This document shows, piece after piece, positions 1 to 64,000 of a stretch of DNA of 64,000 bases. The notes under the pieces were generated by a model. That model did no database searches. It was not told the DNA's origin and saw nothing but the letters and a program-made list of their open reading frames with translations. Within the stretch, counting starts at the first letter, position 1, and every line of letters starts with the position of its first letter. This DNA is from Trigonopsis variabilis. Taxonomy: Eukaryota; Ascomycota; Trigonopsidomycetes; Trigonopsidales; Trigonopsidaceae. The DNA is taken from NCBI GenBank assembly GCA_003707065.3, contig PPXM03000002.1:372001-436000 (forward strand), read 5' to 3'. The translations under genes were made by a program, and so were the position numbers.

Positions 1-1
1 C

Positions 2-3000
2 TTGGAATCACCCTACGGCCGTCATTATGAGGAGGACGACGGATCCACGGAAGACACTACGTCAGATGCTTTGGTCTTTGAAGAAATTGCTGAACCTCAT
101 GGAGCGGTGGTCTTAGATATCGATGAAGGTCGGTATATTACTCGACCTGGTGGTCGCCGTCCCGCTATCTCATCCCGGCGGCTTTCGCGTACTCTCTTGG
201 AGCCTTTGTTCTCAAGTAACGATGCCTATGGCTTGTTGAATGGGTTTTTCGATTCCCAGGGTCCTCCAGGGAGTCACCAACGGGTCCGTGCGCTATTAGA
301 GCGTATTCAGCGGCGCCCGCGTGCCCTTCGCCCTCAAATAGTCGTATCTATGTATGACACTGCCTCTAATGGTGTCTTCCTTCGAGATTTCGCAAAATAC
401 TGGACCCTGTTGACTGCTCATAACCGCATTTCTCTCATTGCTGAATACGCATTCTTCAAAATGTATCCCAGACTGCGGGAAGTTGATACCAAATTGAAGG
501 CGATTGAGGCTGCCATTGTTCCCCAACGAGCTCCTGAATCGCCAATTGAGGAAGTTCCTGATGCAGAGAGGTCTTACATTCAAATTGGCTCCGATACTGT
601 GGATGTCACAGGACTTGATATCGATCTTACTTTCTTCCAAGCTATTCCTGACCATATGCGTGCTGAGGTGTTGGCTCAATATATTCAGCAAACAAGAGCC
701 GAGGCACGAGCTACTGGTGAGCGAATCCGAGCAGCTTCTGATGAATATTTGGATTCTCTTCCGCAGGCTGTTCGCCGCGGCGTGGTCCGACAGGAGCGTG
801 GCGATGATTTCAACCTTGACACGTTCCTGACATCTTTACCCTCGGATGTTCGGGCCTCAGTGATGGACGAATGGGATGGACAACGGGAACCAAATGTCCG
901 CGAGAGCCGTCCGTTGAGGCAACATTTACTTGCTCAATTGAACTTAGTCAAGGATGAGCCCGAAGAGCAGCCTGCGCCCATTGGACGGAAAAGAGGTGAA
1001 CTGGTTGATGCCGTTGGCCTTGCTGCATTGGTTCGTGCGTTATATTTTGCTCAAACTCCTGGAGCGAATGACTTATTACATGCAGCTCTTGTGGCATTGG
1101 GAGAGCAAAAGAAAACACGACTCGATATCATATGCTTATTGCTATCGCTCCTTGTCGACGGCAGCTCTGATGAGAACCAAGTTCAGCATGGCTTTGCCTA
1201 TTTGAACGGTAAAGCGCGAGCAAAGAAGCGATTGGACGTTTCCTTGGCACCTCCTGGTGTGGTCACTGAACAACTACTGTCAGCTTTGGATGAAGTCTTA
1301 CACCCTGATGGACACACTGCTAGCTTATTCTCTGGTCCCCAAGAATTGCTGATTGGAATTAGAAAGAAGAGACGAAAGGAATCGCGGTTTTTGATTGACG
1401 ATATTATTTCGCTTTTAGAACGGCCCGTTATTCGCAGCAGTTCCTCATGCATGGGTCTCTTGTCTGAAGTTCTTGAAGAGGCTGCTCGTCAATCTGTCCG
1501 TGGTGAAGTGAAGATTGCGGACAACAACTTGAAGCTGCTGACTGGTATCTTGACTGCAAATGAATGCAATACCCGCACCTTTAGTAAAACTTTGGCTACC
1601 TTGCAGGCCTTGGGACGGCTTTCAGGAGCCTTGGAAGTGTTTGTGGGACACTTGATTCGAAGTGCTAGTGATCTAGCGGTGCGATTGGCTAAAGATCTCA
1701 ACAAGTTGGAGACTGTTATCAGAAACGCCACCAATGGGTCTGACGTCCAAGGAACAGCTCTGCGATCATTTTCAGCGGGTCGAAGCGATCAGGCGAAGTT
1801 CTTGAGAGTGCTCACTGCGCTCGATTATCTCTACCTGAGCGCTGTGCATAATAATCAAGCAAAGGAGCCGCTATTTGGTGTTGAAAAGAAGGTCGCCTTG
1901 GCGCCGCTATGGGATGCTCTAGGAGGATGTTTAGATGCTATTCTGGACCGACCAGACATGAGCCACGTTGCGTCAGTTTTGCTTCCCGCCATTGAGTCAT
2001 TGATGGTTGTTAGCAAACAGGAGGTCGAGAAGGCTGGGCGAATAGAAGAGGATGGCATTGAGAAACAAAACGCACTGGTACGATTGTTCTTTGCCTTTAC
2101 TGAAAAGTATAAGCGGGTATTGAACCAGTTGGTCCGAACCATTCCTCGTTTGATGAGTGGCTCGTTTGCTGTTTTGGTGAAGAACCCACGAGTTCTTGAA
2201 TTTGACAATAAGAGAAACTATTTTAGCAAGAAGGTTCACGAGGGCAGTGAAGATCGCTCGCTTGGCACGTTGTCGTTGAATCTCCGCCGCGATCGAGTAT
2301 TCCGAGACTCATTTAACGTCATCTACTACAAGAATGCCGACGAGTTCAAGCATGCGACTTTGAACATCAAATTCCAAGGCGAACAAGGAGTCGACGCTGG
2401 TGGTTTGACGCGAGAGTGGTTCCACGTTCTGGCGAGGCAGATGTTCAATCCAGATTATGGGCTCTTTGTGCCTGTTGCCGGAGACCGCACCACTTTCCAT
2501 CCTAATCGAACATCTTGGGCTAATAACGATACACACTTGATGTACTTTGAGTTTGTTGGTCGGATCATTGGCAAGGCTTTGTATGAGGGCCGTGTGCTGG
2601 ACTGTCATTTCAGTCGTCCTGTCTACAAAGAGATGCTCGGGCGGTCGGTGTCGCTCAAGGATATGGAGTCGCTGGATCTCGAGTATTACAAGTCAATGGT
2701 GTGGATTCTGGAAAACGACATTACCGGGGTTATCGACGAGACTTTTACGATTGAAACGGAGGACTTTGGTGTTCACAAAGTGATTGAGCTTGTTCCGAAC
2801 GGCAAGAATGTCCCCGTGACTGAGGAGAATAAGCAAGACTTTGTCAAGAAGATTGTCGAGTTTCGACTAGTGACTAGTGTCAAGGAGCAGATGGAACATT
2901 TCATGAAAGGTAAGCTAATATTTTGAGCACAGAAGAGACTAATTCTTCAAGGATTCCATAGTATAATTCCAAAGGAATTGATTTCAATATTTAACGAACA

Positions 3001-3435
3001 AGAGTTGGAGCTGTTGATTTCAGGTCTCCCTGATATCGACGTTGACGATTGGAGGAACAATACAGAGTAAGTTTTCAACCTTGCATTGGATGGTTGCTGA
3101 CACCCAGATATCATAATTACACTGCCGGTTCGACCACAGTCCAATGGTTCTGGCGAGCGGTGAGATCGTTTGACGCTGAGGAGCGGGCCAAACTGCTCCA
3201 GTTTGCGACCGGCACGTCAAAGGTTCCGTTGAACGGGTTCCGGGAACTCGAAGGAATGAATGGAGTTTCCAAGTTTAGTATTCATCGCGATTATGGCGCA
3301 GGAGCCAATAGATTACCATCATCTCATACATGTTTTAACCAGATCGATTTGCCCGAGTATGAGTCCTACGAAGCTCTACGAAAGGCGCTACTGACTGCCA
3401 TCACCGAAGCTAGGGAGGGCTTTGGATTGGCATGA
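2..3435 (+). CDS. TOM1: TOM1/HUWE1-type HECT E3 ubiquitin ligase, C-terminal part
   Basis: The gene runs in from the left edge, so the start is outside the window and 1116 C-terminal residues are visible. Exons are 2-2909, 2952-3066 and 3108-3435. The introns are 42 and 41 nt, and joining them gives an unbroken HECT domain from about visible residue 730 to the end. The catalytic cysteine sits in the motif SSHTCFN (codon 3331-3333), about 34 residues before the C terminus as usual for HECT enzymes. Upstream are acidic, helical segments typical of the Tom1/HUWE1 family, whose full proteins exceed 3000 residues. In yeast Tom1 ubiquitinates excess histones and ribosomal proteins and affects mRNA export. 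The first intron ends in AAG. Family assignment is confident; the missing N-terminal two thirds cannot be judged. Confidence 0.93.
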
Positions 3436-3602
3436 TTGAATTTTGTTTGTGTAAAGAGGAAATATTTTCGTGCAGAGCTGCGTAGGTCATGGCATTCTAT
3501 CGACGGGGAAGTCCAGACCACAGAGCGTAGGAAATTAGGAGATGCGCTCGATACGGGAGGGTACTTATTCATTGTCTATCAAATACAGAAATGGCCTGTT
3601 CA

Positions 3603-5432
3603 CTAAACCGTGGCGGAAGATTCATGTTCTTGGATGGCCAGCTGGATGGCCTTGGCCATGACTCTTGACATGAATGTAACCTGAGGTCTGAAGCCGATGT
3701 GGGCTTTTGGTGAGACTTTTTCCGCAGCTCCTTTACTGTTGGCGTTGCTCTTATCCTGAGAGATTGGGCGAGACCACCACAACGTGAACAGACGAGACCG
3801 GATGAAGCCATTGATGAGGTCCCGTCCATGCGAGCCACAAGCGTTGAAGTAGTCGATTGTTCCGGTCGGGCTGTCGAAAATCTGCTTCCAAATCTCAATG
3901 AAGGTGTCGGAATCACCAGTGGGAAGATCGGGAGCGCTTTCGCGGGCAATCTCAGGATGAGTGAGAATTAGTTTGACTGTAGTGTAGGCGAGGACAAAGT
4001 GAGAACAAGACGATGCTAAGGTCAGCAATGGGATACAAGATCAATGACTCACGCGGCATTTCACCGTCCGAATCGATGAATTCACTGATATAGTCTGAAA
4101 TGTGGGCCAGCTTTCCTCCAAAGTAGTCCCAGATGACCTCGAACTTTGGTAGTTTGAACATCAGCGAGCCTGGGGAAGGGCTCTTTCCCACAGTGGAGGG
4201 AATAAGGTCTTCATAGAAGTACTTTTTTGTACTGTCGTAGCTCAGATCGCCTATGGTGAGGATCTTGGAATGGTGGGAAGTGCCCATCTTATGGAGCCAA
4301 TGGAGATAGAATGGGTCAGAAGTGGCTTGAATGACATGACAGAGGCGGTCTTGTTTGGTCAAGACCAGGAAGGAGTCAAGTAGAGTCTTGAGGATTCTAC
4401 AAGTTAGATCGTCCAATGCCTACTCTCATACTCATGATTGGGGACCAAGAATGGCAGGCGGTGAGCTTCGTCTAGTACAATCACGGGAACTTGGCGATTT
4501 GAATAAAAGACCTGACGATGAGGATTGGGAACGGTTAAAGAGGACGGGGTCACGGAGCTTGTTCCATTAGGATCAAAGGTCCAGTAAGCCACCAAGGCAC
4601 TCTGTTCCAAGTTAGCAATAGTCCACTTAGGTGAATTTATTTACTTGAAACTGTCTAAACTAGAGTTAGTATGCCTAGTAGCGAGCCTAGGGATCTACCC
4701 TTGAGCATGAACTTACTCCATCAAAGATGCTATATCACCCGAGCTTACAGTCTTATCGATCTTAACGCCACTGCTCTCTATGGATTTCTCAATTCGATTC
4801 TCGATTTTTCTGGCAGTTAGATTATTTTCCAAATGATAGTCTCACTTTCTAGCTTGACGAAATCCCACCATGTGTCCGTTGAATGCCTGGCGATAGCGTT
4901 CTGCCTTTTCTTCGCCATCGTTTTGGTGAGACGTGATCAGCGTCTCAAAGAACTGCTCAAACTGTCTTGCCAAAGAGATGTAGAGGCTTTGAGAGTCGGC
5001 AAAGCCGCCGATGCGTAAGTCAAAGTGGATAACGAGATATTTCTGGGTATCGGTGAGGACCTGACGGATGATGGCGGTCTTTCCTACCGATGAGGAGCCA
5101 AACATAAGTAGAAAGGTGGGTTGAGTGTCCAAGATCTTGACCAAGGTCTCTTCTTCATGGTATCGGTGATAATATCCGGCCAATGGATGGAAGGTATGGA
5201 TTCGAGGGACTTGAGATTGTTCATAGCTATCCACAAGTTCCTCCCGTGTCTTGTCGAGTAACCGTTTCGACTCTTTGAGCTGCTCGACGGCCTGGAGGGG
5301 ATTCGAAACTAGAGCTATGACTTCTCCTATCGATTGAAGAAAATATCGCTTATGTATAATCGGCCCTCTGGGAGCCAATCTTGACTCACGAGCTCCTATT
5401 CTCGGTATTAACCTCGCCGATCTCGATATCAT
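3603..5432 (-). CDS. Fungal P-loop ATPase, ATPase_2-like, with a 10-nt micro-exon
   Basis: Six exons read on the minus strand: 5432-4846, 4809-4717, 4654-4645, 4601-4432, 4396-4053 and 4015-3603. They total 1617 nt and encode 538 residues. Introns are 36, 62, 43, 35 and 37 nt. The N terminus is basic and could be a mitochondrial presequence. Walker A is GSSSVGKTA at residues 112-120, followed by an HFDLRIGGFAD stretch. Walker B is VIVLDEAHR near residue 272. This matches a fungal family of single-domain ATPases related to the archaeal ATPase_2/STAND group, with no assigned function that I know of. The third exon is only 10 nt; without it the frame is lost just before a conserved ALVAYW segment. 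Start chosen as the first ATG of the open frame. Confidence 0.8.
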
Positions 5433-5743
5433 GACGTTCTCTCGGCCGCTACAATCAAGCCGTTACCGAGAACGCGATGAGCTTGCATTGCGTCACAACG
5501 CCAGATCGAGATACATGGCCATCACCGATAAGCGATAGAAGCTCAACTGTCCGAGTGAAAACTGGTGACTACGATATATCAAATTCAATACTAAACTCTT
5601 TAACAATACACTTTAGCTCATTTTCATTCACGCCATGCACATGATGGCTCTCACATAGTCAGCGAGGTGACGGTGGACGTGTCTAGAGAGATTAGGGGAA
5701 AGGACTCCTGAATGAGATTCAAGGCAGTAGGCAAAAAGAAACA
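5433..5743. other. Intergenic, promoter of the ATPase gene
   Basis: This 311-bp gap lies upstream of the minus-strand ATPase gene and downstream of the WBP2-like gene. I see no coding frame or RNA gene in it. Confidence 0.6.
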
Positions 5744-6304
5744 TCATCTTTGGTATGAGGGAGGCAAGTCGTTAGTAGAAGGATCATAACCGGGAGAAGG
5801 GCCATCGTAAGAGGGAAGCTCGTCAATATGTTGCTGTCCTAGAGACCTGGCCTCGCGCAGCCGTTCGAGTCCATCGTGGAGATCGTACACGCCACCGCCA
5901 CTGTTGAATGTTATAGACAATGAGTAAATCTCCTGGGCAATCAAGCCCCCCTTAGGAACAGGCTTGACTGCGGCTTCCCACGAATCAGGGCCGATCCAAG
6001 CCTGGTGGACGTGGCAATCGAGCATATTATCGACTAGAATGGCTACCGACTGGACATCAAAGCTCAGACCGGAGACAGTGGCGGGCTCAGACGGCAGGTA
6101 AATGAGGCGCTGATTAGTTAGATATAGTCGTCCTTTCTTGAGTTTGATGGGAACAGCTCCTCGCGGAGGTGATTTTGACGTTGGTTTCAATTCAAGAGTA
6201 ATCCGTCCTTCGGGAAACGCCCGCACAACTTCTTCTCCGTCGAGCGACACAAATGGAGTGCGCGCATTGGGCTTTGACTCGAGAATCACCCAATTCAAAG
6301 ACAT
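5744..6304 (-). CDS. WBP2-like GRAM-domain protein with PY motifs
   Basis: A single exon encodes 186 residues. The N-terminal two thirds resembles the GRAM-type fold of WW-domain-binding protein 2: a basic KLKKGRLYLTNQRLIYLP strand region around residues 55-72 and an IYSLSITF strand. The C terminus is proline- and tyrosine-rich and ends in LPPSYQR, a PY motif that binds WW domains of Nedd4/Rsp5 ligases; an LPSYDGPSPGYD stretch lies just before it. Fungal members (UPF0664) are poorly studied; recruitment to Rsp5-like ligases is an inference from the motif. The gene is divergent from the Zn2Cys6 gene across 1.2 kb. Confidence 0.8.
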   Translation of the reverse strand: MSLNWVILESKPNARTPFVSLDGEEVVRAFPEGRITLELKPTSKSPPRGAVPIKLKKGRLYLTNQRLIYLPSEPATVSGLSFDVQSVAILVDNMLDCHVHQAWIGPDSWEAAVKPVPKGGLIAQEIYSLSITFNSGGGVYDLHDGLERLREARSLGQQHIDELPSYDGPSPGYDPSTNDLPPSYQR

Positions 6305-7535
6305 GATCTGCTTTTCGTAAAGCCAAAGTATTTCCAGACCGTATTTTTAAACGGTGCAAGGCAGGATCACCAAGTTTTCACGAAAGGCAAGTGGCGGGGT
6401 GTCGTCGTAAGTGCTAGAAGGTGTGTCCAGTTTCTTCCCAAATACGCTGCCCCGTACATCGTGGCGTTACACAGTAGCAGGTAGGCAGCGGTGGGCAGTG
6501 GTGAGTGTCAGTGATGTGCGGGAATGTGTGATTCTTGAATTGAGATGTTCCAGTCTTGTCGTAAGAAGGACGTCTACGGTCGCCGTCAGTCATAGCTTTG
6601 GGTACCTCAGTCGGGGAATCCTGCGGCTTCTAGTAGCTATAATAGCGTTGACTACATAAATATGTTGAAAGGATCATACAGTTCTTCTAAGCGAGGTATT
6701 CAAGCCCCGTCCTGACTCTGAGTGTAGATGCTCTATAGCTATAGAGTCTTGCCCTACTGCTCGCTAAACCTTCTCACATAACGTCTAGTCCATGCTCGAG
6801 TTATTTATATTGAAAACCAAGCCGAATATTTTCAATACAATGCTACAAGTCGAGTACTCACATACCCTCGACAATATCGACACTCGACACTCGACTCATC
6901 ATCTGTCTTGTCACATGTAAAGTATCGTACAGTACAAGCACTAACGACTGGTCGCACTAACGCAGCTTACGACACGGCAAACATGTCCAAAGATCCAGAC
7001 CGATCTCGCAACAAAACCATGTCGATCGCGGTGGTTGCACCTTGTTTACGCTCGCCTAAGAACCTCCAAGGCACCACTTTGCATCACGTGACTGTCAGTT
7101 TCCGGCTAGCGTGTCCTATCGCGTTATTATATAAACAGGCCTCCTATGAACCTGGTCTTCAAATATTCGGCACTTTCGCCATGGTGTAGCCTCGGAACTG
7201 CTTCCGTGTATTCTCGAAAGTTTCCAAACTTGGCCAATGTGGGGAGAATTGGTAAATTGACACGATCCAGGCACGCCGGTTTGCCGATCAAGAACCACCG
7301 CTAAATTGGAAAAATAAGCCGAGCAAAAAAGCTTGAGCAGACCGCGTAGTCACGGCCTATCACGTATAAAAAAAGAACAATCGGTAGAACCACAGTTAGG
7401 GTCCAGCCCGACTTTTGACACTGCCCCAGGTTGTTGCGATTACCGGGGACCGCACGTGACTGGGAAGATGCGCCCCGCCGAGAGCAAAGGAGAAACTTTG
7501 TAAACGGACAGTTTCGAGGCCCAGAAAGTGTGACG
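6305..7535. other. 1.2-kb divergent intergenic region
   Basis: This region separates the WBP2-like gene (minus) from the Zn2Cys6 gene (plus). Open frames here are short and show no recognisable protein. It holds a perfect 16-bp palindrome at 6731-6746, short TCGACACT-type repeats near 6877-6897, a TATATAAA box at 7128-7135, and two CACGTG sites at 7085-7090 and 7453-7458. The second site lies 78 bp before the downstream ATG. The length fits a regulated promoter; an unrecognised noncoding transcript is possible. Confidence 0.55.
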
Positions 7536-10357
7536 ATGAGTGCGTCGGTTGCTCAGGTAGGAAGGAGAAATGGACGGCGGCATGAATACTGACACTAGCC
7601 AGGCTCCCCGGAAAATGACAAAGCCCAGTAGCAGCGCGGGAAACGATAAGAAAAAATTGGTTATCGCCTGTAATGCCTGTCGAAGGAAAAAGGTAGGGTC
7701 TACTGGAGGATGTGTGAGATGATTGATGTTTTATTGATGGCCTGCTCGTCTGTTAGCGGCAGCCGACTCTTGTCCGTGTCCGGGTTCCGGAAGATCTCGT
7801 CGGAATGGTGGGACCCGAGTTTGGGGTCTAATTTACGTGAAGTAGAGATTATTAACATGATTAGGTCAAGTGTTCAGGAGATCGACCGGCGTGTTCGAGT
7901 TGTCTTCGACTTAATATCGCATGCGAGTACCCGTTGATCAAGAGCCGGGGGTCTCGGTTAAGTTATCTGGAAATGTTATCAAAAGTATGATTTACCTTGA
8001 AGCTGTGATAGTTTACTTACATACCAGAGGATCGAGACGATGGAACGTCACTTTATCCCGGAAGATAACCTCTACAAGCCAGCCATCAATAAGATCTCAG
8101 ATATCCAAAACACCATCCGATATGAAATGGAACTATTTAAGCCGCCCAATATCAAGCTGACTACTGCTCCTGCGATTGCACCCACTAACGATTACGGTCT
8201 GCAGCGGGCGACTTCATCCCAAGCCCGCTTGGAGCTGATCAAATCGCATTGGCCTGATTCGACGTTCAGTGAACTGTAAGCCATCCTTGCAAGAATAGTC
8301 TAACGATTAGAAACTTGCCGCCTGATGATATCATTGAACACTTGTGTGAACTGTTCTTCACTCATATCCATAACCTGACCTATTCCTATATCCACAAACC
8401 CACCTTTTTCCGAAACCTGCGGTCCAAGTCCCTCAAACCGTCGCTGATCCTTGCCATTTGCGGCGTCTCGGCTCGGTTCTCCAAACATCCTATCTTTGCT
8501 TCTCAGAGCTTGTCGAACCGCGGTAGCCAGTATCTGGACTCATCAAGAGTCCTGGTAAGTATGGAGTACGATCAGCCGTCTGTGGAGACTCTCCAGGCCG
8601 TGTTTACTCTGGCCATGAATGATTTCATCTCTGAGGATGGAGCCAGGGCAGCAATCAACACCGGCCTGGCCATCCGAATGGCCCAGACAATGAAGCTCAA
8701 CCAGGAGTCAGATGACCCCTCGCTTTCGTTTGTCGAGCGGGAAACAAGACGTCGACTGTGGTGGAGTGCAATGATTATGGACCGTCTGATCCACAGTGGA
8801 CGCGACCGCGCGTTCCATCTCCCTGAAACGGCAGCTGCGCATATCAGTCTTCCTTGCTCGATCCACAATTACTACCATGGCATCCAGGTGGTCGTTCCAA
8901 AGCTCAACAAGCAGTACCCTTCTGCTGATGCCAGGATCCCAAGAGTGCCACTCGACGTCGTCGGCTGGTACGTTCGCGCAATGATGCTTTGGGGCTCTGT
9001 AATCAACTACGTCAACCGCACTAGATACGACGACCAGTTCCCTCCATGGTCTGAGTTTTCTGAATTCCACCAGCTCGATGCTGAGGCTGACGCGCGATAC
9101 TCGCGTCTCCCTTCCGATCTTATCTATTCCCGCGACAATCTACTCCATCATGCTGCTTCTGACAAGGCAGGGTTCTTTATGCACATGCACATCATCGTCC
9201 AACTGTGTGTATGCGCTCTCCACAGATGCGTCTATCCCTACGACCATCTCTCGTCAACCTTCAAGGACCCTCCATTGGCTTTTATCGAGCGATCAGCCAA
9301 CAAGTTCGCTGCGGCCGCATGTGCGATTTCCAAAATCATCGCAGACTATCTCCAAATCGAAGACGTCCTGCCTCCTCCTTTTGTGGGCTTTGCTGCCTAC
9401 ACCTCCTCCACCCTCCACATCTACAACGCGTTCTCCTCAGATCCCGAGGTTGCCATCCTCGCCCGGTCCCATCTTGCGGTGAATCTTCGGTTCTTGGTCC
9501 GCCTTCGCGATTACTGGCCCATTGCTGGCACCTGGTGCTCAGCCCTCAAGCGTCGATACTTTGAGAAATACGAGCGCTCAGTCTCGAAAACAGGCGATCT
9601 CCAAGCGCCACCTAGCCCCACTATTAAATACGGTGAGCTTGGCGAATCCTCGAAACCATTCCAGCTGCCCAACGTCCAACTCATTGCCAACCAGCAAGAT
9701 GAGGGGGAGTTCACCGAATCGCCAGCCCCCTCAAGCAACGAATCAGCCGACAAAGACCCAAGAAAGTTCGATCCCAGCTCGTATTCGACTCGGCTGACTA
9801 CCCCTGCTGTGTTTCTAGGTCCTCTGGCCGTCGACAAATCACGCCTTCACCCCGATTACCTTCGCCAGCCTGAGTCTACGGTCGTTACGGCGTCTCCAGA
9901 TCCAAGTGTCATGCGACACACAAAGTCAGGCGACTACTTACATACCAACTCTGCTAGTCCCACTCTTGGTGGCACCAGCGCGCTGGCGCAGGACCCAGCA
10001 ACGGCTCCGTCTCCTCCTCGCGTCGACAACGAAGACGGCATTGAGTCGTCGCTGCCGAGCAGTTTGGCAGGAATGACTCTGCCGGCTTTCACGGCAGTTA
10101 TGGGAGACCCTTCGGATCCGTTGGCCGAGTTTGACACCGACAACTCGTGGCTGCGCGCGGTGGAGGAGACCAAAGATCCAGTGAACATCACCCAAGGCTT
10201 GATCAAGCAAAACAGCCAGTTCAATCTTCCTACTGAGGAAGTTAATGAGGACAATTTCCGAAGTCTCATGTCCCTGCTAACTCCAGAGGCTGGAGATTTA
10301 GCTGGGCCCAGCGACCAGCAGTCGCAATCTCACAAAAGATCAGCTCCTCCTTCTTAG
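7536..10357 (+). CDS. Zn2Cys6 transcription factor with fungal-specific regulatory domain
   Basis: Five exons (7536-7556, 7603-7692, 7865-7984, 8028-8275, 8311-10357) encode 841 residues. The binuclear zinc cluster is complete only after splicing. Cysteines 30, 33, 40, 47, 50 and 57 fit CX2CX6CX6CX2CX6C, with a 172-nt intron between the second and third cysteine. A short linker and heptad-like segment follow (residues about 60-85). The fungal_trans middle domain spans roughly residues 165-500 and includes a YIHKPTFF motif. The C-terminal 250 residues are Ser/Pro-rich and acidic, as in activation domains. Introns are 46, 172, 43 and 35 nt. Targets cannot be named; no adjacent cluster suggests a regulon. 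Confidence 0.9.
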
Positions 10358-10537
10358 AAAATCAGACAATACCACACCCTTTCCCATCTTCTCTCTCATT
10401 TTGTGCCTTTCTACGAACTACTCGTCCTGTACTCTATCAATTCAATGTATTACTACTGTTTCCTTATGTATGTTACCCAAATGACATGACCTTGGTGGCT
10501 GCCTTGATGTTTCCTGTGCCTCTGCGCGACCTTCATA

Positions 10538-10927
10538 TCAATCAAAGATCTTCTTAAGCTTTTTCCAGAACGATTTCTGTTCCTTGGGTTTAACCTTCTC
10601 CTCGTCTTTCTTCGATCCGCCATGCTCATCGTGGGCCTTGGTCACTTTTGGTTGCTCTTGGGGCCGACTCGATCCGCTGCGCAGAGACCGCAGGGTCGCT
10701 GCCGGAACCAGCCCAGTCTCGGTCTCGATTGTATATTCCTCGGGAAATTCCTGTTTCGCCGGGTCAACCGTAGATGAGAAGTTTGCTTCTCGGGAAGGAT
10801 GTGACGACAGGCCCTGGGACTGGAGAGATTTCACCGTCTCGCTCCGGTTCAGCGTGTACGTAGCTCCTCCAACCGTCGAGGTGATGGGTCGTAGCGCCTG
10901 TGGACTCTCTTGCTGGTTCTCTGCCAT
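10538..10927 (-). CDS. Small conserved-looking hypothetical protein
   Basis: A 129-residue product from the ATG at 10927; an in-frame ATG at 10990 would add 21 residues. The core reads TYTLNRSETVKSLQ, then FPEEYTIETETGLVP followed by LRSLR. This looks like a conserved motif block, not random translation. The C terminus is highly basic and ends in an amphipathic FWKKLKKIF segment that could bind membranes or nucleic acid. I do not recognise a named family. An overlapping frame on the other strand (10584-11003) is judged a shadow. Coding status is moderately supported by composition and by the clean gap between its neighbours. Confidence 0.5.
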   Translation of the reverse strand: MAENQQESPQALRPITSTVGGATYTLNRSETVKSLQSQGLSSHPSREANFSSTVDPAKQEFPEEYTIETETGLVPAATLRSLRSGSSRPQEQPKVTKAHDEHGGSKKDEEKVKPKEQKSFWKKLKKIFD

Positions 10928-11113
10928 TGTCTGTCGTGCGTCTTGGGTGCGACTCAGAGTCCGGAACCTAAGCGGCCTTGTGAACCCCACTCGAGCGCTT
11001 TGACAGCGTCACCAGCGTTACGATGCCCTCTTTTTGGCCTACGTCATTCCGCACATTAGTCAGCAGCACCTGGCACTTGCAAACAGTTGAATCGACACTC
11101 TATTGTTGTTGAC

Positions 11114-14100
11114 TTAATATGGTACATGCAGCGGGCCATCTGCCTCCTGTTTAACAGCCGGCAGAGGCGTCTCGCCAATCGCGTTTTCGACCAGCTTATC
11201 CATGAATTGCTCGAGATCGTTGGCGTCGTTGTAGACAAACGAGCCTTCCTCGTTGTAGATCCGAGCGTTGTTGAACATCTGCTTGTAGTCGGCCTGGAGC
11301 TCGCGCAGGCTGCTATAATGGTTGCTGTTGATCTTCTTTTGGATCTGTGCAAAGGCAATCGGCTGCTTAATCAGAATGTAGTAGTCTGGATACAGCTTCT
11401 TACTCGGCAGCTCCAGGAAGATGTCGCACTGGGTCCGTCCACTGGAGTCGCGCATCTCGGTGCTGGCCTCGTAGATGGAGTTGAGCTGGCCCTGCAGCGT
11501 GGCTCGCGCCTCAGGGTCGAGAGGATCCTTGACCTTGGGCTTGCGACCTTTCCGCTTCTTGGCGGGCGCCTCGTCATCAACCGACTGGATTCGCGAATGA
11601 CGTCGCTTGCCTGGCGTTCCTTCTCGCGAGTCTTCGCCGCTGGAGCCATCTTCGACCACCTTGCGGCTGATCTTGCCCCGTTTCCGGGCACGCCCGTTTC
11701 TTTTCACACTCACTTCGTCATCGTCGTTGATGGCTTCAAGCCACTGCTCCTCAGTCAGCCCATCATCGTATCTCGTAATCTTTCGCTCGCGGAATCCTCG
11801 GCCACTGTAATGGTTTTTCTCGTCATCATCCAACGTCTCGGGAATCTCTTGCCTATAGACCTCCGGGAGCTCATCTTCAGTCATCAGACGCTCCAACGGT
11901 CGGCCTTTGCCGTACGGAGTCGCTCTGCTGCGCTCTTCGTCGATCTGGGCAAATATCTCTTGCTCATTCTCGTCGCGAGCCAGCAATTCATTCAATTCCG
12001 CATCGTCAAGTTCATCCTCGTCCTCTTTACTTTGACGGTTCATCTCTTCTTGTTCAAGAAGCGACCGCAAAAAGGCTTCTTGCTCTTCTGCAGTCGACTT
12101 GTTGTCGAATTTACCGGCCTGAATGACTTTGCCATCAATTTCCAGTTTCTCGTGGGCCCGCTGGAGAATCATTTCTTCGACCGAGTCTTCAGTAATCAGT
12201 CTCAGAATTCGAACCTCGTTTTGCTGACCGATACGGTGAGCTCGATCCTGGGCCTGTAAATCCTGGTGAGGATTCCAGTCAGTATCGTAGATAATAACGG
12301 TATCAGCAGTCTGCAAATTCAATCCCAAGCCACCAGCACGTGTACTCAACAAGAAAGCAAAATAGGGCGAGTTGGGAGCATTAAACAGCCTCAACAGTTC
12401 GGATCTCTCATCAGCTTTGGTGCCACCGTCAAGACGCAAATATTGCAGCCCTCGCAATCTCATAAAATCCTCCATGATATCCATGATCTGCGTCATCTGA
12501 AAAAAGATCAACACACGATGTCCAGTGGCTTTAAATTTAGGCAAAATTCTATCCAACAGCTCAAATTTTCCTGCAACTCTCCACAAGTTGTCATTATTTT
12601 GCTTCGAAGGATTCACAATACTCTCAACTTCTTCAAACACAAAGGGATGATTGCATATCTTTCGTAACTGCATAATCCTGTTGTTTAATCCCTTTAGGCC
12701 AGCCTTGCTTCCGGAACTATTATCACCAACAAAGAGAGTATGATGTTTGAGCATCTGGTTATACAACTTGGTCTGCAATGCTGACATCTTACACTTGACC
12801 ACCTTCTCGACCTTATCTGGCAGATCTTTCTCCACGTCTTTCTTTAGACGACGCAACAAGAAGGGTCGCAGCACCTTGTGCAGACGCCGGATAACAAGCA
12901 GCGTCTCTTCTTCTGAAAGTTCCATTTTATCTTGACCGCCAGTATTAGCAAACGGGGTATTGAACCATTCATCAAACGATTTCACCGAGTTGAAAATCTT
13001 GGGTAAAACGAAATTAAGCAACGCCCATAATTCAGGAAGGTTGTTTTGAAGAGGTGTACCAGTAAGAATAAGTCTGTATCGCGAATGATAGTAGTGAGTC
13101 AAGGTCGCACTGAGCTTAGAATTCGTGTTTTTCATTCGATGGCCTTCATCAATAATCATATGGATCCATTTTAATTTGGACAACACAGGCCTGTCTTTGA
13201 TAATGTACTCGTAAGTCGTCAAACAGACTTGAAAGTCTCCACTGCGAATGGTGCCTTGTTGAGCTTTCCTGGCCATGGGAGGTCCTTTATACACCACTTT
13301 TTTGATAGTTGGAGCCCATTTTTCAAACTCCAAGGTCCAGTTGGTAAGAGTACTTAGAGGCACAATGACAAGATAAGGGCCAGGTTGCCTTTTTACCTCG
13401 ATCAGATATGAGATCAATGAAATCGTCTGAATGGTCTTGCCGAGACCCATTTCGTCTGCCAGTATACCATTCAAGCTGTTATTATATAGCGACACCATCC
13501 ACTGCAAACCCTTGAGCTGATATTCTTTCAATGTACCGCCGACAAGAATCTTTGGCTGCTCCTTGACTTCCTCCTTAATTCGATGAGCAACTGCATAATA
13601 GTCGACTTTTCTATCTCCGTCTTCGTCCTGCTCTTCTTCTTCTACAGTGCTAATGGGGCCGGTGCCGAGTCGGCGGCCTTCCCGTTGCTGATCTTTGACG
13701 GCTTCAGCAAGAGAATCCAAGAACTGGTTGGTTTGCTTGAGCAAATGAGTAATTCGAGTATCTTTGGTCTGATCAAGCAACTTGATATAAGCCTCCTCAT
13801 CGTTGGCCTTAAGAGCTTGAAGACGTTGTTTCGCCGTTCGCTCGACTCGTCGCTGCTCTTCCTTTTCGATGTTGTAATGATACGACAAGATAGATTTTCC
13901 TAGTCGTTGGTTTCGCGCATGAACGTTTCGACCTGCGTTCAACACATTGGCAGCATGAGAGACCACACCCTGCAAGTAGTCGAGTTGTTTCTGGCGCTCC
14001 TTTCTCTCCCGATCTAATCGCTGTTGTTTCTCAAGCTGCTCCGTGAGTCTTGCTTCTCGAAGATTCTGCTTCTTCATCCTTCTGTAGCTAGGACGGTTGA

Positions 14101-15097
14101 CGGTGAGCGTCAAATCGTTCAAGCTCACCAGTGACGAGACCATACTCCTTCTTATTTCTTTCTGCTTCTGTAACAATCTCAAACCTTTAAGTTCGATCAA
14201 AGCTTTGAGTTTTAGATCATCTGAAAGTTTTTCAGAGGTAGGAACTGGCTCATCGTTTTTTGCATCAAACGTGGCGATATTCGACGGCAGGTTCTCTAGC
14301 TCATCGATCCGTAATGATATCCTCGTAGCTATGTCTGTCTCTCGGCTCGTCCTCAGACGTCCCACGTCGACGCCTTCCGGCAAAACAGAAGGAATCATCA
14401 GTCGTTGTTGACGGGCAATGTAGTCATAATATGGAATATCGCTATCAAGCATGCTATAAGGATCACAGTAGGCCACTGTACCCTGAGGAACTTGCTTGGC
14501 GGTAGGCGGCAAGGTATCAGTTGGAGCTTTGCCTATAGCAGGAGCCGAAGCATTAGGGGGAACTGCAACGGGCTCTTGAGCTCGAGCCAACGATCCAAAC
14601 AAGTTCTTTTGAACCTCGGGTGGAACAGCCTGGTTCCTAGATAGAAGTTTATAAGCCATAATTTGATTCCTTAGTTGAGCAAGTTGAGTAGGGTTGAACG
14701 CGTTTGGTTTGGAAGGATCAAACCCATAAGTGCTCGTGGGGTTTTGATTTTGCTGCTGCTGCTGTTGAGCTTGCTGAGCTTGTTGTTGCTGTTGCTGCTG
14801 CTGCTGTTGTTGGAGCTGTTCCCTCCTTTGCCTGAAGAGCTCCTGCTGTCTCGACAAAGCGCGAAGAACTTTGGCTAATTCAGCAAATTCTGGATTCGTA
14901 GCCTCATTAGCATTTTGTTGTTTTAGTTGTTGATAACGCTTTATGTTAGAAACGTCGCTAGCCCAAGATGGAACAAGTCAAGAACTTACCAAAAACAACC
15001 GCTGAACTTCTTCTTTAGAAGTTGGCATCGGGATGCTTGGACGTGGTTGCCCAAACGTATCAGGTTTCCCTGTTAGACCGTGCTGAGCCGTGTTCAT
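11114..15097 (-). CDS. STH1: SNF2-family chromatin remodeller, RSC/SWI-SNF catalytic subunit
   Basis: Two exons (15097-14990 and 14938-11114) are separated by a 51-nt intron ending TTTCTAACATAAAG, an AAG acceptor. They encode 1310 residues, close to yeast Sth1 (1359). After a glutamine-rich tract near residues 80-100 comes a QLQ motif (FNPTQLAQLRNQ, about residue 117), then a basic HSA-like coiled region. The helicase core has DEMGLGKT near residue 533 and DEGH near 632, and its C-terminal half contains the QAQDRAHRIGQ motif. A single bromodomain occupies about residues 1190-1290 and contains the YNEEGSFVYNDA acetyl-lysine pocket region. It would slide or eject nucleosomes at promoters using ATP. 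Length favours Sth1/Snf21 over the longer Snf2, but a single ancestral gene could serve both complexes. Confidence 0.93.
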
Positions 15098-15535
15098 GAT
15101 GAATAAAGGGCTCTGCCGCGATCAAGTCGATATCGAGATTTACCTTCCCCTTCAGAAAGACGACACTCAAAAAAAGAGATCTTTGCCAAAGAACCAAGAA
15201 AGAAAGGAATTTTTATTCTTTAATCAAGAATGCCCGTGGAGATTGTATATATACAGCAAGTTGGATGACGGTAGATTGTAGGATTAACCGGATGGTAACC
15301 CACTAGGGTACTAAGTGATGAAGGCAAAGATAATCATCTGGGTTTGAAAGAAAGCAACAGGCCACTGCAACGAAGTGGTGTGGAAATAGCAACGACCTCG
15401 AAGCATGGGTGCTACTACCAACTGGTCTGCAAATAGAGAGGCACTTACTTATCAGAGGATCGACGCAGAAAAGAATAGAGGAAGTTATTGGTCCCGTGAA
15501 GAGTTTCTAGACTATTTTGACTCCGCTATACAAAG
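15098..15535. other. Divergent promoter STH1/YPK9
   Basis: 438 bp between the two start codons. A TATATATA run lies near 15246-15253, which could serve either gene. No further feature seen. Confidence 0.6.
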
Positions 15536-18500
15536 ATGTCTGATGCTGGTCCCCGACCGCACCGGTCTGGATCTCGCTCTTCGACTTTTAGTCGTCCTGG
15601 ATCTGTCAGCGAACGAAGTTTCTACGGGGAAATGGCTCAAGAAGAAGTCTTTGACGGCCCAGTATCCGAGAGTGTTCCATCTTCTATATCGTCGTTTTCT
15701 CACCGTCGAACCAGTCGAGCAGACTCGGAGTCGAGTTTTCGGTTCTTTACTCCTCAAGAGATTCACCAAGCTGAACAAGATGAAAGGAACAGTGTTTTTA
15801 CTGATGACGACCTAGAGGATGAGCCTGACTTTAACGAGACTCGTCATATGAACCGATATCATCGGTCTAGCTATCATGAAAACTGGCCCCGACATCATGG
15901 AGAAGACGAGGAATTAGAAGAACGGGTGTATGGTACGGAAGAGATCTATCCTGAGACCGAGCATCGGCGGCGTCGGTCATCAAGCCGGTATTCTAAGACG
16001 ACTGACAACTCAGATGGGCCGCTGTTGAGTCTGACCCATCATCATGAAGACAAGGCTGGCGAAGAGTACGATAGCCATACATATATTCAAAAGTATTACT
16101 TAGAAGAGGAAGATATGACTATATTCATTGCCGGCTATAGCAACTCTTACTGGAAAAAGTTGATTTACTACTCTCTATGTGTGATCACTCTGGGCGTCTT
16201 CTATCTAATATTACGATGGTTTCCTAGATTAAAGATTTACTTTATTGCGAATGCGCGCCCGTTTGGAAAATGTGACTGGGTGCTCATTGAGAACCACTGG
16301 GGAGAAATCTCCATCGAAACGGTCGATAAAGTCCGCTATAATCGAGCATTAAATACTGTCTTTGCTCCTCATCACAATAAATCTTCTCAACCGGTCGACG
16401 GTGAAGAGCAAGAAGAGGAGGACGATATTGACGAGTATTTACCTCTCCGACATCTCCACAGCTTTGAATATCGATACACAAAATTTATCTATCATCCAAT
16501 TCAAGATATCTTTATTCTAAACAATGACTGGAAAGATCCTCAATGGAGCGACAAGCAAGTTGTCTGTGAAGGCATAGATGCGTCCTTGGTTGATGACCGG
16601 CTGATCGTCTTTGGTCATAATGAAATCGATATCAAAGAAAAAAGCATTTGGGATTTACTGGCCTCAGAGGTCTTACATCCCTTCTATGTCTTCCAGGTCT
16701 TTTCTATGATTTTGTGGATGGCTGATGAGTATTACTACTATGCTACGTGCATCTTCCTTATTTCTGTGGCCAGTGTGGCCAGCAATTTGATTGAGACCAA
16801 ACAGACCATGCATCGACTGCGAGAGATATCAAGGTTCGTGTGTGATGTGAGAGTCTTGCGGAATGGCTTCTGGAATACCATTGCGTCCTCCGAACTAGTC
16901 CCTGGTGATATCTATGAACTTTCTGACCCTAACCTGTCTGTCTTTCCATGCGATTCTGTCTTGTTGAGCGGGGACTGTATCGTCAATGAGAGCATGTTGA
17001 CTGGTGAGTCCGTGCCAATATCTAAATTTCCTCTTCACTCTGATCAATATTTCCTCTTATCTACCCCCACAAGGCACATTCTTCCTCCTCTTCTGCGGCA
17101 TGTCTTGTTTTGCGGCACCAAAATCGTCAGAGTCCGCCGTCCGGCCAATAATGACGATACTGAAGAGCTGGCCTTAGCTATGGCATTAAGAACGGGATTC
17201 AACACTACCAAAGGATCCCTAGTGCGCTCAATCATGTTTCCCAAACCGTCTGGTTTCCAGTTTTATCGCGACTCGTTCAAATATATCGGCTTTATGTTTT
17301 TTGTGGCCGTGATAGGATTCATCGTTTGTACCATCAATTTCATACGCATGCAATTGCCTACTAAGTTGATCATTTTCCGAGCACTTGACATTGTCACTAT
17401 TGTTGTCCCACCTGCCTTGCCTGCAACACTGACCATTGGAACAAGTTTTGCCCTTGCTCGGTTACGAAAGAAGCAGATTTTCTGCATTAGCCCTAACCGC
17501 GTCAACGTGGCCGGAAAATTGGATATAATCTGCTTTGATAAAACCGGAACTTTAACTGAAGATGGCCTTGATGTCTTGGGAGTCCGGGTGGCCTCCAAGC
17601 AGTCGTTTTCCCATTTGTATGAAGACGTCGAAAACCTGAATGCGTCTATTTCTTGTAATGATGCCAAGGCTCGAGCTATATTGGATACTATGGCTACCTG
17701 TCACTCCTTGCGCCTGGTGGATGGAGAACTAATTGGCGATCCTCTGGACTTTAAGATGTTTTCGTTTACAAAGTGGATTTATTCGGAAGAAGGCAAACAG
17801 TTCAAACAGCCGGAGCGCCCTCAAGGGCAGGATGAACGGATTGAAGAGGAAGACCCTACAGCCAATAGGCTATCACATCCAACCGTTTGGCCTCCTACGA
17901 GCCCAAGTAGGAACGAGCAAGAGCCTTCAGATGAGGAGATTGCTATCATTCGATCTTTTGAGTTCATCTCGCATCTTCGTCGAATGAGTGTCGTGGTCAA
18001 GCGATTCCGCGAAAAAGAAATGACTGTATACGTCAAAGGGGCCCCTGAAGTGATGCATGATATCTGTAATAAAGATTCGTTCCCGCCCGATTTTGAACAA
18101 CAACTGCAATTCTATACGCATCACGGGTTCCGCGTTATAGCTTGCGCCACCAAGCGACTTAAAATCAGCTGGGTCCGAGCCCAGAAGATCTCAAGAGAAG
18201 ATATTGAGAGTGGTTTGGACTTTCTTGGCTTTATCATCTTTGAGAATAAACTCAAGCCGGCCTCTGAGGGAACGATCAGTGAGCTCAACCGCGCAGCCAT
18301 TCGTAATGTTATGGTGACTGGAGATAATGTGTTGACTGCTATCTCTGTTGGGCGCGAGTGCGGGCTGATCCCAAGTACAGCGTGCATCTATGTTCCCCAT
18401 TTTCAAGGTAAGTTATAATCTTTAGCAAGGCCTGTTATATAGGTTCCTGCATTAAGTTATTATGTACCTGCTGCTAACTTTACTAGAAAACGCGGACCAC

Positions 18501-19655
18501 TTACTAGTATGGGAGAATGTTGATGATAGCGACGATTTACTTCGACCAGATCATCTCGTGCCTACGCTATATGAGGCTAATAAAGGCTACACGCTTGCTA
18601 TCACCGGAGAGGTATTCCGGTGGATCTTTCAATACGGGTCTCCAGACATGATTGAACGAATTCTGATTAAAGGGTCGATTTTCGCCCGTATGTCTCCTGA
18701 TGAAAAACATGAACTGGTGGAAAGATTACAAGCCATTGACTACTCGGTAGGGTTCTGCGGAGACGGGGCCAATGACTGTGGAGCTCTCAAAGCTGCAGAT
18801 GTCGGGATCTCGTTATCAGAAGCCGAAGCATCTGTTGCAGCCCCATTCACGAGCCGAAGGTTCGATATATCGTGTGTTCCCGATGTCATCAGGGAAGGTC
18901 GAGCAGCATTGGTAACAAGCTTTAGCTGCTTTAAATACATGAGCACTTATTCGGCTATCCAGTTTATTACGGTATCGATTCTGTACAACATTGGAACGAA
19001 TCTGGGAGATTTTCAATTCCTGCTTATCGACCTTGTCATCATTGTCCCCATTGCCATCTTTATGGCTTGGTCTGACCCCTTTCCTGTCCTTTGTCGGAAG
19101 AAGCCGACTGCTAATCTTGTCTCTGACAAGATCTTGACGGCTTTGTTGGGTCAAATTGCTCTGTTTTTGACGTTCCAGCTCATCGTGTTCTTAACGGTGC
19201 GCCGTCAGCCGTGGTACATTCCAGCCGTCCCTGGTTCGAGTGACAGTGATGTGTGGGGATCGGCCAATACGGCCTTGTTCAGCTTTGCCAATTTCCAGTA
19301 CATCTTGTCAGCAGTCGTTCTTTCGGTGGGCCCTCCTTATAGACAGTCAGGTTTCAAGAACCTGCCCTTTATTCTGACTGTAGTCTTTTTGACTCTTTTA
19401 TCGACTTATCTAGTTCTTTTCCCCGACAGATACAGCTCTGAATTTCTACAACTCACAGCCATGGATAAGAAATATAGAGCCTTTCTTCTCGCCCTCGGCC
19501 TGCTCAACTTTATCCTGTCCTGGGTCGGAGAACACTATATTTTCGGAGCCCTCGCCCACAGTCTACGCAAAATAAAACGGATGCTGGGTGCAAAGCCAAA
19601 GACACGGAAAAGATATAAGGTTTTGGGACAAGAAATGGATAGTCTCAGTGTGTAA
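15536..19655 (+). CDS. YPK9: P5B-type ATPase of the vacuole (Ypk9/ATP13A2 family)
   Basis: Exons 15536-18407 and 18487-19655, joined over a 79-nt intron with a GCTAAC branch point, encode 1346 residues. The N-terminal 200 residues are acidic and Ser/Arg-rich, followed by the P5-specific hydrophobic segment. The signature PPALP in the fourth transmembrane segment marks the P5B subgroup. The phosphorylation motif DKTGTLTEDG begins at residue 668, and the hinge motif GDGANDCGALK follows in exon 2. The last 300 residues carry the remaining membrane spans. Family members export polyamines from the vacuole or lysosome and protect against metal stress. All catalytic motifs are intact. Confidence 0.94.
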
Positions 19656-19901
19656 CATAGATCTGCTAATTTTCGAAGGTTTATAGAATCCAGGGCCATT
19701 GTGTCGTAGGAAACAAATACAATTAGAGTATATCAACACTCGCTAGTTTGCATTTTCCTTGATTTCTGCCTCGTTCCGGTTGATCGTTGTCTACGGCCAA
19801 TGATGCTATAAGATCCGATATATATTCCTATTGACACAGTTTAATGATCATCCCATGGCTTTCGAAGACCCTAGAAGTTAGTACTTGCTACCATGCACTC
19901 T

Positions 19902-20095
19902 TCATACAAGAAGAACAGGCCCTTCCTAGAAAAGTTAGCACGGTGATCCGGGTAGCGTTCCCTCACCTCCTTTAACCGGTAAAGAATCCAGAATGCACAA
20001 TTGGCGCCAAGGAATCGAGCAGCCCACACATGAAAACGTCCAGGAGTAGCAAATTTAAGCCCTGGAGGAGGATAAGCTCGGTTAGGGTTGACCAT
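19902..20095 (-). CDS. Small single-span complex I subunit, NDUFB2/AGGG-like
   Basis: Two exons (20095-19967 and 19925-19902) with a 41-nt intron carrying a perfect GCTAAC branch point give a 50-residue protein. It has a proline-rich N terminus (AYPPPG), a GRFHVWAARFLGA stretch, one membrane span ending FWILYR, and a charged KEEGP motif. This pattern is shared by small accessory subunits of the membrane arm of mitochondrial NADH:ubiquinone oxidoreductase. The unspliced frame would continue differently to 74 residues, so the splice decides the identity. The last exon codes for seven residues. Assignment to NDUFB2 is by motif resemblance only. Confidence 0.55.
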
Positions 20096-20419
20096 GGTGA
20101 AGAAGTAGTGAGAGAGCCAATCACGCAGCGTTGCTTAGCAACCGCTACTCCCACCAGGACCCGTTACCGATCAGCCGTTACACTCAATGCCATTCTAGAG
20201 ACCACGCAGATGCTTAACGTGATCTATGTAAGAGCTCTGGTATGTTTCCTAAGATGGTTATAAGCAGAGCTCAGGCAGTAAAGTAAACACGCTCGTTCTG
20301 AGTGAACGCCCTTGGCAACCGACACGATTCGCTGCTGTAGGCTACAATAAGATATCCTATTCCCGACGCTGATATACATTTATTAATGTGGTTAGGATCT
20401 ATATACACTGGCAGGAATC
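20096..20419. other. Intergenic, promoter of the complex I subunit gene
   Basis: 324 bp between the NDUFB2-like start and the RSM10 stop, both on the minus strand. No coding or RNA feature recognised. Confidence 0.55.
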
Positions 20420-21790
20420 CTACTGCTTTTTATCGTCATTCGTAGCCTCTCCTGAAGAACCACTATTATTGGTTGAACTCTTTGGTTCGCTAGGTTTTTG
20501 AACCACAGCAGGCTCTGTCTCTTGAGGGTTGAATACCGTAGGTTCAGTTTCAATTGACGAAGAGCTCGCCGTCTCTGGCGCTTTGACATTGGGAGTCGTT
20601 AGAGTCTCTTCGACAGCAGCAGCTTCTTGAGTCTTCTTTTCCTCTTCAGCTTTGGCAGCTTCTTGGGCCTTCTTTTCTTGCTCAGCCTTTGCAGCAGCTT
20701 CGTGTGCCTTCTTCTCCTCTTCGGCCTTAGCAGCAGCTTCTTGTGCCTTCTTTTCCTCTTCAGCTTTAGCAGCAGCTTCTTGAGTCTTCTTTTCCTCTTC
20801 AGCTTTGGCAGCTTCTTGAGCCTTCTTTTCCTCTTCAGCTTTAGCAGCAGCTTCTTGAGCCTTCTTGTCCTCTTGAGCCTTAGCAGCAGCCTCTTGAGCC
20901 TTCTTCTCCTCTTGAGCCTTAGCAGCAGCCTCTTGAGCCTTCTTTTCTTTCTCAACCTTGGTGCTATCTAGGCGATTGCGCTCCTTCTGTATAATCTGTC
21001 GGAACGATTGTTCATTGAGGATCTCTTCGACTCTCCGAGCCACGTCAGGGTTGCGAATAGAAGCATGTTGGAGGTATTCACCAGTCGAGATCTTCTCCGC
21101 CGCGCTGACCGATTGAGCATCGATTTCCCGTGCAGTTTCCAAGCTTTCATACGTATATAGATTAGCTTTCATGCCGACACCGGGTAGCTGATGTTTCCGT
21201 AAAAAGGCCAGCCATGTCTCAACGTCGCGAGGATCGGCATCCTGGATTTGGATCAGGCGCCTCAAAGTACGTCTGTTAAAATTTTCTTTTGATTTTGCGT
21301 GGGCAAAGTGGCCTGAATTTATCGTCCAAAGCTCCACCTTTCTCGGAAGGGGAATAGGGCCCTTGGCTGCCAGTCGGAGGTAATATGCAGCTCTGAGTGC
21401 GAAATCAGTGAATAAATGTAAATGTTCAACACCATAAGACCTAATTTGGAGATCGCATGATGGTAATCCTCGTGTATGCTTGACTTTCAATGGAGCGTAA
21501 TGGGTCAATTCCACACTGAGAGGTATCGGACGTTTAATGTTAGGATGAACGTAGGCTTTGGAAGCAACATAAGTCCCCTCATCAGGATAAGAAAACTCTT
21601 GGAACTCCCGTTGCTGCTCAACGCTTTCGAAGTACAAATCTTGAGGTTCCTCCACGGTCGCAGTCTTCACTTCCTTTTTGGCTTCATTGTCGGATAAACG
21701 AGATGAAAAACAGGAGAAATTCCGACTAGAACCAGCTAAAGATGATCTTAGCGGTTTTAAAAGATGATTATGCCGAGATAACAAAGGCAT
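20420..21790 (-). CDS. RSM10: Mitochondrial small-subunit ribosomal protein uS10m with long repeat tail
   Basis: From the ATG at 21790 the protein has 456 residues; an in-frame ATG at 21955 would overlap the divergent MSW1 gene and is less likely. The N terminus is a Ser/Arg-rich presequence. The uS10 core spans about residues 85-215 and includes LPSCDLQIRSYGVEHL, PLPRKVELWTI and NFNRRTLRRLIQI. It is part of the head of the mitochondrial 37S subunit. The core is followed by an unusual C-terminal tail of about 180 residues: nine 12-13-residue units of the type KKAQEAAAKAEEE, predicted to form a long charged helix, then 60 disordered residues. Fungal Rsm10 proteins are normally near 200 residues, so the tail more than doubles the length. 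Confidence 0.9.
   Translation of the reverse strand: MPLLSRHNHLLKPLRSSLAGSSRNFSCFSSRLSDNEAKKEVKTATVEEPQDLYFESVEQQREFQEFSYPDEGTYVASKAYVHPNIKRPIPLSVELTHYAPLKVKHTRGLPSCDLQIRSYGVEHLHLFTDFALRAAYYLRLAAKGPIPLPRKVELWTINSGHFAHAKSKENFNRRTLRRLIQIQDADPRDVETWLAFLRKHQLPGVGMKANLYTYESLETAREIDAQSVSAAEKISTGEYLQHASIRNPDVARRVEEILNEQSFRQIIQKERNRLDSTKVEKEKKAQEAAAKAQEEKKAQEAAAKAQEDKKAQEAAAKAEEEKKAQEAAKAEEEKKTQEAAAKAEEEKKAQEAAAKAEEEKKAHEAAAKAEQEKKAQEAAKAEEEKKTQEAAAVEETLTTPNVKAPETASSSSIETEPTVFNPQETEPAVVQKPSEPKSSTNNSGSSGEATNDDKKQ
20603..20947 (-). repeat. Coding minisatellite, nine 36-39-nt units
   Basis: Seven units of 39 nt and two of 36 nt within the RSM10 frame encode KKAQEAAAKAEEE variants. All length changes are multiples of three, so the reading frame is kept. 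Units differ by single substitutions (Q/E, A/T, Q/H). Confidence 0.9.
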
Positions 21791-21915
21791 AACTGGGAAA
21801 AAATTTTTGGAGGGGTGTAGTGAGACCGTCCGCGACCAAGGGACCAGATCTCTGTAGCGGTTACCGAGCGACAGACGATAGGGCCAGACCTGGTTATCAA
21901 GAAAAATCGGCTCAT

Positions 21916-23163
21916 ATGAAGGCCTCTTTACCGCGGCTGTCACGAGTGACTTCATTGAAGGGAATTGCCAGTATCAATGAAATTAAGCAAGGCACGAGTC
22001 GAGTTATTTTCAGCGGGATCCAGCCCACTGGCGTACAGCACATTGGAAACTACCTTGGAGCCACTAAAGTGTGGTCGGAAATATCCAAACTCGAAGGTTG
22101 TTTGAGTATTTTCTCGGTCATGGATCTTCATTCCCTGACTGTGCCCAAACGAGCCAGCGATCTCCGACAGTTTCGCTTGGAAGCTGCTGCTGGACTACTG
22201 GCATCAGGCATTGACCCCGAGAAAAGTATCCTGATGGAGCAGAGCCGAGTAAGTGCTGTGTGCGTGCTGATCTGACTTTTTACAGGTGCCTCAGCATGCC
22301 GAACTTTGCTGGATCTTATCGTGCTACACAAAAGTGGGCCAATTGAACCGTATGACCCAGTGGAAGGTGAGGAAGTTGATGGAGCGCGTGCTTACTTTAT
22401 AGAGCAAATCAAAGCTAGACACAGAGTCGTCGTTTTTGGATGAAGAAGCAGCTACTACTAATGTTGGTCTTTTCACTTACCCAGTCTTAATGGCAGCCGA
22501 TATTCTCCTATACAAGTATGCAGGAAACAGTGGGTGGTGCTAATACCTAGAACAAGCTATGTGCCAGTAGGCGATGATCAGATTCAGCACGTCGAGCTCA
22601 CGCGGGACATTAAGTCACGGTTTACAAAATCAACAGGAGCTGATATATTCAAGTACCCGGTAATCATACGAAGTAGGGACATGCAGAAGTTCAGTCTAAC
22701 AAACTAAGGTGACTATCCAAATGTCATGTCGTTGCGTGACCCCACCAAGAAAATGTCTAAATCAGACGGCCTGTCAAGTCCTTCCATCATCACGATTAAC
22801 GAGACGCCAGAAATAATCAAGAAGAAAGTCAAAAAAGCTGTTACTGATAGTATAAGTGGGATCTCTTATGATCCAATTGAGCGACCGGGAGTCTCGAATA
22901 TTCTTTCCATCATGTCGAGCTTCCTTGATAAATCCCCTCAAGAATTGGCCCTTGAGTATCAATACTACGATCACGCTCAGCTCAAAGACACTCTGTGTGA
23001 GCTTTTGATTGAGAAACTGGCTCCTGTCAGGGAACATTACACTGCCCTGCTTGGAGACGAATTATATCTAGAATCCATCATTGCTAATGGCAGCTTAAAG
23101 GCTCGAGAGCTGGCTGCAGCAACGATGACTGAAGTTAGGGCTGCACTTGGCTTAAGCGAATAG
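21916..23163 (+). CDS. MSW1: Mitochondrial tryptophanyl-tRNA synthetase
   Basis: Five exons (21916-22248, 22286-22366, 22403-22515, 22551-22672, 22709-23163) encode 367 residues. Introns are 37, 36, 35 and 36 nt. The class I motif HIGN occurs in the context [16 protein letters not shown], and KMSKS appears as [26 protein letters not shown], the adenylate and tRNA-binding segment, spans exons 3-4. The Arg/Ser-rich start suggests import into mitochondria, and the size matches the bacterial-type organellar enzyme instead of the cytosolic one. The fourth donor was set at 22673, because using the earlier GT at 22661 breaks the frame. The gene diverges from RSM10 with about 125 bp between start codons. 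Confidence 0.9.
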
Positions 23164-23562
23164 ATGGCGACCTCTGTCGACAGAAGGAGACCAAACTGAC
23201 AGATCTGTAAATATTAACGTCCCTTGTCCTACACTTATTGTAGGGGAATATATAAACTGTCATTTCGATTGACTCAGCCTCTATTTCTTCGAGAGATTTC
23301 GAGTTTCCATGGTCTCTTGTCCAAAGTCGTATACTCGCTGACCCCATCAAATTCAGAACACACAAATACTCTGAATGATCTACTCGACTACTTTCACGCA
23401 TCCAATTTATCAAAAAAGTAATACGCTTGCCAGAATAGTGCCTGGTTAAAGAGTGTAACAATTTTTTTGAGTCGGACAGACAAATTGTGCCAAGCTGGGA
23501 GATATAATTCACTAGATCAATAGCGTCAACAGTATCGATTGATTCGACTTGCCTATCCGCTA
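23164..23562. other. Intergenic
   Basis: 399 bp between the MSW1 stop and the next plus-strand gene. A minus-strand open frame covers it but overlaps coding sequence on both sides and has no protein-like motif. I see no other feature. Confidence 0.5.
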
Positions 23563-24425
23563 ATGGTCCTTCACAAGAATAAATGGGATAAAAAGGCGAC
23601 CTTGGCATACTATAGAAAACATGGAATTGCTCCTCCTTGGGTGAAGAAGCCAGAGGGCCCCAAACCAAAAAATGCGTGGAAGAATGAGTCTAAAGATGAG
23701 GATGCTACTGAGGAATCTGAGGGAGACTCGGAGTTTCCTGATCTCGAAACAAGCGCAAACCAGATTCTACAAAAAGAGGACGGCTCAAAAGACGGCGAAG
23801 GTCCCGCAGAAGGTTGGGTTTCTCTGGGATCAGGCTAACGACAGACGACACAGGAGAAGCCAGCGAGGAAGAAGTCGATTACGAGTACCTTCGAGAGAAG
23901 GCTAAAGAATTGGATAGTAAGGATAAGTCAAATGCAAAACCAAAGCATGTCATCCCGCAGAACGACGATACTCTCTTTCGAGCTCTAGGGTCCAAAATTG
24001 AAAAACGTCGAGAAATGGATGCTTTCAAAAGACGCTATGGTACCCCAAGGAACAGAATATCTATAGCGTCGAGTCTTGCTCGACCCAAGACGTTGAATGT
24101 GCCTTCCACATCTGAAGATTGGGATGACCAATGGGAGGAGCAAGACATTGACGATTTCTTGAATTCTCTGGAGAATTCATCGGCTGAAAGTGATTCTGAT
24201 GGGGCTGCAGATGAAAGTAACGATGAGAATGAATCTATAGAAGAAGAGGACGGAAACCAAAGCGATCCTTCCTCCGATGTCAAGGATGATTATACGAGTC
24301 AGAAGCAAGGACATCGAGGCAGTGCCGGCCAATCCAATAAACTAGATGAATCGGCTCCTTCAGATACAAAATCAATTAAAATTCAGGCGGATCAAGATCT
24401 TTTGGATGAACTTTTGAAACTGTAA
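23563..24425 (+). CDS. Acidic hypothetical protein with conserved basic N terminus
   Basis: Two exons: 23563 to 23812 (or 23800), and 23845-24425, joined over a 32- or 44-nt intron ending GCTAACGACAG. Either donor keeps the frame, giving 276 or 272 residues. The N terminus HKNKWDKKATLAYYRKHG is basic and looks conserved, and a PPWVKKPEGP segment follows. The middle holds KIEKRREMDAFKRRYGTPRN, then DWDDQWEEQDIDDFL. The rest is long Asp/Glu/Ser-rich tracts, as in nuclear or nucleolar assembly factors. I do not recognise the family; nuclear location is an inference from composition. Neither donor matches the usual GTAAG or GTGAG, so the splice is the weak point. Confidence 0.65.
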
Positions 24426-24655
24426 CTTCCTCCAAATCGGCCATTGCGTTTTGCTCTACAACCATTGCAAACCCAACTTTGCCATTAATAATTTTACCAA
24501 TTGGTTTATTCCTTTCTGGTCTCTCAGCCGCCTTTTTCTCCAGACAGCCATGACTCAAATGATGGGCCACGTGACCGTTGTCACATCTGGCAAACTAATT
24601 TTACCCTGGGCAGGTCATCCTACGCTTGTCCATTTAGAAGGAGTTCACACCGACA

Positions 24656-26245
24656 ATGCTCGATATCATTCAATTTATTGAAGAAAAAGGAGGAAATCCG
24701 GAACGAATCCGTAAATCCCAGAAAGCTCGAGGCGGTTCTGTCGAATTGGTCGACGAGATCATTGCTGATTACAAGGCATGGACAAAGAGTAAGTAACAGT
24801 CATCCCCTTGTACTTTCAAGTTGAGTGCCTGAAATAGATCGAGTCTTCTTTAGAGAGTGATTCCATGTTGTCGATGCCGTTGATAGTCTAGTTGACAGAC
24901 GTTGGTCAGAGTCTCGTTGGTTTTGCGGTTCTTGATTGCTCTAAAGTCGAGGAGACGAGGATACCAACGGATGTGATGCTAATGTTCAGTCAAGTTTGAT
25001 ATGGATGAAGTGAGCAAGGACTTAAATAAGGTGCAAAAGGCCATTGGACAAAAATTCAAGGTAGGGAAATAGTGGCTCGTTTCTGACGGTTAGAACAAAG
25101 AGGATGCATCTGAACTTGTGCAGGAAAAGAGCACTCTTGCCGAGCGAAAGGCGCTTCTCACGGCCGAATCGACTGAGGCCGAGACCAAATTACGAGAAAA
25201 AGTCAATCTTGTAGGCAACATAGTCCATGAATCAGTTCCTGTCAGTCTTGATGAGGCCAACAATGAGCTCATCCGAACCTGGGCTCCTGAAGGAGTGAAG
25301 GCTGAGAAGGGAACCGGTATTCTCTCTCACCACGAGGTCCTGACTCGATTGGATGGATATGATCCTGAACGAGGAGCCAAATTGGTTGGCCATCGTGGCT
25401 ACTTTCTATGCAACTGGGGAGTTTTCTTGAATCAGGCTTTGATCAACTACGGTCTTAGCTTCCTTACCAAGAAGGGATACTATCCTCTTCAAGCTCCTGT
25501 GATGATGAATAAAGACATCATGGCCAAGACTGCCCAGCTCTCTCAATTCGATGAGGAACTCTATAAGGTTCTCGATGGTAACGACGAGAAATATTTAATT
25601 GCTACCAGTGAACAGCCCATCTCCGCGTATCATTCTGGGGAATGGTTTGAGAACCCGGCCGAGCAGCTTCCCAAGCGATATGCTGGTTACTCGAGCTGCT
25701 TCCGACGTGAAGCTGGTGCTCACGGTAAGGACGCCTGGGGTATTTTCCGAGTCCATGCCTTTGAAAAGATCGAGCAATTCTGTATCACCGAACCTGAGAA
25801 TTCGTGGCAAGAGTTTGATAGGATGATTGGTGCCGCTGAGGAGTTTTATCAGTCACTCGAGCTTCCCTACCAAGTCGTTGCCATTGTCTCTGGCGAGCTC
25901 AACAACGCTGCTGCCAAAAAATACGACCTCGAGGCTTGGTTCCCGTATCAAGGCGAATATAAGGAGCTAGTCAGTTGCTCCAACTGTACCGACTACCAAT
26001 CGCGGAACCTTGAGATCCGCTGCGGAATCAAGAAGGCCAACGAGAAGGAAAAGCGATACGTGCACTGTCTGAACTGCACTCTCTGTGCCACCGAGCGAGC
26101 CCTATGCTGTATCCTTGAAAACTACCAGACTCCCGATGGATTGCGTGTTCCCAAAGTCCTGCAAAAGTATATCCCAGGTGAGCCTGAATTCTTACCTTAT
26201 GTGAAAGAACTACCCAAGGATTCAACTTCCAACAAGCGAAAGTAG
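24656..26245 (+). CDS. SES1: Cytosolic seryl-tRNA synthetase
   Basis: Three exons (24656-24788, 24990-25060, 25094-26245) encode 451 residues, against 462 in yeast. Residues 1-115 form the tRNA-binding coiled-coil arm (FDMDEVSKDLNKVQKAIGQ onward). The class II core follows, with motif 2 in YSSCFRREAGAHGKDAWGIFRVHAF and motif 3 near TERALCCILEN. The C terminus ends in a short basic SNKRK tail. The first intron is 201 nt, long for this window; the second is 33 nt with a CTGAC branch point. A GCCACGTGACC element (CACGTG at 24568-24573) lies 83 bp before the ATG. Confidence 0.94.
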
Positions 26246-26322
26246 ATAGATTTATGGATGACATTAGGTGTTATGCTAAGTAGAATAAGTAAAGTGGCCG
26301 TAGCGTAGGAAATGAGACTGTG

Positions 26323-27325
26323 TTAAGGCAGAGATCGGCGGGTCGAATAATCAATCAAGTCGCGATTGAGTTCGTACTCCTTAACTTCATCGATAAATGT
26401 TCCTTTGACGTCGTAAGCAGCAAGTGCTTGGAGAAACTGGGAGCGAATTGAAAAGGGAAAAGCCGGGTCGTACAGGAAGGATTTAAAGAGTGCCCACAAC
26501 GATTCATGTCCAGGAGCAGTCGTGTGTGAAAACACCAACAGGGAGTTTATAAGATCTATAACAACGTAAGGATCAGACAAGGCATGGATGTTCCAGAAGA
26601 CGAACGCCCAAGCAGATGCGTCGCTTGGATGCACTTTGGCCCAGTCTAGAGTCTTTGACAGGATGAGGCCATGGTAGTGGGATGTACTTGATAACCATCT
26701 AGCGTAGTTCCAGGCGTAATAGTTCTTGGGATGGTTCTGAGCGGCAATAAATATCAGATTCAATTCATCTGAGATCACTGGGGCTTCTTTTAGTGTTTGG
26801 AAAATCCATTGACGATGATACCATAAATTTGGAGATTTAGAATGCTTTTTCAGAGGCGAAGATAGAAGAATTGTCAAAAATGCCAGTTCCTGTTCCAGTG
26901 ATACGTGGCCGCAGAGGACTAGTCGTTTTCTAGAAGACTAAGTACTCAAGTAAACATGTAGTCATTACCTCAAGTTAATTGCCATTGTATTTTCACTTCC
27001 AATCAGTAAGAATATCTTTGAAACTTGGTCAATTGCTTGCAGCTCCAGCGAGGACCATGGAATGTCGGTGGATTCTGATGATATCCGGTTCAAATCACGT
27101 AAAGGAGTATATATATTGCTATAAGTAAACGCAAATAACTGGATCAAGGACTTTTTTGACAGTCCAATAATGTTTTCTTGGACAGAGAACGGCTCGTTCC
27201 CGAATGTTTCTTGCAAGGAATCCGGGAGAATTTCGATATGATGACTGAGATTAGAATGAAAAAAGCAGTCTTTCGTACATATCAGGCGATGCCAGTAAGG
27301 CACACAAGGCCTGAATGCTTTCCAT
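26323..27325 (-). CDS. Protein prenyltransferase alpha-subunit repeat protein (PTAR1/ECM9-like)
   Basis: Three exons (27325-27279, 27244-26969, 26929-26323) encode 309 residues. Introns are 34 and 39 nt. PFTA-type helical repeats are visible as KSPNLWYHRQWIFQ and NYYAWNYARWLS, with a weaker WAFVFWNIHAL unit. These Trp-anchored repeats build the alpha subunit of protein prenyltransferases, but the protein is divergent and lacks the regular spacing of RAM2 or BET4. It resembles PTAR1 and the poorly known yeast ECM9. Whether it pairs with a catalytic beta subunit is unknown. The second acceptor is the TAG at 26930, because the nearer TAG at 26938 leads to an early stop. Confidence 0.75.
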
Positions 27326-27470
27326 CGTGGACGTTGGGAGCAGTCTGGACAGTGAGACTGAACGTGTAGACAGGCATCTTACAAAATGGCAGCGAGATAT
27401 AATGGTGGTCTGTTCGTCTTACAAAGTCTATTCTAGCACTAGCATCTCTTTACCTTACAGGGTAGCAAGT

Positions 27471-28928
27471 TTACTTGAAGACCTTGCCGTCAACGTGGGG
27501 CTTAACTTTGCCATCAATGGGCAAAGGTTTATCCCAAGCCCAAGCGTCATCGACAAAAGCCTTGTCGGCAGCAGACGAAGGGTCAAGCTTGGTGAAGGTG
27601 TAAGACTCGTAGTCGGGGGCGACAGAGAAGGCGGGAAGATAGTCATCTCCTCGGACAAGGAAGGCACCGGTGATGCCGCAGTCGTTGTTTTCGCCATAGA
27701 CGGACATGGAGCCAAACAAGAAGTTGGTAGATTCTTGGAGACGACCAAAGAAGCCGCCGATTTGGTTGTTGGCCATGAAGGTAAGAGTCAACTCAGGGTT
27801 GTATTTGAAATCAACCTTCCAGAGCGAGTAGTCGGCGGGGTCGTAGTGCTCCCAGAACCAAGGAAGGGCGGTGGAGCGGGTGTCGTTGTTTGAGTAGAAA
27901 CGTTTCCATTCATCGATGGGGAAAGACTTGGCAGGGCCAAGAGCAGCGAGAGGGTGCTTGGGCTTGGGGGCAGGAGCCTCGGCGGCAGCCTTGGGCTTTT
28001 CGGCCTTGGGCTTGGCCTTCTCAGCCTTGGGCTTAGCAGGAGGAGTGTACTTGATGGGCTCATCAACGGGGACGATCTCACCGACAACCTCGACAAAGAC
28101 TTTTTGGTTTATGATGGTGTTGAAGTGGCGGGTGGTGTGGGGGTGAGCAATTCGCCATTGGGAACCGAAAATGTTGTTGAATCCAAGAACAAGGATGGAG
28201 GCAGCAAAGTAATCAGCAAGGGTGATTCGCTCGCCGACAAAGAAAGTCTTGTCGGAAAGGTATTTCTCAACATAGGTCATGTGAGTCTCGAGATCCTTCT
28301 CGGCCTCCTCAACAGCCTTCTTGTTGTAGGGAACCTTGCCCTGGAGGGGGGAGATAACAGTGACGATACGGCGAAGAACATCCGAGTTGAAGTATGAAAG
28401 CCATTGGATGGTCTTAGCAAAGTCCTCCTTGGAAGAACCAACCAAAGGAGTGGTCTCTGAAGCAATGCGGGCGACTGCATATTAGCCTTATGGTTACATC
28501 CACAAAGACGTTGGATCTACTCAGATCATAGTCCAATCAACAAAGCAAAGCTTCAGATAGGGATTGAGAAAGAATTTTTTAAGGAATGGTTTCATCACCG
28601 CAGATCCAAACCTCGACAAACTTACAGTAAAGAGAGATGGCAATGGTCTCAGACAATTTGAAGCCGTCTTTACCAACAAAGTAAGGCATCTAGAAAATTA
28701 GCACCGCGCTTCCTACAGTATCTTATACTCACAGTGTTCAAAGGATAAATCTCTGCCAATTTGGGGCGAAGAGCTCCTTCGTTGGCCCGGACATCGACGA
28801 AGTCAAGTTCAAGCTTGTTGAGCTTGGCGATAATAAGGGGAGTATAAGTGCGAGTATTGGACTAGACGTTAATTGACTGGCACCGTTTGTCTTCATACCT
28901 TGCTACCGTATAAAGTTCCGAAGCTCAT
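27471..28928 (-). CDS. TEF4: Translation elongation factor 1B gamma subunit
   Basis: Four exons (28928-28899, 28861-28733, 28689-28626, 28474-27471) encode 408 residues, against 412 in yeast Tef4. The N-terminal 200 residues form a glutathione transferase-like fold (GTLYGSKSNTRTYTP start). A Lys/Ala/Pro-rich linker (residues about 215-250) leads to the conserved EF1G C-terminal domain (PLAALGPAKSFPIDEWKRFYSN onward). It anchors the guanine exchange factor for eEF1A. The codons are strongly biased (AAG, GTC, CTC), fitting high expression. The third intron is 151 nt and carries a C/D snoRNA. Confidence 0.95.
28513..28607 (-). ncRNA. SNR38: Intronic box C/D snoRNA, positional match to snR38
   Basis: Lies inside the third intron of the elongation factor 1B gamma gene. 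Box C is GTGATGA (28592-28598), box D is CTGA (28521-28524), and a possible box D' is CTGA (28553-28556). The ends form a perfect 6-bp terminal stem, GGATCT (28602-28607) with AGATCC (28513-28518). In S. cerevisiae the TEF4 intron hosts snR38, which guides 2'-O-methylation of 25S rRNA, so the host relation appears kept. I could not match either antisense element to rRNA with confidence, so the target is not assigned. Confidence 0.85.
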
Positions 28929-29519
28929 TGTTGAAAGGCGTAAAGGGAAAATTTTTTTGTCGCAGACACCGTGACTGATACAAGAGGGTAACTTGACCAG
29001 GCCTAGGTTCAGACTTACAACAGCTAACAGACCCAAGGAAAGCAAGGCCTTTATGTACTAAAGTTCATCTGCATATGACTGAGTCATGGGTATGATTACG
29101 TATGTGAAAGAGGGCGTCATTGTGATAAACACTTGATGAAACATGGTCGTACAGAGCTTGTCTGAGGAGCCAATGAGTCACCCATTTAATATTACCTCTA
29201 TCTGTTTTGTCATTCATCTGAGACATATATCCTCCAACCTGATCAGCAGGCAGATTCAAAGGGCTTGGTAATCAAATGAGACAGCCTACGTTGGCAGTCC
29301 AGAGTCGATCCTGTTCCATGATCCCATCAATTCTGTTGTCCTAAAAGTGCAACAGTGGCTAGAAGAAGTCCACGTATTTGAATGTTACAGTAGATAGCTT
29401 GAACCAGGAACATTTGGACCGTGACCAGTCACTTGCCAGAAAACTTCAGGTCTTCGTACGGTCTTGATCTTCAACCGCTACTCCAAAGCCCTTGGCAACA
29501 CCACCGTTAAATTTTCACC
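28929..29519. other. Divergent promoter TEF4/MRPS9
   Basis: 591 bp between the two start codons, both for translation proteins. A TTGATGA/CTGA pair near 29130-29220 resembles C/D boxes but has no terminal stem. No coding frame is convincing. Confidence 0.55.
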
Positions 29520-30692
29520 ATGCGGTCCGTCCGCTGCCTTCGAGTTACTCAAAGGCGGCTATTTTCTCATACTTGTCTGAGAAGAAGTGTGACTCATGAA
29601 AGTGGGTCATCCTCCTCTACGCCTCCTGAATCGCCAAAGGATCTTCGGGAGCGGATCCGGGCGGCCATTCGAAACGCAATCGATGCGCCCACGAGGACGA
29701 GTTTCCCATTATATGGAACCAAGCAAGCTCAGGATGCGATAAGAGCGTTCCTGCAAACGGCAAAAGACGGCAAGTCTCGGGCGGAGAGAGCTGCCAATGC
29801 AACCCTTGGTGCCAGGACTGCTGAGGTGCTCATCCGCAACACTCCTAGATACGACAAACCGACTGGATTAGATATGGCAGCCGATCTGATTGAAAGGAAT
29901 TACGGAGGACCTGAGGGAACTGGCCGTCAAGGAGACTCGACTTACTTGGAAGAAACGTTCTATATCCGAAGCATGCCTTCCTTACCGAGTTACTTCAATG
30001 AGAATCCTGTGCATGAAGAAAACATGGCCCGGCTGGAATACCTTGCTCGACATTACAGCGCCTTGCCCACTGTTAAACGGAAAAATGTGGCTCCAATCAG
30101 ATGGGTCTCTTTTGAACAATACGCAGCCATTGGCGGTCAGAACCGTCTTCGACTGGGCCACTATACAGCCTTGCGACGAGTTCTTAACCGCTTGCATCGG
30201 ATTCATCCTGATTTCGTGCCTGCAGCGGTCGCAGACGAACTAAGAAAGTATACATCTGCCGCTGCTCTTTCCCAGGGCGGAAAAGTTTATCCTCCGTTGG
30301 ATCAATTTGGAAGAGCCCATGGCTATGGTGCCAGGAAATCTTCCATTGCGCATGCCTACGTCGTGCGAGGAAACGGACAGGCCTTGGTCAACGGCAAAGG
30401 TTTAGCCGAACACTTTACGGCTCTTTACGATCGAGAATCCGTCATTTGGCCTTTACAAGTGGTGGAAGGCTTGGACAAATATAATCTCTTCTTGCGTGTT
30501 TCGGGTGGAGGTACCACAGGCCAAGCCGAGGCCGCCTCGTTAGCCATTGCCCGGGCTCTAGTGGTTCATAATCCGTTGTATCGATCGCGATTGAAGCGGA
30601 CAGGATGCCTGACTCGCGATTCGAGATCGGTCGAACGAAAGAAGCCTGGTCTACTCAAGGCCAGGAAACGCCCTGCCTGGGTCAAAAGATAG
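29520..30692 (+). CDS. MRPS9: Mitochondrial small-subunit ribosomal protein uS9m
   Basis: A single exon encodes 390 residues. The first 25 residues are Arg/Ser-rich without acids, a mitochondrial presequence. A long N-terminal extension precedes the uS9 core, which starts near residue 255 (GGKVYPPLDQFGRAHGYGARKSS) and contains VNGKGLAEHF and VSGGGTTGQAEAASLAIARAL. The C terminus, KPGLLKARKRPAWVKR, is the basic tail that reaches the P-site tRNA in all S9 proteins and ends in the canonical KR. The stop lies 30 bp from the convergent CNB1 stop. Confidence 0.95.
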   Translation: MRSVRCLRVTQRRLFSHTCLRRSVTHESGSSSSTPPESPKDLRERIRAAIRNAIDAPTRTSFPLYGTKQAQDAIRAFLQTAKDGKSRAERAANATLGARTAEVLIRNTPRYDKPTGLDMAADLIERNYGGPEGTGRQGDSTYLEETFYIRSMPSLPSYFNENPVHEENMARLEYLARHYSALPTVKRKNVAPIRWVSFEQYAAIGGQNRLRLGHYTALRRVLNRLHRIHPDFVPAAVADELRKYTSAAALSQGGKVYPPLDQFGRAHGYGARKSSIAHAYVVRGNGQALVNGKGLAEHFTALYDRESVIWPLQVVEGLDKYNLFLRVSGGGTTGQAEAASLAIARALVVHNPLYRSRLKRTGCLTRDSRSVERKKPGLLKARKRPAWVKR

Positions 30693-30722
30693 TGTAAATA
30701 TCCTGATCTTTCTAATGTACAG

Positions 30723-31395
30723 CTATATGATATTTTCCAATGTCAATGTCCTGGCCACATCCTTTCCTGTTAATACAAGGCTCGGTTGTTTAGACAGTCT
30801 TACCGTATGTTCCACCATCGCGCAGAATTCGTCATAATCCAGTCGCCCATCCCCGTTCCTGTCTGCCTCAATCATCGTCTTGTCCATCAGAACGTGCTCA
30901 AAATCATCTTACCTTATCAACAATCTATTGTTAGCACCATACTTCCTCCCAACTTACCTGCTGCAGCTGGTTATCTTTGAGATTATTGCCCACCATTGTC
31001 TTGAGTACCAAGAACAACTCGCCATTACTTATATAACCATCCCTATCAATATCATAGACCTTGAAGGCAAATCGCAGCTTCTCATCTTTATGTCCTTTAG
31101 AAGAAAACGCTGACAGGGCACTAATGAACTCTTGAAAATCCACCTGGCCGTCCCCGTCCTCATCAAAGATGGACATCAACCGATTCGCAAGCGGATTCGA
31201 AGCGACGGCAGGTATCGACTGGAATTCAGACCGGTCTATTGTCCCGGAACTATCTGAATCAAGCTTAAGAAACCTCTTGCGCAGCCGGTCGACTTCCTCT
31301 CGATTGACTACAGAAGTTAGATCCAGAAGATCACGGTACATACAATTGCTGCCTGACACTATCGAGTCCAAAATATGTGAAGTCTCTTGGCCCAT
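30723..31395 (-). CDS. CNB1: Calcineurin regulatory subunit B
   Basis: Five exons (31395-31344, 31307-30958, 30924-30913, 30878-30804, 30761-30723) encode 175 residues, the same length as yeast Cnb1. The start MGQETS is a myristoylation signal. Four EF hands are visible: [36 protein letters not shown], and [12 protein letters not shown] after splicing. It binds the catalytic subunit and activates the phosphatase in response to calcium. The third exon is a 12-nt micro-exon coding IVDK. The fourth intron ends in AAG (30762-30764), because the CAG 5 bases earlier would give a different tail and an early stop instead of the conserved DVARTLTL end. Introns 1 (36 nt) and 4 (42 nt) keep frame without a stop. 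Confidence 0.93.
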
Positions 31396-31776
31396 GGTGG
31401 CTAGCTGTCGTTCCTATCCGCTTCAAAATGAACTCTTGCTGTGGTCAAGGCTCTGGCGACACGCTATCGGCAAGCTGACGTTATCTGTCCATGTCAAATA
31501 CGATTTATATTCCCCGCCAAAAAAATAGATTCTACACATTCAAGCCAGAAAAGGAAAGTCGGATACAATCGCTACAAGAAACTTAGTTCAGATCTAGAAA
31601 CCGCTTGGGTAGTTTGGCATTCAGTGACACTAGAATCAGCAGGCCCCCACTTGATCGCCTGAGCAAAGCACGGAACAACTGTGACAGGCGCGTTACGGTA
31701 TCAGTAACGGTGAGATGCTGCATTCTGATTGGCTTGCCTTGGTGGCAAAACCGCCTCCTCACCCTACCAACCTTTA
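31396..31776. other. Divergent promoter CNB1/EPL1
   Basis: 381 bp between start codons. No coding frame, RNA gene or strong motif recognised. Confidence 0.55.
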
Positions 31777-33378
31777 ATGGCGCCTAACGGGACGCATGCG
31801 CCATCAAAATTTCGGCAGCGGAAGATCTCGGTCAAACAGACCTTGCAGGTCTTATATGAGAAGGATATTTCAGATCTTTCTGAGCTAAATGAGGCCCAAA
31901 GAGAGGTCACCCAGGTCGAGACCGGAGTTGAAAAACACGAAGAGGAGGTAAGCGGCGGCAACCAAGTGTGCTGGAAATAGCATGATTCTGTTTGGACCTG
32001 CTAGGAGGCCGATGTGGTTAAAATAGAGGAATAATTGCTAATAAAATAGGAGCATCATTTAAAGCAAGTGATCAATGCGGCTCAGCAAAAGATCACGGGT
32101 GCAGGAGGCGCAAAAGAAGTATATATTCCTACTCCAGAAACCCAGGCAACGGTCAAAGACTATAACAAATTGTATTTTCGACATTTTGAAGAGCCGGTCT
32201 CTTATATAAAGTATTCCGCAACGGTTGAGGAGACATCGGGATGTCCCTACTGCATGGACGAGGAAGATGAAGAGTTCTTGAAGAAGCTGAACGCTTCGCG
32301 AAAAAGCGCCCAAAACAGACTTGGGAGCAGCCAGTGTTCAGAGGACTTGTTTGAGGAGATTATGTATCTGTTTGAAAAGACCATCTCTCAGAAGCAGCCT
32401 TTCCTGTCCTTATCCCCGTCTGATATTCTCTCATATGATGAGCTTGAGCCTGAATTCAAAGACCAGCCTGCCCAGCTAAGACTTTTTGCTAGACTTATAT
32501 ACCCCCACTGGAGACGACGGCGACTTGCCAGAGAGTACCGCCCTATAGACTATTCTCTGCGGTTTGAAGATGGCGAGAAGGATGACTCTGATCCTTACAT
32601 ATGTTTCAGGCGGCGAGAGTTCCGGCAGATGCGTAAGACTCGGCGGACAGACGGGCAGTCGTCCGACAAATTATTACGACTGAGGTCAGAAATGGAGATT
32701 GCAGAGAGCCTTGTTACCATGGTTGCTAAGCGGGAGACCCTCACACGTGACATGCTCATTCTCGAGCGTCAGATTTTCAATGTTCGATCCAGGCTCAAGG
32801 ACGTCAAACGCAAACTGGGAATTAAAGGAGACGACGAGGATCTGATCACTCAAAAGAAACGGCGACCGCCTCCCGCGGTCGAAACCAGACGGGAGCCAGC
32901 CGAGACTCCTCCCAGTCATGTGACGCCGTCCACCCCTGCTCCTCGGTTTCCTTCGACTGCCCGGGTTCCTGAAGTGGAGTTGGTCAGTTTGGAGATTGTA
33001 CAGAGAGAAAAGGCGACTGCAATTGCCGCGGCAGTGGAGGAAAAACTGGCTCGTCGACGAGAAGCGGATGTGGGTTGGATAGACTATACCGAACGGGCCT
33101 GCGTTCCTCAGGCCCAGGCCCAAGAAAAGCCATTCAAGGCCATCGGCGAGGTGGAGATTGGAGGACAAGAAACTCATGCACCTACGGCATACTTGTACAA
33201 TGCTCTGCGGCGGGGCAGCTATATGTTTCGCCGGCGCTATGGGCGCGGAGGACGGGTTGTGCTCGATCGGCGAGGACTTCTTTCCTACAAATCTTTGTTG
33301 GCCAGTGAGCCTGACCTTGCTAACGATCGGAGCCTATCTGCAATTCGGCAGCGGTTCCAGTATGATGTTCGAGGATGA
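31777..33378 (+). CDS. EPL1: Enhancer of polycomb-like subunit of NuA4
   Basis: Exons 31777-31947 and 32050-33378, joined over a 102-nt intron, encode 499 residues. The N-terminal EPcA region is nearly ideal: FRQRKISVKQTLQVL, QVETGVEKHEEEEHHL across the splice, VYIPTPET, YIKYSATVEE, and DPYICFRRREFRQMRKTRRTD. This segment scaffolds the Piccolo NuA4 module with Esa1 and Yng2 for acetylation of histones H4 and H2A. A coiled segment (residues about 285-335) and a low-complexity Pro/Arg region follow. The protein is shorter than yeast Epl1 (832 residues) because the C-terminal half is reduced. Confidence 0.95.
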
Positions 33379-33955
33379 CGATGATGACGACTTTATGCTG
33401 TTTATGACAAGACATTGGAACTTTGTATTCTAGACACGATTCGTGAAAAATAGAGGTTAAGGGTTAGTTTGCGAGCGTATTGCCAAATAGGGCGCCAGAT
33501 CTTGTGTCTATTGCAGCTGAACAAAGGACCGCAATGTAGTCGCCGCTATCTAGAGCTCGTGCCTCTTTTGGCTTAGTGATGGTGGCAGGGCTTGAACAAA
33601 GGATGTGTAACGTTTTTGAGGCACTGATAATTGCCCGATTGGGAATTAGTCGATTTCCACAACCGGCTCGAAATCAGGCAAACAAAGACCAGAAGAATGA
33701 TAGGGAACACGCCCAGACTTAAAGCGTTGTGTGAAAGAGCCAGTAGTAATCATTTTGCAATTCTGGTAGCCCGTGCCTGGTCCCTGAATACTGGTACTGC
33801 CTGACCTTATATTAATCCATTCTTTGTGTCCAAACTCGAATTTGGGTTGAACTTAAATAAGACAGTCTGACACTGTGCCCAGTTTCACCTTTGATCTGAA
33901 AACTCGAGTGATCAGGTGCGAGGAGGAAAAGTCTTCCTTTTCAAGGTGCACCATC
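33379..33955. other. Intergenic
   Basis: 577 bp between the EPL1 stop and the next plus-strand frame. No feature recognised; an AT-rich ACTTAAATAAG stretch near 33850 could be promoter for the downstream gene. Confidence 0.5.
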
Positions 33956-34615
33956 ATGGGTACTCGTCCAAGAAGCCTTTCGGATCCTTGTCACTACAGA
34001 CCACAGTTTAGGAAAAAAGTGAAGGACAAAGCAGAATGCGCTCCCGTACAAATGTCAAGAAGTACAAGTAACGACTCTAGCCAAGTCAGACAACTAGCGG
34101 AAGACCAAAAGCGCAAGATCGAGGGCGGTGAAGACAGTCAAAATGCAAACCAGGAACCTCATACACCTACAACCGAGGCTACACCGACACTGGAATTAAA
34201 GGTTAGCGAGAAAGCATCTTTATCTGAACGCCGTCGGAGAGACAAAGGTCCAGCAGTTAAAGAGCTGAAAATCTCCTGTGAGAGTGGCCCATCCAAAGGC
34301 ATTTACACTCCTGGTCCAAAGACATATTCGTTTGGACAGCAGATGTCTCATGCTCAGATGAACAGAATGGCTGCAGCCTTTTGCTTATCGCCAGGCCTAC
34401 CCTCCCCTGTGAGCCCTTCCTTGCAGCAGATGCTGCATCAGAGCAATGCAATTGGGAAAGAACAAGACCAAATTATAACCAGCCGGCTGAAAAATCGTCA
34501 ACTAGCTCGCGCTCGAGGAAATCGATTGCGGAAGACGCGACGATCTTCTGGACAGCAGTCCCCGTTACCGCCAAACGCTATTGTGCAGACAATCTGTCCT
34601 GTCTTCAAGCAATAG
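33956..34615 (+). CDS. Orphan low-complexity protein
   Basis: A 219-residue frame from the ATG at 33956; an in-frame ATG at 33875 adds 27 residues. Composition is Lys/Arg/Ser/Pro-rich and polar. The most protein-like part is KGIYTPGPKTYSFGQQMSH followed by a Met/Leu-rich segment, then a strongly basic stretch, RLKNRQLARARGNRLRKTRR, that could be a nuclear signal or RNA-binding arm. No family recognised. The frame is long and uninterrupted, and its strand fits the spacing, but it could be a lineage-specific gene or a chance frame. Confidence 0.5.
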   Translation: MGTRPRSLSDPCHYRPQFRKKVKDKAECAPVQMSRSTSNDSSQVRQLAEDQKRKIEGGEDSQNANQEPHTPTTEATPTLELKVSEKASLSERRRRDKGPAVKELKISCESGPSKGIYTPGPKTYSFGQQMSHAQMNRMAAAFCLSPGLPSPVSPSLQQMLHQSNAIGKEQDQIITSRLKNRQLARARGNRLRKTRRSSGQQSPLPPNAIVQTICPVFKQ

Positions 34616-34901
34616 CATGCAATATTGGTGTAACGTATATACTCCCCAACGTGTCTTTGGAAGTTGGCTTAAGAATATTGGCCGCTACCTGACTAGGGGA
34701 CTGTGGATGGTCACTGATGCAGCATAGCTAAGGATTTCCTGTCATTCATTTATAGCAAGTTTACAGCGTTTTTGGTTTACGAATGCCGGCTCTAGATACT
34801 TTGCGTCGCCGATGCCATTTTAATCGAACATCATGTACTTTCACTATTCTCCCCTATACCAATCTTATGCCCGTGAACATCCTTAACCGTATCATACACT
34901 C

Positions 34902-36539
34902 TTACTCCAACATTTTCGACATGTAGGGTCCATCGAGGAAATAGCCCAACTTTGCATAGTAATTCCGCACTCCGACTCCACTAATGACACTTATCTTTGC
35001 CGAGCCATGCTCTTCTCGCGCAATCCGCTCAGCCTCTTCCATCAGCAACGTTCCAAAGCCCTGATGCTGGAACTTCTTGGGATCCCTACTGTGTAGGGGC
35101 ACCACACTTCCATAGACGTGAAGCTCTCGGACCAAAGACGTCCGCTGCCCAGTCAACTCGGGTCTGAAAGTGTGATCACTGCAGAGACGAAGACGTAAGA
35201 GACCGATGAGGATATCTTGCTTTGGGTCTTCGTAACTGAGGAATGTCTCCCACCCTCCGTTGGCACAATAATCTCTACGGATCAATTCTACCTGGTCAGG
35301 CCGGACTTTGTGATGGACTTCCTGGATGCCGACCTCTCGAGTCCGGATATCTCGACAGCTGGTACCAAAATCTTTCATTCGCGATAACGCCAGCTCTCTG
35401 AGGTTACCATTCTCGACTCCACTGCTGACAAGAGGCATTGGTATATCCCGCTGGACTCGATAGATCCGAGTCCAGGGAGGCACCAAGGCCATGATCCGCG
35501 CGACCAAATCAATCAAGCCATTAGGAGGGTAAGATCTGTATCGTCCTGTCTTCCAAAGTTCATACAACCCCGTTCCACGGATGACCAAAGTCGGGTAGAT
35601 CTTCAAACCATCCGTTCGGAAGGCCGGGTTCTCGAAATATTCAATGAACTGATCGAGGTCCCGTTCCATTCCAACGTTGGGCAGATCAGGCATCATATGC
35701 GACACCACTTTAAATCCAGCATCTTTTGCCTGGCAAAACGTTTCACACACGGCTTTAACCGTATGTCCTCGGTTGGTGTCTCGCGCAACGTCCTCATACA
35801 CCGACTGGACTCCAATCTCAAGCCGAGTGCAACCGTAACGTAACATGGAACTCAAGTGGACGTCGACACAGTAATCGGGGCGAGTTTCAATAGTAATTCC
35901 GACACATTTTGTCTGAGATTGTTGAGACAGCTGCACTGCTTCGTCGACATTCTCAGTCCCCGTGAATCCAGACAAAGCATTGTGAAGATTACTTATAAAC
36001 CACTCTCGATAAGATTCTGGCAGAGACATGAACGTCCCGCCCATGATGATATATTCAACCTTATCGATAGGATGACCCAAAGCCCGCAACTGTTCAATTC
36101 TACCGCGCGCCTGCTCGTAAGGATCGTATCTAGCTCGAATAGCTCGCATGGAAGTAGGTTCATAGCCAGTATAGGATTGCGTTGAGTATTCAAAATCGGA
36201 ATCAGGGCCGCCCGGGCAATATACACATATGTTTCCTGTATAGGCAATGTGAGGGCAGCGATGAGGTTTACACATCACCGCCACAACAGCAATACCGCTG
36301 GCTGTGCGGACAGGCTTGGCCTTAAGCTTAGGCAGCAAATACTTTTTATATTGGTGAGGAACGGCAGAGATAATATCGGTCAGTCGAGGCATAGACTTGA
36401 GCTTATATTGCTTCGACGTCCGCGTAATAACGCCATTCAAGTTGATCTCCTTTGGAGATGAGATGTTTGCCACTAACTGCCTCGCTATATCTGCGCAGCA
36501 TGCCACAAACCGCTCTTCTTCTCCCTGTTTTTGCCCCAT
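34902..36539 (-). CDS. ELP3: Elongator catalytic subunit
   Basis: A single exon encodes 545 residues (yeast 557). The radical-SAM domain carries the iron-sulfur cysteines in [17 protein letters not shown], and TIETRPDYC follows. The C-terminal GNAT acetyltransferase domain has the acetyl-CoA loop [17 protein letters not shown] and ends [12 protein letters not shown]. Elongator adds carboxymethyl groups to uridine 34 of cytosolic tRNAs. All motifs are intact. It lacks introns in a window where most genes have them. Confidence 0.97.
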
Positions 36540-37011
36540 CGGTGAGCAAGTTAGAAATTTCCTGGCCTTGTAACGGTAACGGTCTCGTTGCCAGGCAACT
36601 CTCTGACGCCCTCCACTGGCATCTTGCCAATTACAAACTATGCGGCCGTGGCGATAATATAGTTGGCTGATGAAGTATTAACAGTGTGGTTTTAGTTATA
36701 GACGTCAATTTGGTCACTCTTAGCTCGTACCAGTGACTCGAGGTGAATGTTGAGCAGTATTTGGAGGTCTTGGAGTGACATTGAAGTTAAGGGGCCTTTG
36801 TATATGGGCAAAGGACGTGCATCAGTACGCGAGCATCTCAGAAGTGACGCTTTGGGTTGGCAATTTTTAGGTGTCGTGGTCTTGCACCTTTTATCGTGCT
36901 CAGTATTTGGCAATGATGATAACCTCAAGATATCTATGCGTCTACGAACGTGTGGGGATGTTTATTCCAAAATACTTGATCTAATCTGAGCCAATCGTTC
37001 CATGTCAACCA
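36540..37011. other. Intergenic, promoter of ELP3
   Basis: 472 bp between the VPS45 stop and the ELP3 start, both minus strand. A 29-codon minus-strand frame starting MSLQDLQILLNIHLESL (about 36692-36778) is too short to call. Nothing else recognised. Confidence 0.5.
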
Positions 37012-38984
37012 CTAGGCTATCAAGCTGCGCTTGTATATCTTGAGCAAACTTGATAGAAACATTCTCGAATTGACGACCGTGGTACCTCCTGCAACGATCC
37101 GTACTCCAGGCACGCTCTGGTTGATCTGGGTCACTAATCTAGCTTCGTCGTAGGTAATTCCTCCAATCATGAAAATAATCACATCTTGGGGTTTCTCGCC
37201 TTTTGGAATGGTCACGCCAGGAAGAGGAGGAGTGAAATAAGGGTATTTCTCTTCAGAGAGCCTCCCTTTTACTAGCACTCCCAGAGTTTGCTCCAGTAAC
37301 GGCGAATGCTGGGTATAGACGTTTTCCACCCCCTTAAGCCCTTTAAACCCGCTCTGTGCTCTAGAAAAGATACCCCCAGACGAGAAAAGGTCTTCCTGGC
37401 GCTGAGAGTCTCCGCAGAGCTTGAGACAAGCTTGCAAACAAGCAAAAGAGTCTTCTCCTCCTATGGGCGGCAAACTAGCATTCTGAGCTTCCGCCTGCCG
37501 CATTTCCTCCACGTTGGGAACACTCTTTTCCAATGCCGTGTTGAGAAGCTGTATAGTTACATTGCTTGGATTCTTCTCGTAGTGAAGACCGTATAGAAGA
37601 ATAAGCCGAAGCTTGTTATAGAGTGAGATCTTTGGCGACTCGACAATCTCCGTCACCTCCTGAAGGTCCTGATTATATGAATTCCGACATACCACATTCT
37701 GCTCGGCCTCTCCGACTTGTAGGAGCCCTTGGATTTCCACTTGTCGACTCAATTCACCCACCAGCGTAACGTGTTTACTCACATTTCCCGATAGCTTGCG
37801 AAACTCTGGGTAGTTCTCCACAAAGTTCTTCATATCGGCTATGCTTTCAATATTTTGATTGGACTTGGTTTTCTTTTGATATTGGTCCACGTATTCCTTG
37901 ATACTTGCTCCTAGATCTCCAAAGTTGTGGAACATGTTGCGCTTGAAGAAGTTGTCGGCCTCTTGACCCAAAACGATCTCTTTCAGGTCCTTTGATACTT
38001 GTGGCACGTTGGACAAGTCGACCCGGCCATTTGTGATACCAAGGAGTTCATGCACCATGGCTTGGTACGACCAGGGCATTAGGAGGGGAGTAATCGGGTC
38101 ATTCTTGCGATCTAATATCAGCAGAATTGGAGCAGTATCTGGCTTTTTGAAATCAAACAGTGATGACTCTTGTTGCACGAGAAACTAGAGTTAGCTGCAA
38201 GATCCAAGCGGGAGAAAAGCAGGAGTAACTTACATTCAACTCAGTCGCCAGCTTCTTCCCTGTTTTGCTATTGGCTTCGTACCTAATAGCAGGTTTCCGC
38301 TTTAGTGATAGTAGTAATGCCATAAGCGAGCTTGTACATTGATCCAGAGCCGTCTGGTTCCAAAGATCCAAACTTGAGCCATATATATTCTCGCCCGCAA
38401 GATTAAAAGAATATAAGTCATGATTGACAACGAGATAATCTTCAAATATTTCCTTGTATATTAGTCTCTGGCACATGGCTGTCGACCTACTTGTACTTTT
38501 TGCACAACTTCGTTATCGTCAGCCTCCGCCAGTCGCTCCAACGAGCTCTTTTTCACAATATTGCTGAAATCTATTCATTAGAACCTCCCATCAAGTGACT
38601 TACAAAGATCATAAGAGCCATATTTCGGGTTCGACAACTCATTTATTAACCACTGGATCGACTCGTTGGTAGGCCGCACAAAGACTATACATGACAAATG
38701 GCGGATTTTCTCGCGATTGGGATTATCAATCCGACTGAAATTAGCTCAATTGCATCCAAAAAGCTCACTCGATCAAATAGATCTCATGCTGCAATAACAT
38801 GGTCTGTGTCGATGCCATGGACATTATCGATGTCTAACCGTCAGCTCGACCATTTCCCCGACCGTACCGTATCCACATCTAATAATAATACTCTCATCTG
38901 TCCATTTTTATCCTCTCCGCCCGATATACTCGGGTCTTTCACTATCCGTTTGACATAATTCTGAGCTGTGAGCCAGAGGTCCAT
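37012..38984 (-). CDS. VPS45: Sec1/Munc18 protein of the endosome, Vps45
   Basis: Six exons (38984-38868, 38833-38769, 38734-38604, 38570-38491, 38452-38234, 38184-37012) encode 594 residues (yeast 577). Introns are 34, 34, 33, 38 and 49 nt. The assembled N terminus reads MDLWLTAQNYV, then VLLLDVDTTSIMS, EIYLIDRID, CIVFVRPTNES and FSNIVKKSSLERLAE, which is the typical Sec1 domain 1. Later segments include ILDRKNDPITPLLMPW and the C-terminal DVIIFMIGGITYDEA. Vps45 binds the syntaxin Tlg2 and controls SNARE assembly for traffic from Golgi to endosome and vacuole. Intron 4 ends in AAG. Confidence 0.94.
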
Positions 38985-39796
38985 AGTGCTGATGCTCCGT
39001 TACCCAAGCCTACGTTTGTAGCGCATCTGCCTTGCTACAATGTTTAATTCCGCTAAAGGCTACTCCACGTCTTAACGATAAAGCTGACTTGTGTTGATGA
39101 TTTCGATCTAGAGTTAAAATGTGATCCAATTCATGGCTTGATATATGGTGTTAGGTCCTTTTCGACGCATCCTTGGTTATTGTGACAGCGCTAAATTGTA
39201 GCTCTCTATCTCTGCTTTGATCATTGTTTAGTGTGGAAAAATAGTTATAGATAGAGCTTATAGAAGTACGAATCTTTTAACGTCGGTATTGGCTAGTTGC
39301 TTTGGGTCGTTCTCTATTTTATAGCTCCAATTGGCATACTAACCGACTTAAACGTTCCACATCAGCCTCAGTCTGACATTGTCAAGAGAAAGGAGAAATT
39401 CGGCGTAAGATAGAAAATAAATATGCACTAATCAGTTACATGGATAGACGAAATTACACATCAATGAGACGTATTTAGTTTGTACTCATTAGGAATATGA
39501 CGAAGTCAATGGCTAGAGTATGGCTTAGCGGCCATACAAGAGCTACAAAATGGACAGAATCAGAAAAAAGACCATCGGTTAGTATCAGGGTTAATTGCTT
39601 TTCAGTGGAATGAAAAAAGAACCATCAAACACAAGAAATTTTAACTAGAGTGACATCATCTCAAAGTGAGCATACCATCCTTCATCATTTGTACTTTCAG
39701 ATGGCAAAAGCCTTGCTCGTCGCTGTCCTTTCTAGGGATACAAATCCACCAATTCCAGTGACAGCTATAGAATCATTGAGACAGCTCATAAGAGCT
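38985..39796. other. 812-bp intergenic region
   Basis: Lies upstream of VPS45 and downstream of a minus-strand orphan frame. AT-rich, with no coding frame, tRNA or repeat that I can support. A TGTTGATGATTT near 39092 looks like box C, but no matching box D and stem was found. Confidence 0.5.
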
Positions 39797-40129
39797 TCAA
39801 AATATTGGCAGAAACCTGGGTTTGGACTGAGAGATAGGCATTTCAACTGCGCTATGACTATAGTCACCTTCACACAGCGGTTCTTTGTCATCTGTTTCTT
39901 CATGATTCTCCCTATTTTCTGTCGGCAGCATTTCAACTGCGCTATGACTATAGTCACCTTCACACAGCAGTTCTTTGTCCTCTTGTTCTTCATGATTCTC
40001 CCTATTTTCTTTCGGCACCTTATATTTCTTCGGAGTACGAAACGGTTTCAGCTTTTTCATGAATATAAACGCTTCTAAAACATTTTGTCGGAGCTTGACC
40101 ATGCACAAGCACTTGTGTCTAAATGCCAT
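39797..40129 (-). CDS. Orphan protein with duplicated 30-residue acidic unit
   Basis: A 110-residue frame. The N terminus is basic (MKKLKPFRTPKKYKVPKE) and is followed by two copies of a 30-residue acidic unit, ENRENHEEQEDKELLCEGDY plus SHSAVEM. No family recognised. Support for a real gene: a TATTTATA element (TATAAATA on the coding strand) lies 46 bp before the ATG, and the duplication keeps frame. Against: the opposite strand is also open, and a 3' exon could exist in another frame toward 39697. Treat as a candidate. Confidence 0.4.
   Translation of the reverse strand: MAFRHKCLCMVKLRQNVLEAFIFMKKLKPFRTPKKYKVPKENRENHEEQEDKELLCEGDYSHSAVEMLPTENRENHEETDDKEPLCEGDYSHSAVEMPISQSKPRFLPIF
39839..40018. 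repeat. Two-copy 90-bp tandem repeat
   Basis: Period 90 bp, starting at 39839 and 39929. The first 42 bases of the copies are identical; the rest differs at only a few positions, so the duplication is fairly recent. It keeps frame on both strands. Confidence 0.9.
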
Positions 40130-40626
40130 CTCTTCTCTTCCAAGCGTCTCGTCCTGAAAAAGTAAGACAGATAGTATTTATAACCACCCAGGCTGTTAAT
40201 TACAGATATTGAAGGCGACACAATATCGACGCCTCACCGAGGCGCAAGCGCGGGTTTCTATCTATTTGCTTCATCTCTCTCCACAAGCGCATATAAGGCA
40301 AGACAATCAAAGTAGGAAGGACGCCACAGTGTCGACTCAAGATTGAATTGGCACAAGGTGCCAGAAATCACAAAAGATAGTCTGATACTTCATATTACAT
40401 CAGGTTACTTTCACATCAACCTGTCCAACAGATGTAGCTACTCATCTATGATTTCCATTTGCACGTGCACCCATAGAGAAGCTTCTCATTAAAGCTTAAT
40501 ATTGCTTATGACAGTAAAGATACCACCCGACCGTTAGAGCCATCGTCTAAGAGATATCAACCATAAAATTGATAGCCAGGGGAAAGATAATTCCAGCAAT
40601 TGTTCAAATCATAGAGGCAAAAAAGC
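40130..40626. other. Intergenic with TATA box and hairpin
   Basis: 497 bp between the orphan start and the SPC24 stop. It holds a TATA element at 40175-40182 for the orphan gene, a CGCCTC-ACC-GAGGCG hairpin at 40230-40244, and GCACGTGC at 40461-40468. No coding frame is convincing. Confidence 0.5.
40175..40182 (-). promoter_or_regulatory. TATA box of the orphan gene
   Basis: TATAAATA on the minus strand, 46 bp before the ATG at 40129. The spacing is typical of fungal TATA promoters. Confidence 0.45.
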
Positions 40627-41199
40627 TTATTTCATCATGTCCCAAACGTAGTTGGAGATAAAGTATGGACTGTAAGACTTATCAAGCACGAGAGAATGAA
40701 TATCACTCTTCGAATTAGACAAAATCACTGCTCTTTGATTGTCATCACTCCCGTTAAAGGAAACTCCTAACGACCTGTAGACCTTAAGCTGTAAGATCAC
40801 AGGGTCCTCATCCTCATCAGCCTCCACAGTGACATTCTCAAGCTCGATCAGCTCTTGGCGAAGTTTTTCAATCGTCGCCTCCAATGACTGGTTGGACGCT
40901 TCCAAGTCTGTTATCGACCGTGCCAGCGCGAACCGATCTTTCTCCGAGGCAATGATCTGCTCCTTATGTTTCTCTCGTCTTATCTTGTCATCCTCCTCAT
41001 TTAACCCACTGGACTTGACCAAGTCGAGCGATCGCGCTAGCGCATCAAGAACTGACTTTGACTGGTCTCGTCGCAGGGCTCGAGACTCACTGAGCAGTGA
41101 GATATTATGTGAAATCCTCTCGAGAGCTTGCAGATCAGGATCAATAGCAAAGGAATCGATCGTCGATTGGATCAGCGTGGGAATATCGTCGTCAAGCAT
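40627..41199 (-). CDS. SPC24: Kinetochore Ndc80-complex subunit Spc24
   Basis: A single exon encodes 190 residues (yeast Spc24 has 213). A coiled coil runs from about residue 20 to 125. The globular C terminus has the family pattern LQLKVYRSLGVSF, then a strand ending HSLVLDK, and SPYFISNYVWDMM at the end. Spc24 pairs with Spc25 and links the Ndc80 complex to Mis12 and CENP-T at centromeres. A GTCACGTGAT element (CACGTG 41272-41277) lies 73 bp before the ATG. Confidence 0.88.
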   Translation of the reverse strand: MLDDDIPTLIQSTIDSFAIDPDLQALERISHNISLLSESRALRRDQSKSVLDALARSLDLVKSSGLNEEDDKIRREKHKEQIIASEKDRFALARSITDLEASNQSLEATIEKLRQELIELENVTVEADEDEDPVILQLKVYRSLGVSFNGSDDNQRAVILSNSKSDIHSLVLDKSYSPYFISNYVWDMMK

Positions 41200-41477
41200 C
41201 TGTACAAAGACCTATATCGAGTTGATGCTCCTGTAGCTGGATGTATTGTTTACGTGTCGAGATGGCCTAGTCACGTGATTATAACCAGGTTGACAGCCAA
41301 AATGAAGAGGACGCCAAACGAGAAAGAAAGAGGGATAAGAGACAACTAATCTCAAGATTATACCCTTTCATGTTATTGTTCAACGCAGGGGTGGATGTGA
41401 ATCTACGTTCAAGCTAAGGACATTGTCCTTTATAAATATACAAGAAATCCAAACCCATCGAGGGACTCAGATAGTCG

Positions 41478-42401
41478 TCAAAGAGGCAAGAGTTGGCGCT
41501 CGGTCTCGAGATAAGTATCTTGTGGCCCATATGGGACTTTTACTTTATACCCATTATACCAGTAATATCCTGGATAACAAGGAAGAGAGTGCTGAATAGG
41601 AGGCACATAGCGCTTGACACAGCAATCATCGGGATGGAATGGAGACAAATGCTTATCCCGTGCTGGGGGCTTCTGAGGTCCCCCGGGAAGACGTCTTCTA
41701 TGGCCACCTGATGGATGTCTGGGTCTGAGGTCGCAGTAAGGAAAGGTTAAGAACTCATTTTCTTCAGGATAGTCCATGTGTAGATTAGGATCAGGCTGCA
41801 AAAAAGGCTTAGCAGGTTTTGGAAGCCTTCGTTGGCCGCGGCGACCGCCTGCTCGATTGGCAGGGACGATTTTGCGGCTGCGCTTATATTCATGAGCTTT
41901 GCGAGTCAGATACTCCGCCACAATATCATGAAGAGGATTAAATGACGAAGATGGTCCGGGAAGTTCAGGCGGTTGGACGTCATTCAGACACGACACAACA
42001 ATATCCGCCCAATCGCTGTCGCTATGGAAGTCTTCTTCGACACTCGTGTCAGAAGGAAGGCTAAATGAACCAGAGTCAAGTTCATCATGTCCGTCAGAAG
42101 TATCACTGGATCCAAGCTCTACTTCGCTTCCTTGGTCGAAGTTCATCTCTTTAGAAATTTCATCCAACTCTTGCACTACCACCTGATCTTCTTCATCCGT
42201 CTCACAAATATGGTAACGATGTCTTTTGGGCAACAAGAATTGGGTAACCTTGCGAGCCTTCTCAATGGTCTTTAATAATAACTGTTGATGACAAGTGAAG
42301 TGCATGCTTTCGTCTCCAATGGTGAAAAGTCCAACTAAGATAAAGACAAAAGCTGGACTACCTCGATCATTTATAGTTTTCCGAAAAGTCATTAAGGCCA
42401 C
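41478..42401 (-). CDS. Orphan protein of 307 residues
   Basis: One exon; an internal ATG near 42304 is an alternative start that would drop a hydrophobic N-terminal segment (SPAFVFILVGLF). The centre is acidic and Ser-rich. The C-terminal half is basic and Pro-rich, with a Gly/Arg-rich NRAGGRRGQRRLPKPAK stretch and Tyr/Pro-rich blocks such as LPCYPGYYWYNGYKVKVPYG. No family recognised. The uninterrupted length and plausible protein texture argue for a real, fast-evolving gene. A CTCGCCT/AGGCGAG hairpin sits 12 bp before the first ATG. Confidence 0.55.
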   Translation of the reverse strand: MALMTFRKTINDRGSPAFVFILVGLFTIGDESMHFTCHQQLLLKTIEKARKVTQFLLPKRHRYHICETDEEDQVVVQELDEISKEMNFDQGSEVELGSSDTSDGHDELDSGSFSLPSDTSVEEDFHSDSDWADIVVSCLNDVQPPELPGPSSSFNPLHDIVAEYLTRKAHEYKRSRKIVPANRAGGRRGQRRLPKPAKPFLQPDPNLHMDYPEENEFLTFPYCDLRPRHPSGGHRRRLPGGPQKPPARDKHLSPFHPDDCCVKRYVPPIQHSLPCYPGYYWYNGYKVKVPYGPQDTYLETERQLLPL

Positions 42402-42952
42402 GCCTTGGGGCGCTCGCCTTGATGAGGCGAGTAGCCTTAAGTGGGTAAGGCTGCAATGGTAATTAAATTACCGGAGAAGACATGCCTTATTCAAAGCCTG
42501 ATGCCAGATGTCCGCCTCCTTTGAATCTTCGCACAGAATACCTGTGGCCTTTCTCTATAAGAGCTTTATTCATGAGTGCCGAGTATAGGATGTAGGGTCA
42601 TTCAAACCAATTCCAAGGGCGAATAGCTCAGCGTCCAGTGCACGACATTATAAGTCGATGTAGTCAGACGTAGCACGGCCTGTACGTTCAAGATTGTGAC
42701 GATTACGGAATCGGTGTTACGAATCAGTCGTGACGATTCCATCTGTCCAGCCTTCAAGGATCAGAGATCAGACCATTAAAGACCATTAATCGGACCACTT
42801 TGAATATGACCTGATCCATTATCAAGTCTGTATAAAAGCATGTATTTAGAGCAACAGGGACAAGCTTCTTTAGGATTACATTCGCTGGTAGCAACCGCTG
42901 TAGAGATTGTTACAATCGGCCAGTTCCATTGCCCATCCCATCAATATCCGCC
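42402..42952. other. Divergent promoter region of the orphan gene and ALE1
   Basis: 551 bp. It contains the hairpin CTCGCCT-TGATG-AGGCGAG at 42413-42431, short repeats of GACCATTAA near 42770-42790, two TGACGATT copies near 42700-42740, and a TATA box for ALE1. A tRNA-like stretch near 42618 was examined and rejected. Confidence 0.5.
42831..42836 (+). promoter_or_regulatory. TATA box of ALE1
   Basis: TATAAA in the context GTCTGTATAAAAGC, 117 bp before the ALE1 ATG. Confidence 0.5.
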
Positions 42953-44694
42953 ATGTTCCACTCAGACCCGTGGTTTGAGTATGCTGCCGAGCGTATAGGC
43001 GTGGATATAGGGTCATTGAAACTACTGGTGACGTTTATTTTATCTTTTCCGTTTGCTTCGATCCTGAAACGGCTGCCGGACCGGCCTGTGTACTGGAAAC
43101 ATATCTTTGTGATCTTGTAACTTGCTCAATAATGGTTTGACCTGACGTCTAGGGTGTCATTGTTTTACTTTCTCGGAATATTCAATGCGTCTAGAGGCTT
43201 TTGGACCCTGCTTTGTTGTTCGACTGTGTCGTACCTGATGGTCCGGATCCGGTCTCAGTGGATGCCTTGGCTGGTATTTTTATATTCCATGGGTCATTTG
43301 TTGTTCAAGTACGTTATCTTGTCGCTTGTATTAACCTGGCAGTCACACCTACTACCAATATCATGCGAATCCGGACGAGTTTGATTTCACTGGAGCTCAA
43401 ATGGTATTGGTGATGAAAGTCACAGCTTTTGCGTGGAATGTTCACGATGGCAGGTTACCTGAAAAGGTAAGACGTATAGAAATCAATGCTGACCAGAAAG
43501 ATGTTGACCACTATGCAAAACGACCGGTGTATTCGAGAGATCCCCGGAATACTGGACTGGATGAGCTACTGTTTCTTTTTCCCGGCGGTTCTGGTTGGCC
43601 CGAGCTTTGATTTCGTTGAGTATAGACGTTATATTGACCTATCAATGTTTGACTCGTACAAGCCATCCAAGAAAGCCAAACACACGATCCCTCGGAGCGG
43701 CCGTGTGGCACTCAAGCGGGCGATACAAGCCTTTCTATGGATGGTGGTCATGCTAAAGTTTGATGAATTATACACAATTGATTATATATTTACCGAGGAA
43801 TATTATAAGAGCTCTTTTTTTTATCGAGCATACTATCTGTGGCCTTTAGGATTTACGTTTCGCTTAAAGTACTATGTCGCCTGGACATTCACAGACGCTG
43901 CTTGCATATTGGCGGGCATTGGATTCAATGGCTACGACGAGAAAGGAAGGATACGGTGGGACCGGGTGTTGAACGTCAAACCGTGGACGTTCGAAACTGG
44001 CCAAAGTGTCCATGTACTAATTGCGGCATGGAACATGAACACAAACAAATGGCTGCGCAATTACGTCTATCTCCGGGTTGCACGCAAGGGTAAGAAGCCA
44101 GGATTCAAGAGCACCCTCACAACATTCACCACTTCTGCTCTTTGGCATGGTACACTTCCTGGGTACTATCTTATGTTTGTAACCGGTGCTTTACTTCAAA
44201 CGGTGGGCAAGATTCTGCGAAGAAATGTGCGACCGTTTTTCTTGACTCCCGATCAGACTAAACCTACCAAGTGGAAACCCCTCTATGATATCGTGACCTA
44301 TTTGGGGACTCAACTATCTATTGGGTATGTGGTCTTTCCTTTTGTGTTGCGATATTTCAGCCAATCGATCACAGTCTGGCGTCATGTCTACTTCTACGTC
44401 CACGTCTTTATCTTTTTCATCATCGTCCTCTTCTTATCGCCTTTCAAGGTCTATTGGAGACGTAAAGTACAGTCATATACCACTAAGAACGTGAAGAAGG
44501 AAACAGAGGATGCTATGACCGAATCTATGCCGCTCGGTATACCCAACAAAGATCTCGATGAGATTAAGAGTGAGATTGTTGACGCTCAGCAGGAACTGGA
44601 AGATCTACGAAACGATATAGACGAATTACGGCAGCAGCGGGAGTCCATCCAGAAGGAGATCTCTTCGTTAGAGCAGAAAAAGAAGGCTCATTGA
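42953..44694 (+). CDS. ALE1: MBOAT lysophospholipid acyltransferase
   Basis: Four exons (42953-43116, 43153-43308, 43343-43466, 43501-44694) encode 545 residues. An upstream in-frame ATG at 42929 would add eight. Introns are 36, 34 and 34 nt, the last ending in AAG. The MBOAT active-site histidine is in SALWHGTLPGYY and the paired asparagine in WNMNTNKWLRNYVYLR; GFNGYDEKGRIRWDR is also family-typical. Many membrane spans cover the protein, which ends in a charged coiled coil of about 70 residues. The enzyme re-acylates lysophospholipids in the ER, the Lands cycle. CTG codons at conserved Leu positions support the standard code. Confidence 0.93.
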
Positions 44695-45195
44695 GTCGTT
44701 TAGTACATAGAGTGTATGGATCAATAGTGCAACCAAAGTCGATTTCCCTAGTGCTTTAAAGTAGCTTGGTGGACTGTTTCTATGGACCATCGAGGAAATC
44801 TGGATAGGTTATTACCGTCTTATTGTAAAGTAATACTAATATAAAAATACCTAAACGTTTGTGCCTTGCTGATTCGTGGACATTCCTGCCCTCCTGCTCG
44901 GTTGTTATGCGACCCAGTGTAACACTTTCCTCTACGTTCACGAGCACAGTCGAGTGTAGCAACCACTAAACTTTTGCCATCGTCTGGTTCTGGCTGAAAA
45001 AACCGGTTAATCGGAGATATCGTCTGCTTGAGCTCCGTAATAACAGCCTCATCTTGTGCTCAATAACTAATTTATAGCCAGGTTCTTTACGAGTATCGTT
45101 GATCTACTTGTTGGATAGTCTACGAGTCTTAGCAAAACAAGCCAAGTAAGATCACGGTGGGTGACGCTTGCTAACGGCCAGGAATAAGATAAAAT
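44695..45195. other. Intergenic, promoter of PRP8
   Basis: 501 bp between ALE1 and PRP8, both plus strand. A short minus-strand frame (44780-44962) has no protein-like features. Nothing else recognised. Confidence 0.55.
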
Positions 45196-48100
45196 ATGCC
45201 TAATCCTCCTCCACCGCCTGGATGGGCTCCACCACCCCCTCCAGGCGAGGTCCCACCTCCTCCTCCGGGATATATGATGAGTTCAGATTCCACCGTGGAT
45301 TCGAGGACCGTTAAGCTTGAAGAAAAAGCTAGGAAATGGCATCAGGTTCAGAAGAAAAGGTTTGGGGAAAAAAGAAGTCGCGGCGGGTATATTCAGACCC
45401 AGAAGCCTGAGATGCCTGCTGAGCATCTGCGGAAAATCATGAAAGACCACGGAGATATGTCGTCGAAAAAGTTTGCGGCCGACAAAAGAGCTTACTTGGG
45501 AGCATTAAAGTATATGCCACATGCGGTTATCAAACTATTGGAGAATATGCCTCAACCCTGGGAACAAGTGCGAGAGGTTAAAGTTCTTTATCACAATACC
45601 GGTGCTATCACGTTTGTAAATGAAGTACCAAGAGTGATTGAGCCGATCTATACTGCTCAATGGTCTACGATGTGGATCATGATGCGGAGAGAAAAGCGTG
45701 ATCGACGGCATTTTAAACGGATGCGATTCCCTCCTTTTGATGATGAAGAGCCCCCTATTTCGTGGTCAGAAAACATCGAAGATTTAGAGCCACTGGAAGC
45801 AATCCAACTGGAACTTGATGAAGAGGAAGACAATGCGGTATACGAATGGTTTTATGACCATAGGCCTCTCTTGGATGAACTGAAGTTTGTCAATGGTCCT
45901 TCATACAAGAAGTGGACCCTAGATCTTCCCCAGATGTCCACTTTATATCGCTTGGCTCAGTCTCTCCTTCCCGACAGCTCGGATCCCAATTCCCTTTATA
46001 TGTTTGATAAGAAGTCCTTCTTCACCGCCAAAGCACTTAATGTCGCTATCCCTGGAGGACCCAAGTTCGAAAGACTGTATAAGGATGTTGACCCCAACGA
46101 TGAGGATTTTGGAGAATTCAATTCGATCGATCGGATTATCTTTCGTCTGCCTATCCGAACCGAGTACCGGATTGCATTCCCTCATCTTTACAACTCGTTA
46201 CCTCGATCTGTAGAAATTGATTGGTACCAGCACCCTCTGTCAGTGTTTATTAAGGCGACAGATCCTGAACTACCAGCATTCTATTTCGATTCGTCCATAA
46301 ATCCTATTTCTTCTCGAACAGTGGCGTCAGATTTAGGAAGTGTTTCGAATGAAGATGAGATTTTTGGTGACTCTGAAGAGGATTCGTTTGAACTTCCTCC
46401 TGGACTGGATGCTTTTCTGGACGACCAAGAACTCTCAAGTGATAGTACTGCTGCTGCCATTGATCTTATTAAAGCCCCCTATCCGTTCAATAGACGAAGT
46501 GGTAGAATGGTACGGGCTCAGGATGTTGCCCTTGTCAAACAGTGGTATCTCCACCATCCTCCTAGCGGATATCCTGTCAAGGTCCGAGTGTCCTACCAGA
46601 AACTTCTCAAGATGTACGTCTTAAATGCCCTTAGGACTCGTCCTCCGAGCAGTCGCCGAAAGACTAATCTATTGAAGAGCTTGAAAAATACCAAGTTCTT
46701 CCAACAGACCACCATTGACTGGGTTGAAGCTGGGTTGCAATTGTGTCGACAAGGGTTCAATATGTTGAACTTGCTGATTCACCGAAAAGGATTAACGTAT
46801 CTACACTTGGACTACAACTTTAATCTGAAGCCGACAAAGACCCTAACGACCAAGGAAAGAAAGCGCTCTCGATTTGGTAACGCTTTCCACTTGATGCGAG
46901 AGATTCTCAGAACAACCAAACTCTTAGTTGATGCACAAGTGCAATATAGGTTGGGTAACGTTGATGCTTTCCAATTGGCTGATGGTATATATTATACACT
47001 GAACCATCTGGGCCAACTGACCGGTATCTACAGATACAAGTACAAAGTCATGCATCAAATTAGGACATGCAAAGATCTGAAACATGTGATCTACTATCGG
47101 TTCAACGTTGTCATTGGCAAAGGTCCTGGCTGTGGGTTCTGGCAACCAGCTTGGAGAGTTTGGCTATTCTTTTTGCGGGGCATCATCCCGCTATTAGAAC
47201 GATGGCTAGGAAATCTGTTGGCGAGACAGTTCGAAGGTCGTCATTCTAAAGGAGTTGCGAAAACGGTCACCAAACAACGCGTCGAATCTTATTATGATTT
47301 GGAGTTACGCGCGTCTGTCATGCATGATATCCTTGATATGATTCCTGAAGGCATCAAACAAAACAAGTCCAAAACAATTCTTCAGCATCTGAGTGAAGCT
47401 TGGCGGTGTTGGAAAGCCAATATCCCTTGGAAAGTTCCTGGGCTGCCTGCGCCGATTGAGAACATTATCCTCCGCTATGTTAAAGCCAAGGCAGACGGTT
47501 GGATATCGGTGGCTCATTATAACAGAGAGCGAATTCGAAGAGGCGCAACAGTTGACAAGACTGTTGCTCGCAAGAACTTGGGACGGTTGACTCGTCTTTG
47601 GCTGAAAGGTGAACAGGAACGACAACACAACTACCTCAAGGATGGACCATATGTATCCCCTGAAGAAGCTGTCGCTATTTACAGTACTATGGTACATTGG
47701 CTTGAAAGTCGAAAGTTCGCTCCCATTCCTTTCCCCCCTCTGAGCTACAAGCATGACACAAAGTTGCTAGTGCTGGCATTGGAAAAGCTAAAGGATGCTT
47801 ACAGCGTCAAGGGTCGGTTGAATCAAAGCCAGCGAGAGGAATTGGCCTTAATCGAGCAAGCCTATGACAATCCTCATGAGTGTTTAAGCCGTATTAAGCG
47901 ATTGCTATTGTCTCAGCGAGCGTTTAAGGAGGTGACACTGGAAATGATGGACCATTATAGTCACATTACTCCTGTGCATGAAGTTGATCCATTGGAAAAG
48001 ATTACCGATGCTTACTTGGATCAGTATCTGTGGTATGAAGCTGATAAGAGACGTTTGTTCCCCAACTGGATCAAGCCGAGTGACTCGGAGGTTCCACCTT

Positions 48101-51100
48101 TGCTGGTATATAAGTGGGCGCAGGGAATCAACAATCTTTATCAAGTATGGGAGACGGATGAGGGTCAGTGCAACGTGCTCATGGAGACCACGTTGAGTAA
48201 GATGTCTGAAAAGGTTGACTTGACTTTGTTGAACAGGTTACTCCGGTTGGTGATGGACGCCAACTTGGCGGACTATATTAGTGCCAAAAATAATGTGAAC
48301 CTGACTTACAAGGACATGAACCATATAAATTCTTATGGAATATTGAGAGGTTTACAGTTCTCCTCTTTTGTCTTGCAATATTACGGATTGTCTGTCGATA
48401 TTCTCCTCCTGGGCTTGCAGCGAGCCAGCGAATTAGCCGGCAGTCCCCAACAGCCTTTGGATTTCTTGCACTTTAAGGACCTGGAAACCGAAGTTAGACA
48501 TCCTATTCGATTGTATTCGCGTTATGTCGATAGGATCCATGTATTTTTCAGGTTCACTGCCAACGAAGCTAGAGAACTCATCCAACGGTTTTTGACGGAG
48601 AACCCTGATCCAAACTTTGAGAATGTTGTTGGCTACAACAACAAAAAGTGCTGGCCTCGAGACTGTCGGATGAGGCTGATGAGACATGACGTTAACCTTG
48701 GTCGAGCAGTATTTTGGGAACTCAAAAACCGATTACCGAGGTCGATAACGACGATTGAGTGGGAGGATACCTTCGCGTCAGTGTATAGCCGAGACAACCC
48801 CAATATGCTATTCTCCATGGTTGGATTTGAAGTCCGGATCTTGCCTAAATGCCGCGCTGTATCTGAAACGGCCATCAAAGACAGTGTCTGGGGTCTTATT
48901 GATGAGACCACTAAAGAGAGAACAGCCTATGCCTTTTTAAGAGTGACACAGGACGATATTGCCAAGTTTAATAATCGGATTCGACAAATATTGATGTCTT
49001 CTGGGTCTACGACTTTCACCAAGATCGCCAATAAGTGGAACACAGCCTTGATTGCTTTGTTCACTTATTACAGGGAAGCTGCTGTGAGTACAGAGGAGTT
49101 ACTTGATACTCTAGTCAAATGTGAGACCAAGATTCAAACTCGAGTGAAGATTGGGTTGAATTCAAAGATGCCTTCCCGTTTCCCCCCTGCAGTCTTTTAC
49201 ACTCCCAAAGAGCTGGGCGGTTTAGGAATGCTGAGTGCTAGTCATATTCTCATTCCTGCGTCTGATCTTCGATGGTCTAAACAGACTGATACGGGGATTA
49301 CTCATTTCAGAGCTGGCATGTCGCATGAAGAGGATCAGTTGATTCCCAATATCTTCCGCTATTTGACCACATGGGAGTCAGAAATAATCGATTCTCAGCG
49401 GGTGTGGGCTGAATATGCAATGAAAAGGCAGGAAGCCAATCAGCAGAACCGTCGGTTGACCTTGGAAGATCTTGAAGACAGCTGGGACAGAGGGTTACCC
49501 AGAATTAATACACTTTTCCAAAAGGATCGACATACTTTGGCTTATGATAAAGGCCACCGGATCCGGAATGAATTCAAGCAGTATTCTTTGGCTCGAGCGA
49601 ATCCATTCTGGTGGACGAACAACCGCCACGACGGCAAACTGTGGAACCTGAATGCATATAGAACCGATGTAATCCAAGCTTTGGGAGGCATTGAAACCAT
49701 TTTGGAACACACCTTGTTCAAGGCTACTGGATTCCCTAGCGTAAGTAGTATTTTGATTAACGATTTTGTTACTAACTTTTAAGTGGGAAGGATTGTTCTG
49801 GGAGAAAGCTTCTGGATTTGAGGATACAATGAAGTTCAAGAAATTGACCAACGCGCAGCGTTCAGGTCTTAATCAAATTCCTAATCGAAGGTTTACTTTA
49901 TGGTGGTCGCCTACTATCAATCGAGCCAATGTTTATGTTGGTTTCCTTGTTCAATTAGATCTGACTGGTATCTTCTTGCATGGCAAGATCCCGACCTTGA
50001 AGATTTCCCTGATTCAAATCTTCCGAGCCCATCTTTGGCAGAAGATCCACGAGAGTCTAGTCTTTGATCTCTGCCAAGTACTCGATCAGGAAATGGATGC
50101 TCTCCAGATTGAAAGTGTCCAGAAAGAGACTATTCATCCAAGAAAGTCCTATAAGATGAACTCTTCGGCAGCAGATATCTTGCTGGTCAGTGCTTATCGA
50201 TGGAGCGTCTGTCGACCATCATTATTGAATGATAGCAAGGATGTCATGGATGCTACGACGGCCAATAAATTCTGGATCGATGTTCAGCTACGATATGGTG
50301 ACTACGATAGTCATGATATTTCACGATATACTAGGTCCAAGTTCCTTGACTATACGACTGACAACATCTCAATTTATCCTTCACCGACAGGTATGATGAT
50401 TGGGGTGGACTTGGCGTATAATATCTACGATGCCTATGGTAACTGGTTCCCGGGATTGAAGCCTCTTGTTCAACAGGCCATGTCTAAGATCATGAAAGCC
50501 AATCCCGCTCTTTATGTGCTCAGAGAGCGTATCAGGAAAGCCTTGCAGCTCTACTCGTCTGAGCCACAGGAAACATTCTTGAATTCTCAGAACTATGGCG
50601 AACTATTTAGTAACCAGATTCAGTTTTTCATCGACGATAGTAATGTCTATCGGGTGACTATCCACAAGACCTTTGAGGGCAATTTAACAACAAAGCCAAT
50701 TAATGGAGCTATTTTCATTTTCAATCCTCGAACGGGCCAATTGTTCTTGAAAATCATCCATACCTCGGTGTGGGCCGGTCAAAAGCGGTTGTCCCAGCTC
50801 GCCAAATGGAAGACTGCTGAAGAGGTAGCTGCTTTGATCAGATCTTTGCCGATTGAGGAGCAGCCCAAGCAGCTGATTGTGACCAGAAAGGGAATGTTGG
50901 ATCCTCTCGAAGTACATTTGCTGGACTTTCCAAATATTTCTATTCGCCCTTCAGAGCTTCAGTTGCCTTTCCAAGCTGCGATGAAAATTGAAAAGCTTGC
51001 AGATATGATTCTCAAGGCTACTGAGCCCCAGATGGTGTTATTCCACATGTATGACGATTGGTTAAAGACGATCTCCTCCTACACTGCATTTTCAAGGTTG

Positions 51101-52306
51101 ATTCTAATCCTTCGAGCGCTTCACGTGAACATGGACAAGACCAAATTGATTCTTAGACCCGACCGGACGGTGATTACGAAGGAGAATCACCTGTGGCCCA
51201 GTTTTACTGACGAGGAATGGATCAAGGTGGAAACGGAGCTGCGCGACCTGATTTTGAACGACTATGGCAAGAAGAATAATGTTAATGTGGCCTCATTGAC
51301 TCAGCATGAAATTAGAGATCTTATTCTGGGTCAAGAAATCAAGGCTCCTTCGCAGCGGCGACAAGAGATTGCTGATATTGAAGCTCAACAGCAAGAAGAG
51401 AACGCGCAGCTGACTGCGGTCAAGACCAAGACCCAGACAGTCCATGGTGATGACATCTACGTTGTGACCACGTCAAACTACGAGCAGCAGACGTTTTCGT
51501 CCAAGACAGAGTGGAGGACCCGTGCCATCTCGACTGCCAATCTTTCGCTTCGAGCCAAGCATATCTACGTGTCTTCGGATGATCTTCGAGACGACGGCCA
51601 GTATACTTATGTTATGGCTAAGAACATCCTGCGCAAATTCATTCAGATCTCTGATCTTCGGATCCAGATCGCAGGCTACTTGTTTGGATGCTCTCCTCCT
51701 GACAATGATCAGGTGAAAGAAATCAGGTGTATTGTGCTCGTTCCTCAACTTGGAACCAACCAAGGGGTACAACTTGCTGCTCAGTTCCCCGAAGATGACC
51801 AACTTCTTGAAGGGCTGGAGCCGTTGGGATGGATTCACACTCAGTCTCAGGACCTGCCTGCGTTGTCGCCTGTGGACGTGACGGAACAGGCCCATCTAGT
51901 GAAGGAGCATCCGCAGCTGAACGATAAGAGCGTCACCATGACGGTTGCCTTCACGCCGGGATCGGTGTCGTTGGCGGCTTATTCACTGAGTCCGGAAGGA
52001 TACGAGTGGGGAGCAAATAATAAAGACTTGTCCTCGATGTCTCCCGAAGGATACTCACCCGACTTTGGTCAGAAGTGTCAGCTGCTGCTCACTGACCGAG
52101 TACTAGGGTTCTTCCTTGTTCCCGAAGATGATGTATGGAACAATGCTTTTGTGGGCGCCGGGTGGAATCCAAAGACCAAGTATAGGCTCAAGATCGACAC
52201 GCCCTTGTCGTTCTACAACGAGCACCATCGGCCGATTCATTTCTCTACGTTTAATGAGCTCGAGGTCAATGATATGGAGGTGGAAAAGAGCGACGTTTTT
52301 GCTTAG
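45196..52306 (+). CDS. PRP8: Spliceosome core factor Prp8
   Basis: Exons 45196-49740 and 49784-52306 encode 2355 residues (yeast 2413, human 2335). The N terminus is a short proline run ([13 protein letters not shown]). The PRO8NT, central reverse transcriptase-like, endonuclease-like, RNase H-like and C-terminal Jab1/MPN domains follow in order. The Jab1 tail ends [15 protein letters not shown] plus an acidic end, the region that regulates Brr2. Prp8 forms the catalytic cavity of U5 snRNP. The gene's own intron is 43 nt, with a perfect TACTAAC branch point and an AAG acceptor at 49781-49783, so the factor must splice its own transcript. Confidence 0.98.
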
Positions 52307-52493
52307 TGTATTCTAGTGACAAAGGATGAGAAGGATAAGTGGAGCGTAGCACCCAGTCCACTCGGTTGCCATTGTATGAAGGCAACGACGAGGGACGAGA
52401 GCGCGCGTGTAACAGTCAGACATTCACGTGATGATTTTGGTTGCCCCATCTATGATTGGCCCGACAACATCACCTTACTTTTCTCCCTTAGCC

Positions 52494-52991
52494 ATGATTG
52501 TGCCGACTCTCCGCGCTTCAGTGTTCCGCTCTACACGCCTGGTTAGCCGAGTTTCTACTCGATCCTTGTCTGTTTCCGCTTCACGACTTTACTCGATTCC
52601 TCAACCGACCGCTCCTACCAAGGTTTCTGAGAGGCTCGAGGATGTTGACGGTATCAACTCTTTGTACGGTCCTGGTGCTCCCGAGGGAGTTGTTCCCACT
52701 GACTACGAGCAAGCCACTGGTCTTGAGCGGTTAGAATTGCTTGGAAAGTTAGATGGCGTTGATGTGTTCAACCAGCGACAGATTCAAGCCTCCAAGAAGG
52801 GCACCATGAAAGAGCCTATTGTTGTCGATGCGTTTGAAAAGCACATCTATGTTGGATGCACTGGTGTCGGGGATGAGCATGAACTGATCTGGCTTCAACC
52901 TTCTGTTGACAAGCCTGGCCGCTGCAGAGAATGTGGAAATGTCGTTGCTCTAAACTACATTGGTCCCGAAGGAGAGGAGCATCATCACTAA
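52494..52991 (+). CDS. COX4: Cytochrome c oxidase subunit 4 (zinc-binding, COX5B type)
   Basis: From the ATG at 52494 the protein has 165 residues. Upstream in-frame ATGs exist at 52428, but this one starts the Arg/Ser-rich presequence (MIVPTLRASVFRSTRL). The mature part holds YGPGAPEGVVPTDYEQATGLER, then zinc ligands in YVGCTG, EHELIW and GRCRECG. It is a nuclear-encoded structural subunit of mitochondrial complex IV. A TTCACGTGA element (CACGTG 52425-52430) lies 64 bp before the ATG. Confidence 0.94.
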   Translation: MIVPTLRASVFRSTRLVSRVSTRSLSVSASRLYSIPQPTAPTKVSERLEDVDGINSLYGPGAPEGVVPTDYEQATGLERLELLGKLDGVDVFNQRQIQASKKGTMKEPIVVDAFEKHIYVGCTGVGDEHELIWLQPSVDKPGRCRECGNVVALNYIGPEGEEHHH

Positions 52992-53387
52992 ATTTGGGGG
53001 GTCGATATAATTAGTGAATAAATTGAGATATTTTGTTTGTAGGTCCAGTATGGGAATATGAATTTCGAATATATTTCTACGATACGAAACTCTAGACATA
53101 TCAAATTGCAACTAACAGAAGTAGAAAGTAGAAAACTTGTCATGATTCATAAACGGTAAAGAAGCACTCAAAAGACATGATGAAAGCGGACCAGTAATAT
53201 AAGATAAATGAGGAAACCAACAAGAGAGACGGAATCTGGTATACATTTCAAGCAATCTGAACGCTTGGTAGAGAAATAGCGTGACATTTCAAGCAACCCA
53301 TCGAGTACATCAGCTACTGGATTAAATAGACGGATGGAGCTAAGAGACTCTTCTCGACACTTCTGGATGCGCTTTCAGGCGACACCA
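52992..53387. other. Intergenic between convergent COX4 and MED21
   Basis: 396 bp holding both 3' ends. AT-rich near 53010-53100; no coding frame or RNA feature recognised. Confidence 0.55.
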
Positions 53388-53748
53388 TCAATCAAGATCA
53401 GCCATTCCCAAGCTCAAGTTCATTATGAGATCGTCACAATCTTGCCGAAGGTTAGAGTCCAATTCGGTTTGTCTAGCCACGTCGGTCTGAAGATTATTCA
53501 GCTTTTCCTGGAGTTCCGAGATGTAATGGAATTGCTGCTGAAGTGAAATCCCTGTCCCAGGAAGGGAAGAAATTAGCAAATCGATCTGTTTGCACCGAGA
53601 TATGATATCGTCTGCGAGCTCTTCCTTGGCTGAAATTAGCATCAACACAACTGCACTGCTCACCATTCGAGTCTACAAAACTCAAGCACGAGTAAAATTG
53701 AATGATAAGCCGATCAACAGCATCTTGAAGCTGAGATAGGCGGTCCAT
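53388..53748 (-). CDS. MED21: Mediator subunit 21
   Basis: Exons 53748-53664 and 53629-53388 joined over a 34-nt intron encode 108 residues. The N terminus MDRLSQLQDAVDRLIIQFY is the hallmark start of Med21/Srb7, and CKQIDLLISSLPG after the splice is its second conserved block. The rest is coiled coil. Med21 pairs with Med7 in the middle module of Mediator. The protein is about 30 residues shorter than yeast Srb7, mainly in the linker that normally separates the two blocks. Confidence 0.9.
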
Positions 53749-54797
53749 ACCATGGACTAGACCGTAAGCAAGCTGTCTCGTTCAGCCTTGGCTCGCGACC
53801 AAATGTACTGACTGTAGGGGAGGGTCTTCGATCCGACTCTTACATCAAGCGCTCAGTCAGCTTGCCCGTCGCATGGCCCTCACAACCAATAGTACTGTCC
53901 CAGGGTCAGTCGGTTAAGATGGTCGTGGAATTATACTCTTTTAACTCAGTTGAACTTTTAACAAGAAAAATGTGATAAAATTCTGCGAGAATATCTACAC
54001 GTGAACTTTTCATGCTGAGAGAGCATAGTCAGGGGAGTTTCTTCCCGTCCGTTGTGATTGGCTGTCTACAAACTCTGAGGGCTGGTCGCTATACTTGTAA
54101 GGGAAATATTATATAGAAGCCCATGCGAAACATGTGCTGGTGCTGATGAGTTTTTCGACAGCAGATGTGACACAAAAAAAATCTCGGCTTGGCTTGGCCA
54201 GAAGTTCCCACGTAAAGGAGCAAGTTCTTTAGAACTGAGAATTCATGCTGAAAGATCATCCTTTAGTATGAGTATCGCGGATGATCAAATTAGGCATGCC
54301 AAACTCCCGAATGACAAACGGGTCGGCTCCTTGGGGGACGTCTAAGGGGGTGTCCCCGAATCGCGTTTAGGGACGCGTCAAGGGGAAAATGACAGAAACG
54401 TCTTTTTGGAGCAATGCTCGAAATATGTTGCAGAGAGTGATAATTAACTTGACTGGTAATAAATATAATGAGTGTTGTATGAGTGGCTATATCGAGTACG
54501 AGGATAATATTGTCCTTAAGCACAGTTGTGGAGTGTCATGAACCTGACAGCAATCTTGCCTCCAAGACTAAAACGGATAGGCGACGGATGAGTTTGAAAA
54601 GACAAGCAGCGGCTTGGCTGAGTCTGGAAAAGATTTGACCAGAGGACCGGATTAGGACTACGGAGCAAGACAAAGATATTTCCCAAATGGGAAATAACAC
54701 AAGGAGGGTAACGGAATCAAGGGATAGCGTGCAGGGGATATAAATATATAAAACCAGGGGCAGAATGCTTTCCTGAGACATTAACCACCCACAGATC
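53749..54797. other. 1-kb regulatory-looking intergenic region
   Basis: Separates MED21 (minus) from the UTR2-like gene (plus). It contains CACGTG at 53998-54003, a GGGGAC/GTCCCC inverted repeat at 54334-54357, a CGCGT/ACGCG inverted repeat at 54362-54377 that includes an ACGCGT box at 54373-54378, AGGGG stress-type elements nearby, and a strong TATA element. No convincing frame. Confidence 0.55.
54739..54753 (+). promoter_or_regulatory. TATA box of the UTR2-like gene
   Basis: TATAAATATATAAAA, about 45 bp before the ATG at 54798. A strong TATA element is common for regulated cell-wall genes. Confidence 0.6.
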
Positions 54798-56198
54798 ATG
54801 AAGGTTATAGGGCTAATATTGCTTTGCTATTTTGGGTTGATTGCAGCCGAGTATACGTGTAACGCGACTCAGTCATGCCCTGAAGAAGCCCCATGCTGTG
54901 GACAGTATGGAACCTGTGGGACCGGATCCACCTGTCTGGGAGGCTGTGATCCTCGTTATTCATACTCGACTGGATCATGTCTGCCCAACCCCATCTGCAG
55001 GAATATTTCTTATACGTTTGATAGCGTGGACGACTTGGCCTCGACCTATGAGTACTTGGGCAACACTGAAAAGTATCCGTTTGTCTATTCGGGAACTCCC
55101 CTCGATTATGATGGCTCGGTGCTTCTGACCATGCCCCAATACGCATCTGGCACCGTCTTGTCTTCGACCTTTTATATCTGGTACGGCCGTGTCGATGTCA
55201 AGCTCAAGACGTCGCGTGGACAGGGCGTCGTGACCGCGGCCATTCTGTTTAGTGACGTCCAAGATGAGTTTGACTATGAGTTTGTGGGAAAAGACTTAGA
55301 AACCGCGCAGACAAACTACTACTACCTGGGCGAGTTGGACTGGGAAAACTCCAAGAATATCAGCTTGTCGGATACATTTGACAACTACCACACTTACTCG
55401 GTGGATTGGACACCCGATCGTGTCCAATGGCTCGTTGACGGACAAGTTGGAAGGACACTGAATCGGTCGAGCACGTATAACTCGACGCTGGGAATATACA
55501 AGTATCCCCAGACTCCTGCAAGAGTGCAAGTATCGATTTGGCCTGGCGGTAACGCGACCAACGCTCCTGGTACCATAGCCTGGGCAGGTGGTGAGATTGA
55601 CTGGGATAGTGAGGATATCCAGAACTATGGCTACTACTATGCCACTTTGAACTCCATCAATGTGACGTGCTACGAGCCTCCCGAGGATGTCGAGAAAAAC
55701 GGCACAACGTCCTATATCTATGTTTCCAAAGACTCGGCCGGAGAGTTCAACCAGAGTTCGGTCATGATTACCGACAGAGAGACCACCATTGGGTCTCAGA
55801 ATGCCACTGGCTTGGACCCAGATAATGGCGCATCTTCGTCTTCTGTGGTCTCGTCCTCCACGTCAAAATCCTCCTCTTCTTCGACCCATCATGCTTCTTC
55901 TACTCTGGGATCCGTTTCTAATTCCTCTTCCACTGGATTGCCTTCTAATATCTCTGCGACGTCGGATATCGCCGCTGTTGCATCTTCCACGTCGCTATCT
56001 TCAACATTCTTATCCTCGTCTTCTGAGTCATCAGGGGCGTCTTCTACTGCTGCTGCTTCTGGGTTTGTACAAGATATCGAAGCCACTGCCTCGGCGTCGT
56101 CGTCGTCCTCATCGTCTTCCAGCAACTCGGCGACGGTCAACTCGATCAACTATAGCCTGCTCTCAGTCATGATCTTGAGCGCGATGATGCTTCTTTAA
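54798..56198 (+). CDS. UTR2: GPI-anchored chitin-glucan transglycosylase (CRH family, GH16/CBM18)
   Basis: A single exon encodes 466 residues. A signal peptide covers residues 1-17. A cysteine-rich CBM18-like chitin-binding module lies at about 20-62 (CPEEAPCCGQYGTCG). The GH16 domain follows with the catalytic DEFDYEF motif at 156-162, where E157 and E161 are the nucleophile and acid/base. Many N-glycosylation sites are visible. Residues 340-440 are a Ser/Thr-rich stalk and the end is a hydrophobic GPI signal. The enzyme links chitin to beta-glucan in the cell wall. The CBM18 module points to Utr2/Crh2 over Crh1. Confidence 0.94.
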   Translation: MKVIGLILLCYFGLIAAEYTCNATQSCPEEAPCCGQYGTCGTGSTCLGGCDPRYSYSTGSCLPNPICRNISYTFDSVDDLASTYEYLGNTEKYPFVYSGTPLDYDGSVLLTMPQYASGTVLSSTFYIWYGRVDVKLKTSRGQGVVTAAILFSDVQDEFDYEFVGKDLETAQTNYYYLGELDWENSKNISLSDTFDNYHTYSVDWTPDRVQWLVDGQVGRTLNRSSTYNSTLGIYKYPQTPARVQVSIWPGGNATNAPGTIAWAGGEIDWDSEDIQNYGYYYATLNSINVTCYEPPEDVEKNGTTSYIYVSKDSAGEFNQSSVMITDRETTIGSQNATGLDPDNGASSSSVVSSSTSKSSSSSTHHASSTLGSVSNSSSTGLPSNISATSDIAAVASSTSLSSTFLSSSSESSGASSTAAASGFVQDIEATASASSSSSSSSSNSATVNSINYSLLSVMILSAMMLL

Positions 56199-56368
56199 TG
56201 ATCTGTCGCGGACTCCTTCAAGAGATTTTCCGATATAAAACCCTTCTACCTCTCAAGGCTTACAGGATAAGCTTTGGACGCATTTTTTACGGTGTACGAT
56301 TCGATATGAGCATTTTTAATAGAGACTGCCGTATTTACAAATAATCCCAAAGATCACAAATTCACAAC

Positions 56369-57157
56369 CTAAAATAGTAAAGGAAACAATAACAAAGCGA
56401 CTTGGCCAGGCCGCTCGGTTGCCAACATTTCGTAGTTGGCTGCTGCCCGCTGGGTCGATGCAAGATCCAGGCTGATTCCGGTCTTTACAAACCCATTCCG
56501 GGACGCAGGATCAAGCAGACGTAAGGTCTTGCCTGTTCCTATGATTAAAAGATCCGGCTTAGGCGATAACACGTCAAAGACGTCAACAAGAGAAGGAGGA
56601 ATAGTCAAAGGGGCCAGATCAGATGATCTAGCTGGCACACCACTTATAGGCCAAACCCAGACTTGGTCAGACCATATAACGACCCCGTGGCTTGAGCCTT
56701 TAATCTCAGTCCTGTCGGTTAAAACAATAGAGCCCGTCCGAAGATCCAGGTAATCGATCGATCGACCAGGCCGTTGGGCATTAGCCAGTAGATCAAACTG
56801 TCCAAACACTTGGTCTCTTGCTCGTGAAGCTGCCTCTGCCGCTTCTTTTAAATCCCGCTGCCGTTGGCGCTGTAACTGACTTTCAACGTCGTCGTCATCG
56901 CTCACCAGCTCTTGGCCTAGTCTTCCCAACTGATGGGCATTACTCTTCAGAACTATATCTCCCAGGTCTTTGTTGATGTTGAGTGAATGCGAGTTTCCAT
57001 CAGGATTGGGAATATTCCTTGCTCGAGCCTGAGACGGTCCCGCCTTTTCTCTGGAATCTGGATTCGTCCGAGGTTGAGGTTCTCGAGGAGTAGAGACCCT
57101 CGTAACTCCCAGTAATCTTCTAGAAAGGGAAAACAGTCGACGCTGAGGCCTATACAT
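56369..57157 (-). CDS. NDUFAF3: Mth938-domain protein, NDUFAF3-like complex I assembly factor
   Basis: From the ATG at 57157 the protein has 262 residues; an in-frame ATG at 57277 would add 40. Either start gives an Arg/Ser-rich N terminus suited to mitochondrial import. The C-terminal half is the Mth938/DUF498 fold: GSSHGVVIWSDQVWVWPI, then LLIIGTGKTLRLLDP, and a final block TQRAAANYEMLATERPGQVALLL. Human NDUFAF3 assembles the Q module of complex I. With the NDUFB2-like subunit near 20 kb it indicates that this fungus keeps complex I. Confidence 0.85.
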   Translation of the reverse strand: MYRPQRRLFSLSRRLLGVTRVSTPREPQPRTNPDSREKAGPSQARARNIPNPDGNSHSLNINKDLGDIVLKSNAHQLGRLGQELVSDDDDVESQLQRQRQRDLKEAAEAASRARDQVFGQFDLLANAQRPGRSIDYLDLRTGSIVLTDRTEIKGSSHGVVIWSDQVWVWPISGVPARSSDLAPLTIPPSLVDVFDVLSPKPDLLIIGTGKTLRLLDPASRNGFVKTGISLDLASTQRAAANYEMLATERPGQVALLLFPLLF

Positions 57158-57384
57158 TTGATCAAACAATAAACAGTGCGTAGATCGACGCAAAAGCAAG
57201 GATGGCAAGTCAAGACAAGGGTTGGTACTGGAACTTAGAAATTTAGAACTGGTGCTACAGCGTAGTAACGGTGTCAAGTCCCAGTATCGTTGCTAGCGGG
57301 AATGCCCTTACTAAGGCCAGCAAGGATAGCGCCTTTACTAATTTCTTTGCCGTCACTTGATTCCTCCGCCAACTGATCTTCACC

Positions 57385-58539
57385 ATGGGAGCTCCTGCAA
57401 TTCTGTGTATTGGCATGGCAGGTAAGTCTTCCACCCAGGACTGTTAACTGATCAAAGGCTCGGGCAAAACGACCTTCCTCCAGCGACTGAACAGCCATTT
57501 GCACAGTCGCAATGAACCGCCCTATGTGATCAATTTGGATCCGGCGGTGTTGGAAACACCATTTCATGCTAACATCGATATTCGAGATTCAATCAACTAC
57601 AAAAAAGTCATGAGCGAATATAATTTAGGACCAAACGGTGCCATCATCACCTCACTAAATCTTTTCGCTACAAAAATTGATCAGGTGTTGGGCTTAGTGG
57701 AAAAGCGCAAAGATTCAGTGTCGAATATTCTCATAGACACTCCTGGACAAATTGAATGTTTTGTTTGGTCTGCTTCAGGAGCGATCATCACGGATGCTCT
57801 GGCTACCGCTGTGCCTACTATGGTGGCATATATAGTTGATACTCCCCGTTCTTCGTCGCCTGCTACGTTCATGTCTAATATGCTCTATGCATGCTCGTTA
57901 CTTTACAAGACCAAGCTTCCTCTCATTGTCGTTTTCAACAAGATCGATCAGCAAGACGCCGGGTTTGCTAAAGAGTGGATGTCTGACTTTGAAGCCTTCC
58001 AGGCTGCTCTGAGAGAAGAAGACGACCAACCGAGTGCTGATATGGGTAGTGGATACATGTCTTCTTTGATGAATTCAATGAGTTTGATGTTGGACGAGTT
58101 CTATAATTGCCTGGATTCAGTCGCCGTCTCTGCTTATACGGGCGAAGGATTTGATGAGTTTTTGGAAATCGTTGAAAAGAAGGTCGAGGAGTTCAAGACC
58201 GATTATCAAGCTGAGCGGGAGGCGCTGATCAAGGAAAGGGAAAGGTTACAGGAAGCCGAGCGACAAGCAAGTCTGTCGAGGCTAATGAAAGATATGGGAA
58301 TAGATGACAAGGAAATTAAAAAAGCTCAACGATCGTCCGAGCTATCTTCCAGTTCGGCCGTTCACGCAGAAACAATCTCTGATGCCGAGGAAGTTAGTGA
58401 GGCAGATGAGTACGATGGAGAGATTTCGTCTGCTGACGAAGAATCCGATCTGGAGGAAGGCATTCAGGACCGATACAGGGAATTATTGCGTTCTACTAAA
58501 GACAGTGACCAGATGGAGCAAGTACTCAAACGAACATGA
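57385..58539 (+). CDS. GPN1: GPN-loop GTPase 1 (Npa3)
   Basis: Exons 57385-57421 and 57458-58539, joined over a 36-nt intron with an AAG acceptor, encode 372 residues. The intron falls inside the P-loop, and splicing restores GMAGSGKTTF. The GPN motif is in [16 protein letters not shown] and the G3 motif in [11 protein letters not shown]; the G4 motif is NKID. The C terminus is a coiled coil plus a long acidic tail, as in Npa3. It acts in nuclear import and assembly of RNA polymerase II. Only 37 bp separate its stop from the convergent neighbour. Confidence 0.94.
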
Positions 58540-58576
58540 TGCAGCGACGGAATTTTTTTTGTTTTTAATATGTACA

Positions 58577-59407
58577 TTATTTACCAGGAAGCACGCCAGC
58601 AACAGTAAGAATCTCAAGTGTTTTGGTAACAACTTTCTCGTCAATTCCCACAATATCCTCTGGCTTGATAAACTCGACTGTCTGGAGCCATCGGGCGGCG
58701 TCTTCGGCAGAATAATCAAGATTTCGGGCAATGTAATCAATGGCTTCTCCATGATGAGCATTGAAGTAATCAATTCCTTGCCCAATTGCTTCCAGCAAAG
58801 CCAAAGTCTCGATTCGTTCTACTGACGTCTTGGCAACGATGACCCATGACGGCCAAGGAGTGTAGATATCCCCAATCTCCTTGATTTCTCCCTCATCGTA
58901 GTACTTCTTCGAGGTGAAATACTCCCACATGAAGGCGTCCGCATCGCCATCACGGACCGCCTTGCGGAGGTTCTCAAAAGTATTGCACACAACGTACTTG
59001 AACGAGTCGTCCTTGCTGGTCCAGCCGTGCTCAGTGGCAAGAACGTACGACATCACATGGGATCCGCTGCCGTATCGGGAGATGCCAATCTTTCCCCCTT
59101 TAATGTCGTCGAGTTTTTCGATGGCCCTGTTATTGCCGGTGGACACCGCCCATCGTAGAGGACTCTTGACATAAGTGCCAACAATCTTATAGGAGTCGTC
59201 TCCTTTAGCGTTTCCGGCAATAAATGCCTCAGTAAGACCAACGGCGTAGTCAATTTCGCCACGCTGGAGAGCTTCAATCATGGCCCCACTACCAGAGGGA
59301 TAGGGCTTGAGTTCCACATTCAAACCGAGCTTTGTGAAGTATTCTTTTTGCTCGGCAAAGGCAATTGGAGTAGAAAAGTGTTCGGGAACATACGCTAGGA
59401 CGACCAT
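58577..59407 (-). CDS. Periplasmic-binding-protein-like protein, Ca3427 type
   Basis: A single exon encodes 276 residues. The fold is that of type 2 periplasmic binding proteins of the SsuA/Thi5 group: LNVELKPYPSGSGAMIEALQ, GEIDYAVGLTEAFI, KIGISRYGSGSHVMSYVL and PWPSWVIVA. It matches fungal proteins of the Candida albicans Ca3427 type, which are cytosolic and have no settled function. No signal peptide is seen. A ligand-binding or pyrimidine-precursor role is only an inference from the fold. Confidence 0.85.
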   Translation of the reverse strand: MVVLAYVPEHFSTPIAFAEQKEYFTKLGLNVELKPYPSGSGAMIEALQRGEIDYAVGLTEAFIAGNAKGDDSYKIVGTYVKSPLRWAVSTGNNRAIEKLDDIKGGKIGISRYGSGSHVMSYVLATEHGWTSKDDSFKYVVCNTFENLRKAVRDGDADAFMWEYFTSKKYYDEGEIKEIGDIYTPWPSWVIVAKTSVERIETLALLEAIGQGIDYFNAHHGEAIDYIARNLDYSAEDAARWLQTVEFIKPEDIVGIDEKVVTKTLEILTVAGVLPGK

Positions 59408-59767
59408 TGTGGGATAGGTAGTGTACTTTCAAGACAGTTTCGAAGGGTCCGGTGCTCTTGTCACTTGCCGAGTTTGGTAGCGCTTCTCGCGGACACAGCT
59501 CCTAAAGTGATATAGAGCCAGGACTGTGATGTTTCTACAGGATTGTCTAAGAGATATTATGTCTAACTGCAAAAATAGCACTTTAGGCTTTACTTTTTAC
59601 GTAGGTTTAGGTGCAAACAACAAGCACGTATTATTCTTGCAGATGTTACGTCACTGACGTGATTCACGTGCCTGGAGACAGTTGGTTTTGGGTCGTTACC
59701 AAGTGCGCTGTATCTAGACTTGAAAAAAAAGGAGCCTCCAGACGTGAGGCCAATTGTTCTTCCTGCC
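59408..59767. other. Divergent promoter of the Ca3427-like gene and ERJ5
   Basis: 360 bp. It carries TTACGTCACTGACGTGATTC, with ACGTCA- and GACGTGA-type elements, immediately followed by CACGTG (59665-59670), 98 bp before the ERJ5 ATG. No other feature. Confidence 0.55.
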
Positions 59768-60771
59768 ATGCATTTACGGTGCATTTTATATTTATTCTGT
59801 TTCCTTACCGTCGTCCTATGCTGGAGCACCGAGGATCATGAGATTTTTCGTCTCAGAGATGAAGTTATCAAGTATGAAGGGAAAGGAACGACGTTTTATT
59901 GTATGTTGCGGATTCCCTTGCGTCTACTAACGAGCAGCGTGGCTGGGATTAGAGAAAGGAGCATCGTCAAACTCGGAGGAGATCTCAAAAGCGTATGATT
60001 GGAGATTTGATTATTACTGACTGGGTTAGATATCGTCGACTATCGAGAAAGATTCATCCTGACAAGATTAAGGCCAAGTCCAAAGGAGAAAAGCAGTTGG
60101 CAAATGATCGATACGCCCGTCTAGGTCTGATTGCGAATATTCTGCGGGGAGAGGGCAAGGAGCGGTATGATTATTTTCTTTCTCGAGGATTTCCGGTCTG
60201 GCGTGGCACCAAATGGTATATGGAACAGTATCGTCCTGGGTTGTTTACTGTTTTGGTTTTAATCTGGGCCCTCGTAGCCGTGGGGCAGTATTTCTCAATG
60301 GCGGTCACCAGTTCGAGAGACCGCCAGAGGATGGATTATTATATATCTCAGGCAAAAGCTCTAGCTTGGTCTGGTACTGGAGGAGATGGCGGTGCAAGCG
60401 GTCTCGCTATCGACGGGAAACCCAAACGAGTGACTGTCAATGGACGGCTGTTGACTGTTTATCCGGATGGGCTAGTTTACTTGGTCAATCCAGTTACCCC
60501 AGAGCCAGAAACCGAACCAAGTGCCAACTCGAAAAGAAGCACAAACAGGCGACGAAACAAAAAAGAAGAAACCAGTGAAGAAGAGTTTCTCCTTGATCCC
60601 ACCGAGATTCAAGATGCATCATGGACAAGAACTGTTCTCTTTACTCTACCACTATGGCTTTACCACAAAGTCAAGCCCACTACGTCCAAAGAAAAGCCCA
60701 AGGACAAGAAGGACCAGCCCAGCATCAAAAAGGCTCGACCAGCCACCAAAGTTGCCGGCGGGCGACGCTGA
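59768..60771 (+). CDS. ERJ5: ER J-domain protein Erj5
   Basis: Three exons (59768-59900, 59938-59992, 60030-60771) encode 309 residues; both introns are 37 nt. A signal peptide or anchor covers residues 1-20, then DHEIFRLRDEVIKYEG. The J domain forms only after splicing: FYSWLGLEKGASSNSEEISK, then AYRRLSRKIHPDK with the HPD tripeptide. A membrane span (GLFTVLVLIWALVAVGQYF) and a basic, Lys-rich cytosolic tail follow. The protein works with Kar2/BiP in the ER lumen. The middle exon is 55 nt. Its stop is 27 bp from the convergent URC6 stop. Confidence 0.9.
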
Positions 60772-60798
60772 TAGAAATGCGAAATATGCCATTGCTAC

Positions 60799-61548
60799 TT
60801 ACACGGTGGAGTAAAGCCGGTCGCCGATGTCCCCAAGTCCTGGAACGATGTAGCCTCTCTCGTTGAGAGTGGGGTCTATGTGGCCGACAAAGAAGTGAAC
60901 ATTGGGAGCCTCTGCAGTTGCATGTCGAAGTCCATCGGTCGAACTCAAGACAGAGATGACAATGATCTTGGCGACCCCCCATTCCTGGAGGGTCTGGATG
61001 GCAGCCGCAATCGTCCCTCCAGTGGCCATGACCACGTCTATGATGATTGCCAGCTCTGGGAGATCTTGTTTCGGAATTGATGGCAGCTTGCTGTAATACT
61101 CTATAGGCGCCAAGGTCGTTTTATCCCTGAACAAGCCGAGGTGGTGGACAGGCACGTTGTCAAACGGAAGACACGAAAGGACCGCATCCAGCATGGCTGA
61201 TCCGGCTCTCCAGATGGGAGCGATGCAAACCGAAGAAGGAGTGACTGTGTGAGGAGTATAGGATTCGCCAGATAAGGTCAATGCAGGCAGATCAGACGAA
61301 AGAGCGGAGAACACGGACGCAGTTGCCTCCGCTGCCAGGATCGACGTGATATCAGAGACCAGTCTCCTGGTCTCCCTCGCAGACGGAGACGCACGTAACT
61401 GGCTCAGCTTGGCTTTGACGACAGGATGGGAGGATTCATGCACGGTAGAACCGAGGAGATATTCGGCCATTGGATGAGATGAGGTTGATGTGTTGGGCCA
61501 ATGCGTTACAACCGATAAGCCGGGAGGGAGGTTACGAGTCAAGAGCAA
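60799..61548 (-). CDS. URC6: Uracil phosphoribosyltransferase-like protein of uracil catabolism
   Basis: A single exon encodes 249 residues. It follows the bacterial Upp pattern: SSHPVVKAKLSQLRASPSARET, IWRAGSAMLDA, DKTTLAPIEYYSKLP, the PRPP loop VVMATGGTIAAA, and the uracil-binding end RGYIVPGLGDIGDRLYST. This differs from the Fur1 salvage enzyme and matches the fungal URC6/urg2 group. In Lachancea kluyveri and S. pombe this group acts with URC1 and URC4 in uracil breakdown. It stands head to head with URC4, 183 bp apart, which supports the assignment. Confidence 0.88.
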   Translation of the reverse strand: MLLTRNLPPGLSVVTHWPNTSTSSHPMAEYLLGSTVHESSHPVVKAKLSQLRASPSARETRRLVSDITSILAAEATASVFSALSSDLPALTLSGESYTPHTVTPSSVCIAPIWRAGSAMLDAVLSCLPFDNVPVHHLGLFRDKTTLAPIEYYSKLPSIPKQDLPELAIIIDVVMATGGTIAAAIQTLQEWGVAKIIVISVLSSTDGLRHATAEAPNVHFFVGHIDPTLNERGYIVPGLGDIGDRLYSTV

Positions 61549-61731
61549 GGGCAGCCACCAGTCTATATAGAGTCAATTGCATCTACACGTGTATTGCGGT
61601 CATTCTTTTGTAGTCCTTTCCGTAGAGCAAGCTTCTTTTGTCTACTAAGAGCCGATACATGGGCCACTGGGACATATCTAGCTGATCTGATATGTAAGCG
61701 TTGTTTTGGTGATCTCTCCCAGCCCCAAGTC

Positions 61732-63106
61732 ATGGACAATCTAAGTGATCTCGACTATTTCCAAGACGTTCGGTCTGTCCGGCTCCAAGCGGAAAAGGTA
61801 TACGAAAAAGCCAAAAAAGGGCAATTGAATAACTTTGATGTTCACTGGGAAGCGTTGGATCTAGTGGCTACTTACGTTAGCGACGTCATCAAGGTACGGA
61901 TTTGACTCGTGCGAGTTTCTAACTGCGAAAGAGAGATTTCTCCAATGAGGCCGATATTCCCCTACACAGCCGATTCCAGCATTTTATAATTCAGGGCCAG
62001 GATAAGTTGGGAGAGGTTGTCCAGGAATGGAAGGACGAGGGAGTCGATCAGCACGAGATTGGACACCGCCTAATCGATTTAACGATGGTGTCTGTTCTTC
62101 TGGATGCCGGTGCAGGGACCAACTGGGTCTACGACGACAATGATGGGAGGAAGATCGGCCGGTCGGAAGGGATTGCAGTAGCATCGCTTCGAATGTTTAC
62201 CAAGGGATATTTTTCATCGAATCCTAAGAACAAGTGCCAAGTAGATGCCGCCGGGTTATTGGATTTAACAGAAGACTTTCTGGCTACTGGATTTCAGGTC
62301 CACGAGTCGAATCTCATTGAGGGACTAAAAGGTCGGGTGGACCTGTTGATTAATCTAGGAGAGGTCTTGAAATCGTCCGAGTATTTCGTCCACAATCGGC
62401 CTGGTGGAATCCTCAACTATCTTCAGCAGCATGTCGAGAACGGCCAGTTATCGACGCTACGGTTATGGGATGTCATTTACTATCCTCTCATTCCAATGTG
62501 GCCTAAAAGCACAGGAAGAGTTGAACTTGAGGGCGTTCCGCTGGGCGATTCGTGGCATCTGAAATGTCTTGAAGGCGATACAAGACCCAACATCCAGCCG
62601 TTCCATAAACTGACCCAGTGGCTAGCTTATTCGTTGCTGCCGCCTATAGCTCAATCACTTGGCATCAAATGGACTGATACCTCGGTCCTCACTGGTCTCC
62701 CCGAGTACCGGAATGGAGGCCTGCTCATCGATGGCGGACTGTTGAGCCTCAAGCCGATGGTTCTGGGTAAAGGCATGTTTAACGCTGACGCAGTCGAGGT
62801 TGCAAGCCGCAAGTTTGGTTCTGAGCCAAGTGAAGCTGTTCCTCTGCCTGCGTTTACGCCTGACGAAGATGCGATCGTCGAGTGGAGAGCTCTCACGGTG
62901 GCCTTTCTCGACCGGCTATTGCCTTTGGTCAACGAAAAACTGGGCTGGAATCTGAATCTCGCCCAGCTCCTGGAAGCAGGGACTTGGAAGGTAAGTAAAG
63001 GTGATTTCTGTGCTAAGATGTATAGGGTGGAAGGGAAATCGCTGCTGCGAAGCGACCAAATGGAGGTCCTCCAATCAATCTTATCTCTGACGGTACCGTC
63101 TTTTAG
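61732..63106 (+). CDS. URC4: DUF1688 protein of uracil catabolism
   Basis: Exons 61732-61893, 61932-62990 and 63026-63106 encode 433 residues. Introns are 38 nt (AAG acceptor) and 35 nt. Family blocks include RLIDLTMVSVLLDAGAGTNW, GRSEGIAVASLRMFTKGYFS, and the C-terminal GPPINLISDGTVF that appears only after the second splice. URC4/urg3 is required for the URC route that breaks down uracil; its exact reaction is unsettled. An in-frame upstream ATG at 61594 is less likely, as it would extend into the shared promoter. URC1, the third usual member, is not in the window. Confidence 0.93.
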
Positions 63107-63375
63107 CATTTTCTCTAATCGTGCGATCTGAGAATGCTTCCCGAGCTCGGTTGGCTGCTCTCGCGTTAGTATCTTAATGTATTTTATATTGATCCATTCA
63201 TGATTTATCTATGTCAAGCGCGCTGTCTGTATCAATATGCGTAACTGACCTGGAACGTAGCCCCTTTCTTTTCCCATCTTTCTGCTCGCCTTGTCCCAGC
63301 CAAGCGTGGCCATACCTGGGGCAGATCCATCGCGACTGCGCTTGTCAACCGTCGTCATTGAACTTTCACCCCATC

Positions 63376-63994
63376 ATGCCCAAGCCAACGACCGCCATTA
63401 AAAGGTTGATGGCTGAATATAAACAGCTGATGGCTGATCCTCCGGACGGCATCTCGGCCGGTCCTATTGACGAAGACAACTTTCTTGAATGGGAGTGTCT
63501 TGTGGAAGGACCGGAAGGAACCCCTTATGAAGGGGGCATTTTCCCGGCCACTTTGAAATTTCCCTCCGATTATCCCTTGAATCCTCCAGTAATGAAGTTC
63601 ACCACTCCTATTTTCCATCCAAACGGTGAGCAGGCGGGTAATCCTTAGCTGACATTCTAGTGTATAAAGATGGTACCGTCTGTATATCCATTCTTCACGC
63701 TCCTGGTGACGATCCGAATATGTACGAGTCTGCCTCGGAGCGCTGGAGCCCCATTCAGAGCGTGGAGAAGATCTTGTTGAGTGTGATGAGTATGCTTGCT
63801 GGTAAGGATGATCTAAAGAGAACGACAGGCTAACCTGCTCTACAGAACCAAACGATGAAAGTGGAGCCAATATAGATGCATGTGTGAGTAACTGTGCAAG
63901 CCTGATTACTGATTTCTAGAAAGTATGGCGCTCGGATCGTCAGGAGTTCAATAGGATTGTCCAAAATAATGTACGTGAGAGCTTGGGTCTTTAA
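63376..63994 (+). CDS. UBC7: Ubiquitin-conjugating enzyme Ubc7
   Basis: Four exons (63376-63625, 63661-63801, 63846-63883, 63920-63994) encode 167 residues (yeast 165); introns are 35, 44 and 36 nt. The HPN motif ends exon 1 (FHPN) and the catalytic cysteine is in GTVCISIL. The acidic insertion after the cysteine ([19 protein letters not shown]) is diagnostic of the Ubc7/UBE2G2 group. It serves ER-associated degradation with Hrd1, Doa10 and Cue1. The third exon is 38 nt. The gene is complete, ending six bases before the window edge. Confidence 0.95.
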
Positions 63995-64000
63995 TAAGAA

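Follow-up and report, generated by a model that had tools for sequence, protein, structure and literature searches.

The third intron of the EF1B-gamma gene of Trigonopsis variabilis contains a predicted box C/D snoRNA, which most likely derives from an snR38 residing in the ancestral EF1B-gamma intron. Its guide for 25S G2815 appears to have been lost, and the RNA would now be an orphan or retargeted. We consider this the best explanation of the locus and a fairly probable one. Positions refer to the window, the whole 64,000-nucleotide stretch of DNA that was analyzed.

The host gene is located at 27471..28928 on the minus strand, based on Pfam matches and an exon model. It starts with an ATG at 28928, has its 3' limit at about 27471, and encodes a protein of 408 aa after splicing, composed of a GST-like N-terminal part and an EF1G domain. 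The last exon, which alone was used as the query, matches PF00647 (EF1G domain; 3.8e-43) and PF00043 (GST_C; 3.4e-13), and no second EF1G match exists in the 11.35-Mb assembly. Across the third-intron junction, the spliced protein can be aligned to solved structures of EF1-gamma and GST-like proteins (phmmer). The exon model contains introns of 37, 43, and 151 nt. A previous sequence-only reading had described the 151-nt intron as an outlier among introns of 33-46 nt; its length was confirmed, and the range was checked only against the 37- and 43-nt introns of the same gene. The third intron (28475..28625, minus strand) is inserted in phase 1 after codon 74 (..AISLY|F..), has the 5' splice site GTAAGT and the 3' splice site CAG, and reads GTAAGT...GGCTAATATGCAG. 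Apart from the 95-nt snoRNA, it consists of 56 nt, 18 upstream and 38 downstream of the snoRNA. A branch-point-like GGCTAAT (28481..28487, minus strand) lies 25 nt 3' of the snoRNA.

The candidate snoRNA occupies 28513..28607 on the minus strand, the bounds given by the sequence-only reading, with an RF00213 match at 28514-28606. All elements described here are on the minus strand. The terminal stem is formed by the 5' arm TTGGATCTGC (28600..28609) and the 3' arm GTAGATCCAA (28511..28520), which pair over 10 bp (9 Watson-Crick, one G-U) with no mismatch. The 5' arm is followed by a G, an exact box C, GTGATGA (RUGAUGA; 28592..28598), 35 nt, an exact box D', CTGA (28553..28556), a spacer, a C'-like box, TGTTGAT (28536..28542), a second spacer, an exact box D, CTGA (28521..28524), and the 3' arm. 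The C'-like box is imperfect; in the snoR38 alignment it falls on the C' segment of the model. The D' guide element, CTCAATCCCTAT, lies at 28557..28568, and a possible D guide, GGACTATGAT, lies at 28525..28534. Box C, box D, and a possible D' with a perfect 6-bp stem had been proposed before; all were found, and the stem extends to 10 bp. With boxes C and D, a terminal stem, and internal C'/D' boxes (C' imperfect) all present, the annotation of 28513-28607 as a box C/D snoRNA gene inside the EF1B-gamma intron is supported by the DNA sequence.

A combination of this kind is rare by chance. On both strands of the window, a box C, a box D 50-110 nt further on, and a stem of 6 bp or longer are combined at one place, which is 28513-28607; a stem of 5 bp adds one further site, on the plus strand at 36913-36989, without D'. 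In 7.68 Mb of first-order Markov random DNA, both strands counted, 16 sites had a stem of at least 6 bp (4 with D') and 2 had a stem of at least 8 bp (0 with D'). Among 200,000 random 151-nt introns, stems of at least 6 and at least 8 bp were found in 167 and 31, respectively. The fold energy of the candidate is ordinary (z -1.63).

A 301-base stretch was compared with the covariance models of 4227 Rfam families, with E values up to 10. Four families matched. The best is RF00213 (snoR38/snR38), with 30.3 bits and an E value of 0.0037 for this stretch, aligned over model positions 1-91 of 91 with 5 inserted nt in the candidate. It leads the next C/D family, snoZ157 (15 bits), by 15 bits. A run of the snR38 covariance model had been proposed by the sequence-only reading, and its outcome is divided: snoR38 is the best family, but the score is below the curated cut-off of 45 bits. 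The cmscan of the whole window at gathering thresholds reported no family. When the snoR38 model was run over the genome with E values up to 10, three matches were obtained from the 62 candidates (of 1601) that were scored: 30.6, 30.3 (the candidate; E 0.034), and 19.6 bits. The 30.6-bit match is an snR74-like snoRNA, whose best families are SNORD79 and SNORD27 (38 bits). Since this RNA reaches 30.6 bits with the snoR38 model, the score alone indicates a C/D snoRNA, not snR38.

The position of the intron adds to the family assignment. The snR38 gene of Saccharomyces cerevisiae is located within the TEF4 intron (PMC2705663, PMC3454408). Among the TEF4 intron-deletion primers in Table 3 of PMC2705663, the exon-1 primer, ATAAAATTGGATAGCCAAAGC, complements the ALAIQFY codons, and the exon-2 primer starts GTGGCTAATCAAG; these two primers place the TEF4 intron after ..AIQFY, to within one nucleotide. 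The T. variabilis intron follows ..AISLY (..TIAISLY) plus one base of the following codon, and phmmer aligns the protein to the yeast paralogue as KLTEAMAINYYL over KLSETIAISLYF. The two introns thus interrupt the gene at matching codon boundaries, give or take 1 nt, and the TEF4 phase is fixed by the primers only to that precision. The idea that EF1B-gamma hosts snR38 in S. cerevisiae also is borne out by PMC2705663 and PMC3454408, and the matching intron position extends it. The guide carries a further resemblance. The last 8 nt before D' are identical to those of snR38 (AUCCCUGU) at 7 of 8 positions, in register, with the difference at position 2, while the upstream part differs: positions 9-13 are all changed (5/5), and identity over 13 positions is 7. 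The chance of a 7/8 core identity is about 4e-4, for a window picked post hoc, and that of the identity over 13 positions is 0.024. The same position, orientation, and RNA class, together with the 7/8 guide core before D', point to descent from one intronic snR38, and the candidate is probably an snR38 descendant. An old host-guide link, which the sequence-only reading had raised as a possibility, gains from the host, the intron place, and the best Rfam family, but not from the guide, which no longer reads as a working snR38 guide.

The rRNA sequences scanned with the guide elements were unverified copies of yeast 18S and 25S, a 718-nt part of the T. variabilis 18S, its own 5S, and stray eukaryotic contigs; the shuffle comparisons of guide scores covered these yeast 18S/25S copies, the own 718-nt 18S, and the own 5S. 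The own 18S part, which is the 5' part of the gene, is identical to the yeast 18S copy at 665 of 716 aligned positions. Pattern searches of the assembly for the own 25S (conserved stretch) and 5.8S gave no match. To our knowledge, the 25S target stretch of snR38 is near-universal, with the usual sequence CACAGGGATAACTGG. The stray contigs L032, L033, and L034 carry eukaryotic rRNA genes on contigs filed as bacterial MAGs (Proteobacteria, Mucilaginibacter, and Dehalococcoidia) and look like contamination. They were retrieved by the target stretch itself and hence are no test of its conservation.

The canonical snR38 guide reads ...CAGUUAUCCCUGU. In the yeast 25S copy, the snR38 consensus guide forms 13 bp with ACAGGGATAACTG, and G2815 is at D'+5. 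Yeast snR38 is listed with 11 guide bases and target 2815 in PMC8527467. An snR38 guide would be expected to form about 11 or more bp around G2815, whereas the D' guide of the candidate forms 6 contiguous bp at this site in the yeast 25S copy, with a duplex energy of -8.9 kcal/mol versus -22.4 kcal/mol for the family consensus. A working snR38 guide is not supported for the candidate snoRNA.

Neither element matches rRNA elsewhere above the level of shuffled guides. The best rRNA score was equalled or beaten by 92/150 shuffles for the D' guide and by 121/150 for the D guide, and 23/40 and 11/40 shuffles, respectively, were as good or better in duplex energy. The sequence-only reading had seen no obvious rRNA match for the antisense elements by eye, and the scans and shuffles agree with it. 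It had also named a lack of rRNA complementarity of at least 10 bases as one half of a refuting test, and for the rRNA scanned this lack was observed: perfect Watson-Crick matches reach at most 8 bases from box C to box D and at most 9 within the 95 nt as a whole, although with G-U pairs the D element reaches 10. In register-free shuffles of the C-to-D stretch, 150/200 reach 9 or more, versus 8 for the candidate.

Several individual targets were considered and rejected. For the D' guide, 18S offers 11-position pairings with a single mismatch near yeast 1038, 1224, and 1538, and the best overall match is the LSU rRNA of the stray non-fungal contig L032 (10 positions, one G-U); the best score of this guide on yeast and own rRNA is the one equalled by 92/150 shuffles. 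The D guide pairs with 18S near yeast 1008 over 10 positions with no mismatch and G-U allowed, equalled by the 121/150 shuffles; its matches in the stray contigs L032 and L034 are longer and rich in G-U. It also forms 10 bp with the own 5S rRNA, 6 nt from box D and overlapping C', and 11/40 shuffles are as strong. With the human snRNAs U1, U2, U4, U5, and U6 (unverified copies) as targets, shuffles equalled the D' guide in 418/500 and the D guide in 372/500 cases.

Other C/D snoRNAs of the same genome were used as controls. Nine guide elements from six of them (the snR73-, snR74-, snR76-, snR77-, and snR78-like RNAs and U24) were scanned, and seven were compared with shuffles. Shuffles equalling the rRNA score numbered 0 for snR74-like, 1 for snR77-like, 0 for snR73, 3 for snR78-like, and 13 for snR76-like guides, each of 150. 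By duplex energy, the counts were 0/40 each for snR74-like, snR77-like, snR73, and snR78-like, 12/40 for snR76-like, and 0/40 and 1/40 for the two U24 guides. All seven guides compared with shuffles have rRNA matches over 10-13 positions with no mismatch, G-U allowed. In the scan without shuffles, the snR76-like D-side element matches over 10 positions with one G-U, and the snR73-like D-side element has no clean match. Each of the six other snoRNAs thus has at least one guide with a mismatch-free rRNA match of 10-13 positions, whereas the two elements of the candidate do not stand out. The scan is not sharp, as the snR76-like D' guide, with a target of known type, is equalled by 13/150 and 12/40 shuffles.

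Five of these control RNAs form a cluster on L009 (G000:C6:295902-298984), at 940-1727 on the plus strand, in the order snR78-, snR77-, snR76-, snR74-, and snR73-like, an order shared with the snR72-78 cluster of yeast. In Rfam, snR76 and snR73 are above the cut-off and the snR77Y-, snR78-, and SNORD27/SNORD79-like RNAs are below it; no snR75- or snR72-named family was matched at E up to 5. The SNORD27-like RNA matches 18S A28, which is the site of yeast snR74 according to the CD21 row in Table 1 of PMC2780460.

A second snR38 was searched for across the genome. When up to 3 mismatches are allowed, the guide plus D' has 22 matches (14 forward, 8 reverse), versus 25 for a reversed control. Twenty of the 22 were examined, and none (0/20) has, on the correct sides and no more than 60 nt away, both a box C, even a relaxed one, and a CTGA. 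A relaxed box C lies near the guide-like word in L016, L017, and L018; of the three, L017 alone has an exact TGATGA, at a distance of 13 nt; L012, the nearest guide-like match, has no box C. In four of the guide-like loci, Rfam comparison detected no snR38 with an E value of 1 or less. The guide core TTATCCCTG placed 10-40 nt after a box C was found at 0 places in the genome and at 1 in the reversed control. The 30.6-bit match on L009 was ruled out as a second snR38, being the snR74-like cluster member. No other snR38 was detected in the assembly, in which the rDNA at least is incomplete and of which the family search scored the best candidates only, so that one may have been missed. As no other snR38 was found, the methyl group at the G2815 equivalent is predicted to be absent or otherwise made.

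By analogy with fungal intronic snoRNAs, the RNA would be released from the debranched EF1B-gamma intron and trimmed to its terminal stem, with the C/D core proteins (fibrillarin, Nop56, Nop58, and Snu13) holding the boxes and stem. In Fusarium graminearum, intronic snoRNAs including snR38 are reported to decrease when the debranching enzyme is deleted (PMC9606315). With only a 6-bp contiguous core left to the target in the peptidyl-transferase centre, the D' element would no longer direct methylation at the 25S G2815 equivalent. The present role of the RNA could be a new non-rRNA target, a guide-free role, or none. Perhaps the C/D RNP is kept apart from 25S methylation, with the boxes and stem under selection and the guide free or moved to a non-rRNA target, a proposal to which we give about one chance in three in the scale of our beliefs, and hold only tentatively.

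Other explanations bear on the origin and the fate of this RNA. An unrelated C/D snoRNA may have replaced a lost ancestral snR38 in the same intron, its resemblance being due to chance and generic C/D features. Such turnover fits the 22 deep cases of unrelated snoRNAs in orthologous introns for which PMC3511168 reports no common ancestry in any, the equally high snoR38 score of the snR74-like RNA, and the guide identity of only 7 over 13 positions (P 0.024). Against this stand the shared class, intron, and orientation, the 15-bit lead of snoR38, and the 8-nt core that precedes D' in exact register (7/8 identical, about 4e-4 before allowing for window choice), and we regard replacement as unlikely. 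That the intron merely contains box-like words and yields no RNA would agree with the ordinary fold energy and with an anatomy known here from DNA, but this is the least credible of the explanations, given 31 of 200,000 random introns with a stem of at least 8 bp, no random site combining such a stem with D', and the covariance-model match, with E values of 0.0037 (301-base stretch) and 0.034 (genome).

If the RNA does descend from snR38, it may be decaying, with a dispensable methylation, a drifted guide, and the remainder disappearing. The lost guide and the ordinary size of the intron without the snoRNA are what decay would leave, but there is no departure from consensus in boxes C, D', and D and no unpaired position in the 10-bp stem, though the guide is altered at every one of positions 9-13. 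Such intact elements next to a rewritten guide favour retention over decay, which we judge quite improbable. It is more doubtful still that the RNA is a working snR38 whose guide co-evolved with an altered own 25S rRNA. The guide core is retained at 7/8, the own 25S rRNA is unreadable in the assembly, and snoRNA-rRNA co-evolution is described for Neurospora crassa in PMC2780460; nevertheless, several changes would be needed in this near-universal target stretch. Descent from snR38 with loss of the G2815 guide is the reading that we prefer.

The candidate resembles snR38 of S. cerevisiae and RF00213 in host family, intron position within 1 nt, full-length model alignment, boxes, and, less clearly, the guide core AUCCCU-x-U before D', but differs in its sub-threshold score, guide positions 9-13, and short pairing at G2815. 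Homologues of snR38 for the G2815 site are listed for N. crassa, Schizosaccharomyces pombe, S. cerevisiae, Arabidopsis thaliana, and human in Table 1 of PMC2780460, and a guide for the equivalent site is listed for Dictyostelium, yeast, Arabidopsis, and humans in PMC8817022. The N. crassa homologue in the former table, CD23 (26S Gm2773), is similar in being an intronic C/D snoRNA whose working guide lies at D', but differs in that this guide is listed as 11 bp without mismatch. The candidate is also similar to the N. crassa orphans CD53 and CD55 of the same table, C/D RNAs with no recognised target; these have no listed homologues there, whereas for the candidate the target of the probable ancestor is known. 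Among the titles listed by our literature search, none concerned loss of the snR38 guide; the survey The fungal snoRNAome (PMC5824354) lay outside its scope.

If the C/D RNP is kept for another reason, T. variabilis would lack a 2'-O-methyl group beside the peptidyl-transferase centre and would offer a natural case of possible loss of methylation at an rRNA site that many eukaryotes share. It would also mean that the host-intron place and the target of a snoRNA, which are frequently inherited together, can come apart, as place and scaffold look kept and the guide lost.

The U24 RNA of T. variabilis may show the opposite. In yeast, U24 lies within the ASC1 intron. In T. variabilis, U24 (SNORD24, 49.6 bits) was found on L038 (G000:C6, match 600111-600188, plus strand; 1363-1578, plus strand), 30 nt after an snR87-like RNA (47.8 bits). 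Both of its guides match rRNA, but no RACK1 reading frame was seen around it by eye in the three forward frames. A minor observation concerns the rRNA genes of this species. On L037 (G000:C5:340000-349990), a 5S rRNA gene (2048-2167, minus strand) is located about 2.1 kb upstream of the 18S gene (4288 onward, plus strand) on the opposite strand, so that T. variabilis has a 5S gene in linkage with its rDNA.
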